Assembly: GCA_022825065.1 (NCBI GenBank)
Contig: JAJDYR010000005.1
Span: 1 to 64,000 of the forward strand
Length of the DNA stretch: 64,000 nucleotides
Direction: 5' to 3'
DNA from: a bacterium
GTDB lineage: Bacteria; UBA8248
Below the pieces are notes generated by a model. That model searched no databases, was not told the DNA's origin, and was given only the letters and a program-made list of their open reading frames with translations. Both the position numbers and the translations under genes were made by a program. Positions 1 to 64,000 of this stretch are shown here, one piece after another. How positions within the stretch are numbered: position 1 is the stretch's first letter; each line of letters opens with the position of its first letter.

Positions 1-1
1 G

Positions 2-292
2 ATCATGCCGCACTTAAAGTTCAAGGGCGAGGTGTACATTCTGACGAAAGAAGAGGGTGGTCGGCACACGCCGTTTTTCAACGGCTACCGGCCGCAGTTT
101 TATTTCCGGACGACGGACGTGACGGGTCTGGTGACGCTGCCGGAGGGTCGAGAGATGGTGATGCCTGGGGACAACGTGTCGCTGGACGTTGAGTTGATTA
201 CGCCGATAGCGATGGAGCGCGAGCTACGCTTCGCGATACGCGAGGGGGGCCGCACGGTGGGGGCCGGCGTCGTCACAGAGGTCGTCGAGTAG
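2..292 (+). CDS. tuf: Elongation factor Tu, C-terminal part (partial)
   Basis: The reading frame is open from the window edge and encodes domain 3 of EF-Tu, the GTPase that delivers aminoacyl-tRNA to the ribosome. The stretch [25 protein letters not shown] and the ending [13 protein letters not shown] are diagnostic of the family. The GTP-binding domain lies outside the window. The ATG at 5 in the ORF track is internal, not a start. The gene sits 25 bp ahead of rpsJ, so the str operon probably runs straight into the S10 operon. Confidence 0.97.
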
Positions 293-317
293 AGCGATGG
301 AAGGATAGCGGGAGACA

Positions 318-626
318 ATGAGCCAGAAGATTCGGATTCGACTGAAGGCTTACGATCACCGTCTGCTGGACCAATCGGTGGGCGAGATCGTCGATACGGT
401 GAAGCGAACGGGAGCTTTGCTGGTGGGGCCGGTGCCGCTGCCCACTTCCATCAACAAGTACACGGTGCTGCGCGGCCCGCACATTGACAAGAAATCGAGA
501 GAGCAGTTCGAGATCCGGACGCACAAGAGGCTCGTGGACATCATGGAGCCCACGCAGCAGACGGTGGATGCGCTCATGAAGCTGGAACTCGCCGCCGGTG
601 TGGACGTCGAGATCAAGCTGAACTAG
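318..626 (+). CDS. rpsJ: Ribosomal protein S10
   Basis: This 102-residue protein matches S10 from end to end ([21 protein letters not shown] near the start, [31 protein letters not shown] in the middle). S10 belongs to the 30S head and also acts in transcription antitermination as NusE. A GGGAGA ribosome-binding site precedes the ATG. It is the first gene of the S10 cluster, and rplC follows after 13 bp. Confidence 0.98.
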
Positions 627-639
627 ACGGGATGATGTG

Positions 640-1353
640 ATGCAATTTTTACTTGGCCGAAAACTCGGTATGACCCAGGTGTTCTCGCCCGATGGCGGAG
701 CGATTTCGGTGACGGTGGTCGAGGCGGGTCCCTGCACCGTCGTGCAGCGCAAGACCGAGGAGAACGACGGCTATGCGGCCGTTCAACTCGGGTATATGCC
801 CCGAAAGGAGAAAGGTCTCTCGAAAGCGGCCCTGGGGCATTTCCAAAAGGCGGGCACACAGCCTTTTCGCTACCTCAGGGAAGTTCCGCTGGAGGAAGAG
901 GACGCCGGGCTCGAAGCCGGCAGCCTCCTCGACGTGACGATATTCGATCGCGGCGACCGGCTCGACGTGACGGGCACGAGCAAGGGCCGCGGTTTCGCCG
1001 GGGTGGTGAAGCGCCATGGATTCGGCGGCGGGCCGGCCTCGCACGGCGGCATGTTCGATCGCCTGCCCGGTGCGATGGGGGCGTCCGCGTATCCCTCGAA
1101 AATCATCAAAGGCAAGAAAATGCCGGGTCAGATGGGGAACGAGAAGGTCACCACGCAGGGGCTTTTGGTGGTGGACGTCATCCCCGAGGAGAATCTGCTC
1201 CTGCTCAGAGGCGCGGTGCCCGGGGCGAACAATGGATTTGTGGTTTTGCGCAAGAGCGTCAAGGGCAACAGGGGCGGACTGGAAAAACCGAAAGAGCAAG
1301 CCAGGAGCCTGAATCCCCTGAAGGCTTCCAAGCGGGCCGCACGAGGGAGTTGA
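640..1353 (+). CDS. rplC: Ribosomal protein L3
   Basis: L3 is a primary 23S rRNA-binding protein near the peptidyl-transferase centre. The N-terminus MQFLLGRKLGMTQVF and the loop KGKKMPGQMGNEKVT identify it. The ATG at 640 is chosen over the GTG three bases upstream because it gives the canonical N-terminus behind a GGGATG site. The protein has 237 residues, longer than the roughly 209 of E. coli, with a basic C-terminal tail. The loop reads GAMGASAYPS, so the glutamine methylated by PrmB in enterobacteria is absent. Confidence 0.97.
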   Translation: MQFLLGRKLGMTQVFSPDGGAISVTVVEAGPCTVVQRKTEENDGYAAVQLGYMPRKEKGLSKAALGHFQKAGTQPFRYLREVPLEEEDAGLEAGSLLDVTIFDRGDRLDVTGTSKGRGFAGVVKRHGFGGGPASHGGMFDRLPGAMGASAYPSKIIKGKKMPGQMGNEKVTTQGLLVVDVIPEENLLLLRGAVPGANNGFVVLRKSVKGNRGGLEKPKEQARSLNPLKASKRAARGS

Positions 1354-1361
1354 GGAACGAG

Positions 1362-1988
1362 ATGCCCCAGATTGATGTGTATGACCTGGAAGGTCAGGTG
1401 GTGGAGCAGATGGATCTGCCCGAGTCCGTTTTCGACGGGGAGGTCAGGATGCACCTCATTCACCAGATGGTGAAGGCGCAACTCGCGGGGCGGCGCGCGG
1501 GCACGCACTCGACGCTCACGCGCAAGGAAGTGCACGGCACGGGCGCGAAACCCTTCCGGCAAAAGGGCGGGGGACGCGCGCGCGCGGGCGACGTCAAGTC
1601 CCCGATATGGCGCCACGGCGGGGTCACCTTCGGCCCCAAGCCGCGCGACTACAGCCAGAAGATGAACAAGAAGATGAAGAGCGGCGCATTGAGAAGCGCG
1701 CTCAACCTGAAGTGGAAAGAGGGGAAGCTGCTCATCGTGCGCGACCTCCATCTGCCCGAGCCGAAAACGCGCCTCATGGTGGAAGTCATCGGGAACCTGA
1801 ACCTGGGGCGGAAGGCGCTGATCGTGGATGACGGGGGCGAGCGGAATTTTGAACTGGCGACGAGAAACATCAAGGGTGCGAAACCGATGAAACCCGAAGG
1901 CCTGAACGTATACGACATCATGGGCCACGAGCACCTCGTTTGCACCAAGGGCGCGCTCGACGGCATTTCGGAAAGACTGGCGGGCTAG
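1362..1988 (+). CDS. rplD: Ribosomal protein L4
   Basis: L4 lines the exit tunnel of the 50S subunit and in some bacteria represses its own operon. The loop KEVHGTGAKPFRQKGGGRARAGD is the conserved rRNA-binding extension. The ORF track starts at a TTG overlapping the rplC stop. The ATG at 1362 is preferred because the GAGGA made by the rplC stop region lies at the right distance. The resulting length is 208 residues. Confidence 0.96.
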   Translation: MPQIDVYDLEGQVVEQMDLPESVFDGEVRMHLIHQMVKAQLAGRRAGTHSTLTRKEVHGTGAKPFRQKGGGRARAGDVKSPIWRHGGVTFGPKPRDYSQKMNKKMKSGALRSALNLKWKEGKLLIVRDLHLPEPKTRLMVEVIGNLNLGRKALIVDDGGERNFELATRNIKGAKPMKPEGLNVYDIMGHEHLVCTKGALDGISERLAG

Positions 1989-1991
1989 GGC

Positions 1992-2279
1992 ATGGAAAAC
2001 ACATCCATCATTCGCAGACCCTGCGTGACGGAAAAAAGCATCGCGAGCACCGAGGAGGCGAACAAGGTTGTCTTCGAGGTCGCCGTGGGCGCCAACAAGA
2101 TTGAGATAAAAAAGGCGGTGCAGGAGCTGTTCGGCGTCACGGTACTGAACGTGAATACGATGCGGGTGCCCGGCAAGAAGGTTCGCATGGGCCGCTACCA
2201 GGGCACCAAGCCAGCATGGAAAAAAGCGATTGTGACGCTGCGCGAAGGCGACACCATCGAGTTTTTTGAATCTGCTTAG
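1992..2279 (+). CDS. rplW: Ribosomal protein L23
   Basis: This 95-residue protein matches L23, which sits at the tunnel exit and docks trigger factor and SRP. The pattern [12 protein letters not shown], then [23 protein letters not shown] and the basic loop [23 protein letters not shown] is typical. It starts 3 bp after rplD and ends 17 bp before rplB, so it is translated as part of the S10 operon. Confidence 0.97.
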
Positions 2280-2296
2280 TTTTTGAGGCGAGTGCT

Positions 2297-3127
2297 ATGC
2301 CGGTAAAAAAATACAAGCCGACTTCTCCGGGGCGGAGATTCCAGGACGTTCTCCTGAGAGAGGAGATCACGACGGACCGGCCCGAGAAGTCCCTGACCAA
2401 GGGGATGTCGAAATCCGGCGGAAGGAACAACCGCGGCCGCATCACCACCTACCAGAGGGGCGGGGGCCACAAGCGCCGCTACCGGGTGGTGGATTTCCGG
2501 CGCGAGAAGACCGGCGTACCCGGCAAGGTGCGCTCGATCGAATACGACCCGAACCGCTCGGCGCGGCTGGCGCTCATCGTCTACCTGGACGGGGAGAAGC
2601 GCTACATCATCGCGCCCGACGGCCTGGAAGTGGGCGCGACCGTCAGTTCCGGACCGGACGCGGAGATTCGCACCGGCAACGCGCTGCCCGTGGAGCGGAT
2701 TCCGCTGGGCACCACGTGCCACAACATCGAGATGAAGCCCGGGCGCGGCGGGCAAATCGCCCGCAGTGCGGGCGTGAGCGCCCAGCTCATGGCGAAGGAG
2801 GGGGATTACGCCCAGTTCCGGCTCTCCTCCGGCGAGGTGCGGATGATTCACCTGTCGTGCTACGCCACGATTGGCGAGGTCGGAAATTCCGACCACAGCA
2901 ACGTGAGCCTCGGCAAGGCGGGGCGCAAGCGCTGGCTGGGCCGTCGTCCCAACGTCCGCGGCGTGGCCATGAACCCGGTGGACCATCCCCTGGGCGGCGG
3001 CGAGGGCAAGAGTTCGGGAGGCAGGCACCCGGTGACCCCGTGGGGCAAGCCGACGAAAGGGTACAAGACGCGCAAGAAGGATAAGCCTTCTTCCAAATTC
3101 ATCGTGCGGCGAAGAAAATCCAGGTAG
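2297..3127 (+). CDS. rplB: Ribosomal protein L2
   Basis: L2 is one of the most conserved 50S proteins and is needed for subunit joining and peptidyl transfer. This copy has 276 residues, the usual length. The C-terminal signature [38 protein letters not shown] is present and includes the conserved histidine of the PVDHP motif. The basic N-terminal region ([23 protein letters not shown]) contacts rRNA. It lies between rplW and rpsS in standard order. Confidence 0.98.
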
Positions 3128-3153
3128 CCGGATATCAGGGAGATTGGATAGCG

Positions 3154-3438
3154 ATGCCACGTTCTCTTCACAAGGGCCCATTCGTAGACGCTCACCTTCG
3201 CAAGAAAGTGGAGGCGATGGACGAGAGCGGCGAGAAGCGGATGATCAGGACCTGGTCGAGGCGCTCCACCATCGTGCCGGATTTCGTGGGCCATACGTTC
3301 GCCGTGCACAACGGCAAGAAATTCATACCCGTGTACGTTACGGAGAACATGGTGGGCTTCAAGCTCGGGGATTTTTCTCCCACCCGCACGTTCCGCTCGC
3401 ACTCGGGAATGACGAAGCGGCAGGTTACGCTGAAGTAG
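3154..3438 (+). CDS. rpsS: Ribosomal protein S19
   Basis: S19 forms a head complex with S13 in the 30S subunit. This 94-residue protein starts [15 protein letters not shown] and contains [40 protein letters not shown]-like sequence, both diagnostic. A GGGAGA site precedes the ATG at 3154. The longer ORF starting at 3144 in another frame is a shadow. Confidence 0.98.
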
Positions 3439-3474
3439 GCGTTGGCGGATAAGGCGAAACAGACAGGGAATGAC

Positions 3475-3810
3475 ATGTCCAAGGCGATTTTGAAATATTA
3501 CCGGGCCAAGCCGCGCAAGACGCGCCAGATAGCGGACATGATCCGCGGCAAGCGGGTCGCAGACGCCCTCAACCTTTTGCGCCTGTCCACGCGTTCATCG
3601 GCCAAGGTGGTGGAGAAGGTTCTTCTCTCCGCGCTCGCGAACGCCACCGACAAGGGTGAACACGACGACCCCGAAGGCCTCATCGTGAAGAGCATTCGGG
3701 TGGACGTGGGGCCGACGCTCAAGCGGTTCCGGGCGCGGGCGCGCGGGCGCATCGGCCGCGTCAAGCACAGAAGCTGCCACATTCGCGTGGATATCGGCGA
3801 AGCGAGCTAG
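3475..3810 (+). CDS. rplV: Ribosomal protein L22
   Basis: L22 spans the 50S subunit and its hairpin loop lines the exit tunnel. The track start at TTG 3442 adds 11 unlikely residues. The ATG at 3475 follows an AGGGA site and gives 111 residues (MSKAILKYYRAKPRKTRQIADMIRGKRV), the normal size. The C-terminal loop RVDVGPTLKRFRARARGRIGRVKHRSCHI is the family signature. rpsC begins 9 bp downstream. Confidence 0.95.
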   Translation: MSKAILKYYRAKPRKTRQIADMIRGKRVADALNLLRLSTRSSAKVVEKVLLSALANATDKGEHDDPEGLIVKSIRVDVGPTLKRFRARARGRIGRVKHRSCHIRVDIGEAS

Positions 3811-3819
3811 GGAGATACT

Positions 3820-4482
3820 ATGGGTCAAAAAGTTCACCCCATCGGTTTTCGGGTCGGCATCACCAGAGGCTGGAATTCGCACTGGTTCGCCAAGCACAAT
3901 TTCGGCGACCTGCTCCTGGACGATCTGCGCATCCGCAAATACGTGAAGGATCGCCTCTCGCACGCAGGCGTGAGCAACGTGGAAATAGAGCGCGCCAGCG
4001 AGCGTGCGCGCATCAACATCTGGACGGCCCGGCCGGGCATCATCATCGGGAAGCGCGGCGCGGAGGTCGACAGGCTGAAGGCGGATTTGCAGGAGCTCAC
4101 CGGCAACCAGGTGAACGTGAACATCAAGGAAGTGCGCAAGGCCGAGATGGACGCCCAGCTCGTGGCGGAGAACATCGCCATGCAGCTCGAGCGCCGGATC
4201 GCCTTTCGCCGCGCGATGAAAAAAGCGGTGACCTCGGCCCTTCGCTTCGGCGCCAAGGGCGTGAAGATACAGTGCTCCGGCAGGCTCGGGGGCGCCGAGA
4301 TTGCGCGGACCGAATGGTACAGGGAGGGGCGCGTTCCACTGCAGACCCTTCGCGCGGACATCGACTACGGGTTCGCCGAAGGCAAGACGACATACGGAAT
4401 CATCGGGGTCAAGGTCTGGATATTCAGGGGCGAAATGATCCGCCAGGCGAGAAGAACTCCTTCCCAGACGCTGGGTTCGTAA
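3820..4482 (+). CDS. rpsC: Ribosomal protein S3
   Basis: S3 lines the mRNA entry channel of the 30S subunit and contributes to ribosomal helicase activity. The start [24 protein letters not shown] is canonical. A KH domain carries [14 protein letters not shown] around residue 70, and the C-terminal domain has [33 protein letters not shown]. The length of 220 residues is close to the family norm. Confidence 0.98.
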
Positions 4483-4502
4483 CGGGCGCTTAGGAGCGAG
4501 AC

Positions 4503-4910
4503 ATGCTGCAACCGAAAAGAACGAAGTTCAGAAAGATGCAGAAGGGACGCCTGGACGGCAAGGCCCAGCGCGGCTCGACGCTCTCGTTCGGTTCCTACGG
4601 GCTTCAGACTCTGGAGACGGCGCACATCACGGCGCGCCAGATCGAGGCGGCGCGTATCGCCATGACGCGCCACGTCAAGCGCGGCGGACGGATATGGATT
4701 CGTCTTTTCCCGGATAAACCCATGTGCAAGAAGCCGGCCGAGGTTCGCATGGGCAAGGGCAAGGGATCGCCCGAATACTGGGTGGCGCCCGTGCGCGCGG
4801 GCCGGATTCTCTACGAGATGGACGGCGTCGCCGATGATGTCGCCCGCGAAGCGCTTCGTCTGGCCGCCCAGAAGCTGCCCTGTAAAACCAGGATAGTAAC
4901 CTCTTCCTGA
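4503..4910 (+). CDS. rplP: Ribosomal protein L16
   Basis: L16 helps position tRNA in the A site of the 50S subunit. The 135-residue protein begins [16 protein letters not shown] and carries the signature [27 protein letters not shown]. coli L16 has 136 residues. It lies 20 bp after rpsC and 13 bp before rpmC in the standard order. Confidence 0.98.
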
Positions 4911-4923
4911 GGGGGATGATGGC

Positions 4924-5145
4924 GTGAAATACAGCGAGGTCCTCGAGTTGAGCGATGATGAGCTCGAGTTCAAGGAGAAGGAATTACGTCAGGAGTTGTT
5001 CAACCTGCGCTTTCGAAAGGCGACGGGCCAATTGGACAACACGGCGCGCATCGGTCTGCTCAAGCGGGATTTGGCGCGGGTGCTGACTTCAAGGCGTGAG
5101 CGAGAGGGAGTGCAGGCCGCAGGTGCTGAGGATGAGGGATCTTAG
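4924..5145 (+). CDS. rpmC: Ribosomal protein L29
   Basis: L29 sits beside L23 at the tunnel exit. The core SDDELEFKEKELRQELFNLRFRKATGQLDNTARI is typical. GTG at 4924 is the only start giving the canonical N-terminus; the two ATGs just upstream are out of frame or run into a stop. The protein has 73 residues, about ten more than E. coli L29, and the surplus is an acidic C-terminal tail ending AAGAEDEGS. Confidence 0.95.
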   Translation: MKYSEVLELSDDELEFKEKELRQELFNLRFRKATGQLDNTARIGLLKRDLARVLTSRREREGVQAAGAEDEGS

Positions 5146-5406
5146 ATGAGTCAGGTTCGGGGCAGGCGGAAGGTTCGGGAAGGAAGGGTCGTAAGCGACG
5201 TGATGGACAAGACCGTCACCGTCGAGGTGGTGCGCATGTTCAAGCATACGACCTTCAAGCGCGTTGTGCGCAGGCGGAAGAAATACCTGGTCCACGATGA
5301 GGAGAACTCCCTGCATACGGGAGACAGGGTGCGCATCATCGAAACCAGGCCGCTCAGCCGGAGGAAGCGCTGGCGTCTTCTGGATGTGATTGATCGCAGC
5401 AAGTAG
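5146..5406 (+). CDS. rpsQ: Ribosomal protein S17
   Basis: S17 is a primary 16S rRNA-binding protein with an OB fold. The 86-residue sequence contains GRVVSDVMDKTVTVEVVRMFKHTTFKRVVRRRKKYLVHDE and GDRVRIIETRPLSRRKRWRLLDVI, a full-length match. Its ATG directly follows the rpmC stop codon, so translation is likely coupled. Confidence 0.97.
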   Translation: MSQVRGRRKVREGRVVSDVMDKTVTVEVVRMFKHTTFKRVVRRRKKYLVHDEENSLHTGDRVRIIETRPLSRRKRWRLLDVIDRSK

Positions 5407-5418
5407 GGAACCGGGAAA

Positions 5419-5787
5419 ATGATTCAGGTCGAAACAATGTGCGGCGTGGCGGACAATTCAGGGGCGAAGCGCGCCCAGTGCATCAAGGTGTTGGGTGGGT
5501 CGCGCCGCCGGTATGCGCGGATCGGCGACATCATCGTCGTGGCGATCAAGGAAGCCGTGCCGAACAGCCCCATCAAGAAGGGAGAGGTCAGGCGCGCCGT
5601 CGTCGTTCGGACCGTCAAGGAGACCGGGCGCGAGGACGGAACCTACATTCGCTTCGACGATAATGCCGTCGTCATCATCAATGAAGCGCGCGAGCCGATG
5701 GGGACGCGTATTTTCGGGCCCGTGGCCCGCGAGTTGCGGCGCAAGCGTTTCATGCGCATCGTTTCGCTCGCCCCAGAAGTTTTGTGA
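5419..5787 (+). CDS. rplN: Ribosomal protein L14
   Basis: L14 makes intersubunit contacts with 16S helix 14. This copy has 122 residues, the usual length. It carries [28 protein letters not shown] at the start and [24 protein letters not shown] at the end. It is the first gene of the spc segment and lies 12 bp after rpsQ, with no terminator between the S10 and spc segments. Confidence 0.98.
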
Positions 5788-5795
5788 GGAACGAG

Positions 5796-6134
5796 ATGGG
5801 TTCGAACCCAAGGAAAACACATGTGAAAAAAGGCGACATCGTTCAGGTGATCGCAGGCCGCGAGAAGGGAAAGACCGGCAAGGTGCTTCAGGTGCTCAAG
5901 CATGAAAACCGCGTGATCGTCGAGAAGGTGAACATGGTGAAGCGGCACACGAAGCCGAGTCAGGGGCAGCAGCAGGGGGGCATCCTGGAGCGGGAGGGAA
6001 AGATTCATATTTCCAACGTCATGCCCGTGGACCCGAAGACCAACCAGCCCTCCCGGATCCGGAGAAAACGACTCGAAGACGGCGCTCATGTGCGCGTAAC
6101 GCACAGCAGCGGCGAATTGCTCGATACGGTGTAG
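5796..6134 (+). CDS. rplX: Ribosomal protein L24
   Basis: L24 is an assembly initiator of the 50S subunit with a KOW domain. The signature KKGDIVQVIAGREKGKTGKVLQVLKHENRVIVEKVNMVKRH is clear. The ORF track opens at a GTG inside the rplN stop. The ATG at 5796, with a GAGGA site made from the preceding stop region, gives a normal 112-residue protein and is preferred. Confidence 0.95.
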   Translation: MGSNPRKTHVKKGDIVQVIAGREKGKTGKVLQVLKHENRVIVEKVNMVKRHTKPSQGQQQGGILEREGKIHISNVMPVDPKTNQPSRIRRKRLEDGAHVRVTHSSGELLDTV

Positions 6135-6158
6135 ATCAGGAGAAGGATTTTAATCGAA

Positions 6159-6710
6159 ATGGCGTACGTGCCCAGAATGTTGCAGTTTTACCGTGACGAA
6201 ATCATGGAAAAACTCCGCAAGGAGTTTGAATACGCCAACGTCATGCAGATTCCACGGCTTCTGAAAATCACGTTGAACATGGGACTCGGGGAGGCCGTCC
6301 AGAATGCGGCGACTCTTGAAAACGGAGTGGCTGAATTGACGAGTATTGCGGGCCAGAAGCCCGTGATCACCCGCGCGAGAAAGTCTATTGCGAATTTCAA
6401 GCTTCGCGAGGGGATGCCCATCGGAGCGATGGTGACGCTTCGCGGCGTGCGGATGTGGGATTTCATGGACTGCCTGGTGAACGTGGCGCTCCCGCGCGTG
6501 CGCGATTTCAGGGGCTTGAGCCCCAAATCCTTCGATGGCCGCGGAAACTACAGCCTCGGGATTCGGGAACAGATCATTTTTCCCGAGATCGATTTCGACA
6601 AGGTGGAGAGATCCCGAGGCGTCGGGGTCGTCGTGAACACGTCGGCCGGTACGGACGAAGAGGGCAGGGCGCTGCTTCGCGAGTTGGGCGTTCCCTTCCG
6701 TGTGAATTAA
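6159..6710 (+). CDS. rplE: Ribosomal protein L5
   Basis: L5 binds 5S rRNA in the central protuberance. The 183-residue sequence has the family blocks [45 protein letters not shown] and [33 protein letters not shown]. Length and order are standard, and rpsZ follows after 11 bp. Confidence 0.98.
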
Positions 6711-6721
6711 GAGGAAATACA

Positions 6722-6907
6722 GTGGCGAAAAAGTGCTTGATTGCGAAACAGAAGAAGACGCCCAAGTTCGGCGTGCGGGCGTATAACCGCTGCCAGCGTT
6801 GCGGGCGTCCGCGGGGCTACTTGAGGCGTTTCAAGATTTGTCGAATCTGCTTCCGTGAATTGTCGCTCAAGGGCGAGATTCCGGGCGTCACGAAATCGAG
6901 TTGGTAG
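6722..6907 (+). CDS. rpsZ: Ribosomal protein S14, zinc-binding (type Z)
   Basis: This 61-residue protein is the short zinc-ribbon form of S14. The two CxxC pairs lie in [25 protein letters not shown]. It starts at GTG 6722; the ORF track reports it only inside a longer out-of-context ORF from 6455. Many proteobacteria carry the longer zinc-free form, so the C+ type fits a deltaproteobacterial-grade or other deep lineage. It sits between rplE and rpsH. Confidence 0.96.
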
Positions 6908-6923
6908 TCGGAGAGCAAAGAAT

Positions 6924-7325
6924 ATGAGCATGACGGATCCCATTGCCGATCTTCTGACGCGCATCCGCAACGCGGTGCGCGCGGGCCATGAAAGCGTCGT
7001 GATTCCCGGCAGCGAGCTCAAGGCGCGAGTCGTCGGAATCCTGAAGTCCCAGGGCTACATCAAAGGCTACGACATCGAGCCCGGGCCTGCCGGACAGACG
7101 CAGATCAAGGTGGAACTCAAACCGCCCCAGGACGGCAAGCTGGTGTTGAGCGGCCTCAAGCGCGTCAGCAAGCCCGGTCTTCGCGTATACGTGAACAAGG
7201 AGTCGGTTCCCAAGGTGCTAAACGGCATGGGGATCGCCATTCTCACGACCTCGCGAGGCGTGGTGACGGATGAGGAAGCGAGAAACCTGGGTGTGGGCGG
7301 TGAAGTTCTTTGTGAAATTTGGTGA
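6924..7325 (+). CDS. rpsH: Ribosomal protein S8
   Basis: S8 is a 16S-binding protein and in enterobacteria the translational repressor of the spc operon. The start at ATG 6924 follows a GGAGAG site; the track ORF extends 23 codons too far upstream. The protein has 133 residues, with MTDPIADLLTRIRNAVRAGHESV and the C-terminal signature ILTTSRGVVTDEEARNLGVGGEVLCEIW. Confidence 0.97.
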   Translation: MSMTDPIADLLTRIRNAVRAGHESVVIPGSELKARVVGILKSQGYIKGYDIEPGPAGQTQIKVELKPPQDGKLVLSGLKRVSKPGLRVYVNKESVPKVLNGMGIAILTTSRGVVTDEEARNLGVGGEVLCEIW

Positions 7326-7335
7326 GGTGGTTTGA

Positions 7336-7881
7336 ATGTCACGCATCGGAAAAATGCCGATTCCCATACCCTCGGGCGTGGAAGTGAAGCTCGACGGACG
7401 GCAAATCTTCGTCAAGGGGCCTCTGGGAGAACTCGATCTCGAGCTGCACCACAGGCCGAAGGTGGAGATTGATGACGGGAACGTCGTCGTATCGCGCGTC
7501 AGTGAATCTCGCCAGGATAAATCGCTGCACGGTCTCACGCGCTCGCTGATCGCCAATATGGTCGAAGGCGTGACGAAAGGCTTCGAGAAGGAACTCGAAA
7601 TCATCGGCCTGGGATACCGCGTGGAGGAGAAGGGCAAGGGAGTCGTCCTGAACGTGGGTTTTTCACATCCGGTGAGCATCGAACCGATCGAGGGGATCAC
7701 CTTCGAGGTGCAGAGTGACCGGACGCGAACGGCGATCAAGGTGAAGGGCATCGACAAGCAGTTGGTGGGCTGGGTGGCCGCTGAAATCCGCAAGGTGAAG
7801 CCCCCCGAGCCGTACAAGGGCAAGGGCATCCGCTATGCGGGCGAGACGGTTCGCCGCAAGGTCGGCAAGGCCGGCGTGTAG
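7336..7881 (+). CDS. rplF: Ribosomal protein L6
   Basis: L6 sits near the sarcin-ricin loop at the factor-binding site of the 50S subunit. The 181-residue protein starts MSRIGKMPIPIPSGVEVKLDG and ends with the conserved KVKPPEPYKGKGIRYAGETVRRKVGKAG. Two repeated L6 domains are expected from the length. It lies 10 bp after rpsH. Confidence 0.98.
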   Translation: MSRIGKMPIPIPSGVEVKLDGRQIFVKGPLGELDLELHHRPKVEIDDGNVVVSRVSESRQDKSLHGLTRSLIANMVEGVTKGFEKELEIIGLGYRVEEKGKGVVLNVGFSHPVSIEPIEGITFEVQSDRTRTAIKVKGIDKQLVGWVAAEIRKVKPPEPYKGKGIRYAGETVRRKVGKAGV

Positions 7882-7898
7882 CGCGGGAGGTTTGAGAA

Positions 7899-8279
7899 GT
7901 GGGTCGACTGAGCAAGCTTGAGGCGAGGCTCAAGCGAAAGACGAGAATTCGCAAGAAGAGCCGCGGGACGAGTGAGCGACCGCGTTTGACGGTTTTCAGG
8001 AGCGGTGCTCACATCTATGCCCAGATGATAGATGACGTCACGGGCGTGACCCTGGCGGCGGCTTCCTCTCGTGAGAAGGATTTCGCATCCGAGGCGAAGG
8101 ACGCCGAAAACGCGGGCGGGAGCAACGTGGCGGGCGCCGTGATCGTCGGCAAGCTGCTGGCTGACCGCGCGAAGGCCAAGGGTGTGGAGAAAGTGGTTTT
8201 CGACCGCAACGGCTATCTCTATCATGGCCGCGTGAAGGCGCTGGCCGATAGTGTGAGAGAAACGGGGGTAAGTTTCTGA
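7899..8279 (+). CDS. rplR: Ribosomal protein L18
   Basis: L18 binds 5S rRNA in the central protuberance. The 126-residue protein has a basic N-terminus ([37 protein letters not shown]) and the C-terminal block [28 protein letters not shown]. It uses a GTG start behind GGGAGG. The stop overlaps the rpsE start (TGATG), implying coupled translation. Confidence 0.97.
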
Positions 8280-8965
8280 TGGCGCGAGAGGCGAGAAGAG
8301 GCCGGGACAGAGAGCCCGAGAATCCCGAGGAGCGTGAATTCATCGACCGGGTCATCTACGTGAACCGCGTGGCCAAGGTGGTGAAGGGCGGCAGGCGCTT
8401 CAGTTTCAGCGCCCTGGTGACCGTCGGCGACAGGAAGGGCCAGGTCGGCATCGGGATGGGCAAGGCGAACGAGGTTCCCGAAGCCATTCGCAAGGGCGTG
8501 GAGAAAGCCCGCAAGTCGATGGTGAAGGTGGCCCTCGACCAGGAGACCATTCCCCATCAGGCGATGGGCAAGTACGGCGCGGGCCGCGTGTTGCTCAAGC
8601 CGGCGGCGCGGGGAACGGGCGTCATCGCGGGCGGGCCCGTGCGCGCGGTGTTGGACGTCGCCGGGGTGCGCGACATATTGACGAAGTGCATCGGCACGAA
8701 CAACCCGCACAACGCGGCCAAGGCGACGCTGCAGGGTTTGTCCTCGCTGCGCAACCGGGAGGAAGTTCTCGCGCTCCGGGGCATCGGTGTGGCCGACGAG
8801 GCCGCCGAAGGTGCAGAGGCGGAGGCTGTCGAGGCGGTGGCGGTGGATACAGAGGTCACGGCGGAAGATGCCGTGGACAGCGACCCCGCAGCCGAAGAAG
8901 CGGGTGACGACGCCGACGCCCAAGACAGCGTCGACGCCGAAGATGGCGGCGCGAAAGAAGAATAG
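8279..8965 (+). CDS. rpsE: Ribosomal protein S5 with acidic C-terminal extension
   Basis: S5 acts at the mRNA entry and in decoding accuracy. Residues 20-165 form a standard S5 ([46 protein letters not shown], then [44 protein letters not shown]). The protein has 228 residues against about 167 in E. coli. The excess is a roughly 60-residue C-terminal tail made almost entirely of Ala, Glu, Asp and Val. The frame is clean through the tail and rpmD follows after 8 bp, so the tail is probably real. Confidence 0.97.
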
Positions 8966-8973
8966 AGGAAAAG

Positions 8974-9162
8974 ATGGCGCAGGATAAAATTAAAATCACC
9001 TTGAAAAAAAGCTCGTCCGGCTCGAACGTGAAGCAGCGCGCCGTTTTGCACGGGTTGGGTCTGAGGCGGATCAACCAGACGGTCGTGAAAGCGGACAACG
9101 CCTGCATTCGCGGCATGGTGTTCAAGATCAAGCATCTCGTAGAAGTGGAGGAGGGGGCCTGA
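8974..9162 (+). CDS. rpmD: Ribosomal protein L30
   Basis: This 62-residue protein matches L30, a small 50S protein. The core is [53 protein letters not shown]. An AGAGGAAA site precedes the ATG at 8974. It lies between rpsE and rplO as in other spc operons. Confidence 0.96.
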
Positions 9163-9176
9163 TCCCCCGGGTTCAT

Positions 9177-9685
9177 ATGTCCGAGAACGACGCGAAGTCA
9201 GAAAATTCATATACGGGCCTGGGTGATTTGTCCTCCCCGGACGGGGCGGTGAAGGCCCGGCGGCGCGTGGGGCGCGGCGCAGGCTCCGGCAGGGGCAAGA
9301 CCTCGACCCGGGGGCACAAGGGTCAGAAATCCCGCTCCGGCTACAGCCGAAAAGTAGGTTTCGAGGGCGGCCAGATGCCGCTTCAGCGCCGCTTGCCGAA
9401 ACGCGGTTTCAACAACCGCTTCAAAAAAGAGTTTGCCGAGCTGAACGTGGGACGTTTGGGCGTTCTGGCGGCGGGCGCGAGCGTCGACGCCGACGCTCTC
9501 CAGGCGGCCGGCCTGATCCGGAAAATGGGCAAGGACGGCGTCAAGCTCCTGGGTGAGGGCGAGGTCGATCGCGCGGTTCACCTCAAAGTCCAGAAATGCA
9601 GCGAATCGGCCCGCCGGAAAATCGAGAGCGCGGGAGGCAGCGTCGAGATCGTGGCCCTGGCCGCGAAGCCGGAGGATAAAAGCGA

Positions 9686-9689
<4 letters not shown>
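9177..9689 (+). CDS. rplO: Ribosomal protein L15
   Basis: L15 is a late-assembly 50S protein. The glycine-rich N-terminal region [51 protein letters not shown] is unmistakable. The protein has 170 residues, about 25 more than E. coli, partly because of an acidic N-terminal leader (MSENDAKSENSYTGLGDLSSPDGAVKA). Its stop overlaps the secY start. Confidence 0.97.
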
Positions 9690-11008
<1,319 letters not shown>

Positions 11009-11012
11009 GCAA

Positions 11013-11642
11013 ATGAAAATCATTCTTTTGGGTCCTCCAGGTTCGGGGAAGGGGACCCAGGGAGCCGAACTCTCGAAATCCCTGCACGTGCCCGAAATCT
11101 CGACGGGAGACATGTTGCGTCAGGCGGTGGCGGAGAAGACGGCGCTGGGTCAGCAGGTGGGAGATGTCATCAACCAGGGTTGTCTCGTGCCGGATGACCT
11201 CATCATTTCGGTGATTGAGGAGCGCATTTCCCGCTCCGACTGCGGGCATGGCTTCATCCTGGATGGTTTTCCCAGGACGATTGAGCAGGGCGAGGCCCTG
11301 GAGAAAGTCTTGCCGGACAGCGTGGATGTGGTTATTTATTTCAATGTGTCGAGCGAGGCAGTGGTGGCTCGCCTTGCGGGTAGACTCACGTGCAGGAAAT
11401 GCGGCGCCGTTTATCCCAAGGTGGACACCTCGCTTTGCTCCGTTTGTGGAGGAGACCTCTACCAGCGCGAGGACGACATGACGAGCACCGTGCTTCGTCG
11501 CCTGGAACTGTATCGGGAGCATACCGAGCCGTTGGTGTCGTTTTATCGCGAAAAGGGCAAGCTCGCGGAGATCGACGGCGAGGGCAGCGTCGAGGACATC
11601 GCGCAGAGGGTGGAGGAAGGTATTGCCCAGGTGCTGGCTTGA
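11013..11642 (+). CDS. adk: Adenylate kinase, zinc-LID type
   Basis: Adenylate kinase interconverts ATP plus AMP and two ADP in the cytosol. The P-loop GPPGSGKGTQ lies at residues 7-16 and the AMP-binding block GFILDGFPRT near residue 83. The LID domain carries four cysteines in CRKCGAVYPKVDTSLCSVCGGDLYQREDD, the zinc-binding long form. The track ORF starts 17 codons early inside secY. ATG 11013 gives 209 residues, four bases after the secY stop. The stop overlaps map (TGATG). Confidence 0.97.
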   Translation: MKIILLGPPGSGKGTQGAELSKSLHVPEISTGDMLRQAVAEKTALGQQVGDVINQGCLVPDDLIISVIEERISRSDCGHGFILDGFPRTIEQGEALEKVLPDSVDVVIYFNVSSEAVVARLAGRLTCRKCGAVYPKVDTSLCSVCGGDLYQREDDMTSTVLRRLELYREHTEPLVSFYREKGKLAEIDGEGSVEDIAQRVEEGIAQVLA

Positions 11643-12394
11643 TGGCTATCATCCTTCGTTCGCGAAAAGAAATAGAGCGTTTGCGGGCGAGCAACCGGGT
11701 GGTCATGAGCGTCATGTCGGAACTCAGGGAAGCGATTCGGCCGGGCGTCACGACCCTGGAGCTGGATGCCCTGGCGGAACGGATTATTCGTGAACAGGGG
11801 GCGATACCCGCATTCAAGGGATACAGAGGCTATCGGCATACGATATGCGCTTCGATCAACGAAGAGGTGGTTCATGGGGTGCCCTCGGAGAAGAAGCTCG
11901 AGGAGGGGGATATCGTCAGCGTGGATGTCGGGGCGAAACTGTATGGCTATTATGGGGATCATGCCGTGACATTCCCTGTGGGCGAAGTTGATTCGGAGGC
12001 GAACAAGTTGTTGAAATGCTGTGAGGAGTCGCTTTTCAAGGGAATCGAGCAGGCCAAGCCGGGCAACCGGTTGTTTGATATTTCACATGCCGTGCAAAAG
12101 CACGCGGAAGGCGCCGGTTTTTCGGTGGTTCGCGCCTATGTGGGGCATGGGGTGGGGACGAATCTTCACGAAGAGCCCCAGGTTCCGAATTTCGGCGAAC
12201 CCGGCACGGGGCCGGAGTTGAAGGCGGGCATGGTTCTCGCCATCGAGCCGATGCTGAACATGGGCGTTCACGACGTGAAGGTCTTAAGCGATGAATGGAC
12301 AGTCGTTACGGCGGACGAGAAACTCTCCGCGCATTTTGAGCATTCCGTGGCCATCACCGAAGACGGCCCGGATATTCTGAGCCTGGCAGCATGA
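11642..12394 (+). CDS. map: Methionine aminopeptidase, type I
   Basis: MAP removes the initiator methionine from nascent proteins. The 250-residue protein has the pita-bread fold signatures with all five metal ligands: two Asp in [18 protein letters not shown], His in [17 protein letters not shown], Glu in AIEPMLNMG and Glu in HFEHSVAIT. The track ORF begins at 11390 inside adk in another frame. The real start is ATG 11642, overlapping the adk stop. Confidence 0.97.
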
Positions 12395-12678
12395 GGAGAC
12401 CGCGCCGGGGAGGAAGCAGGAAACAGCGAAAGCGCGATCAGGCGGAGCGCGAGGAAAGAGCTCCCAAGGAAGGCGTGATCGAGGTGGACGGGATCGTCGT
12501 GGAGCCTCTGCCGAACGCGATGTTTCGCGTTGAACTCGAAGGAGGCCACAAGGTATTGGCCCATATCTCGGGGAAAATGCGGATGCACTTTATCCGGATT
12601 CTCCCGGGGGACAACGTCAAGGTGGAACTGTCCCCCTACGATTTGACGAGAGGGCGGATAACGAGTCGGTACAAGTAG
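12391..12678 (+). CDS. infA: Translation initiation factor IF-1 with basic N-terminal extension
   Basis: IF-1 binds the A site of the 30S subunit during initiation. The core [67 protein letters not shown] is a full-length IF-1. About 25 residues precede it ([21 protein letters not shown] onward), which ordinary IF-1 lacks. ATG 12391 overlaps the map stop (ATGA) and fits translational coupling. A GTG at 12475 would give the short form, but its GGAAGG lies only 1 nt away. The extended form is preferred with moderate certainty. Confidence 0.93.
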
Positions 12679-12707
12679 ATGTTTCCAGTGAGATTTGGAG
12701 TCAGGCC

Positions 12708-12821
12708 ATGAAGGTGAGAAGTTCCGTCAAGCCGATGTGCGACAAATGCAAAGTCATCCGCCGCAAGGGTATCGTGCGCGTCTTGTGCTCGAACCCCAAG
12801 CACAAACAGCGACAGGGCTGA
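12708..12821 (+). CDS. rpmJ: Ribosomal protein L36
   Basis: This 37-residue zinc-ribbon protein of the 50S subunit was too short for the ORF track. It reads [37 protein letters not shown]. The zinc ligands are CxxC, a later Cys and the His in NPKHKQRQG. It lies in its usual place between infA and rpsM. Confidence 0.97.
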
Positions 12822-12852
12822 GGCGGCGACGAGGAAATAAAGGAGAACGCGT

Positions 12853-13227
12853 ATGGCCCGTATAGCCGGAGTGGATATTCCCAACGAAAAGAACGTCAAC
12901 ATCGCTTTGACGTATATCTTTGGAATCGGGCGGACTTCCGCGAACAAGATAGTGGAAGAAGCGAACGTCAATGCCTTCTCCAAGGTGAAGGACCTCTCCG
13001 AAGCCGAAGTGCAGGCATTGCGCGAGATTATCGAGCGCGGCTATGCGGTGGAGGGCGACTTGAGGAGCCGGGTGACGATGAACATCAAGAGGTTGATGGA
13101 CATCGGCACGTACCGGGGGCTCCGGCACCGCCGCGGACTGCCCGTTCGCGGGCAGAGAACCCACACGAACGCGCGCACCCGCAAGGGGCCGCGCAAGACG
13201 GTGGGCGCGAAGAAAAAGGACAACTGA
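12853..13227 (+). CDS. rpsM: Ribosomal protein S13
   Basis: S13 bridges the 30S head to the 50S subunit and contacts P-site tRNA. The 124-residue protein has [32 protein letters not shown] and the C-terminal signature [32 protein letters not shown]. An AAAGGAGAA site lies upstream of ATG 12853. It opens the alpha segment. Confidence 0.98.
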
Positions 13228-13265
13228 TTTTTTGATTTCGTCTCTCACAGGGTAGGAGATTTCAA

Positions 13266-13667
13266 TTGGCGCAAGCGGGCAGAGGGAAGCGCGGTGGAAA
13301 GCGCCGTCGTGAGCGAAGAGCCATCGGCAAGGGGCAGGCTCATATTCTGGCGACCTTCAACAACACCATGATCTCGATCTCCGACACGGGCGGGAACGTG
13401 GTTTGCTGGTCGACGGCGGGCGGACAGGGTTTCAAGGGGTCTCGCAAGAGCACGCCTTTCGCCGCGCAGATGGCTGCCGCGGATGTCGCCAAAAAAGCGT
13501 TGGACCTGGGCGTGACTTCGGTGGAGGTATTCGTGAGCGGTCCCGGCTCCGGCCGGGAAGCGGCGATTCGCTCGCTGGCCGCTGCGGGTCTCGAGGTGAG
13601 TCTCATTCGTGACGTAACGCCTATTCCCCACAATGGTTGCCGTCCACGGAAACGGCGCCGGGTCTAG
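13266..13667 (+). CDS. rpsK: Ribosomal protein S11
   Basis: S11 lies on the 30S platform near the mRNA exit. The 133-residue sequence contains [44 protein letters not shown] and ends [19 protein letters not shown], both diagnostic. It starts at TTG 13266 behind GTAGGAG; no ATG fits the N-terminus. Confidence 0.97.
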
Positions 13668-13693
13668 GTCAAGGCGAAGAGGGAGTTTGAATT

Positions 13694-14326
13694 TTGGCGC
13701 GATACAAGGATTCGGTTTGTCGGCTTTGCCGAAGAGAGGGGATGAAGCTCTTCTTGAAGGGAGATCGCTGCATCGGCGATAAATGCTCTTTCGAGAAGCG
13801 AAGCTTTCCGCCGGGGCAGCATGGCGCGGCGCGTTCGCGGGGAAAGGTGAGCGAATACGGGCTTCAACTTCGAGAGAAACAAAAGGCGCGCCGGGTGTAC
13901 GGCGTGCTGGAGAAGCAGTTCCGGCTTTATTACAAGGAAGCGGCGCGGCGCAAGGGCGTCACCGGCGACAACCTGTTTTCACTGCTCGAATCCAGGCTGG
14001 ACAACGTCGTTTTCCGGGCGAGTTTCGCGGATTCACGGAACCAGGCGCGTCAGCTGGTGATTCACAACCACGTCCGGGTGAACGGCCGGAAGGTGAATCG
14101 CCCGGCGTTCGTCGTGCGCAAGGGCGATGTCGTCGAGATAAAGGAGAAGAGCAAGAAGATTGCGCTGATCGTGCAGAGTGCTGAGAAAGGGAAAGTGCGC
14201 GGCGCTCCCGCCTGGCTCGACGTGGACCACGCCGATCTTCAGGCGCGCGTCCTGGAGCCGCCCAGTCTGATTGACTCACAGATCGATATCAACGCGCAGC
14301 AGATTGTGGAACTGTATTCCAAATAA
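13694..14326 (+). CDS. rpsD: Ribosomal protein S4, zinc-binding N-terminus
   Basis: S4 nucleates 30S assembly and in enterobacteria represses the alpha operon. The N-terminus [36 protein letters not shown] has the four-cysteine zinc site of the C+ form. The S4 RNA-binding domain follows ([38 protein letters not shown]). The length is 210 residues. The start is TTG 13694, the second TTG start in a row in this segment. Confidence 0.97.
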
Positions 14327-14393
14327 TTGACGTGCTTGTTTCGACCAACTTGTTTTGAAAAGTGGTCAACCGCCGAACGGAGGACCAATAGAA

Positions 14394-15413
14394 ATGACAG
14401 CCATTGCTGATCTGGTCAAACCCACTGGCCTGGAGCCGCAGCCGGAAAGTTTGACCGATACTTTCGGCCGTTTTGTCGCTGAGCCCCTGGAGCGCGGGTA
14501 TGGCGTTACGCTGGGCAATGCGCTCCGCCGCGTGATCCTGTCTTCACTGCAGGGAGCCGCTTTTACGGGCGTGCGCATCGAAGGGGTGTTTCACGAGTTT
14601 TCGAGCATTCCCGGCGTCATGGAAGACGTGACGGAAATCATCCTGAATCTCAAGGACGTCGTCATTGACGTGGAATCGGAAACCCTGCCGGTTCATATGC
14701 ATTATCAGCATTCGGGTTCCGCCGGCGTATTCAAGGCGGGAGATATCGAAGCCCCCGGGGGCGTGAAGGTGCTGACCCCCGAGGTGGAGATCGCCAACAT
14801 GAACGATGAGGCGGAACTCGAGGTGGAACTCGTGGCGAACATCGGCCGCGGCTACGTCCCCGCGGAGAGAAACGTGGATTTGTCCCTCGGCCCCCAATTC
14901 ATCCCGATGGACTCCATATTCTCCCCCATCCGCCGCTGCACCTTCCAGGTGGAGAAAACCCGGGTGGGCGACATCACGGACTACGACAAGCTGATTCTCG
15001 ACGTGGAGACGAACGGAACCGTCGCCCCCGTGGATGCGGTTGCCCACGCGGCGAAGATATTGAAGGACAACCTCCAGATATTCATCAACTTCGAGGAAGA
15101 GCGTGCGCCGCAGGCGCCCAAGGTGGATGAGCGCAAGCAAAGAATGGTGGAGAGTCTCGGCAGAAGCGTCGAGGAACTCGAGCTTTCGGTTCGCAGCTAT
15201 AACTGCCTGAAAAACGCGCGGATCCGCACGCTGGGCGAACTGGTGCAGAAAACGGAAGCCGAGCTGCTGAGAACGAGGAACTTCGGGCGCAAGAGTCTGA
15301 ACGAAATTCGTGATATCCTCACGGGGATGGGTTTGTCCCTCGGAATGGATTTGGGCTATATGAATCTCACGCCGCGCGAGGTGAGCGGGCAGGATGATTC
15401 CGAACAAGAATAG
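14394..15413 (+). CDS. rpoA: DNA-directed RNA polymerase alpha subunit
   Basis: Alpha dimerises to nucleate RNA polymerase assembly, and its C-terminal domain binds UP elements and activators. The N-terminal domain shows [52 protein letters not shown]. The C-terminal domain has [42 protein letters not shown], including the DNA-contacting Arg and Asn. ATG 14394 behind CGGAGG gives 339 residues; the track start at 14355 is too early. Confidence 0.98.
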
Positions 15414-15424
15414 GAAATAGATAG

Positions 15425-15847
15425 ATGCGGCACCGATGGCACGGAAGAAAACTGGGACGCACCTCGAAGCATCGCGACGCCATGACGAGGAACATGGTGA
15501 CGTCTCTCATCGACGAGGAGAGAGTGCGAACGACGCTGGCGAAGGCCAAGGAGGTGCGCCGCCACGCCGAGCGCATTATCACCACGGGCAAGAAAGGCAC
15601 GCTCCACGCGCGGCGGCAGGTCGCCTCTTATCTCAAGACCCCCGCCGCGGTCGCCAAGCTCATGGAGACCATCGCCCCGAGATATGCGGAGCGGCCCGGC
15701 GGCTATACCCGGATTCTGCGCCTCCCCCCCCGGCAGGGGGACGCCGCGCCCATGGCGCTCCTCGAGTTGATCGACAGGGACACCACGAGAGAAGAAGAAA
15801 GGCAGGAGCGGCGCCGGAAGAGAAAAGAGGCGCAAGGAGAAGCGTAG
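15425..15847 (+). CDS. rplQ: Ribosomal protein L17
   Basis: L17 is a 50S protein near the tunnel exit. The start MRHRWHGRKLGRTSKHRDAMTRNMVTSLIDEERVRTTLAKAKEVRR is canonical. The C-terminal end is a charged tail (REEERQERRRKRKEAQGEA). With 140 residues it is slightly longer than E. coli L17. It is the last gene of the ribosomal cluster and is followed by a terminator. Confidence 0.97.
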   Translation: MRHRWHGRKLGRTSKHRDAMTRNMVTSLIDEERVRTTLAKAKEVRRHAERIITTGKKGTLHARRQVASYLKTPAAVAKLMETIAPRYAERPGGYTRILRLPPRQGDAAPMALLELIDRDTTREEERQERRRKRKEAQGEA

Positions 15848-15872
15848 GGGCCCGAATAGGAGAGACTCCTGA

Positions 15873-15905
15873 AAGGAGAGCCGCCGAGGCTCTCCTTTTT
15901 TGTTT
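15873..15905 (+). terminator. Intrinsic terminator of the ribosomal cluster
   Basis: A perfect 8-bp stem GGAGAGCC / GGCTCTCC with loop GCCGA is followed by a run of seven T. It lies 28 bp after the rplQ stop and should end transcription of the S10-spc-alpha block before the thioesterase gene. Confidence 0.92.
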
Positions 15906-15932
15906 GGCCGAAACGTAACGGAGAGCGAGCCA

Positions 15933-16358
15933 TTGTCTGATGCCAGAGGACGCCCGGATGCGGATGGCTGTTTCGTATGCGGACCCGCGAACCCGATTGG
16001 CCTGAAAATTACGTTCCGGCTCGACGGCGACGTCTGCCGCGCCGAGTTCACGCCGCAGTCCGTCCACCAGGGCTACGACGGCGTCACGCACGGCGGCATC
16101 GTCTTCAGCGTTCTCGATGACGTCATGGCGAACTGGCTTTTCCTCAAAGGGGTGCGCGCCTATTCGGCGAGAAGCGAAATCCGCTATCGCGACCCCCTTC
16201 CCGTCGGCACACCCCTGCTGCTCGAGGGAAGGCTCAAGAAGAAAAAGGGCAGGTTCGTCGTCCTGGAGGGAAAAGCGACCAGGGCGGAAGACGGCCGGGC
16301 CGTCGCCGAGGCGGAGAGCACGTTCCACGTCGTGGAAGAGGAGGCGGAGGGTTCATGA
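15933..16358 (+). CDS. PaaI-like hotdog-fold thioesterase
   Basis: The 141-residue protein belongs to the 4HBT/PaaI hotdog family, which hydrolyses acyl-CoA thioesters. The motif VHQGYDGVTHGGIVFSVLDDVMANW contains the HGG turn and an acidic residue typical of the active site. An N-terminal CFVCGPANPIGL block is common in this subfamily. The track start at 15900 lies within the terminator T-run. TTG 15933 behind GGAGAG is preferred. The stop overlaps the ald start (ATGA), so the two are cotranslated. The substrate cannot be told. Confidence 0.85.
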   Translation: MSDARGRPDADGCFVCGPANPIGLKITFRLDGDVCRAEFTPQSVHQGYDGVTHGGIVFSVLDDVMANWLFLKGVRAYSARSEIRYRDPLPVGTPLLLEGRLKKKKGRFVVLEGKATRAEDGRAVAEAESTFHVVEEEAEGS

Positions 16359-17470
16359 AAATCGGGCTGCTCAGGGAAATCAAACAGGATGAATACAGGG
16401 TCGCCTTGACGCCCGGCGCCGTTGAGGCTCTCGCGGAGGCGGGCCACGTTGTGATGGTGGAAAAAGGGGCGGGCCTCGACGCCGGCATCGCGGATGCGGA
16501 ATACAGGGCGGTGGGCGCGCGGGTCGTTTCGACGGCTGAGGAAATCTGGTCGGAGGGGGAGATGATCGTCAAGGTCAAGGAACCCCTGGAGCCGGAATTT
16601 CCGCTGATGCGCGAAGGGCAGATTCTGTTCGCCTTTTTGCATCTGGCCGCCTGCCGGCCCCTTGCGCGCGCCCTCGTGGAGAGCGGAGCCTGCGGCGTAG
16701 CGTTCGAGACGGTGACTTCGCCCGAGGGCGTTTTGCCCATTCTGCAGCCCATGAGTGAAATCGCGGGCAGGATGGCCGTTCAGGAGGGCGCCAAGTATCT
16801 CGGAAAAAACCTGGGCGGACGCGGCGTTCTGCTGGCCGGGGCGCCGGGCGTTCCCCGCGGAAACGTGGTCATCCTCGGCGCGGGCATCGTCGGAAAGAAC
16901 GCGGCCAAAATAGCGGTCGGCATGCACGCGGGCGTCACGGTCTTCGACATCAACCACGCGCGTCTCGAGTATATCGACGATATATTCGACGGCCGCGTCA
17001 AGACGCTGGTGTCCACGCGCTTTACCATACGCGAAGCCCTGCGGGAGGCGGATCTGGTCATCGGCGCCGTTTTGGTGCCGGGCGGGCGAACGCCGGTTCT
17101 GGTTTCGCGCGATATGCTGCGGGAGATGAACGCAGGCGCCGTCATCGTGGACGTTGCGGTGGACCAGGGCGGCTGCGTGGAGACGATACGGCCCACCTAT
17201 CACTCGGATCCCACCTACCTCGTCGACGGCGTCGTCCACTACGGGGTGGCGAACATGCCGGGGGTCGTGCCCCGCACGAGCACCATCGCGCTCTCGAACG
17301 CCGTGCTGCCCTACGCCCTGGAACTGGCCAACTCAGGAATCAGGGAAGCGGCGATGCGCAATCCGCACCTCGCCGACGGCCTGAACGTGGCCGGAGGGCG
17401 CGTCACGCACGCCGGCGTGGCGGAAGCCCTGCAGATGGAGGGCGCAAGCGTTCGGGAGGTGTTCGCCTAG
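16355..17470 (+). CDS. ald: Alanine dehydrogenase
   Basis: The enzyme oxidatively deaminates L-alanine to pyruvate with NAD+ in the cytosol. The 371-residue sequence matches along its length: MKIGLLREIKQDEYRVALTPGAVEAL at the start, catalytic Lys near residue 75 in VKVKEP and His near 96 in FAFLHLAA. The NAD-binding block is GNVVILGAGIVGKNAAKIA. The C-terminal block is YGVANMPGVVPRTSTIALSNAVLPY. It overlaps the thioesterase by 4 bp and converges on the regulator gene, with which it shares its last 4 bp. Confidence 0.95.
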   Translation: MKIGLLREIKQDEYRVALTPGAVEALAEAGHVVMVEKGAGLDAGIADAEYRAVGARVVSTAEEIWSEGEMIVKVKEPLEPEFPLMREGQILFAFLHLAACRPLARALVESGACGVAFETVTSPEGVLPILQPMSEIAGRMAVQEGAKYLGKNLGGRGVLLAGAPGVPRGNVVILGAGIVGKNAAKIAVGMHAGVTVFDINHARLEYIDDIFDGRVKTLVSTRFTIREALREADLVIGAVLVPGGRTPVLVSRDMLREMNAGAVIVDVAVDQGGCVETIRPTYHSDPTYLVDGVVHYGVANMPGVVPRTSTIALSNAVLPYALELANSGIREAAMRNPHLADGLNVAGGRVTHAGVAEALQMEGASVREVFA

Positions 17471-18174
17471 TCGTGTTCCGCGGCCGGGACGCTCGCGTTT
17501 TCAGGTGATTTCTTGATGAGGTCCAGCACGAATTTCCCTTGAATTTCCAGGTGCTTGATCACCAGACGTTCTGCGGCTCTCGCGTCGCCGTCGAGAATGG
17601 CATCGAGTATCTCCTCGTGCTCGGCCATGGAGCCTTCGAGACGCCCGGGCGCGTGAAGCGTCACCACGCGGGTCTTCATGATCTGCTGCCTGAGGTTCCC
17701 GATGAGTCCCTGTAGTCTCGAGTTCTCGCAAGCGCTCGTGATGTGGCGGTGAAAATCGCGGTTCGCCGCCCAGTAGGCGTCCACCTCGCCGCGCTCGTGG
17801 CGGCGTTTCAACTGCTCGTATAACGCATAGAGCGTTTCGTTCGCCCTTCCTTCGCGGAGATTCGGGGTCGCGAGGCGCGTGGCGAGACCCTCGAGTACGC
17901 TCGTGATCGTGTAGATGTCCAGGACTTCATCTTCGCTCACGAGGCTCACGTGCGCCCCCTTGTGCGGGACGACGGTGATGTAGCCTTCGGCCGCGAGTTC
18001 CCGGAAGGCTTCGCGTAGCGGCGTTCTGCTCACGCCCATCGACTCGGTCAGCGTCGTCTCGACGAGCTTGTCCCCCGGCTGGAAGATGCCGCTCAGGATG
18101 GCGTCCTTGATTTGCTCCGACACCATCTTGCTCAGGGATTTGGGTTTTTCGATCTGAACGCCCGGTATCCGCAC
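17467..18174 (-). CDS. GntR-family (FadR/FCD subfamily) transcriptional regulator
   Basis: The 235-residue protein has an N-terminal winged helix (VSEQIKDAILSGIFQPGDKLVETTLTESMGVSRTPLREAFRELAAEGYI), followed by an all-helical FCD ligand domain rich in Asp, Arg and His. FCD regulators usually bind small organic acids or acyl-CoAs. It starts at GTG 18174. It is the distal gene of the six-gene decarboxylase operon and is the natural candidate to control it. The palindrome at 22905-22919 is a candidate operator (inference). Confidence 0.93.
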   Translation of the reverse strand: MRIPGVQIEKPKSLSKMVSEQIKDAILSGIFQPGDKLVETTLTESMGVSRTPLREAFRELAAEGYITVVPHKGAHVSLVSEDEVLDIYTITSVLEGLATRLATPNLREGRANETLYALYEQLKRRHERGEVDAYWAANRDFHRHITSACENSRLQGLIGNLRQQIMKTRVVTLHAPGRLEGSMAEHEEILDAILDGDARAAERLVIKHLEIQGKFVLDLIKKSPENASVPAAEHD

Positions 18175-18255
18175 CTCAATCCCCCCGCGAGCCCTTGCGA
18201 AGTCTGGGCGCCATGATGCCGGAGAAGTCTCCGAAGATTTTCATGCCCTCAAGCC

Positions 18256-19446
18256 TCACACCACGCCTTCTTCTCGAAGCGTCTTTCTTTGCGCCTCATC
18301 CATGCCGAGGACGGATTCGAGCACCTCTTCGGTGTGCTGGCCCAGCGTGGGCGGCGGCGTCCGCACGGCGCCCGGGGTCTCGGAGAGCTTGATGGGCACG
18401 CCGGTGACTTTCGTGGGGCCGGCGACGGGCACGTCGATGTCCACCACCATCTCGCGCGCGAGAATCTGGGGCTCGTTCAGCACCTGCTCGAGATTGTTTA
18501 TCGGACCGCAGGGAATGCCCGCTCCCCGCAGGGTTCCGATCGTCTCTTCCACCGTCTTCCCGGCGAAGAAGGGGTCGAGAATCCCTTGGAGCTCCAGGCG
18601 GTTGTCCACCCGGTCCTTGTTGACGGCGAACTTGGGGTCTTCCTTGATGTGCTCCAGCCCCATGGCGTCGCAGAACCTCCGCCAGAGGCTGTCGTTCCCC
18701 ACGCCGAGGTTGAAGTAGCCATCCTTGCACTTGTATGTCTCATACGGCGTGATGGAGGGATGCTTGTTCCCCCGCCTCGGCGGGAGCTTCCCGGTTCCGA
18801 AGTAGTTGTTCGCGTGGTAGGTGAGCAGGGCCACCTGCCCGTCGAGCATGCCGACGTCGACCATCTGGCCGACGCCGGTCTTCTCGCGGTGGTAGAGCGA
18901 GAGCAGAACCCCCTGGGCGGCGAGCATTCCCGCCGTGATGTCCCCAATGGATGCGCCGAACTTGCTGGGCGGACCGTCGGGCTCTCCGGTGATGCTCATG
19001 ATCCCGCCTTCGCCCTGGATGACCACGTCGAATCCGGGCTCGTTTTTCCGGGGGCCGGTCTGGCCGAAGCCCGAGAGCGAGGCGAAGATGGCCGCGGGGT
19101 TGATGCGGTGGATCTCCTCCCACGAAAACCCGAGCTTGTCCAGCGTGCCGGGCCGGAAGTTCTCCACGACGACGTCGCCCTTGCGGATCAAGTCCCGCAG
19201 AAGCTCCTTCCCGCGCTCGTCCTTCAGGTTGAGCGTAAGGCTTTTCTTGTTGCGGTTAATGGAGATGAAGTACGTGCTCACCCCGTTCAGAAAAGGAGGG
19301 CCCCAGCCCCGGGTGTCGTCCCCGCCCTGGGGATGTTCGATCTTGATGACCTCCGCGCCCATATCGCCCAGCATCATGGTGCAATAAGGGCCTGCGAGAA
19401 TGCGCGTCAGGTCGATGACCCGGATTCCTTCCAGTGGTCCAGCCAT
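18256..19446 (-). CDS. Class III (CaiB/BaiF) CoA-transferase, SUGCT-like
   Basis: Family III CoA-transferases move CoA between carboxylic acids. This 396-residue protein opens with LEGIRVIDLTRILAGPYCTMMLGDMGAEVIKIEHPQGGDDTRGWGPPF. It carries STYFISINRNKKSLTLNLKD and GIPCGPINN, blocks closest to succinyl-CoA:glutarate (or hydroxymethylglutarate) CoA-transferases as I recall them. The catalytic aspartate is D169 in SIGDITAGM. It lies 15 bp after the beta subunit of the decarboxylase, suggesting it activates the decarboxylase substrate. The exact dicarboxylate is not readable from sequence. Confidence 0.92.
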   Translation of the reverse strand: MAGPLEGIRVIDLTRILAGPYCTMMLGDMGAEVIKIEHPQGGDDTRGWGPPFLNGVSTYFISINRNKKSLTLNLKDERGKELLRDLIRKGDVVVENFRPGTLDKLGFSWEEIHRINPAAIFASLSGFGQTGPRKNEPGFDVVIQGEGGIMSITGEPDGPPSKFGASIGDITAGMLAAQGVLLSLYHREKTGVGQMVDVGMLDGQVALLTYHANNYFGTGKLPPRRGNKHPSITPYETYKCKDGYFNLGVGNDSLWRRFCDAMGLEHIKEDPKFAVNKDRVDNRLELQGILDPFFAGKTVEETIGTLRGAGIPCGPINNLEQVLNEPQILAREMVVDIDVPVAGPTKVTGVPIKLSETPGAVRTPPPTLGQHTEEVLESVLGMDEAQRKTLREEGVV

Positions 19447-19461
19447 GAGAGTGTTTCTCCA

Positions 19462-20586
19462 TCAAACTCGGATGAGTGAAATCAGCACGCCGGCCGCAAT
19501 CGCCGAGCCGATGACGCCCGCCACGTTGGGACCCATCGCGTGCATGAGTAGAAAATTGCCCGGGTTCTCGTCGGCCCCCACCTTCTGGACGACGCGCGCC
19601 GCCATGGGGACCGCGCTCACGCCCGCAGCCCCGATGAGGGGATTGATCGGCGTACTGCTGACCGAAGCCATGATCTTGCCGAAGATGACGCCGGTGGCCG
19701 TGCCGATGCCGAAGGCGATGAAGCCGAGCAGGAGAATGCCGATGGTCTCCCACTTGAGAAACGTCTCCGCCGTCATCGAGGCGCCCACCGAGACGCCGAG
19801 GAATATCGTCACGATGTTGAGCAGTGCGTCTTCGGAGGTCTTCAAGAGCCTCTCGACGACCCCGCACTCTCGGAAGAGGTTCCCGAGCATGAGCATCCCG
19901 ATGAGGGGCGCCGCCGATGGGAGGAGGAGGCCGGTGAGCAGCGTGGTGATGATGGGGAAGAGGATGCGGACGGGTTTTTCGATCTCCTTGAGCTGCATCA
20001 TCTCCCGCGAGCGCTCCTCACTGTTCGTCAGCGCCTTCATGATGGGGGGCTGAATCATCGGAACGAGCGCCATGTAGCTGTAGGCGGCCACGGCGATGGG
20101 GCCGAGCAGGTGGGGCGCCAGCTTGGAAGCCGTGTAGATGGCCGTGGGGCCGTCCGCCCCGCCGATGATGCCGATGGCGCCCGCTTCTGAGAGGTTGAAG
20201 CCCAGGAATATGCTTCCGAGCAGCGTGGCGAAGATGCCGAACTGCGCCGCCGCGCCCAGGAGCAGCGTCTTGGGGTTCGCGAGCAGCGGGCCGAAGTCCG
20301 TGAGCGCCCCGATTCCCATGAAGATCAGGGGCGGAAACACGCCCGCCTTCACCCCGAAGTAGAAATAGTCGATGAGGCCTCCCTTATCGAAAATGCCGGT
20401 TTCGGGGAGGTTCGAGAGCAGCATGCCGAACCCGATGGGCACCAGGAGCAGGGGTTCGAACCCCTTCCGGATGGCCAGGTAGAGAAGCAGGCAGGAAATG
20501 GCGAGCATGAGGACGTCGCCGATATGAAGTGACGCGAACCCGGTGAGGGAGATGAAATCGGCGACCGAGTGGAACAGGCGGCTCAT
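19462..20586 (-). CDS. oadB: Na+-translocating acyl-CoA decarboxylase, beta (carboxybiotin decarboxylase) subunit
   Basis: The beta subunit decarboxylates carboxybiotin and exports Na+. The 374-residue protein is strongly hydrophobic with about nine to eleven helices. It carries the Na+/H+ site [20 protein letters not shown], whose Asp is essential in oxaloacetate decarboxylase, and the conserved [14 protein letters not shown] and [14 protein letters not shown] blocks. The ATG at 20586 overlaps the biotin-protein stop (ATGA); the track ORF runs upstream in a meaningless frame. The family alone does not say which acyl-CoA is used. Confidence 0.94.
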
Positions 20587-20990
20587 GAGACCTCCAGCAG
20601 CAGTTGAGAGGCTTCCACCTTGTCGCCTTTCGCCACGTGAACCGCCTGCACGACGCAGTCCGAATCCGCGAGAATCACGTTTTCCATCTTCATGGCCTCG
20701 AGGACCAGAAGCGTATCGCCTGCGCGCGCCGAATCGCCCGGGCCCACCTCGACGGAGAGCACCACCCCCGGCAGGGGGGCGAGTATCTTGCCGCCGACGC
20801 TCGTCGCCTTGGGCGCGGGCTTGCGCGCGGCGGGGGATGGACGGGGAGCGGCGGCCGCCTTCTCCTCTTCTTCCACCTCCACGCGGTGCGTTTGCCCGTC
20901 CACGGTGATTTCGAGATCGTTCGAGCCGGGGTCGCGCGCCACGCTCACCGCGTAGCGTTTCCCGTTGATGGTCAGATGGAAGTTTCTCAC
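20583..20990 (-). CDS. Biotin carboxyl carrier subunit
   Basis: The 135-residue protein carries carboxybiotin between the carboxyltransferase and the beta subunit. The C-terminal biotinyl domain has VLEAMKMEN, with the biotinylated lysine at residue 101. A flexible Ala/Pro/Lys-rich linker (residues 44-62) precedes it. The N-terminal 40 residues are a small beta domain ([14 protein letters not shown]). GTG 20990 behind GGAGG is chosen over the longer track start. The start overlaps the gamma-subunit stop. Confidence 0.94.
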
Positions 20991-21307
20991 CGCCGCCTCC
21001 GCTGGCTGAGACGCCCGACGCGGGCGGACCGCGCCCAAAGGGAATTCGCGTTCCGACGCACCTCGGGAACGTACACATCAGGCGTTTCGGTTTCAAGGAA
21101 ATATCCGGCGGCGGCCGCCAGGACGAGTTCCAGATCGTCTCCTTCAGTCGAAGGCTTCTGCTCCTGCGCGTCCACGCCTGTTTCCGCACTTCCCGAGCCG
21201 ACGAACCACTCCAGGAGCATGATGACAGCCATCAGCACGATCAGGGAGCCGAAAACGACGCCCATGCCGATGATCGTCAGCATGATTGCGGGTATGAATG
21301 CGTCCAC
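20987..21307 (-). CDS. oadG: Decarboxylase gamma subunit (OadG-like)
   Basis: The 106-residue protein has one N-terminal transmembrane helix ([29 protein letters not shown]) and a soluble tail, the OadG layout. Gamma subunits anchor and assemble the decarboxylase complex. It starts at GTG 21307. The tail is poorly conserved in the family, so the call rests on the helix, the size and its position between the carboxyltransferase and biotin-carrier genes. Confidence 0.85.
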
Positions 21308-21324
21308 GGGGCAATCCTTATCCT

Positions 21325-22887
21325 TTACAGCGGTATGTTTCCGTGTTTTTTCCGCGGTCTGTCCTCGCGCTTGTGAGCGGTCATCTCGAGAGCCCGGATG
21401 AGCGCTCCCCTCGTGTGGCGCGGCTCGATGATGACGTCCACCAGCCCGTATTTCGCCGCCGTATAGGGCTTGGCGAAAAGGTTGCGGTATTCTTCTATCT
21501 TCTCCTGGCGGACCTTCTCGGGGTCCTCGGCCTCGCCGATCTCGCGCCGGAAGATGATGTTGGCGGCGCCCTCGGGACCCATCACGGCGATCTCGGCGAA
21601 CGGATACGCCAGTACGCGGTCGTAGCCCAGGCCGAACCCGCTCATCGCGATGTAGGCGCCGCCGTAGCTCTTGCGGACGATCAAGGCGATTTTCGGCACG
21701 CTCGCCTCGCTGTAGGCGAAGAGCACCTTGGCCCCGTGGCGGATGACGCCGCCGTATTCCTGCTGGGTGCCGGGCAGATAGCCGGGCACGTCCACGAAGT
21801 TGACGAGGGGAAGGTTGAAGGCGTCGCAGAAGCGCACGAAGCGCGCGAGCTTGTCGGAGCTGTCGATGTCCAGGACGCCTGCCAGGTGCGTGGGCTGGTT
21901 TCCCACGACGCCGACGGGCTTTCCCCCCAGGCGCGCGAACCCGACGACGATGTTTTTGGCGAAATCCGCCTGAACCTCCAGGAAATCGCCGTCGTCGAAG
22001 ACGTTGGCCACCAGGTCGCGCACGTCGTAGGCCCGCGTGGCGTCCGCCGGGACGACCCCGTCGAGTTCGGGGTTCTCATCCGGCGGCCACTCGGGCGTAT
22101 CGGTACGGGGAGGGTCGTCCAGATTGTTCGAAGGCAGGAACGAGAGCAGTTTCTTCACCATCTCGAAGCATTCGCGCTCGTCTTTGGTGAGGAAATGCGC
22201 GTTCCCGCTCGTCGAGCTGTGCACCGCGCCGCCGCCCAGTTCCTCGACGGATACGTCCTCTCCCGTCACCGCCTTGATGACCTCAGGCCCGGTGATGAAC
22301 ATCTTGCTCAGCCCGTCGACCATGAAGACGAAGTCCGTGATGGCGGGCGAGTAGACGGCCCCTCCCGCGCAGGGGCCGACGATGATCGATATCTGGGGAA
22401 TCACGCCCGACGCCTGGGTGTTGTTATGGAAGATTTGAGCGTAGCCGTGAAGCGCCAGGACGCCCTCGTGGATGCGCGCGCCGCCCGAATCGAGGATGGT
22501 GACGATGGGAGCGCCCGCCTTCATGGCGAGTTCCTGCATCTTCACGATCTTTTCGGCGTGCATCTCGCCCAGCGAACCGCCGAGGGCGCCGAAATCCTGC
22601 GAGGCCACGAAAACGAGCTGGCCGTTCACGTGTCCGCTGCCGGTGATGACGCCGTCCCCGGGGGAGCGCCGCGCGTCCATCCCGAAATCCGTGGCGCGCG
22701 TCTCGACGAAGAGGTTGAGTTCCGAGAAGCTGTCGGGGTCGAGCAGGAGGTCGATGCGCTCCCTGGCGGTCAGCTTGCCCTGCTTGTGCTGGCGCTCTTT
22801 CGCCGCCTCGCCACCGAGCGCTTGCGCCCGGGAGGTCAACGCTTTCAGTTCATCTATGGGATCCGGACTGTTCGGGTCGGGCGGCAA
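21325..22887 (-). CDS. mmdA: Acyl-CoA carboxyltransferase (methylmalonyl-CoA decarboxylase alpha / PccB family)
   Basis: The 520-residue carboxyltransferase moves CO2 between an acyl-CoA and biotin. Crotonase-like halves are marked by DSGGARIHEGV, GPCAGGAVYSPAITDFVFMV, then FVDVPGYLPGTQQEYGGVIRHGAKVLFAYSEASVPKI and KSYGGAYIAMSG. The track start at 22920 lies in the palindrome. TTG 22887 behind AGGAG gives the usual N-terminus. Partnered with beta, gamma and biotin subunits rather than a biotin carboxylase, it most likely works as a Na+-pump decarboxylase. Methylmalonyl-CoA is the commonest substrate of this family, but malonyl-CoA or glutaconyl-CoA-like substrates remain possible. Confidence 0.92.
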   Translation of the reverse strand: MPPDPNSPDPIDELKALTSRAQALGGEAAKERQHKQGKLTARERIDLLLDPDSFSELNLFVETRATDFGMDARRSPGDGVITGSGHVNGQLVFVASQDFGALGGSLGEMHAEKIVKMQELAMKAGAPIVTILDSGGARIHEGVLALHGYAQIFHNNTQASGVIPQISIIVGPCAGGAVYSPAITDFVFMVDGLSKMFITGPEVIKAVTGEDVSVEELGGGAVHSSTSGNAHFLTKDERECFEMVKKLLSFLPSNNLDDPPRTDTPEWPPDENPELDGVVPADATRAYDVRDLVANVFDDGDFLEVQADFAKNIVVGFARLGGKPVGVVGNQPTHLAGVLDIDSSDKLARFVRFCDAFNLPLVNFVDVPGYLPGTQQEYGGVIRHGAKVLFAYSEASVPKIALIVRKSYGGAYIAMSGFGLGYDRVLAYPFAEIAVMGPEGAANIIFRREIGEAEDPEKVRQEKIEEYRNLFAKPYTAAKYGLVDVIIEPRHTRGALIRALEMTAHKREDRPRKKHGNIPL

Positions 22888-22904
22888 TGCTCGTCTCCTG
22901 AAAA

Positions 22905-22919
22905 TGTATATTGCATACA
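22905..22919. promoter_or_regulatory. Palindromic candidate operator (GntR/FadR type)
   Basis: TGTAT-ATTGC-ATACA is a perfect 5-bp inverted repeat with a 5-bp centre, 18 bp upstream of the TTG start of the first decarboxylase gene. FCD-type GntR regulators often bind short AT-rich palindromes of this size. The operon's own distal gene encodes such a regulator. Binding is inferred. Confidence 0.5.
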
Positions 22920-23030
22920 ATCAGCTTTGGGCCGTAAAGTCAAGGGTTTTCAGATGCGCCGGAAGGGATTTTCGGGAGATAACCGGCGCGGTGGGGAGGA
23001 GTTGCTGACCTGGGAACGAGGAAATTAACT

Positions 23031-23239
23031 CCCCCTCTTGGGGGGCTGTTGAAAAAGCCCCTGAGAAGGTAATGGCAACCTCACTGAAAGGGAAACCCCA
23101 TAAAGGCAACCCCCCCTACCCCCCCTTGTCAGGGGGGTAAAAAAAGGCGATGCGCTCTCGCCGGGCTGAGGGGGTTTTGCTTTTTCTTGCCCCCCTGACA
23201 AGGGGGGGTAGGGGGGGTTGCCTTTCCTTTAAGGCAGGG
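23031..23239. repeat. Palindromic intergenic element, copy 1 (forward, right end truncated)
   Basis: The left end CTTGGGGGGCTGTTGAAAAAG is followed by AACCCCCCCTACCCCCCCTTGTCAGGGGGG, a 50-nt centre (GGCGATGCGC...GCCGGGCTGAGGGGGTTTTGC) and the inverted arm CCCCCCTGACAAGGGGGGGTAGGGGGGGTT. The TTTTTCAACA right end seen in other copies is missing. The gene-free stretch 22888-23800 consists of this and other small repeats. Confidence 0.9.
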
Positions 23240-23242
23240 CCT

Positions 23243-23273
23243 GTTTGACCCTCCCTCTTCGGTCGGGTCAAAC
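23243..23273. repeat. Short inverted repeat
   Basis: GTTTGACCC and GGGTCAAAC are perfect 9-bp arms around a 13-nt loop. It sits between the truncated palindromic element and the next repeat. No T-run follows, so it is not called a terminator. Confidence 0.6.
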
Positions 23274-23333
23274 CCTCGATACAAACGCTCCCTCATCAGT
23301 CGCGTTTGACCTACGCGCCTGCTCAGGATGAGG
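23273..23333. repeat. Dispersed 60-bp repeat, copy A
   Basis: The segment CCTCGATACAAACGCTCCCTCATCAGTCGCGTTTGACC is nearly repeated at 28967-29028. A fragment (TCAAACGCGACCGATG) occurs in opposite orientation at 31108. It has no coding sense. Confidence 0.75.
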
Positions 23334-23369
23334 AGGAGGTTTCGCACGGGTCGCCAGGCAACGAATCGG

Positions 23370-23460
23370 CAGGGACAAGTCGCGACCTGTCCCTACAGGA
23401 TCGGCGGACAGGTGCGGGGGCGCGGACAGGCACGGAGGCCTGTCCCTACGGCGAACAATC
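23370..23460. repeat. Dispersed CGACCTGTCC/CCTGTCCCTAC palindromic repeat
   Basis: The stretch has repeated units GACAGG...CCTGTCCCTAC that pair with one another. Related words (GCGCCTGTCCGAGGTCGCGACCTGTCC) occur at 39286-39313. Short ORFs across it are track shadows. Confidence 0.55.
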
Positions 23461-23583
23461 TCGAAGGTCGGATAGGGCTTTCACCAACCCCTCAAGAGGG
23501 GAGTGAGGTTCTTCTCTCGTCGGCCTGCAATGATCCTTAAGCCTTAAGGAAATGTTGAAAAAACCGGCAATGCCGAGATTGCT

Positions 23584-23726
23584 GTCATTCCGGCGAAAGC
23601 CGGAATCCAGAGCCGATGGGTGTGGAGATACGGCGTTGCGTTTTTCTTCGATGAAGTGGGAATGTCGACTGAAAACAAAAAAGGCGAAAAGCAAAACCCC
23701 TGGATTCCGGCATACGCCGGAATGAC
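23584..23726. repeat. Inverted pair of CATTCCGG hairpin repeats
   Basis: GTCATTCCGGCGAAAGCCGGAATCCAG at the left is mirrored by CTGGATTCCGGCATACGCCGGAATGAC at the right, and each half is itself a hairpin. About 90 bp of AT-richer sequence lies between. The same hairpin occurs at 39338-39363, and a divergent one at 28905-28957. Confidence 0.8.
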
Positions 23727-23752
23727 AACCCTTTTTCTTTCACTGGCAGAAC

Positions 23753-23772
23753 GGGCCGCATATATGCGGCCC
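23753..23772. repeat. Perfect 20-bp palindrome
   Basis: GGGCCGCATATATGCGGCCC is self-complementary over 20 bp and is followed by CCTAC, as in other small palindromes here. It lies 30 bp beyond the HMG-CoA lyase stop and may serve as a transcript end. Confidence 0.7.
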
Positions 23773-23800
23773 CTACACACACGCCACCCGCCGGAGTCGG

Positions 23801-24715
23801 CTAGGACGCCATTTCCCACTCGGGGATGCCCGCGTGGAGGAGCTGCCCCGGAAGCTGGCGGTTCAGGATTTTCTCCGCGTGGGCGACGGCTTCCAGGAGT
23901 TTCGGCAGGTCGACCCCTGTCTCGATCCCCATCTCGTGGAGCATGTTGATCGTGTCCTCGCTCGCGATGTTGCCGGTCGCGCGCGGCGCGAAGGGGCAGC
24001 CGCCCAGGCCGCCGATGGACGCGTCGAACGTGTCGACGCCGACTTCCAGGCCCGCCAGCAGGTTGGCGAGGCCGGCCCCCCTCGTGTTGTGGAGGTGGAG
24101 CGCGTAGCGGACGGAGGGGAATTTGTTACGAATGTGTTCGGTCAGCTTCTTGATCTCGGCCGGGTTCGACATGCCCACGGTGTCGGCCAGGCCGATTTCC
24201 CCGCAGCCCATGTCCACGTATTCGCCGACCACCCATTCCACGTCCTCATAGGAGATGCGCCCCTCATACGGGCAGCCGAACGCGGCGACCACGCCGCCCC
24301 GGAGCTTGAGGCCCGCGTCCAGCGCCATTTTGGCGACTTCGCGGGCGACGCCGAGCATCGTCTCCCGGCTCGCGCGGATGTTCTTTAAGTTGAACGTCTC
24401 GCTGGCGGCGACGAACAGCATGACGCCGTCGAGTTCGCACTCGAGGGCGCGCTCCATGCCGCGCACGTTGGGGACCAGGGCTTCGTACTCGGCGTCGGGG
24501 CTGCGCTTGCAGCCCGCCAGCACTTCTGCTGCGTCTTTAAGCTGCGGGACGTGCTTGGGACTCACGAAACTCGTCACCTCGACCCTGCGGACGCCGGCGT
24601 CGGTGATGGTGTCCAGAAGCTTTATCTTGTCCTCGGGCGTGATGTACTGCTTTTCGTTCTGGAGGCCGTCCCGCGTGCCAACCTCGACGATATCGACCTT
24701 CGTGGGGAGACTCAT
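23801..24715 (-). CDS. mvaB: Hydroxymethylglutaryl-CoA lyase family
   Basis: The TIM-barrel lyase cleaves HMG-CoA to acetyl-CoA and acetoacetate, the last step of leucine breakdown. The 304-residue protein shows VDIVEVGTRDGLQNEKQYI, the metal-binding HLHNTRG and GLGGCPFAPRATGNIASED, which carries the catalytic Cys. ATG 24715 is preferred because AGGAGA lies 9 nt upstream; ATG 24724 is also possible. The partner enolase-superfamily gene is 35 bp upstream. Related lyases for citramalyl-CoA or similar cannot be excluded. Confidence 0.9.
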   Translation of the reverse strand: MSLPTKVDIVEVGTRDGLQNEKQYITPEDKIKLLDTITDAGVRRVEVTSFVSPKHVPQLKDAAEVLAGCKRSPDAEYEALVPNVRGMERALECELDGVMLFVAASETFNLKNIRASRETMLGVAREVAKMALDAGLKLRGGVVAAFGCPYEGRISYEDVEWVVGEYVDMGCGEIGLADTVGMSNPAEIKKLTEHIRNKFPSVRYALHLHNTRGAGLANLLAGLEVGVDTFDASIGGLGGCPFAPRATGNIASEDTINMLHEMGIETGVDLPKLLEAVAHAEKILNRQLPGQLLHAGIPEWEMAS

Positions 24716-24750
24716 CGCATTCATTCTCCTGCGAAAAAGGATTGTTTCCG

Positions 24751-25854
24751 TTATACGGCGGTTCTCGCCATCTTCTCGACGCGGGCGGGGATGCCGACGG
24801 CCCCGTGCCCGGCCGCATCCGCAAGCGTGAACGCCCCGCCGGAAATGGCGTGGCGCCACTCGGCGTAGGGCTCCTCATCGAGCAGATGGGCGAGTTCGTG
24901 CGCCCTGTCCGCCGTCTCCAGAGACAGGGCGAGGGCGAACCCCGCCGATTTGGCGATGTAGGATTCATAGGGCGAACTGAGCAGGGCGGGCTTGCCGGCG
25001 GCGTCGAACACCCGCGCCACCTCCCAGGCGTTTCTGGGGCCGCCGAATTTCGCGATCTTGATGAGGCCGACGTCAACGACCTCCGCATCGACGAGGCGGC
25101 GCGCGTCGTCGATCGAGAACAGCGATTCATCCAGGGCGACCTGCATTCCCCGGGCGCGTATCTCGCGGAAAACGTCGAGGCATTTCACTTCGGTGGGGAG
25201 CACGGGCTGCTCGAAGTGTTCGAGATCGATCTCGATCATCCTGTCCGTGAAGCGCAGGGCTTCCTCGGGCGTGTAGCCGCCGTTGGCATCCGTTCTCAGC
25301 TTGATATCGGGGCCGAACCTCTCGCGCAGCCTGACGATGCGCTCTGCGTCCGCCTCCATGTCGACGCCCGATTTCACCTTGAGGGTCCTGACGCCTTGTT
25401 CGACAAGCGGTTCGGCTTTCCTGACGGCTTCATCGGGTGGGAGGAGGCCGATGGGGGCGTCGAGCGTGACGGCGTTTCTCTTGTGCCCGCCGAAGACCTG
25501 TGAGAATGGCGCCCCCCTGGTCTTGGTCGACAGGTCGACCGCGGCGATCTCGAGCGCGGTGCGCGCTGCGCCCAGCCCGGTGAAATCCGCCACTTGATCG
25601 AGCGCGGCGAGGAGTTCATCCACCTCTTTGCCGCGTATCCGGGGGGCGGCTTCGCGGAGTGCGGCCGCCATCTCCGAGCCGGTCTCCTGCGTGATGTACA
25701 TCAGCGGCGCCGCTTCGCCCCAGCCTTCTTCGCCTTCGTCGTCCGTCAAGCGGACCACGACGCGCTCCAGCGTCGTCGCGCCCCCGTAGCGGTTCCTCGA
25801 GCCCTGTTCGACTTCCACGGCGGTATCCCAGACCGTTATCTCCTGAATCGGCAT
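24751..25854 (-). CDS. Enolase-superfamily enzyme (muconate-lactonizing / dipeptide-epimerase-like)
   Basis: The 367-residue protein has the MLE-subgroup arrangement. It has a capping N-terminal domain, then LKVKSG with the KxK lysines, three metal ligands in RTDANGGY, HFEQPV and ALDESL, and a second-half lysine in IKIAKFGG. Members abstract a proton alpha to a carboxylate: muconate cycloisomerases, o-succinylbenzoate synthases, or dipeptide epimerases. All catalytic residues are present, but substrate specificity cannot be read. It is likely cotranscribed with the downstream HMG-CoA lyase. Confidence 0.88.
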   Translation of the reverse strand: MPIQEITVWDTAVEVEQGSRNRYGGATTLERVVVRLTDDEGEEGWGEAAPLMYITQETGSEMAAALREAAPRIRGKEVDELLAALDQVADFTGLGAARTALEIAAVDLSTKTRGAPFSQVFGGHKRNAVTLDAPIGLLPPDEAVRKAEPLVEQGVRTLKVKSGVDMEADAERIVRLRERFGPDIKLRTDANGGYTPEEALRFTDRMIEIDLEHFEQPVLPTEVKCLDVFREIRARGMQVALDESLFSIDDARRLVDAEVVDVGLIKIAKFGGPRNAWEVARVFDAAGKPALLSSPYESYIAKSAGFALALSLETADRAHELAHLLDEEPYAEWRHAISGGAFTLADAAGHGAVGIPARVEKMARTAV

Positions 25855-25913
25855 GAACTTTGCTCCTTTGTGGAGAATGGAATTCTCATTCGATATAGGC
25901 TGATGAAATTACT

Positions 25914-26167
25914 CCTCCCTTGAGGGGATTGTTGAAAAAATCATCCTTGGTCGTAATGACGGCCAAAACCCGAACCCGGGCGGAGGCGCAGGCTCTCGCC
26001 TTGAAAACCAACCCCCCCTACCCCCCTTGTCAGGGGGGCAAAAAAAGCAAAAGCCCTCTATCGGCGGTGGGTATCGCCTTTTCATACCCCCCTGACAAGG
26101 GGGGGGTAGGGGAGGGTGCCTTTATCCCCTGAGGAGGGGAGCTTTTTCAACAACCGCCTCAAGGGGG
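25914..26167. repeat. Palindromic intergenic element, copy 2 (reverse centre, both ends present)
   Basis: The element runs from CCCTTGAGGGGATTGTTGAAAAAA to TTTTTCAACAACCGCCTCAAGGGGG, near-perfect terminal inverted repeats of about 25 bp. Inside are the C-rich and G-rich arms around GTCAGGGGGG/CCCCCCTGAC. The central segment is in reverse orientation relative to copy 1. With its flanks it accounts for the gene-free stretch 25855-26221. Confidence 0.92.
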
Positions 26168-26221
26168 AATTTTATCCCCTCCCTCCCCGGCTTCCGCCTG
26201 TTCGCCTCCTAACGGCAACGC

Positions 26222-26743
26222 TCACTCGGGCGCATAGATCCGGATGTCGGGCAGGGTGCGGTAGGCCTCGTCGCAGTCCAGGCCGTAGCCGACCACGAAA
26301 TGATTCTCGATGGCGAAGCCCACGTGATCCGCATGGATATCGACTTCCCGCCTCTCCGGCTTGTCCATCAGCACGCACGTCCTGAGGGAGGCGGGGCGCT
26401 TGTCTCTCAGAATATCGATGGTTTTCGAGAACGTGTGGCCCGTATCGAGAATGTCGTCGATGAGCAGCACGTTCCGCCCCTCGACCTCGCCCAGGTGTCT
26501 GGCGTCGATTTCCACCCGGCCCTTGCTTTTCATGCCCGCGCCGTAGCTCGATGCCGAGAGGAAGCCGAGCGTGGTGTTGCGCCCGAGGGCGCGGGCGAGA
26601 TCGACGCCGAAGACAATCGCGCCCTTCAGGATCATGACGACGTGAACCGGCCCCTCGGGCAGCGCCTCGTTGATCTCGGCGGCGAGTTCGGGCAGGCGGC
26701 TCTCGATTCGCGCCTGCGATATCAGAATCTCCTCGGCAGGCAT
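26222..26743 (-). CDS. hpt: Hypoxanthine phosphoribosyltransferase
   Basis: The enzyme salvages hypoxanthine and guanine to IMP and GMP with PRPP. The 173-residue protein contains HVVMILKGAIVFGVDLARAL, the PRPP motif VLLIDDILDTGHTF and the purine-contact region VGFAIENHFVVGYGLDCDEAYRTLPDI. It lies 3 bp downstream of an iron-type alcohol dehydrogenase gene in the same operon, an unusual pairing with no obvious metabolic link. Confidence 0.95.
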   Translation of the reverse strand: MPAEEILISQARIESRLPELAAEINEALPEGPVHVVMILKGAIVFGVDLARALGRNTTLGFLSASSYGAGMKSKGRVEIDARHLGEVEGRNVLLIDDILDTGHTFSKTIDILRDKRPASLRTCVLMDKPERREVDIHADHVGFAIENHFVVGYGLDCDEAYRTLPDIRIYAPE

Positions 26744-26746
26744 CGT

Positions 26747-27889
26747 CTACTCGAGCACGGCCAGCAACAGGCGCTTCAGGTCCTCCTGCGTGGAGGGGAC
26801 CGGGTTCGTGTTGACCTGGTGGCTCTCCGCCGCGTCCTTCGCCAGGACGTCCAGGTCCTCGTTCACCACGTCCGCCTCCCTCAGGCTGCCCGGAATGCCG
26901 ATGTCCGTGTTGAGCTCGCGGATGGCGTCTATCGCCGCCTCGGCCGTATTGGCCGCGCCGTCTTTCAGGAGCGGCGCCATGCGCGCGTAGGCCTCCCGCA
27001 TGACGGGGAGGTTGAACTCCATCACGGGCGGCAGGAAGATGCCGTTCGCCGTGCCGTGGTGCAGCCCGTGGTAGGCGCCCAGCGGATGCGCGAGCGAGTG
27101 CACGATTCCTAAACCTGTGTTGGTGAACGCGCGTCCCGCGAGCATGGCGGCCAGCGAGATGGCGTCGGCCGCCTCGGGGTCCGAGGGATCGTCCACGTAG
27201 GCCCTGCCGTGCGCCCCGATGCGCGCGATGGACTCGAACGCGAGCGCCTCCGTCCAGGGGTTGGAGGCAGGCGAGCCGACCGATTCGATGGCGTGCGTCA
27301 GGGCGTCCATCATCGCGCCCGCCGCGATATGCGAGGGGAGCTTGGCGAGCAGCGCCGAGTCGACGACCGCGAGCTTGGCGAACAGCGAGTCGTCTGCCAG
27401 GACGGTCTTGACCATGAGCTTCGTGTCCGTGACGATGGAGCTCATGGTGACCTCGCTGCCCGTGCCCGCCGTCGTGGGGACGGTGATGAGCGGCGGGCCG
27501 GGCTTCGTGGCCTTGCCGCGTCCGTAGTAGTCGCTCGGCGCGCCGCCGTTCGCGACGATGGCGAGGGTCGCCTTGGCGGTGTCCATCGTGCTGCCGCCGC
27601 CCGCGGCGATGAAGCCGTCGCACCCGTGCTCGCCAAAGAAATCGCGGGCCGCCAGGATGCTCGTGTCGGAGGGGTTCGCCTCGGCCTGATCGTAGAAAAC
27701 GTACTCGAGAGCGGCGTCTGCAAGGCCTTTTATGACCGAATCGAGCGCTCCGCTCGACGCGAGCCCCGGGTCGGTGACGAGCATCGGCTTCGCCATCCCC
27801 AGGCCTTTCGCTTCCTCTCCGACCCGGGCGGCCTCCCCGCGGCCGAAGCGGACGCGCGGGCCGGATGCAATCTGGAACGCTTTCACCAT
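26747..27889 (-). CDS. Iron-containing alcohol dehydrogenase
   Basis: Group III alcohol dehydrogenases reduce aldehydes or oxidise alcohols with NAD(P). The 380-residue protein has the NAD-binding GGGSTMDTAKA, PTTAGTGSEVT, and the metal site DALTHAIES followed by HSLAHPLGAYHGLHHGTANG. All four ligands (one Asp, three His) appear present. Members acting on lactaldehyde, butanol, 4-hydroxybutyrate or maleylacetate share these motifs, so the substrate is open. It is the middle gene of a three-gene operon. Confidence 0.93.
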   Translation of the reverse strand: MVKAFQIASGPRVRFGRGEAARVGEEAKGLGMAKPMLVTDPGLASSGALDSVIKGLADAALEYVFYDQAEANPSDTSILAARDFFGEHGCDGFIAAGGGSTMDTAKATLAIVANGGAPSDYYGRGKATKPGPPLITVPTTAGTGSEVTMSSIVTDTKLMVKTVLADDSLFAKLAVVDSALLAKLPSHIAAGAMMDALTHAIESVGSPASNPWTEALAFESIARIGAHGRAYVDDPSDPEAADAISLAAMLAGRAFTNTGLGIVHSLAHPLGAYHGLHHGTANGIFLPPVMEFNLPVMREAYARMAPLLKDGAANTAEAAIDAIRELNTDIGIPGSLREADVVNEDLDVLAKDAAESHQVNTNPVPSTQEDLKRLLLAVLE

Positions 27890-27919
27890 GAATACACTCC
27901 TTCGCTGCTCTTATGAGGT

Positions 27920-28540
27920 TTATGGGAATTTACGAAGCATGCGTTCGTAATCTTCTTCCGTGTCGATGTCGAGAAAGATATCATCATTGGGCAGGCGGTG
28001 GAATACGATCTGCTCCGGAGATTCCGTTTCCAGCCTCCGGATGATCCCCCTGCCGCCCGCGTCTCCGCTCGCCCGGAGCAGTTCGTCTCTCAAGGATGCT
28101 GAGAACAGCGCCGGGTTTCCGCGCCTTCCCTCGAATACCGGCGCCGCGACCAGCGCACCGGGCCGGGATGTCTCATAGAGGGCGATCAGGTCGTTCACGA
28201 TTTCAGGCGTCAGCAGGGGCTGATCGCCCAGGACGAACAGATAGGCGCAGGCCTCCTCACGCGCCGCCTCGATTCCCGCGATCATGCTCGTGCTCTGCCC
28301 CTCGGCGTAGCGGGGGTTGTGCGCGAGGCGCACGTCGAGACCCCCCACGGCCTGCTTCACCGCCGTTTCCTCATGGCCCGTGACGAGGATGATCTCGGTA
28401 ACGGCGCTCGCGAGCACCGCCTTCGCCGTCTTGCGGAGGACGGTCTCATCCCCCAGGGGCAGGAGGAGCTTGTTCCGCCCCAGGCGCCTGGAGAGGCCTG
28501 CGGCGAGGATGATCGCCGTAATGCGGCGCGCGTCCGCCAC
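27920..28540 (-). CDS. MobA/MocA-like nucleotidyltransferase
   Basis: The protein has the NTP-transferase fold with ITAIILAAGLSRRLGRNKLLLPLGDETVLRK at the N-terminus and LFVLGDQPLLTPEIV for the metal-binding Asp. This is closest to molybdenum-cofactor cytidylyl- or guanylyltransferases that mature molybdoenzymes. The C-terminal GRRGNPALFSASLRDELLRASGDAGGRGIIRR is typical of MocA. GTG 28540 behind CGGAGAA is preferred to ATG 28585, which lacks a ribosome-binding site. The length is 206 residues. No molybdoenzyme is nearby. Confidence 0.85.
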   Translation of the reverse strand: MADARRITAIILAAGLSRRLGRNKLLLPLGDETVLRKTAKAVLASAVTEIILVTGHEETAVKQAVGGLDVRLAHNPRYAEGQSTSMIAGIEAAREEACAYLFVLGDQPLLTPEIVNDLIALYETSRPGALVAAPVFEGRRGNPALFSASLRDELLRASGDAGGRGIIRRLETESPEQIVFHRLPNDDIFLDIDTEEDYERMLRKFP

Positions 28541-28627
28541 CTGTGTTCTCCGAAAAGAAAGAAAGGACTCGAGTCTCGCCGGCATGGTAAGGAGGCGGGC
28601 TTTTAGATGTCAATTCCGGGCGGGCGC

Positions 28628-28817
28628 GGTTGTTGAAAAAACCCTCCAAGAGGGTAAAGGCAACCCCATGAAAGGGAAACCCCATAAAGGCAACCCCCCC
28701 TACCCCCCCTTGTCAGGGGGGTATAAAAAGGCGATGCGCCCCCGCCGGGCTGAGGGGGTTTTGCTTTTTCTTGCCCCCCTGACAAGGGGGGGTAGGGGGG
28801 GTTGGTTTTCAAGAGAG
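28628..28817. repeat. Palindromic intergenic element, copy 3 (forward, right end truncated)
   Basis: The left end GGTTGTTGAAAAAACCCTCC leads into AAAGGCAACCCCCCCTACCCCCCCTTGTCAGGGGGG, the forward centre GGCGATGCGCCCCCGCCGGGCTGAGGGGG and the inverted G-rich arm. The right terminal repeat is replaced by TTTTCAAGAGAG. It opens the gene-free stretch 28541-29332. Confidence 0.9.
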
Positions 28818-28821
28818 TTTT

Positions 28822-28887
28822 TGTAGGGGCCGTTCGTGAACGGCCCTCCCCGGAAAAAGCGGGCGGTTCGCGAACCGCCACTACGGG
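28822..28887. repeat. Double palindrome bounded by GTAG...CTAC
   Basis: GGCCGTTCGTGAACGGCC and GGCGGTTCGCGAACCGCC are two perfect palindromes side by side, bounded by GTAG and CTAC. The arrangement resembles REP-like paired hairpins. It is noncoding. Confidence 0.75.
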
Positions 28888-28904
28888 CGAAGGTGCTTTT
28901 GATC

Positions 28905-28957
28905 GTCATTCCGGTGTCGGAGCCGACCAATGCGGGAGGGTTTGACGCCGGAATGAC
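28905..28957. repeat. CATTCCGG inverted repeat
   Basis: GTCATTCCGG and CCGGAATGAC are perfect 10-bp arms around about 33 nt. The arms match the hairpins at 23584-23726 and 39338-39363. Confidence 0.7.
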
Positions 28958-28966
28958 GGACATGCG

Positions 28967-29028
28967 CCCTTCGATACAAACGCTCCTTTCTCAGTCGCGT
29001 TTTACCTTCGCCGCTACTCAGGGTTAGG
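28967..29028. repeat. Dispersed 60-bp repeat, copy B
   Basis: CCTTCGATACAAACGCTCCTTTCTCAGTCGCGTTTTACCTTCGCCGCTACTCAGG aligns with copy A at 23273 with only scattered differences. Confidence 0.75.
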
Positions 29029-29145
29029 GGTGTCGGGGGCGGCGGAGCCTGCCCCGAGCGAAGTCAAGAGGGCGGTTACTCAGGGTGAGGTCGATGCGCC
29101 GAAGCGCGTCATCAGGGGTTTTCAGCAACCCCCCAGGCCTTTCCG

Positions 29146-29174
29146 TTGACAACCCCTCACCCCGTCTCTAATAT
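29146..29174 (+). promoter_or_regulatory. Strong sigma-70-type promoter for the cyclase operon
   Basis: A consensus -35 TTGACA and a near-consensus -10 TAATAT are separated by exactly 17 bp. Transcription should begin near 29181, giving an untranslated leader of about 150 nt before the cyclase gene. It is the best promoter match seen in the window. Confidence 0.8.
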
Positions 29175-29332
29175 CGGAAGCGCTCAAAACCCACGACATT
29201 TCCCTCAAGAAACCCGGATGCGGGCAAGTCGTTTCGCCGGTTTTGGCCTGATTCAGAAGACGCGCTTCACCCAGCGAATCGCAAGGATTCGAACAGTTCA
29301 CCAATAGCGGAATACCCCGAAGGAGAATCACC
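29175..29332 (+). other. Long 5' leader of the cyclase operon
   Basis: About 150 nt lie between the predicted transcription start and the ATG. The leader can form a small hairpin CCCGGATGCGGG nested between ACGAC and GTCGT arms, and a GCGAATCGC hairpin further on. No known riboswitch was recognised. A GAAGGAGAA ribosome-binding site ends it. Confidence 0.45.
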
Positions 29333-30046
29333 ATGGCGTACAAGAATCACGAAATCATCGATCTCTCACAAGACATCTACCAGGGCCAGCCCGTGTTCGT
29401 GGGACACCCCGAGACCTGGCGCTGGACGAACATGACGCACGAGGAAAGCGCCGCCAGCGGACGCTTCCAGAGCGAGATGAGCTATTACTCGGGCATCATC
29501 CAGTTCTGCGAGCACGGCCCGACGCACGTGGATTCCATCAGCCATCTCGACCCCTCGCCCGACGCCCCCCACATCGACGAGATGAACTTCGATTCCTTCT
29601 ACAGCCGGGGCATCGCGATTGATTTCGAGAACGTCGAGGACAACAGCTACATCGACGCGGACGACGTGAAGCGCAGGCTCGACCACTACAACTACGAGAT
29701 CAAGCCGGGCGACACGCTCCTTTACACCTACGGGCACTTCAAGCGCCACCACCCGACGCCGCTCTACACGACGGCCTACGCGGGCTGGACGCGCGAGGCG
29801 GCCGAGTACGTCTACGGCGAGTGCGGGGCCATCAACGTCGGCACCGACGCTCCCAGCATGGACATGGCGACCAGCCCCGGATACCCCTGCCACCTCGTTT
29901 GCCGCGAACTGGGCCGCACCAACACGGAGAACCTTTGCAACATCGAGCTGGTGGTGGGCAAGGAGTTCCTCTACATCGGGCTTCCGCTCAAGATCCGGGG
30001 CGGGTCGGGCTCGCCGATCCGGGCGATCGCCGTGCTGAACGCCTGA
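29333..30046 (+). CDS. Cyclase-family (KynB-like) metal-dependent hydrolase
   Basis: The 237-residue protein belongs to the cyclase family that includes kynurenine formamidase and isatin hydrolase. The metal-binding signature HGPTHVDSISHLDP fits HGxTHxDxxxH. The start IIDLSQDIYQGQPVFVGHPETW and the late INVGTDAPSMD block are also typical. Family members hydrolyse amides or lactam rings. No tryptophan-pathway neighbour is present, so the substrate is unknown. It leads an operon with the zinc alcohol dehydrogenase 22 bp downstream. Confidence 0.9.
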   Translation: MAYKNHEIIDLSQDIYQGQPVFVGHPETWRWTNMTHEESAASGRFQSEMSYYSGIIQFCEHGPTHVDSISHLDPSPDAPHIDEMNFDSFYSRGIAIDFENVEDNSYIDADDVKRRLDHYNYEIKPGDTLLYTYGHFKRHHPTPLYTTAYAGWTREAAEYVYGECGAINVGTDAPSMDMATSPGYPCHLVCRELGRTNTENLCNIELVVGKEFLYIGLPLKIRGGSGSPIRAIAVLNA

Positions 30047-30068
30047 TGTCCCCTCGCGCGAAGCGGAC

Positions 30069-31103
30069 ATGAAAGCCCTGGTGAAACGGGCGCGCGGCCC
30101 TGGAAACATGGCGCTCCTGGACGTTGCGGAGCCCCGCGTGGGACCCGGGCAGGTGAAGGTCAAGATCGCCCACGCCGGCATCTGCGGCACGGACGTGCAC
30201 ATCGCCTCGGGCGAGTTTTTCCACTACTTCCCGCCCCTGGTGCTGGGGCATGAGTTCTCGGGCGAAGTGGTGGAAACGGGCGGGGGCGTCGAGGGAGTTC
30301 CGCTCGGCGCGCGGGTGACGGCCGAACCGACGAAATCCACGTGCCGCGTCTGTCCGCACTGCATCTCGGGCCGCTACAACCGGTGCGAGGAGCGCGACAT
30401 CGCGGGCGTGGTGAGCGACGGCGCCTTCACCGACTACGTGGTCACCCGGGCGGAGTCGATCCACCGCCTGCCCGATAACGTGAGCTTAAAGGCCGCAGCA
30501 CTCTCAGAGCCCCTGGCAGTGTGCGTTCACGGGGTGTGCGAGCAGTGCAGCGTGCGCGAGGGCGATTTCGTCCTCGTCATGGGGCCGGGCGCCATCGGCC
30601 TGGGGTGCGCCCAGGTGGCGCTCGCCCACGGCGCGCGGGTGATGGTGGCGGGCGCAGGGAAGGACGCGCACAGGCTGGCGCTCGCCCGCTCGCTGGGTGC
30701 GGAGTGGACGGTGAACGCCGAGAAAGAAAACGTCTTCGATCAGGTCTTGAAGGTAACGAAAGGCTGGGGGGTGGACTTGGCGGTCGAGGCGGCGGGCGCT
30801 GCCGCCGCGATGGAGGTATGCGTCGAGGCGGTGCGGAAGGGCGGGGAAATCCTCCAGGTGGGTCTTCCCGGCGCACCCGTTCCCGTCGATATGGACAGGC
30901 TGGCGTTCAAGGAGATCCGCCTCGTCGGCACGTTCGGCCAGAAGCGCTCCGCCTGGCACCTGGCGCTCGAACTGCTGGAGGCGGGCAGGGTCGACGCCGA
31001 GGCGATGGTGTCCGACATGCTCCCGCTCGATGAATGGGAACGGGGCTTCGACATCATGGCGCGCGGAGCGGGGCTGAAGGTGCTGCTTGCGCCGGAAGGT
31101 TAG
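30069..31103 (+). CDS. Zinc-dependent medium-chain alcohol dehydrogenase
   Basis: The 344-residue MDR enzyme oxidises an alcohol with NAD(P). It shows the catalytic-zinc residues in ICGTDVHI and GHEFSGEV. A four-Cys structural zinc lobe (CRVCPHCISGRYNRC) and the Rossmann block VMGPGAIGLGCAQVALAHGARV follow. The pattern is closest to sorbitol, threonine and galactitol-type dehydrogenases. Its pairing with a cyclase-family hydrolase suggests a two-step catabolic pathway of unknown substrate. Confidence 0.93.
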   Translation: MKALVKRARGPGNMALLDVAEPRVGPGQVKVKIAHAGICGTDVHIASGEFFHYFPPLVLGHEFSGEVVETGGGVEGVPLGARVTAEPTKSTCRVCPHCISGRYNRCEERDIAGVVSDGAFTDYVVTRAESIHRLPDNVSLKAAALSEPLAVCVHGVCEQCSVREGDFVLVMGPGAIGLGCAQVALAHGARVMVAGAGKDAHRLALARSLGAEWTVNAEKENVFDQVLKVTKGWGVDLAVEAAGAAAAMEVCVEAVRKGGEILQVGLPGAPVPVDMDRLAFKEIRLVGTFGQKRSAWHLALELLEAGRVDAEAMVSDMLPLDEWERGFDIMARGAGLKVLLAPEG

Positions 31104-31124
31104 GGGGTCAAACGCGACCGATGC

Positions 31125-31336
31125 GGGTTGTTGAATAAGTCCCTGAAAGGGAAACTCCATAAAGGCAACCCCCCCTACCCCCCCTTGACAGGGGGGCAAG
31201 AAAAACAAAAACCCCTCCTCGTCGGACGGGCGCCGCTTTTTTTACCCCCCTGTCAAGGGGGGGTAGGGGGGGTTGGTTTTCAGGGCGAGCGGGATGCCCC
31301 TCCACTGCCCGGAAAGGGGGCTTTTCCAACAGCCCC
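31125..31336. repeat. Palindromic intergenic element, copy 4 (reverse centre, both ends present)
   Basis: The element runs from GGGTTGTTGAATAAGTCCC to GGGGGCTTTTCCAACAGCCCC. Its arms are AACCCCCCCTACCCCCCCTTGACAGGGGGG and the inverted copy, with compensating changes (GACAGG / CCTGTC) in both arms. It begins 22 bp after the dehydrogenase stop and occupies most of the gene-free stretch 31104-31447. Confidence 0.92.
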
Positions 31337-31447
31337 GATAGGCGAGGAACGGAGAACGACTGCGCTCTTCACCGGAAAAGGCGAACGCAAGGAAAGATGA
31401 GATATATTCGGACGAATCCAGGGTTTTCAATATAGAGGATGGCACAC

Positions 31448-31951
31448 ATGAGCATCGACGGAAAAGAATTCAGGACCGCCCTCGGCAGGTTCGCCACGGG
31501 CGTCACGGTCGTCACCGCGAAGACGCCCACGGAAGCGCGCGGCATGACGGCGAACGCGTTCTCCTCCCTCTCGCTCGACCCGCCGCTCGTCCTGGTGTGT
31601 TACGACAACAAGGCGTCGAGCCTGAAAATGGTGCAGGAGGCGAAGAAGTTCGCCATCAATTTCCTCTCGGAGGAGCAGAAGAGCACCTCCGACTGGTTCG
31701 CGGGCAAGGGGAGGGACGCGGAGGATCAGTTCGCCGACATCCCCCATGAAATCGGAGAAAACGGCTCGCCCGTGCTCACGGGAAACGTGGGCGTTCTCGA
31801 ATGCGACCTGCACGAGGAGCTTCCCGGAGGCGATCACACCATCGTCGTCGGGCGCGTGACCCGCGTCGTGCTCGAAGAAGAGGTGCGCGCGCCGCTTCTG
31901 TTCTACGGCAGCGCCTACCGGAAGATGGACATGGACGGCTCCTACGACTGA
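31448..31951 (+). CDS. Flavin reductase-like FMN-binding protein
   Basis: The 167-residue protein belongs to the flavin_reduct family (HpaC/RutF type), which supplies reduced flavin to two-component monooxygenases. The motifs are FRTALGRFATGVTVVTAKTPTEARGMTANAFSSLSLDPPLVLVCYDN and the C-terminal PLLFYGSAYRKMD. ATG 31448 is preferred to 31439 because GAGG lies 9 nt before it. The LLM monooxygenase at 39.8 kb, whose family needs reduced FMN, is a possible partner, though not adjacent. Confidence 0.9.
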   Translation: MSIDGKEFRTALGRFATGVTVVTAKTPTEARGMTANAFSSLSLDPPLVLVCYDNKASSLKMVQEAKKFAINFLSEEQKSTSDWFAGKGRDAEDQFADIPHEIGENGSPVLTGNVGVLECDLHEELPGGDHTIVVGRVTRVVLEEEVRAPLLFYGSAYRKMDMDGSYD

Positions 31952-31987
31952 TCCCTGAAACCGGCTCGTATCTCACAAGGAGTTCCC

Positions 31988-32749
31988 TTGGCATCGTATC
32001 AAGCGGTTGCGTTCGACCTGTTCGACACGCTCGTCGATTTCGACATCAAGCTGTTCCCGGTGGTGGAGATAGACGGCAAGGAGGAGAAGACCACCTCGAA
32101 AGCGGCTTATGACGCGCTCTACGAGGGCGGTTTCCTCGTGCCGAATTACCCGGCCTTCCACCAGCTCTGGCTCCAGAACTCGAAAGAGGTGTGGGGCGAG
32201 CGAAACAACGACCCCGAATTGAAAGAGGTTCGCTCGATCGTCCGCTTCCGGCGCTTGATAGAGCTTCTGGTGGCGATTCCCGCGCAGGACAGGGAGCGCG
32301 CCGCCAAGACGGCCCTGAACGCCCACATGTACGGCATCGAGAACTCCGTGGTGTTCGACCGGGGCCGCCTCGACATGCTGGGGAGGATAAAAGACGCCGG
32401 TCTTCCGGTAGCGCTCCTGAGCAATTTCGACCACGCGCCCACCGCCGTGCGGATTATCGACCGGATGGGCATCACGCCGTATCTCGATACCGTGCATATC
32501 TCGGAGGATGAGGGTTTCAGGAAGCCTGCGGCGTCGCTGTTTCTCAAGGTGGCCGAAGAACTGGGGGTTGCGCCGGGGGAAGTGCTCTTCGTGGGCGATA
32601 CTTTCGATGCCGACGTAACGGGGCCGCAGAGCGTGGGCATGCCGTGCGCCTGGCTTAACAGAAAAGGCGCGCCCGTGCCCGAGGGCTGCAAGCCGCCCGA
32701 TTTCGAGATCCGGGATGTTCAGGACACGCTTTCGATTCTGGGGCTGTAG
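31988..32749 (+). CDS. HAD-superfamily hydrolase (haloacid dehalogenase type II-like)
   Basis: The 253-residue protein has the four HAD motifs: nucleophile in VAFDLFDTLVDF, LLSNFDH, the lysine in FRKPAASLF and GDTFDADVTGPQSVGM. The helical cap is between residues 20 and 110. It starts at TTG behind AAGGAG. HAD motifs do not separate phosphatase from dehalogenase activity, so the substrate is open. The left end of palindromic element copy 5 begins immediately after its stop. Confidence 0.9.
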   Translation: MASYQAVAFDLFDTLVDFDIKLFPVVEIDGKEEKTTSKAAYDALYEGGFLVPNYPAFHQLWLQNSKEVWGERNNDPELKEVRSIVRFRRLIELLVAIPAQDRERAAKTALNAHMYGIENSVVFDRGRLDMLGRIKDAGLPVALLSNFDHAPTAVRIIDRMGITPYLDTVHISEDEGFRKPAASLFLKVAEELGVAPGEVLFVGDTFDADVTGPQSVGMPCAWLNRKGAPVPEGCKPPDFEIRDVQDTLSILGL

Positions 32750-33060
32750 GGGGTGTTGGAATAGTCCCCGTCGGGGCGGGCGGAAAGGGGAAGGAAGATT
32801 CACGGCCGAACCCGGCCGCCGCTCGCTTCCCCGGCTGCAAAAGCAACCCCCCCTACCCCCCCTTGTCAGGGGGGTAAAAAAAGGCGACGCCCTCCGACGA
32901 GGAGGGTGGAAGAAAAGACCCCCCTAACGAGGGGAGTATAAAAAGGCGATGCGCCCCCGCCGGGCTGAAGGGGCTTTTGTTTTTTCTTGCCCCCCTGACA
33001 AGGGGGGTAGGGGGGTTGCCTTTATCCCCTGAGAAGGCGACCTTTTACACCAGCCCCCTT
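32750..33060. repeat. Palindromic intergenic element, copy 5 (long variant)
   Basis: It starts GGGGTGTTGGAATAGTCCCC and ends CCTTTTACACCAGCCCCC. It has the same outer arms but about 80 bp of extra centre: GGCGACGCCCTCCGACGAGGAGGGTGGAAGAAAAGACCCCCCTAACGAGGGGAGTATAAAAA ahead of the usual GGCGATGCGCCCCCGCCGGGCTGA. It fills the gene-free stretch 32750-33089. Confidence 0.9.
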
Positions 33061-33089
33061 CCAGGCCTGCTTGATAAGAGGATATCCGG

Positions 33090-33821
33090 ATGTCGGTTCT
33101 TGCGCTTCAGCATGTGGACGTGGAGAGGCTCTCGCTGCTCGAAGAGGTGCTCGCGGAGAAGGGGATTCCCTCGCGCTACCTGGCCCTCCACAAGGGCGAG
33201 TCTCTCCCGCATTCTCTGGGCGATCTGGAGGATGTAGGCGCGATTGTCGTCCTGGGCGGGCCGATGGGCGTTTACGAGGAAGAGAAATACCCCTGGCTGG
33301 CGGATGAACTCCGTTTTCTCCGTGAGGCGCTGCACGCGGGATTTCCCGTCTACGGTCTTTGCCTGGGCGCGCAGTTGATGGCTGCGGCGCTGGGCGCCCG
33401 CGTGTATCCGGGCGAGGGGAAAAAGGAGATCGGCTGGTTCCCGGTGGATCTGACGCCCGAGGCGGAAGGGGACCCGCTACTCGGCGATGAGGCGGCGAGC
33501 TTCCCGGTCTTCCAGTGGCACGGCGATACGTTCGACATTCCCGGCGGCGCGGTGCATCTCGCGTCTTCCGCGCGGTACCCGAACCAGGCGTTCCGGTGGG
33601 GCGCGCGCGCCTACGCCTTCCAGTTTCACCTGGAAATCTCGATGGAGGACATATCCACCTGGCTGGACGCGTTTGCGGGCGATATGAAATCCCCGCGCTC
33701 GGACGCGGACCCCGAGGCGATACTGGGCGAAGCGCACTTGCACATGGAGGCGTTGAACCGGCGGGCCGCCCGCTGGTTCGAGCGCTGGCTCGCGCTCTCG
33801 GGGCTTGTTGAGTCGCCTTGA
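33090..33821 (+). CDS. Class I glutamine amidotransferase (GuaA-like domain protein)
   Basis: The 243-residue protein is a stand-alone class I GATase. The nucleophile is C91 in VYGLCLGAQLMAAALG, and the triad His and Glu are H180 and E182 in YAFQFHLEIS. GGPMGVYEEEKYPWL is the family oxyanion region. No synthetase domain is attached and no partner is adjacent. Such proteins often transfer ammonia or hydrolyse gamma-glutamyl amides. The stop codon lies inside the left end (CCTTGAGG) of element copy 6. Confidence 0.9.
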   Translation: MSVLALQHVDVERLSLLEEVLAEKGIPSRYLALHKGESLPHSLGDLEDVGAIVVLGGPMGVYEEEKYPWLADELRFLREALHAGFPVYGLCLGAQLMAAALGARVYPGEGKKEIGWFPVDLTPEAEGDPLLGDEAASFPVFQWHGDTFDIPGGAVHLASSARYPNQAFRWGARAYAFQFHLEISMEDISTWLDAFAGDMKSPRSDADPEAILGEAHLHMEALNRRAARWFERWLALSGLVESP

Positions 33822-34087
33822 GGATTGTTGAAAAAGTTCTTTCTGAGGGTAGACGCCCCTATCGACAGGAAAAGCAACCCCCCCTACCCCCCCATAACAG
33901 GGGGGTATGAAAAGGCGACGCCCCCCGACGAGGGGGTAGAAGAAACGCCCCCCTAGCGAGGAGGTATATAAAGGCGATGCGCCCCCTCCGGGCTGAGGGG
34001 GTTTGCTCTTTCTTACCCCCCTGACAAGGGGGGGTAGGGGGGGTTGCTCTTTTGACAAAGGTTTTCCAACAGCCCCTTCAAGGGGGG
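33816..34087. repeat. Palindromic intergenic element, copy 6 (long variant)
   Basis: The left end CCTTGAGGATTGTTGAAAAAG overlaps the preceding stop codon. The right end is GGTTTTCCAACAGCCCCTTCAAGGGG. Like copy 5 it has the additional GGCGACGCCCCCCGACGAGGGGGTAGAAGAAA...CCCCCTAGCGAGGAGGTATATAAA module. It occupies most of the gene-free stretch 33822-34210. Confidence 0.9.
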
Positions 34088-34210
34088 AGTGATTTATTTC
34101 CTCGTGGACTTTTTCCACATCCCGCCCTTGTCGGCGGGGGAGCGCTCCCCTAATATGCGGCGTCCCACTGTGGCCTTCATTTTCTGATCATCGACATAGA
34201 GGAACCTTTC

Positions 34211-35473
34211 ATGGCGGAACCTGTACGCGGCGAAATCGTCGCCATCGGCACCGAGATGCTCCTCGGCGACCTCATCGACACCAACAGCGCCTTCATCGCA
34301 GACCAACTCAAGTCGATCGGCGTCAACATGTATTTCAAGACCACCGTCGGCGACAATCTGGACAGGATCGCGGGCGTCATCAAACAGGCGCACGAGCGCT
34401 CCCAGGTCGTGATCACCACGGGCGGCCTCGGCCCCACCGTGGACGACCTGACGCGGGAGGCCTGCGCCAAGGTGATGGGCGTCGAGCTCGAGTTCCGCCA
34501 GGACCTCTACGACTACATCAGCGCCTATTTCAGCCGCCGCGGCTTCCACATGAGCGACAACAACAAGAAGCAGGCCTACATTCCCGCAGGGGCCACGCCC
34601 ATCGAGAACCCGCGCGGAACGGCGCCGTGTTTCATGTGCGAGGACGAGCGGGGGGTCATCATCGTGAGCCCGGGCGTGCCGCACGAGATGCGCTACATCA
34701 TCACCCAGTGCGCGGTGCCCATCCTGCAGGAGAAATTTGATTTGGGAGAGGTTATCCGAACAAAAGTCCTCAAGACCTGCGGCCTCGGCGAATCGCGCGT
34801 GGACGAGATGATATCGGAGTTGTTTCGCGAATCCGTCAACCCGAGCATCGGCGTGCTCGCCCACCCCGGCCAGGTGGACGTGCGGATCACCGCGCGCGCG
34901 AAGGACATCGAGGAGGCGAACAACATGATCGCGGGTCTGGAGGTCAAGGTGCGTGAGATTCTGGGTTCCGCCGTCTACGCCACCGGGAACGCGACGCTGG
35001 AAGAGACGCTGGCGCGCGTGCTGGCCCAGAGCGGCAAGACCATCGCCATCGTCGAGTCGAATACCGGCGGGGCCTTGATCCAGCGGCTGAACGCCTGGCC
35101 CGAGCGCGTGCAGTTCTTAAAGCGCGGCGTCGTCGGCCTGCACGCGGAGGAGTTGGCGCGCATGTTCGGGGTGGATGAGGGAGAAGGCCCGGAGAGTTTC
35201 GCAAAAGCGCTCGCGAGGCGAATCCGCGAAGAATCGGGCGCCGACCTGGGATTAGCCGTCTTCGGCCCCAATCCGCCCGAGAACATCGAGCCCGAAAACT
35301 CGCGCCGCGCGCCCGCGCTGGGCGACACGCACATGGCGCTCGACACGGGAGGCGACGCCTTCACCTTCACGGCGAGCTTCGGGGGCAACGAGCAGTTCGT
35401 GCAGTCGCGCGCGCCCATCTACGCGATGGAGCTCGTGCGCCGCGCCGTGCTGGGTCTCGACCCGTTGGCGTGA
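34211..35473 (+). CDS. cinA: CinA-like protein with degenerate C-terminal domain
   Basis: The N-terminal half (residues 1-175) is a molybdopterin-binding-fold CinA domain: EIVAIGTEMLLGDLIDTNSAFIADQL, VITTGGLGPTVDDLTREAC and SPGVPHEMRYI. In CinA this domain is an ADP-ribose pyrophosphatase. The C-terminal PncC-like amidase domain (residues 260-420) has diverged. The expected ESCTGG is ESNTGG, and TGIAGP/GGT is replaced by VFGPNPPENIEPENSRR. Nicotinamide-nucleotide amidase activity is therefore doubtful. The length of 420 is normal. A broken copy of its 3' end lies at 41215-41574. Confidence 0.92.
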   Translation: MAEPVRGEIVAIGTEMLLGDLIDTNSAFIADQLKSIGVNMYFKTTVGDNLDRIAGVIKQAHERSQVVITTGGLGPTVDDLTREACAKVMGVELEFRQDLYDYISAYFSRRGFHMSDNNKKQAYIPAGATPIENPRGTAPCFMCEDERGVIIVSPGVPHEMRYIITQCAVPILQEKFDLGEVIRTKVLKTCGLGESRVDEMISELFRESVNPSIGVLAHPGQVDVRITARAKDIEEANNMIAGLEVKVREILGSAVYATGNATLEETLARVLAQSGKTIAIVESNTGGALIQRLNAWPERVQFLKRGVVGLHAEELARMFGVDEGEGPESFAKALARRIREESGADLGLAVFGPNPPENIEPENSRRAPALGDTHMALDTGGDAFTFTASFGGNEQFVQSRAPIYAMELVRRAVLGLDPLA

Positions 35474-35812
35474 CCTGAAAACCGGAAATTTCTTCTGAAC
35501 AATTCGATACACGGTCGGTTCTCAAAAGTCTCGAGCCCGACGCCAAAAGCAGTCCTGGACAGTGCTGTCATCGTCCTTCCCGAAAATACCTTGGAAACTG
35601 CGAAAAATTCACTAAAACACCCCCAATATTAGGGGGGCTGAAATGCCCGCGATTCCCTATATTTGATTCATTGTTTTCAGGTCTGAACATGCAGAACAGA
35701 AATGGGTAGGCGCCTCATCACCGATTTGCGTGCAGGAAAAGAGCATCGGCGAAATGGAACGCGATATCGTGTTTGTTCAAGAGTTACTGCCAGATGTTGT
35801 GTATGAGTTGAA
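35474..35812 (+). other. Gene-free spacer after cinA
   Basis: No convincing gene is seen. The first 30 bp after the cinA stop (AATTTCTTCTGAACAATTCGATA) resemble the sequence after the cinA fragment at 41575, so the duplication extended past the stop. A frame around 35730 reads GEMERDIVFVQELLPDVVYELN but has no recognisable family. Confidence 0.5.
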
Positions 35813-35965
35813 TTGAAAAAGGCGGCTCTGAGCCTGGTGCATCAGCTCGCCATGAGCGCCGAGAAGCGATGGGGGCGGCTACGCGGCTTGCGTCATCTGG
35901 CAGGCGTGATCGCCGACGTGAGGTTCATCGGTGGGGTGAACGTAAAAAGAAACCGGCAGGGAGGC
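35813..35965 (+). pseudogene. IS256/mutator-type transposase remnant (C-terminal end)
   Basis: The frame reads KKAALSLVHQLAMSAEKRWGRLRGLRHLAGVIADVRFIGGV. This resembles the C-terminal end of IS256-family transposases as I recall it (a helix, then KxWRRLxG...LPKVIxGVxFxxGI). Only about 40 residues remain and no upstream catalytic region is present. The following CATACACCGGATTTGAACG may be a worn element end. It is taken as a relic of an old insertion. Confidence 0.6.
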
Positions 35966-35995
35966 CGCTGGACTCGGGACGGCCATACACCGGAT

Positions 35996-36018
35996 TTGAA
36001 CGTTCCGGACCAAGCCGG
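35996..36018. repeat. GTTCCG/CGGAAC inverted repeat
   Basis: GTTCCG and CGGAAC arms surround GACCAAGC, about 40 bp before the next gene. It may be part of the old IS end or a weak transcript end; no T-run follows. Confidence 0.4.
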
Positions 36019-36061
36019 AACTTCCATACCACGATGACGGGATGAGTGAGGAGAAATACCG

Positions 36062-37009
36062 TTGCTGCGATTTGCCGAGGAAATCCTTCTCCTTATCCTG
36101 GACGACGTCAGCGGCGAGTTTGCGCGCGTACCCAAATGGCCGCTCTCTTGCGCCTTGGCGGGTGGAGTGCTGATGGATCTGGCGCTCGAGAACCGAATCG
36201 ACACGGATTTGGAACGGCTTTTTCTGCACGACCCGACCCCTGTAGGGGATGATCTTCTCGATTCCGTGCTCACCGGTATTTCGGAGAGTCCCGAGACGTA
36301 TGACGCCCGCTACTGGGTTCAGCATACGGCGGAAAACGCCGACCGGATTCGCGAGCGCGCGCTCGAGCGTCTCGTCGAGCGCGGCATTCTCGAACATCGG
36401 GAGGAGCGCTATCTATGGGTGTTCCGGTCGCGGCGTTATCCGGCCGTTGACGGGAAAGCCGACCGGGAAGTGAAACTGCGGATCATGTCGGTATTGTTCA
36501 GTGACGAGATACCCGACCCTCGCGACATTGCCATCGTCGGTCTCGCCGACATCTGCGGCCTGTTCAAGGTGTTACTGTCCAAGCGGGAACTTGAGCACGC
36601 CACCATGCGCATTGCGCAAGTAGGCAAGATGGACCTGATCGGTCGAGCCGTCTCGTGGGCGGTCCAGGAGCCCAGGACGCCGCGCGAAAAGCGGACCGCT
36701 CACGTCGTGGGTTCGGCCACGCAACTGCCTTCTCCGGGCAATCTGGCGGCGGTGTCCTCCGAAGGCAAGGAGTTCGTGATCGCCAACGTGGACGGGCGCT
36801 ACTACGCCGTCGATGGTCTTTGCGAACATGCGGGCGCGCGCTTGATCGACGGAGGCCTGAAAGGTTGCCAGATTACCTGCCCGCGGCATCGCTGGACCTA
36901 CGACATGAGTGACGGACGAATCGTCAAACCGCCTTTGGCTCGCCGCCGCACCCGCAGCTATTCGGTTCGTGTGAACGACGGCATGGTGGAACTGGTCCCG
37001 ACGGTATGA
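36062..37009 (+). CDS. GPP34 (GOLPH3-like) - Rieske [2Fe-2S] fusion protein
   Basis: The 315-residue protein joins two domains. Residues 1-205 look like a bacterial GPP34/GOLPH3 domain: FAEEILLLILDDVSGEF, SCALAGGVLMDLALENRID, then ERALERLVERGILEHREERYLWVFRSRRYP. Eukaryotic members bind phosphoinositide at the Golgi; the bacterial role is unknown. Residues 212-315 form a Rieske ferredoxin domain with C254-x-H256-x16-C273-x2-H276 (CEHAGARL...CPRHRW). The TTG start follows GAGGAG at good spacing. No oxygenase catalytic domain is seen. A PepSY-like membrane protein follows 171 bp downstream. Confidence 0.85.
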   Translation: MLRFAEEILLLILDDVSGEFARVPKWPLSCALAGGVLMDLALENRIDTDLERLFLHDPTPVGDDLLDSVLTGISESPETYDARYWVQHTAENADRIRERALERLVERGILEHREERYLWVFRSRRYPAVDGKADREVKLRIMSVLFSDEIPDPRDIAIVGLADICGLFKVLLSKRELEHATMRIAQVGKMDLIGRAVSWAVQEPRTPREKRTAHVVGSATQLPSPGNLAAVSSEGKEFVIANVDGRYYAVDGLCEHAGARLIDGGLKGCQITCPRHRWTYDMSDGRIVKPPLARRRTRSYSVRVNDGMVELVPTV

Positions 37010-37180
37010 GGCATGCCCGCCCGAGCCCGCCGAGCCGATATCATGAAACGGGACCTTCCGCCTTCTCCATACCCGAACAAATGACGGGCAAAGTAACTCC
37101 ATTCATCTTCCATAACGTCAACCGAATCCTCGCAAGTGGCCTCCATCTTTCTATCCATGACCTGGAAGGAGTAATCATTC

Positions 37181-37720
37181 ATGCGCCAACTATGGATTAA
37201 TCTGCACCTCTGTGTCGCTGCATTTTTTACGCCGGTCCTTCTCATCATCGCTATTTCCGGCGGACTCTACCTGGTCGGAATCAAGGGAACGACAGTGAAG
37301 ACGAACATCCCCATGCCGGCAGACTCGACGCTGAATCTCGAATCAGGAGATCTGAAAGGGGACGTGGACAAACTCCTCCGGGGAGCCGGGATCGACCATC
37401 GTTTCGAATACATCAAGCGCAGCGGTTCGACGCTCACGACAAGGCCGACGTCCCGGACGTACTACGTATTGAATGTGACGGAAAAAGGAGTAAAGGCAAG
37501 CCGTGTCGAACCCGACGTGCAGAAGCGGCTGATCGAGTTGCACAAGGGGCACGGGCCGCTCGCGTTCAAACAGTTCCAGCGCATCACGGCGCTCGGCCTG
37601 ATATTCGCCATGTTCGCCGGACTCTGGCTGGGACTCTCGGACGCCGACCTGAAACGGCAAACCGCAATCGCGACGGGAGCCGGGCTGTTGGTGAGCCTCT
37701 GGCTGGCCTTTTTCATGTGA
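37181..37720 (+). CDS. PepSY-TM-like membrane protein
   Basis: The 179-residue protein starts MRQLWINLHLCVAAFFTPVLLIIAISGGLYLVGIKG, the first helix of PepSY-associated membrane proteins. A periplasmic region of about 90 residues follows, then LHKGHGPLAFKQFQRITALGLIFAMFAGLWLGL and a last helix. Conserved-looking His residues near the helix ends (H9, and HKGH near residue 113) resemble haem-binding arrangements in related reductases, but this is inference. It is shorter than typical PepSY_TM proteins. GGAAGGAG lies 11 nt upstream. Confidence 0.7.
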   Translation: MRQLWINLHLCVAAFFTPVLLIIAISGGLYLVGIKGTTVKTNIPMPADSTLNLESGDLKGDVDKLLRGAGIDHRFEYIKRSGSTLTTRPTSRTYYVLNVTEKGVKASRVEPDVQKRLIELHKGHGPLAFKQFQRITALGLIFAMFAGLWLGLSDADLKRQTAIATGAGLLVSLWLAFFM

Positions 37721-37809
37721 GCATCCGACTTTGAGACGCGCCACCTGCCCGTTTCGCCGCTTCGGTGTCGAGTAAAGAGGTCCGGCCCGTGACAGCTTGC
37801 TTGCGATGA

Positions 37810-39048
37810 CTATCGGGCGGCGGCATCCCGGCTGTGCCCTGCGCCCCCACCCCCCTCGGCCCATCTCATGGCGGCGTAGGTCGCTGCGCCGAAGACCCCG
37901 AAAGCGGCGATCAGGGCGTACATGGTGCCATCGAAACTGTGGCCCACGAGCGCGCCGAACGGCACCGAGATGAAGGTGGAGAGCGTGGCGACCACGCCCG
38001 CCCCCACGCCGGCGATGTGGCCGATGGGTTCCATGGCGAGCGCGTTGAGGTTCCCGAAGAGGAGCCCGATGCAGAAAAAGACGAGGAGCAGGTAGGTCAT
38101 GAACAGCCAGAGCGGTGGAAGTCCCTCGAAGGCGAAGGCCGGCGCCAGGCCGACGACCGAGATCAGCGTCATGGAGGCCGTCGCCCTCCGCGAGAGCCGG
38201 CGCATCCCGTACTTCATGACGAGCCACCCGTTCATGAGCGAGGCGCCTCCGAAAGCGAGCGCCAGCACGCCGAAATAGGCCGGGAAGAGCGCGCCGGTAT
38301 TGTAGGCCTCCTGGAAGATTTGCTGGGAGGAGCTCAAGTAGGCCACGAACGGCGCGAACACGCATCCGGTGGCCACGGTATATCCGAGCGCGGCCCGAAT
38401 CCGCAGCACCTCCAGGACGGCGCCGCCGATGGCGCGCGGGGAGAGGGGCCGCCGGCGGGCCGGGGGCAGGGTTTCGGGCTGTCGAAGTGAAAACCACGCG
38501 AGCGTGACCGCGGCGATGATGAAGAAGGCGGCGAATATCGCGCGCCAGCCGCCCAGCCACAGTATCCCCAACCCGAGGGCAGGCGCTACGGTGGGAACGA
38601 GAATGAACACGGCCATCGCAAACGACATGAGACGAGCCATCTCGCGTCCCTCGTATTGATCGCGCACCAGGGCGACGGTCACGATGCGCGGCCCCGCGAT
38701 TCCGACCCCCTGCAGCACGCGGCCCGCGATCATCACCTCGAAGGTGGATGCGAAGGTGCTCATGACGCATCCCGACATGAACAGGACGAGGCCGGTATTG
38801 ATGGCGGGCTTGCGTCCGATCCTGTCGGAGAGGGGGCCGAAAACGATCTGCCCGAGGCCGAGCCCCAGGAGCACGGCCGTGACGACGAACTGGACGTCGT
38901 TTCGGCGCGGCGCCCCGAGGTCGCTGCCTATCACGGGCAGCGCCGGCAGTATCGCGTCGATAGAGAGTGCGACGAGCGCCATCAGAAGGGCGACGAGGGG
39001 AACGAATTCGCCGGGACGAAGGGCGGGTCTGGCGGACGTTTTGCTCAT
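37810..39048 (-). CDS. MFS transporter, Bcr/CflA drug-resistance family
   Basis: The 412-residue inner-membrane protein has twelve predicted helices and the MFS signature VFGPLSDRIGRKPAINTGLVLFMSG between helices 2 and 3. LSIDAILPALPVIGSDLGA and GRVLQGVGIAGPRIVTVALVRDQYEGREMARLMSF are typical of Bcr/CflA drug:H+ antiporters. A GGAGGAAAA site precedes ATG 39048. It converges on the PepSY-like gene, with 89 bp of unremarkable sequence between. The substrate is unknown. Confidence 0.92.
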   Translation of the reverse strand: MSKTSARPALRPGEFVPLVALLMALVALSIDAILPALPVIGSDLGAPRRNDVQFVVTAVLLGLGLGQIVFGPLSDRIGRKPAINTGLVLFMSGCVMSTFASTFEVMIAGRVLQGVGIAGPRIVTVALVRDQYEGREMARLMSFAMAVFILVPTVAPALGLGILWLGGWRAIFAAFFIIAAVTLAWFSLRQPETLPPARRRPLSPRAIGGAVLEVLRIRAALGYTVATGCVFAPFVAYLSSSQQIFQEAYNTGALFPAYFGVLALAFGGASLMNGWLVMKYGMRRLSRRATASMTLISVVGLAPAFAFEGLPPLWLFMTYLLLVFFCIGLLFGNLNALAMEPIGHIAGVGAGVVATLSTFISVPFGALVGHSFDGTMYALIAAFGVFGAATYAAMRWAEGGGGAGHSRDAAAR

Positions 39049-39224
39049 TTTTCCTCCGGGGTCTCCATGCCGTTTGAATCCGCCTCGACTCTATCATGAT
39101 CCGGCCCGCAACAGCTTGCGCGCGGCTGCGCTCAGGCGTCTCGCGGCCTCATCCGGATTCAGCGTCTCACCTTTCGCCGCGTGATGCGCCTTGAATAAGG
39201 CTCTGAATTTCCAACGCAACCTTC

Positions 39225-39410
39225 CGGGGTTGTTGAAAAACCCCGCAAAGGAGGATTGCAGGATATATGGTAGCAGACAGGCTTCTGCGCCTGTCCGAGG
39301 TCGCGACCTGTCCTTAAGAGACGGTGCGTTTTTGTTCGTCATTCCGGCTTTCGCCGGAATGACGGCGGTGGTCAATTCCGAGCAAAGGGCTGTTCCAACA
39401 ACCCCCTTCA
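39225..39410. repeat. Palindromic intergenic element, copy 8 (same ends, different centre)
   Basis: The ends are CCGGGGTTGTTGAAAAACCCC and GGGCTGTTCCAACAACCCCC, as in the other copies. The centre lacks the C7TAC7 arms and instead carries CGCCTGTCCGAGGTCGCGACCTGTCC and the hairpin GTCATTCCGGCTTTCGCCGGAATGAC (39338-39363). It lies in the gene-free stretch 39049-39826. Confidence 0.75.
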
Positions 39411-39442
39411 ACTGGAGTTCCAATAAATTATCACTCGACTTC

Positions 39443-39634
39443 GGGGGGGCCGTTGAAAAACTCCTTCTCATCTCAAAGAAGCAACCCCCCCTACCCCCCC
39501 TTGTCAGGGGGGCAAGAAAAAACAAAACCCCTCGGCCCGGCGGGGGCGCATCGCCTTTTTTTACCCCCCTGACAAGGGGGGGTAGGGGGGGTTGCCTTTA
39601 TCCCCTGAGGAGGAGGACTTTTTCAACAACCCCT
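39443..39634. repeat. Palindromic intergenic element, copy 7 (reverse centre, both ends present)
   Basis: The element runs from GGGGGGCCGTTGAAAAACTCC to GAGGAGGACTTTTTCAACAACCCC, with the C-rich and G-rich arms. Its centre GGCAAGAAAAAACAAAACCCCTCGGCCCGGCGGGGGCGCATCGCC is in reverse orientation. Copy 8 lies 32 bp to its left. Confidence 0.92.
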
Positions 39635-39826
39635 CGGGGCGGCGAATACGGGAGGGAGTCCGTTTCCCCGTTCGCCAGTTCCCGGCTGCGCCTCTGTCGA
39701 GCCCGTTCTGGAAGATCGCGTCCGGCCGTAGTAGTCTTCACCGGAAAGAAGCCAAGCCGAGAAAGTCAGGCAACGCCGGCTTGCCGGCGGGGGTGAGGGT
39801 ATTTGTCGTAGCCTGAGGAAAATCAG

Positions 39827-41167
39827 ATGAAAAAGCGCATCCAGTTGGCGTTTGATATCTCGTGGACCGAGATAGAGACCAATTGGAGGAATCCGGGTTC
39901 GTGGGTGGACCGTCACCACCCCAATATCGGGATGTTCGAGGAAGTGGCGCGCGTCGCGGAGCGCGGCGGTCTCGACCTCATCTTCCTGGGGGACTCGACG
40001 GGCATTCCCGACACGTGGAAAGACTCGATTGACGATGCGGTCAGCTACGGCGTCGCATGGCCGAGATTCGACATGAGTCCGTGGATTGTCGCGATGTCAC
40101 GCGTCACCAGGCATCTCGGGTTCGGCTTGACGTACTCATCCAGCTTCATGCACCCGTTTTATACGGCGCGCCTTCTGAATTCCATGGACCATATCACCAA
40201 CGGTCGAATGGCTTTCAACGTCATCACCTCGGCGCGCCGTTCCGATTTTGCGAACTACGGCTACGACGGGCTGCCGGATCATGGGGAGCGCTACGATCGG
40301 CTGGAAGAGTTTATCGACGTCTGCCGGGCGTTGTGGAACAGCGTCGAGGCGGATGCTTTCCTCTGGGACAAGGCTTCGGGCCGGGTCGCCGACCCCGCCA
40401 AGGTTCATCCGATCAACCACGAGGGGAAATTCTTCAAGGTCAAGGGGCCTCTGAGCGTCGTTCCCTCTCCCCAGGGGAGTCCCGTAATCATACAGGCCGG
40501 AGGCTCGCCGCGCGGCATCCGGGGCGCCGCTCATGTCGCCGATCATGTTTTCGGCAGGACCAAGACGTTGCCGCTCATGGCGAAGCAAAGACGAGACCTC
40601 GATGACGCCCTCCTCGCCGAGGGGCGGGACCCGCTGGAGGTCGGCATCCTGTGGTCGCTCAGGGCCATCGTCGGTGAAACCGGGAAACAGGCGAATGCGC
40701 TGCGGGAAGCGCTGATTTCCGACGTGCCCATGGAAGCCGTCGGGGCATGGCTGTCGCACAATTCCGGCTACGACATGTCCAGACTTCCGCCGCGATTCTC
40801 CCTGGCGGAACTTCAGGAACGAATCGTCGCCGCGCAGGCCTCCCCGGTGGGTTTCGTCAACCTCCTGGCGCACAAGTACGGCGAGCACGCCGAGATCGAT
40901 CGCGAGGAATTCTTTCGGCATGGACTCGAGGCGGCAACGGGTTACGCCACCGCGTTCACCGGTACGGCGGCGCAGATTGCCGATCGTCTGGAAGAGATGT
41001 TCGAAGCGACCGGGAGTCGCGGCGGCTTCATGGTCAAGCAGTCCCAGGCCGGGCCGCGCGAGATTATGCTCAACATCGTGGACCACCTGGTCCCCGAATT
41101 GCAAAGACGGGGGAGGTACAGGAAATCGTATGAGGGCAAGACGCTGCGGGAAAACCTCGCCGTCTGA
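39827..41167 (+). CDS. LLM-class flavin monooxygenase (NtaA/SnaA/DszA family)
   Basis: The 446-residue protein belongs to the FMNH2-dependent monooxygenases that act on nitrilotriacetate, pristinamycin or sulfones. Family blocks are GGLDLIFLGDSTGI, FGLTYSSSFMHPFYTARLLNSMDHITNGRMAFNVITS, NYGYDGLPDHGERYDRLEEFIDVCRALW and HPINHEGKFFKVKGPLSVVPSPQGSPVIIQAGGSPRG. The enzyme needs a separate flavin reductase; one is encoded at 31.4 kb. A TGAGGAAA site precedes the ATG. The substrate cannot be told. Confidence 0.95.
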   Translation: MKKRIQLAFDISWTEIETNWRNPGSWVDRHHPNIGMFEEVARVAERGGLDLIFLGDSTGIPDTWKDSIDDAVSYGVAWPRFDMSPWIVAMSRVTRHLGFGLTYSSSFMHPFYTARLLNSMDHITNGRMAFNVITSARRSDFANYGYDGLPDHGERYDRLEEFIDVCRALWNSVEADAFLWDKASGRVADPAKVHPINHEGKFFKVKGPLSVVPSPQGSPVIIQAGGSPRGIRGAAHVADHVFGRTKTLPLMAKQRRDLDDALLAEGRDPLEVGILWSLRAIVGETGKQANALREALISDVPMEAVGAWLSHNSGYDMSRLPPRFSLAELQERIVAAQASPVGFVNLLAHKYGEHAEIDREEFFRHGLEAATGYATAFTGTAAQIADRLEEMFEATGSRGGFMVKQSQAGPREIMLNIVDHLVPELQRRGRYRKSYEGKTLRENLAV

Positions 41168-41214
41168 CCCCGGATACGTGTCGCAATCGGGAGTCCGTAG
41201 AATAAGGATTGTAT

Positions 41215-41574
41215 ATGACGAATCGTTCGGATGCGGGACCCGTCACCCTCGCCGGGGGCGTTCACGCGTTTATCGATGAGGGCGGGGAACCTGGGACTTT
41301 CGCAAAAGCGATCGCGAGGAGAGTTCTCGAGGAACCGGAAGCCGACTCAAGGTGAGCCGTCCACGGCCCGAATCCGCCGGAGAATATCGAGCCGGAAAAT
41401 TCCCGACGCGCTCCCGCGCTTGGCCCCACCCGCATGACGCTCGACACCGGAGACGACGCCTTCACCTTCACGGCGCGCTCAGGCGTCAACGAGCAGTTTG
41501 CGCAGTCGCGCGCGCCTGTCTACGGGATGGAGTTCGTGCGCTGCGCGGTGCCGGGTCCGGACCCGTTGGCGTGA
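41215..41574 (+). pseudogene. Degraded duplicate of the cinA C-terminal end
   Basis: The frame reads FIDEGGEPGTFAKAIARRVLEEPEADSR, a TGA stop at 41353, then AVHGPNPPENIEPENSRR and DAFTFTARSGVNEQFAQSRAPVYGMEFVRCAVPGPDPLA. This aligns without frameshift to the last 105 or so residues of the CinA-like protein at 34211-35473. The first 46 codons form an ORF from ATG 41215. The similarity continues into the 3' flank (AACAATTCGATA). It appears to be a partial gene duplication that has decayed. Confidence 0.85.
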
Positions 41575-41807
41575 TGCTGGAGAGCCTGAATTTCTAAAAC
41601 AATTCGATAAATTTAGATAAATTCACGGGGTTTTTCCGTAAATTTCCGTAAATGATCGAGGGGAAATGCGGGGATTTGCGGGCGTGGGGTGCGCGCAGAT
41701 GCGGGGAGTTGCGCGCGCGAAACCGGCTGATCTTCGAGCGGCCGCGCCTCATGCGCCCTTCCGGGTATCGTCTTGACGCAGATGTCCATCATCCGGCTGC
41801 CTTTCGC
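41575..41807. other. Gene-free spacer with AT-rich island
   Basis: The stretch begins with ACAATTCGATAAATTTAGATAAATTCACGGGG and TTTTTCCGTAAATTTCCGTAAATG, much more AT-rich than its surroundings. AAATGCGGGGATTTGCGGGCG follows. Similar wording occurs at 63460-63610. It separates the cinA fragment from the tail-like operon. No terminator was recognised. Confidence 0.5.
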
Positions 41808-43493
41808 CTACGCCTGCCCGTAGCGGCGGCGGCGCCTGTTGATGTCCTCCAGCTTGCGCGAGAGCTTCTCGAGCGTGCGGTTGTCGCTCAGGTTCCCTTC
41901 GATGTGAATGTGGTAGACGTGGGTGTCGCCCCCGCCTCCGCCCATCTCGTCCCGTATCGCGTCGCGGATGATGGGCCGCACGCCGCGCTGAAAGAAATCA
42001 ATGGATTGCGGGTGGTTCACGTTCATGATGTGCTCGGGCCCCGCCTCGCCCACGAGTCTGAGCGCCGAGCGCTTGACGAAACGCCCCGCCGCGTCGCCTT
42101 CTTCAATGGGCAGCGCCTTCAAATAGACGCTGTAAAAATCCTTGCCGAAATACCGCTTCACGCCCTCCTGGGGCGAGATGCCCGCTTCCCCGGCCGCCCG
42201 CTGGATGACCTGGAAAGCCAGACCGGCTTTTTCGAGCAAGGGAACGTCCACGCTCATCTTCCCCTCGTAGACCGCCTGGGGAAGTGTGAGGTACTGCGCT
42301 TTTTCCGCCACGCCCGTTTCGCGGAATTTTTCGAGCGCAAGATACAGCCCGGCCGCCTGCCCGAGATTCGCTATTCCCCGGGTGAAGGGCGTGGATTTTT
42401 TTCGCTTGAAACCGAGGAAAGAGAGCACCTGCTTGATGGCCCCTCCTTTGTTGAACAGGACGTCGGTAAGCAGAAAAGCGCCCGCCGCAGGCCCCAAGGC
42501 GGCGATGCCCGTGGCGCCCGAGAGCGCGGGGAGGGCGCCCGCAACGTTGATTCCCAGACTTGCTCCCCTTTTCAAGGTTTTAGGACCCCTCAGGAAGTCC
42601 AGCGCGGAGAAGGCGATTTGCAGGGTCGCCGCCGCCTTTGCGGCCGCGATCCGTGCGGCCAGTTCGCTGCTCGCCTTTGCGCCCGCGCCGGTGGCGACCG
42701 CCGTGCCGCCCAGGCGATTCGCCGCCTCGATCTCGGAGATGGATTTGAAAAGGCGCATGATTCCCGCCTCGCCGCCGATTTTCGCCAGCGGCACCACGAG
42801 TTCCGGCCCCGCTTCGCCGATCAGGCCCAGGGTGGGTTTTTTCACCAGACCGCCCTTGGAGAAGCCGAATACCTTGAACAGGCCCTTGCTTAAATCACCC
42901 AGCAAGCCCGTACCCAAACCCTGGAGAGCACTCACCGCCGGTTTGATGAATTGCGTGCTCGCCATCTCTGCGGCGGCGTTACGCACCATGTTGATGGCGT
43001 GGTTTTTCAGATCGCTGAACAGATCCTTGGCGCTGTCGATTTTGCCGCTGAGTACGCCCGAGAAAAATCGGGTGAGCGTCTGCTCGCCGGCCGAGGCGAA
43101 GTCGTTCACCGCTCTTCCGGCGATCTGAAAAGAGGCGGGCAGGTCCGCGGCTTTCCTTTTGACCTCGTCCAGGCCTCTGGCGAGTGGGCCGGAGCCGAGC
43201 CGGGAGCCGGCTCGTTCCGCATTCCGCCACAGGGAGTTCATCCCCTCGGCGGCATCCATGGACGAGGCGCCGACGCCCTGGAGGCGTTCTGAGGACCTCA
43301 CGAAGGTGCGGCTCGATTTTTCGAGCGCGCTCCGCGACCCGCGCGTTTCGAGCTTGAGTTTTTCCGTGGCGATTCTGGCCTGTGCCGCCGCCTTGGTGAA
43401 ACGCTCGAGCGCTTTCAGGCTGTTCCCGGAGTTCAGGTCTATTTTCTTCGTTATCGAGATTTTATGGACTTGCTCCGGCACGGGATCTCTCAC
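41808..43493 (-). CDS. Phage tail tape-measure-like protein
   Basis: The 561-residue protein is the last gene of the tail-like operon. It has a long helical N-terminal half rich in Ala, Arg, Ser and Glu. A hydrophobic Ala/Gly-rich middle (residues 270-350) and two copies of a motif common in tape-measure proteins follow (GLIGEAGPELVVPL near residue 222 and RLVGEAGPEHIMNV near 480). The C-terminus is [38 protein letters not shown] at 43481 is an alternative start. If used as a ruler at about 1.5 Angstrom per residue, the tail would be about 85 nm. Confidence 0.75.
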   Translation of the reverse strand: MRDPVPEQVHKISITKKIDLNSGNSLKALERFTKAAAQARIATEKLKLETRGSRSALEKSSRTFVRSSERLQGVGASSMDAAEGMNSLWRNAERAGSRLGSGPLARGLDEVKRKAADLPASFQIAGRAVNDFASAGEQTLTRFFSGVLSGKIDSAKDLFSDLKNHAINMVRNAAAEMASTQFIKPAVSALQGLGTGLLGDLSKGLFKVFGFSKGGLVKKPTLGLIGEAGPELVVPLAKIGGEAGIMRLFKSISEIEAANRLGGTAVATGAGAKASSELAARIAAAKAAATLQIAFSALDFLRGPKTLKRGASLGINVAGALPALSGATGIAALGPAAGAFLLTDVLFNKGGAIKQVLSFLGFKRKKSTPFTRGIANLGQAAGLYLALEKFRETGVAEKAQYLTLPQAVYEGKMSVDVPLLEKAGLAFQVIQRAAGEAGISPQEGVKRYFGKDFYSVYLKALPIEEGDAAGRFVKRSALRLVGEAGPEHIMNVNHPQSIDFFQRGVRPIIRDAIRDEMGGGGGDTHVYHIHIEGNLSDNRTLEKLSRKLEDINRRRRRYGQA

Positions 43494-43533
43494 TCCTGAG
43501 TATGATGCATGGTGTGGCTTGATGCCGGGCGCG

Positions 43534-43656
43534 CTAATCCGCCCAGGGGTTGATGAAATGCCACAGGTGGTTCGTGATGAGGCGCGGCTCGACCGCCGCG
43601 ACGACGCACAATACGGCGGCGGCCGAGAAAAGCGCCGCGAGAAGATGGGGAATCAT
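43534..43656 (-). CDS. Small membrane protein of the tail-like module
   Basis: This 40-residue ORF is absent from the ORF track. It reads MIPHLLAALFSAAAVLCVVAAVEPRLITNHLWHFINPWAD, with one hydrophobic helix at residues 4-22. Its ATG overlaps the stop of the upstream gene (ATGA), and the tape-measure gene starts 40 bp later. Coupling suggests it is translated. A holin-like or lysis-accessory role is possible but unproven. Confidence 0.6.
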   Translation of the reverse strand: MIPHLLAALFSAAAVLCVVAAVEPRLITNHLWHFINPWAD

Positions 43657-44036
43657 GGTTGACGCTCCTTGCTCAGGCGCTCGTCGAGTCTGGCGAGCGC
43701 GGTTTCTACCTCACGCAGGCGGCGGAGTATTTGCGCAAAGGTTTGCGCGTCCGCGCGCGTTTTTTTCACGGCAATCGCCTTCAGTTCACGGAATTTGAGA
43801 TCGGCAATCGTTTTCGCCTCCCGCAACCGGGTTTCCACCTCCTGGAAGCGGACGCGCGCGCCCGCGTTTTTCTCCAAAAGCCAGGGGTGGCCCCGCTCGG
43901 CCATGTGGGTCGCCAGGCGCGCTTCCACGTTCACGATCTGGTTGTAGAGCGGCGTGTAGGCGGCCACCCCGAGGCCGGCGATGCTCAGGATGGACAGGAA
44001 TATCTGGAGTCCTTTCCCGTTTCCTTCAGACGCCAT
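43653..44036 (-). CDS. Small membrane-anchored coiled-coil protein of the tail-like module
   Basis: The 127-residue protein has an N-terminal helix (GLQIFLSILSIAGLGVAAYTPLYNQIV) followed by a long charged helical region (VEARLATHMAERGH..., then FQEVETRLREAKTIADLKFRELKAIAVKK and RRLREVETALARLDERLSK). Size and layout recall phage spanin or holin-accessory proteins, but no family is recognised. ATG 44036 overlaps the upstream stop (TGATG); the longer track start is in shadow sequence. Confidence 0.65.
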   Translation of the reverse strand: MASEGNGKGLQIFLSILSIAGLGVAAYTPLYNQIVNVEARLATHMAERGHPWLLEKNAGARVRFQEVETRLREAKTIADLKFRELKAIAVKKTRADAQTFAQILRRLREVETALARLDERLSKERQP

Positions 44037-44731
44037 CAGCGCACCGCATCGAACGAGGAGGCGGCTTCTGCGAGTTTCGCGTCCAGGGCGGCCACGCTGG
44101 TCGTGACGTCGGCATCCCGGGTGTCGCGCACGCATTCGTCGTAAATTTTAAGGAGAGAGGCGATCTTACCGAGCAGGGCTGTTCTTCGGCTCGCCCACTC
44201 GTCCACCACGCTTTGACCCGTCGCGTAGCGCGCCGGATAGGCGTCTTTTCTGTTTTTGATGAGCGCGAACGCCGGCTTCGCGAGTTTCTCCTCGTCTGAA
44301 TCCTGCGCCCAGGCGTCGATGAGCCTCGCTTTTTCCTCGTATTCGGCCAGCTTGCCGCCCAGAGCGCTCACCGGCACGCCCACGATGCGCGCCTTGGCGG
44401 CGTTCAGCAACAGATTGAGTTTCTCCTTCGCCTCGTCGCGGTGGATTTGCGCCACTCCATCGGGCGCGTGCGCGGCATGAGCGGCGAGAATGGCCTCGCG
44501 CTGCGCCCGGGTGCTTGAACCGGCCACGTTGATGACCCACGTGTCCCGGCCGGGGCCATGGATTTCAGGACGGGCGGATTCCGTCTCGCCGGGCCCGGGC
44601 CGCCAGTCGGCGTCAGGCGTCATGGTCGTTTTCAGCCGGTGCGCGCTGCCCAGGTAGAGATGCGCGAGGCCGGCAGCTTCCAGTTCATCGCGAAAATGCG
44701 GCCCGACGGCTTTGGTCACTTCGATTTCCAT
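44036..44731 (-). CDS. Uncharacterised protein of the tail-like module
   Basis: The 231-residue protein is not recognised. Residues 1-85 are mixed alpha/beta and contain HLYLGSAHRLKTTMTPDADWRPGPGE. The rest is mostly helical (KEKLNLLLNAAKARIVG, LAEYEEKARLIDAWAQDSDEEKLAKPAFALIKNRKDAYPARYATGQSVVDEWASRR). Its place after a beta-rich protein and before small membrane proteins would suit a tail-fibre assembly or attachment role, which is inference. It starts 9 bp after the previous stop. Confidence 0.6.
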   Translation of the reverse strand: MEIEVTKAVGPHFRDELEAAGLAHLYLGSAHRLKTTMTPDADWRPGPGETESARPEIHGPGRDTWVINVAGSSTRAQREAILAAHAAHAPDGVAQIHRDEAKEKLNLLLNAAKARIVGVPVSALGGKLAEYEEKARLIDAWAQDSDEEKLAKPAFALIKNRKDAYPARYATGQSVVDEWASRRTALLGKIASLLKIYDECVRDTRDADVTTSVAALDAKLAEAASSFDAVR

Positions 44732-44740
44732 GTTTGTCTC

Positions 44741-45682
44741 CTAAATCAGAACGACGCTTTGGAAGAGATAGTCGCCGATGTTCAGGATGGTTGAACCCGC
44801 CACGCGAAAGACGAACGTGGAGTGAACCTCGGCGAGCGCGCCCGTGTATATTCGCGTGCTCGCAATCGCGAAGTTGTCTTTCTCGCTGTTCGACAAGCGG
44901 ATGATTTCGACTTCCGGATAGGCCTGCCCCGTTCCGCCAAACAGTTCGAGATTCATATCCAGGCCCGCCAGACCCGCGATGCTCGTTGAATTCACCCATC
45001 CCTGTCCGCCGGCTTCCTGGCGAATGACGTCGTGGCCCGGCCACATCAGGATTTCGTGCGTCGCGACGGAGGTCCAGTCGGTGGACAGGGTGGTGGCGAG
45101 CGTCCCTTTGGATTGAGCGGCGTATTCCGCCTTGTTCCAGAAGCTTCTGACATACACGTCGTTCGCGAGAACGAACTGGGACGAGCCGTCCGTTCTCGCG
45201 ACCCCGGCGAGGGTGCGGCTCTTGTCGTCCGTTTTGTGCGCCAGCCCCGTGGCGGCGTCGAACGCCCAGCTTCCCGCCCTGTCGAATTCGAGTTTGAGCA
45301 AGCCCCCGTCGTCGTAGACGAAGACGGCATAGGAATTGTCCGCGGTGAGGCCTGCGTTCGTTAGCGTGATTCCCTCCCAGGGCAAATCCTCGTAATAGAC
45401 GTCCTCCGACGCATCATCGATGAAGGGCACGTGGCAACCCGCCACGGGATTGGCGACGGCGGGATAGTAGGCGGAGTTGAGTGCCGGCTTGAACGCCAGG
45501 GTGGTGGTGTTCACGTAATCAAGCCTGCCCGCGCATTCGATGGGTTGTCTGTTGGCCCTGATTTTTCCGTCCGGGAACAGGGCGGCGAGGGCCAGGCGGT
45601 CGATGACGCGGGCTTTCGTGGGGTGGTGGCCGCCGATGGCTTCTTCGGTATAGCGGGCGGACAGGTCAGCGCCGATGGGCAT
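44741..45682 (-). CDS. Beta-rich tail-fibre-like protein of the tail-like module
   Basis: The 313-residue protein has no recognised family. It is rich in short beta strands with Gly, Thr, Asn and aromatic residues (LTADNSYAVFVYDDGGLLKLEFDRAGSWAFDAATGLAHKTDDKSR, then VEIIRLSNSEKDNFAIASTRIYTGALAEVHSTFVFRVAGSTILNIGDYLFQS), as in tail fibres or receptor-binding proteins. ATG 45682 behind AAGGAG is clear; the track start is too long. Confidence 0.6.
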   Translation of the reverse strand: MPIGADLSARYTEEAIGGHHPTKARVIDRLALAALFPDGKIRANRQPIECAGRLDYVNTTTLAFKPALNSAYYPAVANPVAGCHVPFIDDASEDVYYEDLPWEGITLTNAGLTADNSYAVFVYDDGGLLKLEFDRAGSWAFDAATGLAHKTDDKSRTLAGVARTDGSSQFVLANDVYVRSFWNKAEYAAQSKGTLATTLSTDWTSVATHEILMWPGHDVIRQEAGGQGWVNSTSIAGLAGLDMNLELFGGTGQAYPEVEIIRLSNSEKDNFAIASTRIYTGALAEVHSTFVFRVAGSTILNIGDYLFQSVVLI

Positions 45683-45693
45683 GGTTTTCTCCT

Positions 45694-46905
45694 TTATGCG
45701 TAAGTGGCGACGTCGCGCTCGGCGCCCAGGAGCCAATCGCCTTCAAGTATTTTGGCGCCATCCAGAAGAGGGGAGGATGTCAGGAAAAAGCCGGTATCCC
45801 GGATTTTGAGTTCCATGCCCTGCTCTCCCAGGTCGTAATTCACCTCGATAACCTCCCCGATTTGATTCACGAGGGGTTCGAGTTTCTTCGAGCGCATCCA
45901 GGGCACGCTGAACGCCACGTAATCGTCCGGTTCGACTTCGAGCGCTCTCAGGGAGCCATCCTCGATAGTGAGTATGCGGGTGGGTTCGTGATAGCGCCCC
46001 ACGATGCGCGATTGAACAGTGGCGGCCACGCTCTCGCGCCGGACCCATTCGAGCCTGAGCGGGCTTTCAGGAGGTCTCCTGACGCCGTAGAGTCTTTGGG
46101 AGGACCTGTTCTGGGTAGTGCCTCCATCGTCGTGTTTGATGTAACGCGCGTCTGGATAATTCCTCGCATAGAGCGCCGGAACCTGGTTGATTACGGTGTC
46201 GCGCGCTATCTCCGCTTCGATGTGCGATTGGCCGAAGCGGGGCAATACCTTTTGTGGAGAGTTCATGAAGGATTCTCCTCCGGCGATGTGAATTCTCAGG
46301 CGACCGAACGGGTCGATTTCGTATCGTCCGAGAAAATCGCCCAAAAGCGCGGTGAGAACGTCGGCGGGCGCATGGTCGTCCATGATGATTCCACCCGCCC
46401 GGTAGCCGAGCGCCTTTGCGCTGGTTGCCGCGCGCGCGAGGGCCTGCATGTCGACATCCTGCTCACTGAATCCCCAGACGCTCGCCATGAGGTCATGAAC
46501 GATCTCGGCGGGGTTTTCGATGAGCCCGCCCGCTGCGGTTTTCCTGCCCTTGCATACGGCCGTCACTCGCCCTTTTGGCGGGGTGGTGAAAGCGGCTGTG
46601 GCGATGACGCCACGGCCCTGATAGTTCTGGGCGACCTCCAGCGTGTAATTATCCGCCTCGATGCGGCCATCGTCGTCGAACAGTACGACGCCGCCCCATA
46701 TCTCGTGCCCGGCCACGCAGTAGACGCCGTCACCTGCGGTGTCGATTTTAGGCGGCGCGTAAACGCCTGCTTTCTCGCGCGAAGGAACCGTCAAATCCCC
46801 GTAGATGATGGGGAGGCTCTGGTCTTCGAATTCAGGGGCGGCGTACCTCGAAGCGCGGCCTATCTGAAACGAATCCGAGAGCCTGTCCGTCGTCGGGTCG
46901 GGCAT
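45694..46905 (-). CDS. Phage tail hub-like protein
   Basis: The 403-residue protein probably corresponds to a tail or baseplate hub component. It opens with a beta-rich region (LPIIYGDLTVP, VYCVAGHEIWGGVVLFDDDGRIE). A central ENPAEIVHDLMASVWGF and ADVLTALLGDFLGRYEIDPFGRLRIHIAGG resemble hub domains, and it ends with an OB-like stretch (LEVEPDDYVAFSVPWMRSKKLEPLVNQIGEVIEVNYDLGEQGMELKIRDTG). The assignment rests on pattern and context. It begins one base after the upstream stop. Confidence 0.6.
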   Translation of the reverse strand: MPDPTTDRLSDSFQIGRASRYAAPEFEDQSLPIIYGDLTVPSREKAGVYAPPKIDTAGDGVYCVAGHEIWGGVVLFDDDGRIEADNYTLEVAQNYQGRGVIATAAFTTPPKGRVTAVCKGRKTAAGGLIENPAEIVHDLMASVWGFSEQDVDMQALARAATSAKALGYRAGGIIMDDHAPADVLTALLGDFLGRYEIDPFGRLRIHIAGGESFMNSPQKVLPRFGQSHIEAEIARDTVINQVPALYARNYPDARYIKHDDGGTTQNRSSQRLYGVRRPPESPLRLEWVRRESVAATVQSRIVGRYHEPTRILTIEDGSLRALEVEPDDYVAFSVPWMRSKKLEPLVNQIGEVIEVNYDLGEQGMELKIRDTGFFLTSSPLLDGAKILEGDWLLGAERDVATYA

Positions 46906-47439
46906 CTAGTTTCCCTCGCATTCAATCGTGACCGATTCGATGCGCTCGGTGATCCGGCGGATGGTGAAACTCGCGATCGAGAGAACGTCGGATATGTTTT
47001 GTCCCGAAAACCCGACGCGCACGTCGACTCGCCCGCCCACGAACGGCTCCGTCGCGAGCATACGGCTCATACGCGGGTGACCGTCCATATCGGGAGCGTT
47101 GTTGATGGCTATCGTAAGGCCCGAGAGTTCTTTTTCCCTGAATGCCTCGAGAATGGAGGGGCCCTGGAACGCGCCGAGAGAGAAGCGGCCGCCGTCCTCT
47201 ATCCAGTCATGGACGCCGAGGAGCACTTCCGCACCCTCTCCCAGCAGGAGCGAGCCGTCGAGAATCCGCGAGCCGTCGAGGAAATGGATTCTTCCGCCTT
47301 GCCCGATCAGGGAGTCGGGCGCCTGTTTGCCGCAGAACACGCGTTTTCCACCGGCGGTGGACAGGTGGTAGAGGACGAGCGCGGTTTTCCCTTCGTGTCC
47401 GGCGATATCCTTGACCGCCCGGTCCGTAGCGCGCTTCAT
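46906..47439 (-). CDS. Minor tail-like protein of the tail-like module
   Basis: The 177-residue protein is not recognised by family. It shows GRIHFLDGSRILDGSLLLGEGAEVLLGVHDWIEDGGRFSLGAFQG, with alternating strands and turns. Its size and position between two larger beta-rich proteins fit a minor tail component. Its ATG overlaps the upstream stop (ATGA). Confidence 0.55.
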   Translation of the reverse strand: MKRATDRAVKDIAGHEGKTALVLYHLSTAGGKRVFCGKQAPDSLIGQGGRIHFLDGSRILDGSLLLGEGAEVLLGVHDWIEDGGRFSLGAFQGPSILEAFREKELSGLTIAINNAPDMDGHPRMSRMLATEPFVGGRVDVRVGFSGQNISDVLSIASFTIRRITERIESVTIECEGN

Positions 47440-48515
47440 GCGAGTCTTTCCTTAAGCACGAGTTCGAAGGAGAAATCATCCGGCCCCGTCTGGCGAGGCA
47501 GGAAACCGCCCGTGAAATGGGCGAGTATTATCGAGGCGGGGTCATCCACATCCATATGAACGAAGAGCGGATTGGCCCGCAGTGTTTCGACGTTCTTCAC
47601 GGCGCGGTACATGGTGAGAAATTCCCCGCGCTGTTCATCCGATATGCGTTCATAGGGAAGGGTGACCGTGCGGCCTCGGTTCAGGAGCACCGGATGTTCC
47701 GCCATGTTTTCCGTGCGTCCCGCCTCCTCGAAGGATTCTTCTCCCACCACGTTTCCGAACCAGAAGTGATCGGCGGGCTCGAAATAACCGCCCAGATAAA
47801 TTTCCGAGACTTCCAGATACGCATCCTGGTCGGCGGCGGCGCCCTCCATCACAAGACGCCAGTGGCGATATGAACGCGGCACTGTGGCGAGATAGTGGAT
47901 GAGCGTGCCATTGCGCCAGGCGAGCCTTTCATCGAGGGCGGGCGCGCGCCAGTCTGCAGACCTGTTCGCCTGAATCCGGAGGCTTGTTCCGGGTGAAAAA
48001 TTGTGGAGGTGGGCGATGAACACGTCGGGAGATTTCTCCGCGCCGAAATCGAGGGCGAGTGACCACGGGTCTTCGGGCGGCGAGGCGCTTCTCATCTTCG
48101 TGGCGGGGTCGAGATCATACAGTCTTTTCGGCGAGTAAAAGCGATTCGCCGTCGCCTGCCAATGATCGCCCAGGGCGAAAGCGGGTGAATCCGCGCCACC
48201 TGCGAAGCGGACCTTCACGCCTGAATCCAGGGCGATATCCGTCAGGGAGGTGGGGATGTTCGAGGCTTCCCAGCCGCCTGCGGGAGTCGACGTCTTGCGC
48301 CACTTGAAGCGAGCGCTTCCGACATCACCCGGGGCGTCAATTTCCACGGAGTAGACTTCCGGGTCATCTCCTGCATAGGCGCCCGAGAAGATCATCGAGC
48401 CGCCCGCGCTGGTGACCCGGGGAACGCCCGCGCCGACGAATCCCTTCTCCACGGAAGTGGCGGCGATGGCCGTCTCCTCATCGATGAGATTTTGATACAT
48501 GAAACGATGTCCCAT
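47436..48515 (-). CDS. Beta-rich protein opening the tail-like module
   Basis: The 359-residue protein starts at ATG 48515 behind a strong AGGAGAG site; the track start 44 codons upstream is not supported. It is mostly beta structure with GADSPAFALGDHWQATANRFYSP, DVFIAHLHNFSPGTSLRIQANRSADWRAP and a C-terminal FSFELVLKERLA. The middle looks like a discoidin or carbohydrate-binding-type sandwich (FGAEKSPDVFIAHLHNFSPGT...RHWRLVMEGAAADQDAYLEVSEIYLGGYF), which would fit surface binding. It is the first gene of the operon. Confidence 0.6.
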   Translation of the reverse strand: MGHRFMYQNLIDEETAIAATSVEKGFVGAGVPRVTSAGGSMIFSGAYAGDDPEVYSVEIDAPGDVGSARFKWRKTSTPAGGWEASNIPTSLTDIALDSGVKVRFAGGADSPAFALGDHWQATANRFYSPKRLYDLDPATKMRSASPPEDPWSLALDFGAEKSPDVFIAHLHNFSPGTSLRIQANRSADWRAPALDERLAWRNGTLIHYLATVPRSYRHWRLVMEGAAADQDAYLEVSEIYLGGYFEPADHFWFGNVVGEESFEEAGRTENMAEHPVLLNRGRTVTLPYERISDEQRGEFLTMYRAVKNVETLRANPLFVHMDVDDPASIILAHFTGGFLPRQTGPDDFSFELVLKERLA

Positions 48516-48545
48516 TCCACTCTCCTGGATGAGGGCTTCCATATC

Positions 48546-48563
48546 GGGAGAAGCGTTTCTCCC
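48546..48563. repeat. Hairpin in the spacer before the tail-like operon
   Basis: GGGAGAA and TTCTCCC arms surround GCGT, 31 bp upstream of the first gene. It would lie in the 5' leader of the tail-like operon and could be regulatory. The rest of the 366-bp gene-free stretch 48516-48881 holds the promoter below and no gene. Confidence 0.45.
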
Positions 48564-48769
48564 GCCGTGCCTTGGCATCACCCCGGTGCGAGAGGATGCC
48601 GATGTCGTGGAATATATGGAAATCGGGGAGGTGCGCTCGCCTCGCAAATGCGGGCAAATGCGTGGAGGAGACGTGTTTTGGGAAGAGATAGGGGTACCCT
48701 TGAGGGAAGATGATCCATGAATTACCGGGTCTGTTCATGTTCACGGAGAGGGGACAGGAAAATAAAAAT

Positions 48770-48796
48770 TTGAGAAATCGAGAAAATCTGCTATAA
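48770..48796 (+). promoter_or_regulatory. Candidate sigma-70 promoter for the M23 gene
   Basis: A perfect -10 TATAAT at 48791 is preceded by TTGAGA with a 15-bp spacer, slightly short. The region around is AT-rich. It faces the M23 gene, about 85 bp upstream of its start. Confidence 0.55.
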
Positions 48797-48881
48797 TTAA
48801 TAGTTCAACAGTAAGATGAAGTTTTCTGTTGTACCTGCCGGTTTTATGTAGTGTCCGCCCGATGCTTCGAAAGGGATCGTG

Positions 48882-50363
48882 ATGCGCAGGTTAATAGCGC
48901 GTCTCGTCGAGCTAGTTGGCTCCACACGAAAATCCGAGAGCAGCTTTGCGAAGTTCTGGGTAGCTGGCGTGCTCTTGGCGGTGGGCATCAGCGTCTTCCT
49001 GAATGTCCGCTCCGCGATGCCTCCTCCCCCCGATTCGTCGGAAAAATCCGCTCCGAGTCCTGTCGCGCGTAAAGCCGAAGAAGCGCGCAAAATTACGGCA
49101 CTACGCGAGTTCCCCCAGGCATCTCAGAACCAGATTCGTCAGAAGCCCAGAGAAAATGCTTCGGAGAAAGCCGCCGAGGATCAGCCAATCAAGAGCCCGC
49201 CGAAAGAGGAAAAACTCACCACGGAAGCGGGCAAATTCTCCAGGGCAGACACCGTCATCGGCGTGCTGATGGCGCGTAAAGTGCGCCGGTCGGAGATTCA
49301 GAAAATCCTGGATAGCGTGCGTGAAAAGCGTATTTTTTCGCGCATTCGGGCAGGTCGCCGGTTTGAGGTGAGAAAAAAAGACGGCGAATTTCGCGAATTC
49401 GTTCTGCAACTCGACAATGAAAGTCGGCTCAGAATCTCGCGAACGCCGAACGGGGCGATGAGGGCCACGAAAGAGGCCATCCCCTATTCCATTGATGTGG
49501 TACGCATTCAATCCCGTATTCAGAGTTCCTTGTATCATGCCATCTCCGATGGCGGCGGCTCTCCCGTGCTGGTGAACAAGCTCAGCGATATTTTTGCATT
49601 CGTCATTGATTTTCATAAGGATTTACAAAGCGGAGACCAGGTGGAGGTCCTGGTCGAGCGAAAGCATATTCAGGATGAATTCGCCGGTTACGGACGGATT
49701 CTGGCGGCTGAGTTCATCGTGAGGAAAAGGCGGCACACCGCGGTGTACTTCGAGGGCGGAGGCGGCAGATATTACGATTTCGAAGGTGAGTCTCTGAAGC
49801 GCGCCTTTTTGCGATCTCCGCTTCGCTATACGCGGATCAGTTCGCGCTTCTCGAAGAGGCGCTTTCATCCCGTGCTCAAGCGCTACCGTCCCCACTTTGG
49901 CGTCGATTACGCCGCGCCCCGGGGGACGCCCGTCCTTGCGGTCGCCGATGGAGTCGTCGCCTGGGCGGGCCGAAAACGCCAAGCCGGCAAGACGATCGAG
50001 CTGCGCCATGGCGGCGGTTACCGAACCGCCTATCTCCATCTGTATCGGTATGCGCGCGGGATTCGCGCGGGCAGGCAGGTTCTCCAGGGCCAGGTGATCG
50101 GCTACGTGGGTTCCACGGGTTTGTCCACTGGCCCCCATCTCGATTACCGGATCACTCGCCGTGGACGGTATTTGAACCCCCTGAAGGCGAAACTCCCCAA
50201 AGGAATACCGCTTCCCCGTTCGCTGCGCTCGGCTTTCAAAAAGATTTTGGACGAGCGTCGAACGATGTTTGACAACTTGCCCCTGCTGAAGGAAGTTCAG
50301 GCTTCACCCGCGGCCCACGAGCCGTCATTCGGCGCCGCGGATCAGCAAACATCACGTCTTTGA
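48882..50363 (+). CDS. M23-family (LytM/OapA-like) envelope peptidase domain protein
   Basis: The 493-residue protein has one N-terminal membrane helix (FWVAGVLLAVGISVFLNV) and a charged linker. An OapA/LysM-like region follows (LMARKVRRSEIQKILDSVREKRIFSRIRAGRRFEV), then a C-terminal M23 domain. That domain has HFGVDYAAPRGTPVLAVADGVVAWAG, YLHLYRYARGIRAGRQVLQGQVIGYVGSTGLSTGPHLDYRI. The usual final HxH is HLD here, so one zinc ligand is replaced by Asp. This variant occurs in other lineages as I recall, and activity is uncertain. The likely role is peptidoglycan remodelling in the periplasm. ATG 48882 is preferred to the GTG one codon before. Confidence 0.88.
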   Translation: MRRLIARLVELVGSTRKSESSFAKFWVAGVLLAVGISVFLNVRSAMPPPPDSSEKSAPSPVARKAEEARKITALREFPQASQNQIRQKPRENASEKAAEDQPIKSPPKEEKLTTEAGKFSRADTVIGVLMARKVRRSEIQKILDSVREKRIFSRIRAGRRFEVRKKDGEFREFVLQLDNESRLRISRTPNGAMRATKEAIPYSIDVVRIQSRIQSSLYHAISDGGGSPVLVNKLSDIFAFVIDFHKDLQSGDQVEVLVERKHIQDEFAGYGRILAAEFIVRKRRHTAVYFEGGGGRYYDFEGESLKRAFLRSPLRYTRISSRFSKRRFHPVLKRYRPHFGVDYAAPRGTPVLAVADGVVAWAGRKRQAGKTIELRHGGGYRTAYLHLYRYARGIRAGRQVLQGQVIGYVGSTGLSTGPHLDYRITRRGRYLNPLKAKLPKGIPLPRSLRSAFKKILDERRTMFDNLPLLKEVQASPAAHEPSFGAADQQTSRL

Positions 50364-50393
50364 GCTGAAAACGGAACAAGGGAGAAGGTGCTC

Positions 50394-50903
50394 ATGTTGA
50401 TTCCCTTTGAGGGAGTGCTGCCTAGAATTCATGAAACCGCCTGGCTGGCGGAAACCGCCGTCGTCATCGGTGACGTGGAGATCGGGGAGCACAGCAGCGT
50501 CTGGTACAACTGCGTTCTGCGCGGAGACCACATGCCCATCCGCGTGGGCAAGCGCACCAACATACAGGATGGCTCCGTTCTGCATATAGAGAGCGGCAAA
50601 TACGACTGCGTACTGGGCGACGACATTACAGTGGGCCACATGGCCATCGTACATGGGTGCCACGTGGCAGACGGCGCTGTCATCGCGATGGGCGCCATCG
50701 TGCTCAACAACGTGAAGGTAGGCGAGGGCGCCGTCGTCGGGGCGGGCGCCGTCGTGCCCGAGAACAAGGTGATCGATCCGGGCACCCTCTGGCTGGGCGC
50801 GCCTGCGAAGTATGTTCGCGATCTCAACGATGAGGAAATAGAGCGCTTCAAGAACGCCGCCGTCTCCTATATGAACAACAAAGAACGTTTCAGAAATTCA
50901 TGA
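50394..50903 (+). CDS. Gamma-class carbonic anhydrase / hexapeptide-repeat protein
   Basis: The 169-residue left-handed beta-helix protein carries hexapeptide repeats throughout (AVVIGDVEIGEHSSVWYNCVLRGD, VGHMAIVHGCHVADGAVIAMGAIVLNNVKVGEGAVVGAGAVV). Three His residues in VLHIESG and GHMAIVHGC match the gamma carbonic anhydrase metal site. Many homologues of this YrdA-like branch have no proven activity. ATG 50394 follows GGAGAAGG. It sits between the M23 gene and ppx. Confidence 0.88.
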   Translation: MLIPFEGVLPRIHETAWLAETAVVIGDVEIGEHSSVWYNCVLRGDHMPIRVGKRTNIQDGSVLHIESGKYDCVLGDDITVGHMAIVHGCHVADGAVIAMGAIVLNNVKVGEGAVVGAGAVVPENKVIDPGTLWLGAPAKYVRDLNDEEIERFKNAAVSYMNNKERFRNS

Positions 50904-50927
50904 CCACACCGGAACTCCTCTTTTTTC

Positions 50928-51887
50928 ATGTCTGAACATTCCCGCTCCGACGCCTCGGCCCCGCTTGCCGCGGTGGTGGATTTGGGAACGAACGCAGCCC
51001 GCCTGGCGCTCGCTACCATCGATAATGCGGGCAGGCTGGAATCGCATGGCCGCTGGCGTGAACTGATTCGTCTGGGCGAGGGGGTTCGCGAAACGGGCCT
51101 TCTCTCCGAGAAGGCCATGGCGAGAGGACTTGCCTGCCTTGCCCGGTTTGCGCAAATCATTGAAAAGCATCGCGTTCATCTCGTCGACGCCCTGGCGACC
51201 AGCGCGCTGCGCGAGGCGCGAAATTCGGATGTATTCATAGCGCGCGCCCTGCAACTGGGGATTGCAATGCGCGTTATTGCACCGGAGGAAGAAGCGCGCC
51301 TGGCGCTGGCGGGCGTTTTCGCCGGCGAGGAGGCCAGACCCGAGCGCGCGTTGGTGTTCGACGTAGGCGGAGGAAGTCTCGAGGTGATGCTTGCTGAGCA
51401 TGACGAGGTTCGAGAGATGGCGAGTCTTCCCGCCGGCGTGGTGTATCTGACGGAGCGCTATTTGAAGAACATGCCCACGCCTCATGAACAGGTCCAGGTT
51501 TGCTCGGAGGCGGTGGAGGCGATGTTGGCGGACGTCCATTTCGAAGAGGCGGAACTGACGGAAATTCCCTTTATCGGTTGTGGGGGAGTGGTGGCGTTGG
51601 CCTGGTTTTTGACAGAAGGCAAGCCGCTGGGTGGGGGCGTGAATGGCGTCTCGCTGCCCGCTTCTTTTTTCGAGGAATGGGTCGGTCGGTTTGCCGGGTT
51701 GTCTTATGAAGAAAGAAGCGGGCTGCGAGGCTTCGAAATGGGGCGTGAGGACGTAGCGCTTGCCGGGCTGATTGTCGTGCGCGCGTTATTGCGGTGGGGA
51801 CGAAAGAAGGAATTGGGCGTATCGACCGGAGGTGTTCGCGAGGGAAGGCTTCTGGAGTTATTGAAGTCAAGCGCGCAGAATCGTTGA
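50928..51887 (+). CDS. Ppx/GppA-family phosphatase
   Basis: The 319-residue protein is an ASKHA-fold exopolyphosphatase or pppGpp phosphatase. The phosphate loops are VVDLGTNAARLALA near the start and VFDVGGGSLEVMLAE near residue 145; DALATSALREARNSDVFIARA is also family-typical. The length fits the short two-domain form without the HD-like C-terminal domain. Polyphosphate and (p)ppGpp hydrolysis cannot be separated by sequence. Confidence 0.92.
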   Translation: MSEHSRSDASAPLAAVVDLGTNAARLALATIDNAGRLESHGRWRELIRLGEGVRETGLLSEKAMARGLACLARFAQIIEKHRVHLVDALATSALREARNSDVFIARALQLGIAMRVIAPEEEARLALAGVFAGEEARPERALVFDVGGGSLEVMLAEHDEVREMASLPAGVVYLTERYLKNMPTPHEQVQVCSEAVEAMLADVHFEEAELTEIPFIGCGGVVALAWFLTEGKPLGGGVNGVSLPASFFEEWVGRFAGLSYEERSGLRGFEMGREDVALAGLIVVRALLRWGRKKELGVSTGGVREGRLLELLKSSAQNR

Positions 51888-52076
51888 AATCGATTGCGAG
51901 GCGTGTGTTGGTTCGATGAATCGCAGGACGCCCGGGTATACCTCCTTGTGCTTTGTTGTTTGACACTGCTTCGCCGCCTTTTTATATTTCAAAACAGGCT
52001 TATGGATAGGAGCCCGATGCGACGCGATGTCGCAAAACGCACCCGTCTTGCGGCGCACATCCTCTGGGGAAACGAT

Positions 52077-52613
52077 ATGGGGAAAATACTTCAATTTCCT
52101 CTCTCCCAAATTCCGGATAATGGCCTGGATGTCGCTCTGGATTTGGAAATGGATGATTTGGAGGAAGTCTGGTTCCGGGCTTCTGGATTAAAGCTTATCG
52201 GCAGGTTGGAAAAAACAGGCTCTGATGAGGTGAGTTTCCAGGGGCGGTTGAGCGGTCGGTTTTTGTTGGAATGCTCTCTTGGTCTGGCGGAATTTATTCA
52301 TCCATTCGATGAATCTTTGGCCATCTATTTTTCGCAAATTCCGCAAGATTCCGGTTCAGAAGGTGAAGTTGAACTGAATGAAGAAGACCTCGAGGTCGCG
52401 TATATCGAAAATGAAACGGTGGATCTAACGACGCCGGTACGCGACCAAATCGGGCTGGCGATTCCCGTTCAGCCCAGATGTCCTGATAAATGTCTGGGAG
52501 AAGCGCCTGAAACTTGCCGGAAACTCGATGAGGGAGAGTCCGTCGGCGTGGGCGCGGAATCGGATCCGCGGTGGGGGCCGCTCAGTGGTTGGAAACCAGG
52601 GGGCTCCGCTTGA
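52077..52613 (+). CDS. yceD: YceD/DUF177 family protein
   Basis: The 178-residue protein belongs to the DUF177 family, which almost always precedes rpmF and is linked to 23S rRNA accumulation. It begins MGKILQFPLSQIPDNGLDVALDLEMDD and contains FQGRLSGRFLLECSLGLAEFIHPFDESLAIYF. The C-terminal cysteine region is RCPDKCLGEAPETCRKLDEGE, shorter than the usual CxGLCPxCG. The track ORF opens 61 codons early; ATG 52077 after CTGGGGAAA gives the family N-terminus. Confidence 0.88.
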   Translation: MGKILQFPLSQIPDNGLDVALDLEMDDLEEVWFRASGLKLIGRLEKTGSDEVSFQGRLSGRFLLECSLGLAEFIHPFDESLAIYFSQIPQDSGSEGEVELNEEDLEVAYIENETVDLTTPVRDQIGLAIPVQPRCPDKCLGEAPETCRKLDEGESVGVGAESDPRWGPLSGWKPGGSA

Positions 52614-52756
52614 TTTTTGAATGGTTCGTGTGAGGTGAATCTCAATTTTGAAATATGTGGTAGTATGTGATGTTTCTGTTTTCGGGTATGACGCCGAGAG
52701 GACATCGGCGGGAATTGCTCGTGTTTAACGTATTATTGTGAAAGGAGTACGGTGCT

Positions 52757-52936
52757 GTGGGGCTTCCCAAACGTCGGCACTCGCAGACGCGAGGCCGTAA
52801 AAGAAGAACACACTACAAGGCGGCGAAACCATCAATTGCGGTTTGCACGAACTGTAATAATCCGGTGTTGCCCCATCGGGTGTGCAATATCTGCGGGTAT
52901 TACAAGGGCCAGAAAGTTCTGGAAGTGAAGGAATAA
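52757..52936 (+). CDS. rpmF: Ribosomal protein L32
   Basis: This 59-residue protein is below the track's cutoff. It reads GLPKRRHSQTRGRKRRTHYKAAKPSIAVCTNCNNPVLPHRVCNICGYYKGQKVLEVKE after a GTG start behind AAAGGAG. The four zinc cysteines are CTNC and CNIC, with the conserved HRVC. It lies between yceD and plsX as in most bacteria. Confidence 0.96.
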   Translation: MGLPKRRHSQTRGRKRRTHYKAAKPSIAVCTNCNNPVLPHRVCNICGYYKGQKVLEVKE

Positions 52937-52956
52937 TATTCCCACTGGAAGAGACA

Positions 52957-54069
52957 ATGAAAATTGCGATAGATGCCATGGGGGGAGACAACGCGCCTTC
53001 GGCAATCATAGAAGGAGCGGTGGACGCTCACCGGGAAGAGGGTATTGAAACCATCCTGGTGGGCGTGCCGGAGCGAATCGAGGCGGAACTTGTCCGTCTT
53101 GGAGCTTCCAAGGATGTTTTTGAGATTCGCTCGGCGAGTCAAGTCATCGATATGGGTGAATCACCCACGAAGTCGGTGAAGACCAAGCCGGACTCATCCA
53201 TGCGCGTCGCGCTTCAGTTGGTCAAGGACGGAGAAGCGCAGGGGGTATTCAGCGCGGGCGACACCGGAGGCGCCTTCGCCACGGGCCTGTCCGTCTTGCA
53301 GCGTATGCCGGGCGTTCAGCGGCCCGCCATTGCCGCTCTGGTCCCCACCCTTAAAGGATTTTCCGTTATGCTGGACGTGGGGGCGAATCTAAGTCCGCGG
53401 GCCCAGCACTTGTTTCAATTCGGCATTATGGGTTCCGTGTATACCCAGGAAGTGTTCAAGAAATCCGCGCCCACGGTGGGGTTATTGAACGTGGGTGGAG
53501 AAGATTCCAAAGGAACCGAGGTGTTGAAGGCGGTCCATGAGATTTTTGTGAAAAGCGATTTGAATTTTGTGGGCAACGTAGAAGGGAGCACTATTTTTCA
53601 AGGCGGCACCGACGTGGTCGTGTGCGATGGGTTCGTGGGCAACGTGGCTTTGAAGGTAAGCGAGAGTCTCAGTGAAATGCTGACGACGCTGCTCAGAGAG
53701 GAAATCGTCGGTTCGATGCGCAGCAAAATCGGGTATATGTTTTTGCAAAATGGGCTGAAATCCATGCGCCAAAGAACCGATTATTCCGAATATGGAGCGG
53801 CGCCATTGCTGGGCTTGGGTGGAATTTGTACGATTGGACATGGCCGGAGCAACTCGAAGGCCGTGAAAAATGCCATCCGTACGACGGCGAATATCGTCAA
53901 GGTCGATCTGAATGCCAAGATAGAAAAAGAGATTGACAAGCATATCTCCATACAGCGCAGTGGAGACGTGGGGTGGCGCTTGTGGAACCAAATACGAACG
54001 GGCATTTTTTACGAGAAGGTAACGGGGGACGAAAAGAAGGGTGACGATGAAGAAAAGCAGTCCTCTTGA
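52957..54069 (+). CDS. plsX: Phosphate acyltransferase PlsX
   Basis: PlsX makes acyl-phosphate from acyl-ACP for phospholipid synthesis. The 370-residue protein begins MKIAIDAMGGDNAPSAIIEGAVDA and carries FSAGDTGGAFATGLSVLQRMPGVQRPAIAAL, MLDVGANLSPRAQHLFQFGIMGSVY and GAAPLLGLGGICTIGHGRSNSKAVKNAIR. ATG 52957 follows GGAAGAG, 20 bp after rpmF. The C-terminus is a charged tail (KVTGDEKKGDDEEKQSS). Confidence 0.96.
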   Translation: MKIAIDAMGGDNAPSAIIEGAVDAHREEGIETILVGVPERIEAELVRLGASKDVFEIRSASQVIDMGESPTKSVKTKPDSSMRVALQLVKDGEAQGVFSAGDTGGAFATGLSVLQRMPGVQRPAIAALVPTLKGFSVMLDVGANLSPRAQHLFQFGIMGSVYTQEVFKKSAPTVGLLNVGGEDSKGTEVLKAVHEIFVKSDLNFVGNVEGSTIFQGGTDVVVCDGFVGNVALKVSESLSEMLTTLLREEIVGSMRSKIGYMFLQNGLKSMRQRTDYSEYGAAPLLGLGGICTIGHGRSNSKAVKNAIRTTANIVKVDLNAKIEKEIDKHISIQRSGDVGWRLWNQIRTGIFYEKVTGDEKKGDDEEKQSS

Positions 54070-54136
54070 TATCTGACCCGGTTTTCGACTACGATCATAC
54101 CCTAGCAGTTATCTCGCCCGTATAGGGAATCATATT

Positions 54137-55126
54137 GTGACCCACTCCGTCATATTGGGGACAGGTTCTTATCTCCCTGAAAGAGTTCTCTCGAACGCTG
54201 ATCTGGAAAAAATGGTCGACACCAGCGACCAGTGGATTCGCGATAGAACGGGAATCAGCGAGCGGCGTGTGGCGAGGCCCGATGAAGCGACTTCCCACTT
54301 ATCGATTCATGCAGCCAATCAGGCGCTGGAAGCCGCGGGCATGGGCGCCGAGGAAATTGACCTCATCATCGTAACCACCCTCACACCGGACACGATGTGC
54401 CCGGCCGCTGCCTGTTGGCTGCAGTCCCATATCGGAGCTCACAAGGCCGCGGCGTTTGACATGAATGCTGCGTGCACGGGCTTCGTCTACGGTCTTCAGG
54501 CGGCGGACGCCTATATCCGTTCGGGCATGATGAAGAACGTGCTCCTGGTTTCCGCCGACGTAATGACGCGGATGACGAATTGGGAGGATAGGGGCACTTG
54601 TGTCTTGTGGGGTGATGGCGCGGGCGCAGTCGTTGTGGGAGCGTCGGAGAACGGGAGAAGAGGCGTCCTGGATTCCAGGGTCTACAGCGACGGCAAAGGC
54701 GGGGAGATGATTCTGGTCCCGGGAGGCGGTTCGCGGTTTGCGCCGATGACGCCGAACGATGTGCACAACAAGGAGCACTTGCTGCAGATGAAAGGGAAAG
54801 AGACGTTCAAGACGGCTGTGCGTTATTTCCTGGAAGTCTGTAATGAAATGCTGGAGCGAAGCGGTCTCACATTGGACGATGTGGATATTTTTATTCCGCA
54901 TCAGGCGAATCTGCGGATTATCGAGGCCGTGGCGAAACGGCTTGAATTCTCAATGGACAAGGTGATCGTCACGATTAACAAATATGGCAATATGTCCGCG
55001 GCCACCATCCCGGTTGCGCTGGATGAATCGGTGAGGGAGGGGAAAATCAGAAGCGGAGATAATGTCCTCATGGCTGCTTTCGGTGGAGGCCTCACCTGGG
55101 GTGCGTCTTTAGTCGAATGGAAGTGA
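54137..55126 (+). CDS. fabH: 3-oxoacyl-ACP synthase III
   Basis: FabH condenses acetyl-CoA with malonyl-ACP to start fatty-acid synthesis. The 329-residue protein has the catalytic Cys in AAFDMNAACTGFVYGL, His in IFIPHQANLRI and Asn in TINKYGNMSAATIPVAL. WEDRGTCVLWGDGAGAVVVG is also family-typical. It starts at GTG 54137. Confidence 0.96.
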   Translation: MTHSVILGTGSYLPERVLSNADLEKMVDTSDQWIRDRTGISERRVARPDEATSHLSIHAANQALEAAGMGAEEIDLIIVTTLTPDTMCPAAACWLQSHIGAHKAAAFDMNAACTGFVYGLQAADAYIRSGMMKNVLLVSADVMTRMTNWEDRGTCVLWGDGAGAVVVGASENGRRGVLDSRVYSDGKGGEMILVPGGGSRFAPMTPNDVHNKEHLLQMKGKETFKTAVRYFLEVCNEMLERSGLTLDDVDIFIPHQANLRIIEAVAKRLEFSMDKVIVTINKYGNMSAATIPVALDESVREGKIRSGDNVLMAAFGGGLTWGASLVEWK

Positions 55127-55231
55127 TGAGATGAACGCCTGGAAAGATTTCGCTCCACCCCCCGCCCTGTTTCATCAGCGAGCATAATTGATTCAAGCTT
55201 CGTCGTTCATGCCATAGGTAAGGGTTACTAG

Positions 55232-56170
55232 ATGGCTGTGAAAATTGCGTTTTTGTTTCCAGGGCAAGGTTCGCAATATGTTGGCATGGGCAAGCAATTC
55301 TATGATGAATATCCTGTTGCGCGAGAAGCCTATGAGCAGGCGAGTGATATTTTGGGATGGGACCTCGCGAGGCTGAGCTTCGAGGGTCCCAAATCGGAGT
55401 TGACGCTTACTTGCCACACCCAACCCGCAATTCTGGTTCATAGCCATATCGCTTGCACTTTATTGCGTGAGTGCGGCCATAGTCCTTCTCTCGCCTTAGG
55501 GCACAGTTTGGGGGAATACTCCGCCCTTCTGGCGGCCGGGGCCATCGATTTTCAGACGGGTGTTGAGTTGGTGAAGAAAAGAGGCCGCTTCATGCACGAG
55601 GCTGTCCCCGAGCGGGGCGGCGCCATGGCGGCTTTGCTCGGGATAGAGAGAGAAGCGGCCGAAGCCATATGTGGGGAAGTGGGAGGCGTGGTGGAGGTTG
55701 CAAATTATAATGCCCCCGGCCAATATGTCTTGTCGGGAGATAAGGATGCGGTAGAATCCGCCGCGCGGCTGGCAACAGACAAAGGAGCCAGGAAGGTTAT
55801 CATGCTTCCGGTTGGCGCGCCTTTCCATTGTTCTTTGCTGAGCGAAGCGGCCGAGCGGATGAGTGAAGTTCTTGACGAAGCGGATATTGCCGATCCTTCG
55901 ATTCCCGTATATGCGAATGTAACCGCTCAACCCGTTCTGGAAGGAAAACTGGTAAGAGAGTTGCTCAAACGGCAGATTCGCTCTCCCGTTCGTTGGGAAG
56001 ACTCTGTACGTGCGGCGGGCGAGGAGAAACCCGATGTGATGGTCGAGTTGGGCCCCGGGAAAGTGCTCTCAGGATTGAACAGGCGGATATTGAAGGGTAT
56101 ACCGGTGCATAATGTGGAAGATACGCGGAGCCTGGAGCAAACGGTTTCGGACTTGGGGGAGTTCAACTGA
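55232..56170 (+). CDS. fabD: Malonyl-CoA:ACP transacylase
   Basis: FabD moves malonyl from CoA to ACP. The 312-residue protein has IAFLFPGQGSQYVGMGKQFYDEYP, the nucleophilic Ser in ALGHSLGEYSALLAAGAI and the catalytic His in LPVGAPFHCSLL. It lies 105 bp after fabH. The gene that usually follows, fabG, is absent here; acpP follows after 170 bp. Confidence 0.96.
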   Translation: MAVKIAFLFPGQGSQYVGMGKQFYDEYPVAREAYEQASDILGWDLARLSFEGPKSELTLTCHTQPAILVHSHIACTLLRECGHSPSLALGHSLGEYSALLAAGAIDFQTGVELVKKRGRFMHEAVPERGGAMAALLGIEREAAEAICGEVGGVVEVANYNAPGQYVLSGDKDAVESAARLATDKGARKVIMLPVGAPFHCSLLSEAAERMSEVLDEADIADPSIPVYANVTAQPVLEGKLVRELLKRQIRSPVRWEDSVRAAGEEKPDVMVELGPGKVLSGLNRRILKGIPVHNVEDTRSLEQTVSDLGEFN

Positions 56171-56340
56171 ATTTCATCCCTGTGTATGATGGTTGCTGAA
56201 GTATAGTCGATAAAGAGCGAAAACAGGTTTTAGAATTCAGGTTGATCGCTCCGGTGAAGTGAAATGAGTATTGGATCTGAGTTCTTGCTGAAAGGATGAC
56301 TCAATACCGGTTTTAGAGAAAGATTTTCGGAGGAATCGGC

Positions 56341-56583
56341 GTGACAGATGATATCAAAGCACAAATAAGAGAAATCATTGTTGAGCAGTTGAGTGTGGAG
56401 CCTGAAAAGGTGGTGCCGGAAGCTTCGTTTACCGATGATCTGGGAGCGGACTCGCTGGATACCGTAGAGCTGGTCATGGCTTTTGAGGAGAAATTCGGTA
56501 TCGAAATCCCGGATGAAGAAGCGGAGAAAATCTCCACGGTTCAAGATGCGTACGACTACATCTCGAAGGTGCCTGGAGACTAG
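56341..56583 (+). CDS. acpP: Acyl carrier protein
   Basis: The 80-residue acidic protein carries the phosphopantetheine serine in [33 protein letters not shown]. It starts at GTG 56341 behind CGGAGGAAT. ACP carries the growing acyl chain in the cytosol. It lies between fabD and fabF. Confidence 0.97.
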
Positions 56584-56618
56584 AGAAATCTCGTTGGTCT
56601 GCAAATCGAAGAGGAAGC

Positions 56619-57896
56619 ATGAATAATCAAGATTTATTGAGTTCGGATGTCCGGGTTGTCGTCACGGGACTCGGCCTGCTAACGCCGCTGGGCTTGTCGG
56701 TAGAAGAAAACTGGGAAGCCTTGATGCAGGGCCGCTCCGGCATCGGTAAAGTTACCCGGTTTTGTCCGGATCGCCTGACGTCTCGCATCTGCGGCGAAGT
56801 AAAAGGTTTTGAACCTGAGAATTATGTTTCCCGCAAAGAACTCAAGAAAATGGATACTTTCATCCAGTACGTTCTTGCGGCCTCTCAAATGGCCTTCGAT
56901 GATGCCGACCTGGAAGCTCCCGACGCGGAAATGGCACCGCGGTACGGCACCATCATCGGCGTGGGTTTGGGCGGTTTACCCGCCATAGAAGCCAACAAGG
57001 AATTATTGCTAACCAGAGAGCCGACGCGCATCAGTCCCTTCTTCATCCCCATGTTGTTGGGAAACCTGGCTGCCGGGCAGGTTTCGATGCGCTGGGGACT
57101 AAAGGGGCCGAACATTTGCACCACCACTGCGTGTGCGTCCGGGAATCACGCTATCGGAGACGCGATGAAGTGTATTCAGCGCGGCCTGGTGGATGTCATG
57201 GTGGCCGGTGGCAGTGAGTCTTGTATCACGGAGTTGGCCATGGCGGGATTTTGCGCGATGCGAGCGCTCAGCACTCGTAACGATGACCCCGAGAGCGCGA
57301 GTCGTCCCTTTGATACGGACAGGGACGGATTCGTGATGGCGGAGGGGGCAGGCGTCATGATCCTGGAGCGTTATGAACACGCTGTAGCGCGCGGTGCGAA
57401 TATTTACGCCGAACTCGGTGGCTACGGACTCACTTCCGACGCCCACCACATCACCTCCCCGGACCCGGGTGGTGACGGGGCGGCCCGCTGCATGGACATG
57501 GCGCTCAATGACGCAAGACTAGAGCCTGAGGATGTGGATTACATCAACGCGCATGGCACATCCACTGGTGCGGGAGATAGACTCGAAACGACAGCCATCA
57601 AAAGAACTTTTGGCGATCATGCCTACAATCTGAGTGTAAGTTCCACAAAATCTATGACCGGGCATCTTCTGGGTGCGGCGGGAGGCGTGGAATCGGTTTT
57701 CACTATCTTGGCGCTTAAGAATCAGTGCATTCCACCTACGATCAATTTAGATACGCCGGATTCGGAATGCGACCTCGACTATGTGCCCAATTCTGCCCGG
57801 AAAGCGGACATCGACTGTGCCATCACAAACTCGTTCGGGTTCGGGGGAACCAACGCTTCGCTGTTATTCAAGAGAGCGGAAAACAACGCAGCTTAA
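56619..57896 (+). CDS. fabF: 3-oxoacyl-ACP synthase II
   Basis: FabF elongates acyl-ACP with malonyl-ACP. The 425-residue protein has VVVTGLGLLTPLGLSVEENW, the catalytic Cys in CTTACASGNHAIGDA, and His residues in INAHGTSTGAGD and TKSMTGHLLGAAGGVES. It lies 35 bp after acpP. The rnc reading frame begins beyond its stop. Confidence 0.96.
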   Translation: MNNQDLLSSDVRVVVTGLGLLTPLGLSVEENWEALMQGRSGIGKVTRFCPDRLTSRICGEVKGFEPENYVSRKELKKMDTFIQYVLAASQMAFDDADLEAPDAEMAPRYGTIIGVGLGGLPAIEANKELLLTREPTRISPFFIPMLLGNLAAGQVSMRWGLKGPNICTTTACASGNHAIGDAMKCIQRGLVDVMVAGGSESCITELAMAGFCAMRALSTRNDDPESASRPFDTDRDGFVMAEGAGVMILERYEHAVARGANIYAELGGYGLTSDAHHITSPDPGGDGAARCMDMALNDARLEPEDVDYINAHGTSTGAGDRLETTAIKRTFGDHAYNLSVSSTKSMTGHLLGAAGGVESVFTILALKNQCIPPTINLDTPDSECDLDYVPNSARKADIDCAITNSFGFGGTNASLLFKRAENNAA

Positions 57897-57954
57897 AAAA
57901 AGAGGTTCTGCCAACGACAGAAACGGGAAACTCTCCGGTTTCGGCGCCAGGGGT

Positions 57955-58638
57955 GTGACCCTGGGTGAAATCGAAACCCAAGTCGGCTATTCGTTTTCGA
58001 ATAAGGAACTTCTCGTTCGAGCCCTCACGCACCGTTCTTTTTCTCAAGAAAGTTCAACCCCCACTTCAGACAATGAACGACTTGAATTTTTAGGTGATGC
58101 TGTTTTGCAACTCATCGTGACGGAAAAACTATGGAAAGATTTTCCGGCGGACGATGAGGGTGTGCTGACTCATATGCGTTCAGAACGGGTGAATGGCCGC
58201 ACTTTGGCGGGAGTTTTTAAGCGCCGTGGACTGGGAAACTTCATTCGTCTGGGCAAAGGGGAAGAAAAAACGGGCGGTCGGCAAAAACCTTCCATCCAGG
58301 CGGGAGCAGTTGAGGCGTTGGTCGGCGCCATATATCTTGATGCCGGTTACGCCCGTTGTACACAATGGGCGCAATCATGGTTCTGGGCTGCAGGTCTGAA
58401 TGAAGGAGAAGTCCTGTCGCAGGATTTCAAAAGCCAGCTTCAGCGGTTGGCTCAAAAAAATGGCAACAAACCACCTGGTTATCGTCTGGTTCGGGAGAGT
58501 GGTCCTGAGCACGAAAAAAAATTCGAGGTTGAAGTTCGCCTCGGCCGTAAGGTTATGGGACGTGGGCAAGGCACGACCAAAAAAGCGGCTGAGCAGGTAG
58601 CGGCGAAAGAAGCCGTTTATAAGATCGGAGAAGCCTAG
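57955..58638 (+). CDS. rnc: Ribonuclease III
   Basis: RNase III cuts double-stranded RNA in rRNA and mRNA maturation. The catalytic domain shows NERLEFLGDAVLQLIVTEKLW and the acidic IQAGAVEALVGAIYLDAGY. The double-stranded RNA-binding domain covers about residues 155-225 (DFKSQLQRLAQKNGNKPPGYRLV...GQGTTKKAAEQVAAKEAVYKI). The track start inside fabF is unlikely. GTG 57955 gives the usual short lead before GYSFSNKELL, though its AGGGG lies only 1 nt away. The length is 227 residues. Confidence 0.93.
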   Translation: MTLGEIETQVGYSFSNKELLVRALTHRSFSQESSTPTSDNERLEFLGDAVLQLIVTEKLWKDFPADDEGVLTHMRSERVNGRTLAGVFKRRGLGNFIRLGKGEEKTGGRQKPSIQAGAVEALVGAIYLDAGYARCTQWAQSWFWAAGLNEGEVLSQDFKSQLQRLAQKNGNKPPGYRLVRESGPEHEKKFEVEVRLGRKVMGRGQGTTKKAAEQVAAKEAVYKIGEA

Positions 58639-58776
58639 CGACAACGAGCTCTTGGAATGTAATATTTTGCTTTACGGATGCCGGGGAATTCTGGTAAGTT
58701 ATTGATTCCTACCGCCCTGGTAGTGTCTTATACCGCCCCCTGAAAATGAAGTTCATCCGCCCGCCGAGGTGTTGAA

Positions 58777-61700
58777 TTGCGATTCCAACGCTTGGAGATG
58801 CAGGGGTTCAAGTCCTTCGTTGAAAAAACCGTGATTGAAATAGGCGAGGGTCTTACGGCTGTGGTCGGACCCAACGGATGCGGCAAGAGCAATGTGTGCG
58901 ATGCCGTTCGTTGGGTTCTGGGCGAACAGGCTCCCAAAAATATGCGCTCGAAGAAGATGGAGGATGTTATCTTCAACGGCAGCGCCGAGCGCAAGCAACT
59001 CGGGATGTCCGAGGTCTCGCTCACCATTACTGATCTCAAAGGCGTGGTGACCTCTCCCGCATTCAAGGATTTTGACGAGGTAGTGGTTACCCGCCGGTTG
59101 TACCGCTCCGGGGAGAGTGAATATCTCATCAATCGCAATCCTTGCCGCCTCAAAGACATCGTCGACTTGTTTCTGGATACCGGCGTTTCCCTCGATACTT
59201 TCTCCATCGTGGAACAGGGCAAGATAGAGACTCTCGTGAACGCGAGGCCACTGGACAGGCGGGTTCTGATTGAAGAAGCCGCCGGTATTATGAAGTATAA
59301 GAGCAGGCGGAACGAGGCGTTGAGAAAGCTGGAACTGGCGCAGGCGAATCTGCTTCGTGTGGCTGACATCATGCGCGAGAAGGAATCCCGTCTCCGCTCT
59401 TTGCGCCGCCAGGCGAGGAAAGCAACTTTTCACAAGGAATACCGAACCGAAATTGCCGATCTTTCCCAAAGAATCATGACGCTCGACTACCTCAAGCTTG
59501 TCGATGAACTTGTTCCCGCGGAAAAGGCGTATAACCGCATCAAAGAAACGGAACAAGCGGTATCCGCGAAATTATCTTCTCTAGATGCCGAAAGGGAAAA
59601 CGGGCGTATTTTGATCACCGAGCGTTCGGAAGCATTAGCGGAATCCCGCCGCCGTGCAGTTGAAGTGGAAGGTTGCCTTCAGGGGCTGGAGAATCGGGTT
59701 GAGATGCTGGGCAGCCGTCTAAAGGAACTCGATACGGAAGATGAACGTCGCATGGAGGAGATCCAGGCTCTCGATGTTGAAACCACGACCTTGGAGAATG
59801 AGAGAATCGGGCTTGCTTCAACACTTGAGATGCTTACGGGGCAATCGAGTCTTGCGCGCCAGGAATATGACGTCGGCCTGGCTGAGTTAGCCGCCTATCG
59901 TGAGAACTTAAGAGAACACGAACGGGTTCTTGATGAGACCCGGAGCGCGCAAGAGGAAGAAAAAGAGCGTTTGAGCGCGACTCGTCAGCAAATCGCTTCC
60001 ATCGAATCGCGACGTGAGGGACTGACCGAGTCCACTGCAAAGACTGGTGAAGAGCTTGAGGAGCTCAAGCGTCAGATCGAATTGACACAAACCGACGCAG
60101 ATGATGCGAAAAGCCGGCTGGAATCGCTGACAGCATCTGAAATCCGCGCAAAACAAGAACTTGAACAGGCGAGGTCTGAGTGCGCGAGAACGTCCGAGTC
60201 TTTGAGCCGTCACGAAGAACTCGTGGCTGGAACGAGAGAGTCCTTGATGGAAGCGAAATCCGCTCTCTCGGCCCTGGAAGGTGTTTTGGGCTCCGACGAG
60301 AGCGGAATAGCGGATATGGAAGCGTTCCGATCTTGTGGCGCTCAAGTTCTGGCGTCTTTTTCCGATCTAATTCGCGTCGATCCGAAATTTGAAAAAGCCA
60401 TTGAAACGGTCCTCGGCGATCAATTGATGGGCGTGGTTGTGGAGAGTCCGGGTGATGCGGTGGATGCGCTCCGCGCGCTGATGGGTTCGGAAATCGGGCG
60501 AGGTGTGGCTCTGCCCAAGGAAGTAGATGCTCAACCGGATGCCATCGTCCCGCTGGGGGAAGGTGTTCTCGGTGCGGCGGCGGATTTTGTTCGCTGCAAA
60601 GTGGATTATCGCCCTCTCATTCAATCGCTGCTCTGTAATGTTGTTGTGGTTGAGGACATCGATGCCGCGCAGGCGGCATGGTGCAATGGATCCCAAGGCA
60701 TCGTCTGTGTGACTTTGAAGGGTGAAATTATTCATGCAAATGGTGCGGCCGAAGGCGGTTTGGGTCGAAATGAAGGTTTTTTGGAGCGTTCAAGAAGATG
60801 TGAGGAGGTGCGCCTGAAAGCGGAGCAGCTGGAGGCGCAAGCTCTTGAATTGGAACCGATATCTGAAAAATTGAGTGAGCAACTCACGAAAGCGGAACAA
60901 AGGAACCGCCTTGCAGTTGAGGCGAGTCAACGGGCGGCGGTAATGCGCGTGGAGGCCGAAGGAATCCTCCGTTCGACGGAAGATAAACACGAGGCATTGA
61001 AAAAACGGTTGGCCTCGCTTGAATCCACGCAAGAGGGGACGCGCACGGAGCAGATGCGCCTCGAAGAGACCCTCCGGGCGGCCAAGGATGAAAGTCTCCG
61101 CTCGGAAGAGGCGATTATGGAGATCACCTTGCGTGTCGAGGAGATCGAAAGAAAGGTCGGTGACGCCGGCGAGCGGTATTCAGAGATGGAGGTGCGTGTC
61201 ACGGACAAAAGAATCGCCTTGACGGAAATAAATGGACAGGTGGCTGTTGGTCGGGCCGAAGTTCAGCGGCTGGAGAATGCGATATCCCAGAATTCAGCCC
61301 GCAAAATTCGAAGTGAAGAAGATCAGCTCGGGTCGAGCGATAAGAGAAAACGCTTTCAGGAAAACCTCGGGCAATGCAGAGAGGAAATTCTCACTTTTCA
61401 GGATGAGAAAGCCAGGGTGGAAGCCGAACAGACCGAGCGTGAGCGCGTTTTGCGTGAAGTGCAATCACGTGATGAGCAACTGGGTGATTCGATTCGCGAG
61501 ATGAGAGAGAAGGCTTCACACCTGACCGGTGAGGTAAGTGAGGCGGCGGACCGGCGTACGAAGCTTCGTGTACAACGGGAATCCATGGTTGAATCCGCCA
61601 AAGTGGAGTGTCAAGTCAATCTTGAGGTAACTGCGGAGAGTCGGCGGGAAGAACTTCCCCAGTATCAGGAGATTGTGAATCGTCTGGAGATGTTGCAGAA

Positions 61701-62361
61701 AAGACTTGACCGCATGGGAGAGGTGAATCCCCTTGCCGCACAGGAATACGATGAAATCAATCAGGAATATGTGTTTTTACAAGAACAACAGCAGGATTTG
61801 GAAAATTCCATCGCCGATCTGCACACGACGATCGAGAGACTGAACAAGACAACGAGATCCCGTTTCCTGGCGGCGTTCGAGGAGGTGGGTAGTGCATTCG
61901 CGGACATTTTTGGACGTCTTTTCCAGGGCGGTGAGGCGCGTATGTACCTGCTCGACCCGAATGACCCCCTGGAGACGGGGGTTGATATAGAAGTGAGGCC
62001 GCCGGGCAAGCGTCCTTCGAACATCATGCTCCTCTCCGCAGGGGAGAAGGCGCTTACCGCTATTTCCTTGTTGTTCGCGGTATTCAGCGTCAGGCCGAGT
62101 CCGTTTTGCATTCTCGACGAGGTGGACGCCACCCTCGATGACGCCAATGTCGGACGTTTTCGGGAAGTGATTGCCGAACTTGAGGATCGGAGCCAGTTCA
62201 TCATTATCACGCATAATAAAAAGACCATGTCGTTCGCGAATCAGCTCTACGGCGTGACGCAAAGAGAAAAAGGAGTTTCGGAGATTGTCTCCGTAAAGCT
62301 GAATCGCGAGGAGACGAGAGTAAACGGGGTGGGAGAAGCGGTATTGGAATCGCAGGTGTAG
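58777..62361 (+). CDS. smc: Chromosome segregation protein SMC
   Basis: SMC organises and compacts the chromosome. The 1194-residue protein has Walker A at residues 31-39 (GPNGCGKSN) and long coiled coils (about 165-500 and 665-1030). A hinge lies in between (about 505-650). The C-terminal ATPase half has the signature LSAGEKALTAISLL near residue 1086 and Walker B CILDEVDATLDDANVGRF near 1110. It starts at TTG 58777 behind GAGGTG. The ScpA and ScpB partners are not in the window. Confidence 0.97.
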   Translation: MRFQRLEMQGFKSFVEKTVIEIGEGLTAVVGPNGCGKSNVCDAVRWVLGEQAPKNMRSKKMEDVIFNGSAERKQLGMSEVSLTITDLKGVVTSPAFKDFDEVVVTRRLYRSGESEYLINRNPCRLKDIVDLFLDTGVSLDTFSIVEQGKIETLVNARPLDRRVLIEEAAGIMKYKSRRNEALRKLELAQANLLRVADIMREKESRLRSLRRQARKATFHKEYRTEIADLSQRIMTLDYLKLVDELVPAEKAYNRIKETEQAVSAKLSSLDAERENGRILITERSEALAESRRRAVEVEGCLQGLENRVEMLGSRLKELDTEDERRMEEIQALDVETTTLENERIGLASTLEMLTGQSSLARQEYDVGLAELAAYRENLREHERVLDETRSAQEEEKERLSATRQQIASIESRREGLTESTAKTGEELEELKRQIELTQTDADDAKSRLESLTASEIRAKQELEQARSECARTSESLSRHEELVAGTRESLMEAKSALSALEGVLGSDESGIADMEAFRSCGAQVLASFSDLIRVDPKFEKAIETVLGDQLMGVVVESPGDAVDALRALMGSEIGRGVALPKEVDAQPDAIVPLGEGVLGAAADFVRCKVDYRPLIQSLLCNVVVVEDIDAAQAAWCNGSQGIVCVTLKGEIIHANGAAEGGLGRNEGFLERSRRCEEVRLKAEQLEAQALELEPISEKLSEQLTKAEQRNRLAVEASQRAAVMRVEAEGILRSTEDKHEALKKRLASLESTQEGTRTEQMRLEETLRAAKDESLRSEEAIMEITLRVEEIERKVGDAGERYSEMEVRVTDKRIALTEINGQVAVGRAEVQRLENAISQNSARKIRSEEDQLGSSDKRKRFQENLGQCREEILTFQDEKARVEAEQTERERVLREVQSRDEQLGDSIREMREKASHLTGEVSEAADRRTKLRVQRESMVESAKVECQVNLEVTAESRREELPQYQEIVNRLEMLQKRLDRMGEVNPLAAQEYDEINQEYVFLQEQQQDLENSIADLHTTIERLNKTTRSRFLAAFEEVGSAFADIFGRLFQGGEARMYLLDPNDPLETGVDIEVRPPGKRPSNIMLLSAGEKALTAISLLFAVFSVRPSPFCILDEVDATLDDANVGRFREVIAELEDRSQFIIITHNKKTMSFANQLYGVTQREKGVSEIVSVKLNREETRVNGVGEAVLESQV

Positions 62362-62398
62362 CATCCCGAATTTTCTCGAGAGGCCATGTTGAAGATGA

Positions 62399-62431
62399 CC
62401 CCGGCGCACTGTCGCCGGGGTTGGTTTGTTT
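62399..62431 (+). terminator. Hairpin between smc and ftsY
   Basis: CCCCGGCG and CGCCGGGG form a perfect 8-bp stem with a 6-nt loop (CACTGT), followed by TTGGTTTGTTT. It is a likely intrinsic terminator or attenuator between the two genes. The T-run is interrupted, so partial readthrough is possible. Confidence 0.7.
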
Positions 62432-62455
62432 GGCGCAGGTTTGGGAAATATCAAA

Positions 62456-63412
62456 ATGTCTGATCCCGGCAGGGAAGAGAACCCAGAGAGAGATAGTGGC
62501 GCAATAGGCTGGTTCGGCAGATTGCGCCAGGGTCTCTCGAAGACGAGAGGGGGTTTTCTCGGCCAGGTGAAGGGTTTGATCGCGGGGCGCATTGATGAGG
62601 ATACGCTCGAGGAACTGGAAGAAGTTCTGTACATGGCGGATCTGGGGCCCCTTCTCGTTGAGTCGCTGCTGGAAAAGCTGAAAGCCGGAGAGGGCGCGGG
62701 TGCGGATGCGAAAGAACGCGTTCAGGAAATCATGCGCTCTTGCCTGGAAAACCCTGTATCTCCTGCTGCGTTCACGCCCCAGGATCCCCCTGCGGACGAG
62801 CCCAGAATCATTTTACTGGTGGGCGTCAACGGCGTGGGCAAGACGACGACGGCCGGCAAGCTCGCATCGCGCTACTCGGCCGAAAAACTCAAAGTCATGC
62901 TGGCGGCGGGGGATACGTTCCGGGCAGCGGCCGGTGAGCAACTGACAGTTTGGGCCGAGCGGAGCGGCAGCGAAATCATCCGCCATCAAGAAGGGGCGGA
63001 TTCCTCCGCCGTGGTGTATGACGCCGTTCAGGCGGCGAAGGCGCGCGGCGCCGACGTATTGCTCGTGGATACGGCGGGACGCCTGCACACGAAACACAAT
63101 CTCATGGAGGAATTAAAGAAGCTCAGGCGCGTCACGCAGCGCCTCATCGATACCGCGCCCCATGAGGTGCTGCTCGTACTGGACGCGACGTCCGGGCAGA
63201 ACGTCCTCTCCCAGGTGCGAGAATTCGGCCCGGCCCTGGGCGTAACGGGCCTCGTGCTCACCAAGCTCGACGGCACGGCCAAGGGCGGCGTGGCGCTCGG
63301 CGCCACTTATGAAAGCGGTATACCGATAAGGTACATCGGCGTGGGCGAGTCGGTGGAAGACCTCCTCGATTTCGACCCGGATGCGTTCATCGAGGCCGTT
63401 TTCGGCGAATAG
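62456..63412 (+). CDS. ftsY: Signal recognition particle receptor FtsY
   Basis: FtsY is the membrane-docking GTPase that pairs with the SRP protein Ffh. The 318-residue protein has a short acidic N-terminus and the N domain (LRQGLSKTRGGFLGQVKGLI...LEELEEVLYMADLG). The G domain has G1 GVNGVGKTTTAGKLA at residue 122, DTAGRLHTKHNLMEELKKL, TKLDGTAKGG and GVGESVEDLLDFDPDAFIEAVF. ATG 62456 behind GGGAA is preferred to the upstream TTG in the hairpin region. Adjacent smc and ftsY is a known bacterial arrangement. Confidence 0.96.
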   Translation: MSDPGREENPERDSGAIGWFGRLRQGLSKTRGGFLGQVKGLIAGRIDEDTLEELEEVLYMADLGPLLVESLLEKLKAGEGAGADAKERVQEIMRSCLENPVSPAAFTPQDPPADEPRIILLVGVNGVGKTTTAGKLASRYSAEKLKVMLAAGDTFRAAAGEQLTVWAERSGSEIIRHQEGADSSAVVYDAVQAAKARGADVLLVDTAGRLHTKHNLMEELKKLRRVTQRLIDTAPHEVLLVLDATSGQNVLSQVREFGPALGVTGLVLTKLDGTAKGGVALGATYESGIPIRYIGVGESVEDLLDFDPDAFIEAVFGE

Positions 63413-63805
63413 TCTTTTCGCGGCTTTTCCTGAAAAAACATGATAACCCCATATATATCAATTACATAAATTTAATAAATTTATCGTTATTTATCTGAAT
63501 TTATCGAATTTTTCGGAAATTCGCCATTTTTGAAAAACGGACGGTCCATGGTATCGCAGGGCGATCCTGCCATGGGCCCGGGAAACCGCCGCGACGGCAA
63601 ATGCGGGCAAACGCGCGCGTGAGAGTGTTCGGCGACGGGCCCGGCGCGTCCTGTGAGCGGGAGAGGCGGGAGCCCGCCTTCGATTCCGCCGTTTTCCGGA
63701 AGATCGGCGATGACGGCGTTCGCGCGCCGGAGACGGAATCCGGCTTAAGCCTGAAGCGTTCGCGATTGCGGCGAACAGGCCCTCCGAACCGAGGGCGTCC
63801 GCGTT
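63413..63805. other. Gene-free spacer with AT-rich island
   Basis: The stretch between ftsY and the converging PBP gene includes TATATATCAATTACATAAATTTAATAAATTTATCG and repeats of AATTTATCG at 63452-63520. GC-rich sequence with AAATGCGGGCAAACGCGCG follows. ORFs spanning it look like shadows. No terminator was recognised. Confidence 0.5.
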
Positions 63806-64000
63806 TTAACCGCCGTTCAGCATCGCCGGCAGGCGGGATTTCTGCGGGCAAGGCTCCGAGGGTTCCGTACCTTCCACGAATGCTTCCAGTATCGGCTCAC
63901 CCTCGCACCAGGCCGAGGGCAGTTGGCCGGAGCGCGAATCCACCTTCACCAGCGTGATGCCCGGCGGCGGCTCGGGATTCCGCACTTCCGACTCCCTGCC
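63806..64000 (-). CDS. mrcA: Penicillin-binding protein 1A-like, C-terminal end (partial)
   Basis: The frame is open from the right window edge to TAA at 63806 and encodes 64 residues, too few for the track. PPPGITLVKVDSRSGQLPSAWCEGEPILEAFVEGTEPSEPCP resembles the extreme C-terminus of class A penicillin-binding proteins (a GVxxVxVDxxTG block then EAFxEGTEP). These enzymes polymerise and cross-link peptidoglycan. The catalytic domains lie outside the window, so the call rests on a short match. Confidence 0.7.
   Translation of the reverse strand, partial: GRESEVRNPEPPPGITLVKVDSRSGQLPSAWCEGEPILEAFVEGTEPSEPCPQKSRLPAMLNGG

Follow-up and report, generated by a model that had tools for sequence, protein, structure and literature searches.

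A relocated tail-tip and tape-measure operon in the UBA8248 lineage as part of a candidate gene-transfer-agent-like particle

Introduction

The locus considered here presents eight phage-tail-like genes set among cellular genes, and raises the question of whether they constitute a tail-only apparatus, the remains of a prophage or a fragment of a larger particle whose other parts are encoded elsewhere. They lie in a 64,000-nt stretch of DNA, hereafter the window, which is contig C13 of a 3.83 Mb draft genome (G000; 93.8% complete). The named relatives of this organism, isolate UBA8248 among them, are metagenome bins deposited in GenBank as 'Nitrospinota/Nitrospinae'; the genome set shows no kin of the family in the domain, and we treat it provisionally as a phylum-level lineage of its own. 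Several of its bins appear, from their names, to be sponge-derived. Our comparisons cover 18 genomes of the family, of which 7 (including G000) form the window's genus, genus g1; the numbering of genera is separate from that of the genes.

Gene transfer agents (GTAs) are known in few lineages, and the shortage of other cases is named in reviews as the obstacle to judging how common they are (PMC11841831). In a search of largely open-access journal literature, we found no paper on GTAs in Nitrospinota and no UBA8248 paper with GTA in its title or abstract.

The window operon and its predicted proteins

Eight minus-strand reading frames running from 48515 to 41808 are all open and tightly packed, as the earlier note had described, with a 4-bp overlap at g1/g2 and g6/g7 and gaps of 0-40 bp otherwise (Table 1). 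By Pfam, the block is flanked by genes for an M23 peptidase, a hexapeptide-repeat protein and a luciferase-like monooxygenase. The entire g1-g8 block is colinear in five relatives from the genus and a sixth has g1-g4 on a short contig; the g1 frame is shortened in one relative, G005. The suggested check for loss found the block neither missing nor decaying in close relatives. Its colinearity in the genus, together with dN/dS ratios well below 1 (see below), indicates that it is more than a chance assemblage.

Table 1. Coordinates of the genes and upstream elements discussed in the text (window positions refer to contig C13).
Feature	Location	Strand	Size or evidence
g1	47436..48515	(-)	359 aa
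g2	46906..47439	(-)	177 aa
g3	45694..46905	(-)	403 aa
g4	44741..45682	(-)	313 aa
g5	44036..44731	(-)	231 aa
g6	43653..44033	(-)	126 aa
g7	43534..43656	(-)	40 aa
g8	41808..43493	(-)	561 aa, GTG start
Element CGCATTTGCCCGCATTTGCG	48643..48662	(-)	upstream of g1, followed by a TATATTC-like -10 box; 7-genome alignment
Degenerate element copy	41694..41713	(-)	3 mismatches; about 95 bp after g8
terA, terminase ATPase	C4 2618-3676		GpA_ATPase 1.8e-17, phrog_675 2.4e-50
terN, terminase nuclease (separate gene)	C4 3673-4326		phrog_675 C-terminal part 2.8e-10
Portal	C4 4329-5678		phrog_10963 5.6e-47
Capsid and tube	C4 16.3-21.7 kb		capsid/tube homology to G012/G013

The product of the last gene, g8, had been described as tape-measure-like and as having two GEAGPE motifs, which are indeed present, at residues 226 and 482. 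Its product matches the tape-measure family phrog_1535 (E 7e-8) and, at E 1e-9 but with 38 bits against a cut-off of 220, the NCBIfam model RcGTA_tape; its homologues lie upstream of g1 in other genera. By profile, g8 is the tail tape measure protein. Pfam and NCBIfam profiles gave nothing usable for g1-g7, none of which matched an annotated family. The expectation that profile searches would reveal tail homology was thus borne out for g8 and failed for g1-g7; the homology of the tip genes came from colinear phage contigs instead, and the putative tail identity of g1-g7 is one of synteny.

Homologues of g1 directly follow the tape measure in IMG/VR phage contigs (24-36% identity), and g1 is 44-58% identical to its counterparts in other genera of the family. 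We predict it to be distal-tail-like, its place in the ancestral order being directly after the tape measure. Its structure model is of low confidence (pLDDT 57) and its best PDB match, a CBM32 domain, is weak (E 3e-3, above 0.001); its middle part is possibly a CBM32/discoidin-like carbohydrate-binding domain. The g2 gene, 50-62% identical to that of other genera, has g1 and g3 as its neighbours in every relative and in the phage contigs, a synteny that points to a tail-tip protein. The predicted hub-like tail-tip protein g3 occurs in 7/7 genomes of the genus at 80-95% identity, in other genera at 50-57%, and in IMG/VR phage contigs with the same gene order at 26-34%. Its structure model was unusable (pLDDT 46.5), and one doubtful local match within a larger tail protein, from an early viral scan with g3 alone, was set aside.

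The following gene, g4, is 42-68% identical to its equivalents in other genera over the first 50 residues and mostly 8-50% identical in later blocks, and only its first ~40 residues are common with phage contigs (43-65%); it is likely a fibre-like receptor binder. A short N-terminal motif, PHF..ELEAAGL, is common to g5 and the gene in the same position in genus g6, and the position of g5 after g4 suggests a possible fibre accessory or chaperone. The genus-specific g6 combines an N-terminal membrane segment with a coiled coil (mean dN/dS 0.15) and is a candidate lysis or membrane accessory protein, while g7, with one membrane segment and 90-98% conservation within the genus, is a candidate small lysis or membrane protein.

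Head, packaging and tube genes on a second contig

The earlier note saw no head or packaging genes and took the block to be isolated. This stands for the window, within whose 64,000 nt no head-gene homologue was found, but not for the genome: using the proteins of the capsid-to-fibre clusters of two family members, G012 and G013, as queries, we recovered the capsid and tail tube on contig C4, which also carries terminase, portal and connectors. The capsid is a protease-capsid fusion (Phage_capsid_4, 2.3e-44; NCBIfam protease/MCP fusion, 6e-55), and the set also includes a tube gene (Phage_tube_2, 8e-11) and an HK97-gp10-like protein. Alongside the head genes lie those for tube, tail terminator and tail assembly, none of which the window block contains. 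No small terminase was found in the 1 kb before terA, and no clear lysis gene was found.

Terminase_6N (PF03237) has no match in the family, the terminase being GpA-like instead. Contig C6 of the same genome carries a separate prophage remnant; a portal-family match to PF04860 found there (PF05133 was also tried) belongs to that remnant and lies outside the system.

Gene order, distribution and chromosomal context

Capsid, tube, portal and g3 are each present in all 7 genomes of the genus, and this co-occurrence of head set and block agrees with the alternative that the earlier note had raised, namely a transfer-agent fragment with its other parts elsewhere. In the wider family, g3, capsid, tube and portal all went undetected in three of the 18 genomes (G008, G009 and G014), and the portal was not found in G007. 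Outside the family, distant portals (27-29% identity) occur in 2 of 368 genomes, and close portal homologues are, as judged from these sequences, confined to the family.

The arrangement in the window is unusual in that the tape measure comes last, as had been pointed out. Genera g2 and g6 show the phage-normal order tape measure-g1-g2-g3-g4, as does genus g3 without a detected g1, so that all three place the tape measure before the distal tail genes. G012 and G013 have on a single contig the protease-capsid fusion, a decoration-like gene, connectors, terminator, tube, (assembly), tape measure, (g1), g2, g3 and fibre. Given the normal order in these genera and in phage contigs, the terminal position of the tape measure is a derived relocation in the window's genus.

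At the head site, terA-terN-portal are followed by cellular genes, among them cdaA, encoded on the opposite strand; next come the genes from capsid to tail, and after these an RsbU-like phosphatase, tldD, pmbA and cofE-cofC-cofD (neighbours confirmed by Pfam). The capsid adjoins the cellular cdaA in all five genera that retain a capsid (g1, g2, g3, g5 and g6). The tail-tip block has moved away from this site in genus g1, cofE coming after the tail-assembly genes there, and it now adjoins the M23 peptidase gene in all five genomes with a contig reaching that far. The system thus comprises three operons at two chromosomal sites, with cellular genes between portal and capsid. Going by contig positions, the distance covered is at least ~71 kb in G000 (C13 1-48.5 kb plus C4 1-22.8 kb, if the ends join) and ~72 kb in G002.

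Selection and the prophage and tail-only alternatives

We estimated dN/dS among the genomes of the genus by the Nei-Gojobori method. Mean values for all 19 system genes range from 0.10 (portal) to 0.43 (gp10-like), against 0.07-0.28 for chromosomal neighbours; the tail-tip genes have means of 0.15-0.25, and portal, capsid and terA stand at 0.105, 0.138 and 0.225. For the two closest genomes, the synonymous distances of 0.11-0.5 are not saturated. Purifying selection acts on all of the system genes within the genus. As to codiversification with the host, head and host trees both group G010/G012/G016/G017; within the genus, trees built from head, tail and host genes have poor resolution and conflict in part.

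These data bear on the possibility that the loci belong to a prophage, either recent or in decay, that assembly or rearrangement has split. The proteins are certainly phage-derived, broken remnants occur at the head site in G010, G016 and G017, and the genome does hold the prophage remnant on C6. However, the two sites are fixed across 7 genomes, the capsid site lies beside cdaA in five genera, integrase or replication genes were not seen in the blocks, and the reading frames are intact with dN/dS near that of chromosomal genes. The fixed context and purifying selection strongly disfavour this explanation, which we regard as highly improbable; an active temperate phage is likewise at odds with a split system at a fixed site whose blocks have no integration or replication genes. 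The description of the block as domesticated, on the other hand, agrees with the fixed chromosomal context, the purifying selection and the remnants at the same site.

A tail-only device, either a tailocin or a surface apparatus built from the window block alone with the head block as a neutral leftover, would fit the physical separation of the tail block in the genus and the resemblance of g4 to a receptor-binding fibre. Yet the tube, tail terminator and tail-assembly genes are placed with the head genes, constraint on capsid, portal and terminase ATPase is just as strong or stronger, and an intact tail block without head genes occurs in no genome. The stand-alone tail or surface apparatus offered in the earlier note is therefore not sustained, and a tailocin is contradicted by the conserved capsid, portal and terminase that co-occur in the genome; we consider this explanation quite improbable.

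A shared upstream element

Perfect or near copies of the element upstream of g1 (Table 1) also precede terA (by 80 bp) and the capsid gene (by 142 bp) on C4. The common form, CGCATTT(G/C)CCCGCATTTGCG, is conserved before terA, capsid and g1 in 7 genomes, 80-142 bp from the start, and 0.06 matches are expected by chance in the window. In the ~221 kb of G000 examined, the three operons account for the only exact matches (3/3), and of 30 exact-match loci from the genus, 11 are at system operons (10 upstream and 1 after g8), G002 having a perfect copy after g8. A specific association with the three operons is ruled out by the whole-genome count, in which each genome has 96-135 copies at up to 3 mismatches (control, 0). 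Hence, the element serves as supporting evidence only, and co-regulation of the three operons would be a plausible consequence of its presence.

A candidate gene transfer agent

Taken together, the gene set, its colinearity and co-occurrence, the fixed site and the purifying selection lead us to propose, with a probability of roughly 0.7, that an independently domesticated siphophage, known here from its genes alone, acts as a GTA. The window block would be the distal tail and tape-measure operon of this probably vertically inherited, siphovirus-type particle. A GTA is the best explanation given probable vertical inheritance, constraint, ComEC in all 7 genomes of the genus and a locus span that would exceed an ordinary siphovirus head: genes spread over at least ~71 kb at unlinked sites would not all fit into a particle of ordinary size, which would take up host DNA instead. 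The presence of ComEC is compatible with DNA delivery.

We envisage that the three operons would be switched on together, that the head would be built and filled by terminase, portal and protease-capsid, and that the tail would be built by connectors, terminator, tube and tape measure, its tip being formed by g1-g3 and a host-binding fibre by g4/g5. The particle would then package host DNA and, after release, pass it between related cells that retain the ComEC uptake channel. Co-regulation, particle formation, host-DNA packaging, release and delivery are what we infer from the genes.

The terminase is where this proposal meets its remaining alternative, a domesticated particle with a DNA-filled or empty head put to another use, such as killing relatives or carrying a fixed cargo. 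The large terminase is encoded by two genes in genera g1 and g6; it is a single gene in 13 related phage contigs. The third acidic residue of TerN, Asp in the 13 phage relatives ('H-A-D-L-Y'), is not conserved in the copies of three aligned family genomes from two genera ('F-A-C-A-Y'), and this loss, with the split terminase, suggests that DNA cutting may be altered or lost. Against such a use, the TerA Walker motifs KGAQVG(-T) and RDEVDDLP and the portal are strongly conserved, and none of the cluster genes was seen to encode a toxin. We hold another use to be unlikely.

By definition, GTAs have tailed-phage-derived proteins and particles containing mostly random host DNA, a fully endogenized genome, often in several loci, whose genes cannot all be packaged, mostly vertical inheritance with host co-diversification, and delivery of DNA to other cells (PMC9662315). 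Two of the six features in this definition are in evidence, namely tailed-phage-derived proteins (from the phage-family hits of terminase, portal, capsid, tube and tape measure) and an endogenized genome (three operons at two sites), which makes the system a GTA candidate and not a proven GTA. There is a somewhat better than even chance that it is, more specifically, a GTA from a domestication separate from those of the known GTAs, in a phylum-level lineage that is uncultured, starting from a phage with a protease-capsid fusion, and that it now has a two-gene terminase and unlinked operons under a shared promoter element tying it to a ~100-site regulon. If true, an independent domestication would have occurred in an uncultured, partly sponge-associated lineage, and the particle would give members of dense symbiont communities a way to exchange genes. 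It would also illustrate how a GTA can be missed on reading one locus, since profile libraries recognise none of g1-g7.

Comparison with known phages and gene transfer agents

The nearest phages are 26-39% identical to the system proteins. Among 50,697 phage records there was no match to g1, g3 or g8, and portal scans of viral contigs gave none either. Only Microcystis phage Mae-JY22 (PP438414) among known phages matches the portal (39% over 99% of its length) and the greater part of the capsid (32% over 88%), with the same capsid-connector-tail order; however, it is a free 41 kb phage carrying Gam-like and DUF3486 genes, and it yielded neither a matching terminase nor any homologue of g1-g8. 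The tip genes are matched by the IMG/VR locus IMGVR_UViG_3300003690_000097 (L120) and 12 related loci, where g1-g2-g3 and usually the start of g4 follow a large tape-measure-sized gene, with g3 only 26-34% identical; L120 also has the capsid end, decoration, connectors and terminator in common with the system. These are probably ordinary phages, and their colinearity indicates that the ancestor was a siphophage.

Among GTAs, the Rhodobacter capsulatus type (RcGTA, Rhodogtaviriformidae) is comparable in its endogenized siphovirus-type structural genes, several loci and, probably, vertical inheritance, and its tape measure is weakly similar to g8 (E 1e-9). It differs in phylum, while the system described here has a protease-capsid fusion, a GpA-type two-gene terminase and other tip genes. 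With no match of RcGTA models to the head proteins, and a tape measure at 38 bits against the cut-off of 220, the present system is placed by sequence outside the RcGTA type. VSH-1/BhGTA of Brachyspira, although from another phylum, presents a similar genome layout in its divided genome, with the terminase away from the structural genes (PMC9662315, PMC11841831).

Repeats and variable components around the tail block

Copies of the intergenic element CGCATTTSCCCGCATTTGCG flank the tail block on either side. This element, frequently with a -10-like box on its 3' side, is present at about 100 sites per genome throughout the genus, perhaps marking a large regulon or a dispersed repeat, and the flanking copies could have contributed to relocating the block. 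Directly after the tape-measure gene g8, a 335-bp direct repeat flanks a luciferase-like gene region; a single copy adjoins the tail block in the relative G001, which points to an insertion or duplication.

Among the components of the GTA-like system, the terminase nuclease was aligned for three genomes, and in each of them its third acidic active-site residue is missing. In G013, the small membrane-protein and tape-measure genes are tandemly duplicated, the first of the two copies encoding a truncated tape measure (265 aa). The tip proteins g3 of G012 and g1 of G013 contain additional sequence that looks LamG/lectin-like, as if gaining carbohydrate-binding parts.

A prophage remnant lying apart on another contig of the window's genome (C6) is unrelated to this system. 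The window and other contigs also carry a palindromic repeat family, whose window members match each other in both orientations and appear MITE-like or REP-like.

Locations of the repeats, variant genes and prophage remnant
Feature	Location	Detail
335-bp direct repeat	window 35174-35509 and 41275-41609	two copies, 79.5% identical
Palindromic repeats, ~120-150 bp	window ~23.1, 26.0, 28.7, 31.2, 32.9, 34.0, 39.5 kb	
Terminase nuclease	L082 3673-4326 and relatives	
G013 tandem duplication	L027 7047-10147	
G012 g3, additional LamG/lectin-like sequence	L028 8782-10713	by eye
G013 g1, additional LamG/lectin-like sequence	L027 10209-11963	by eye
C6 prophage remnant	396472-405761 (L041/L042)	portal, head-tail genes, tyrosine-integrase-like gene
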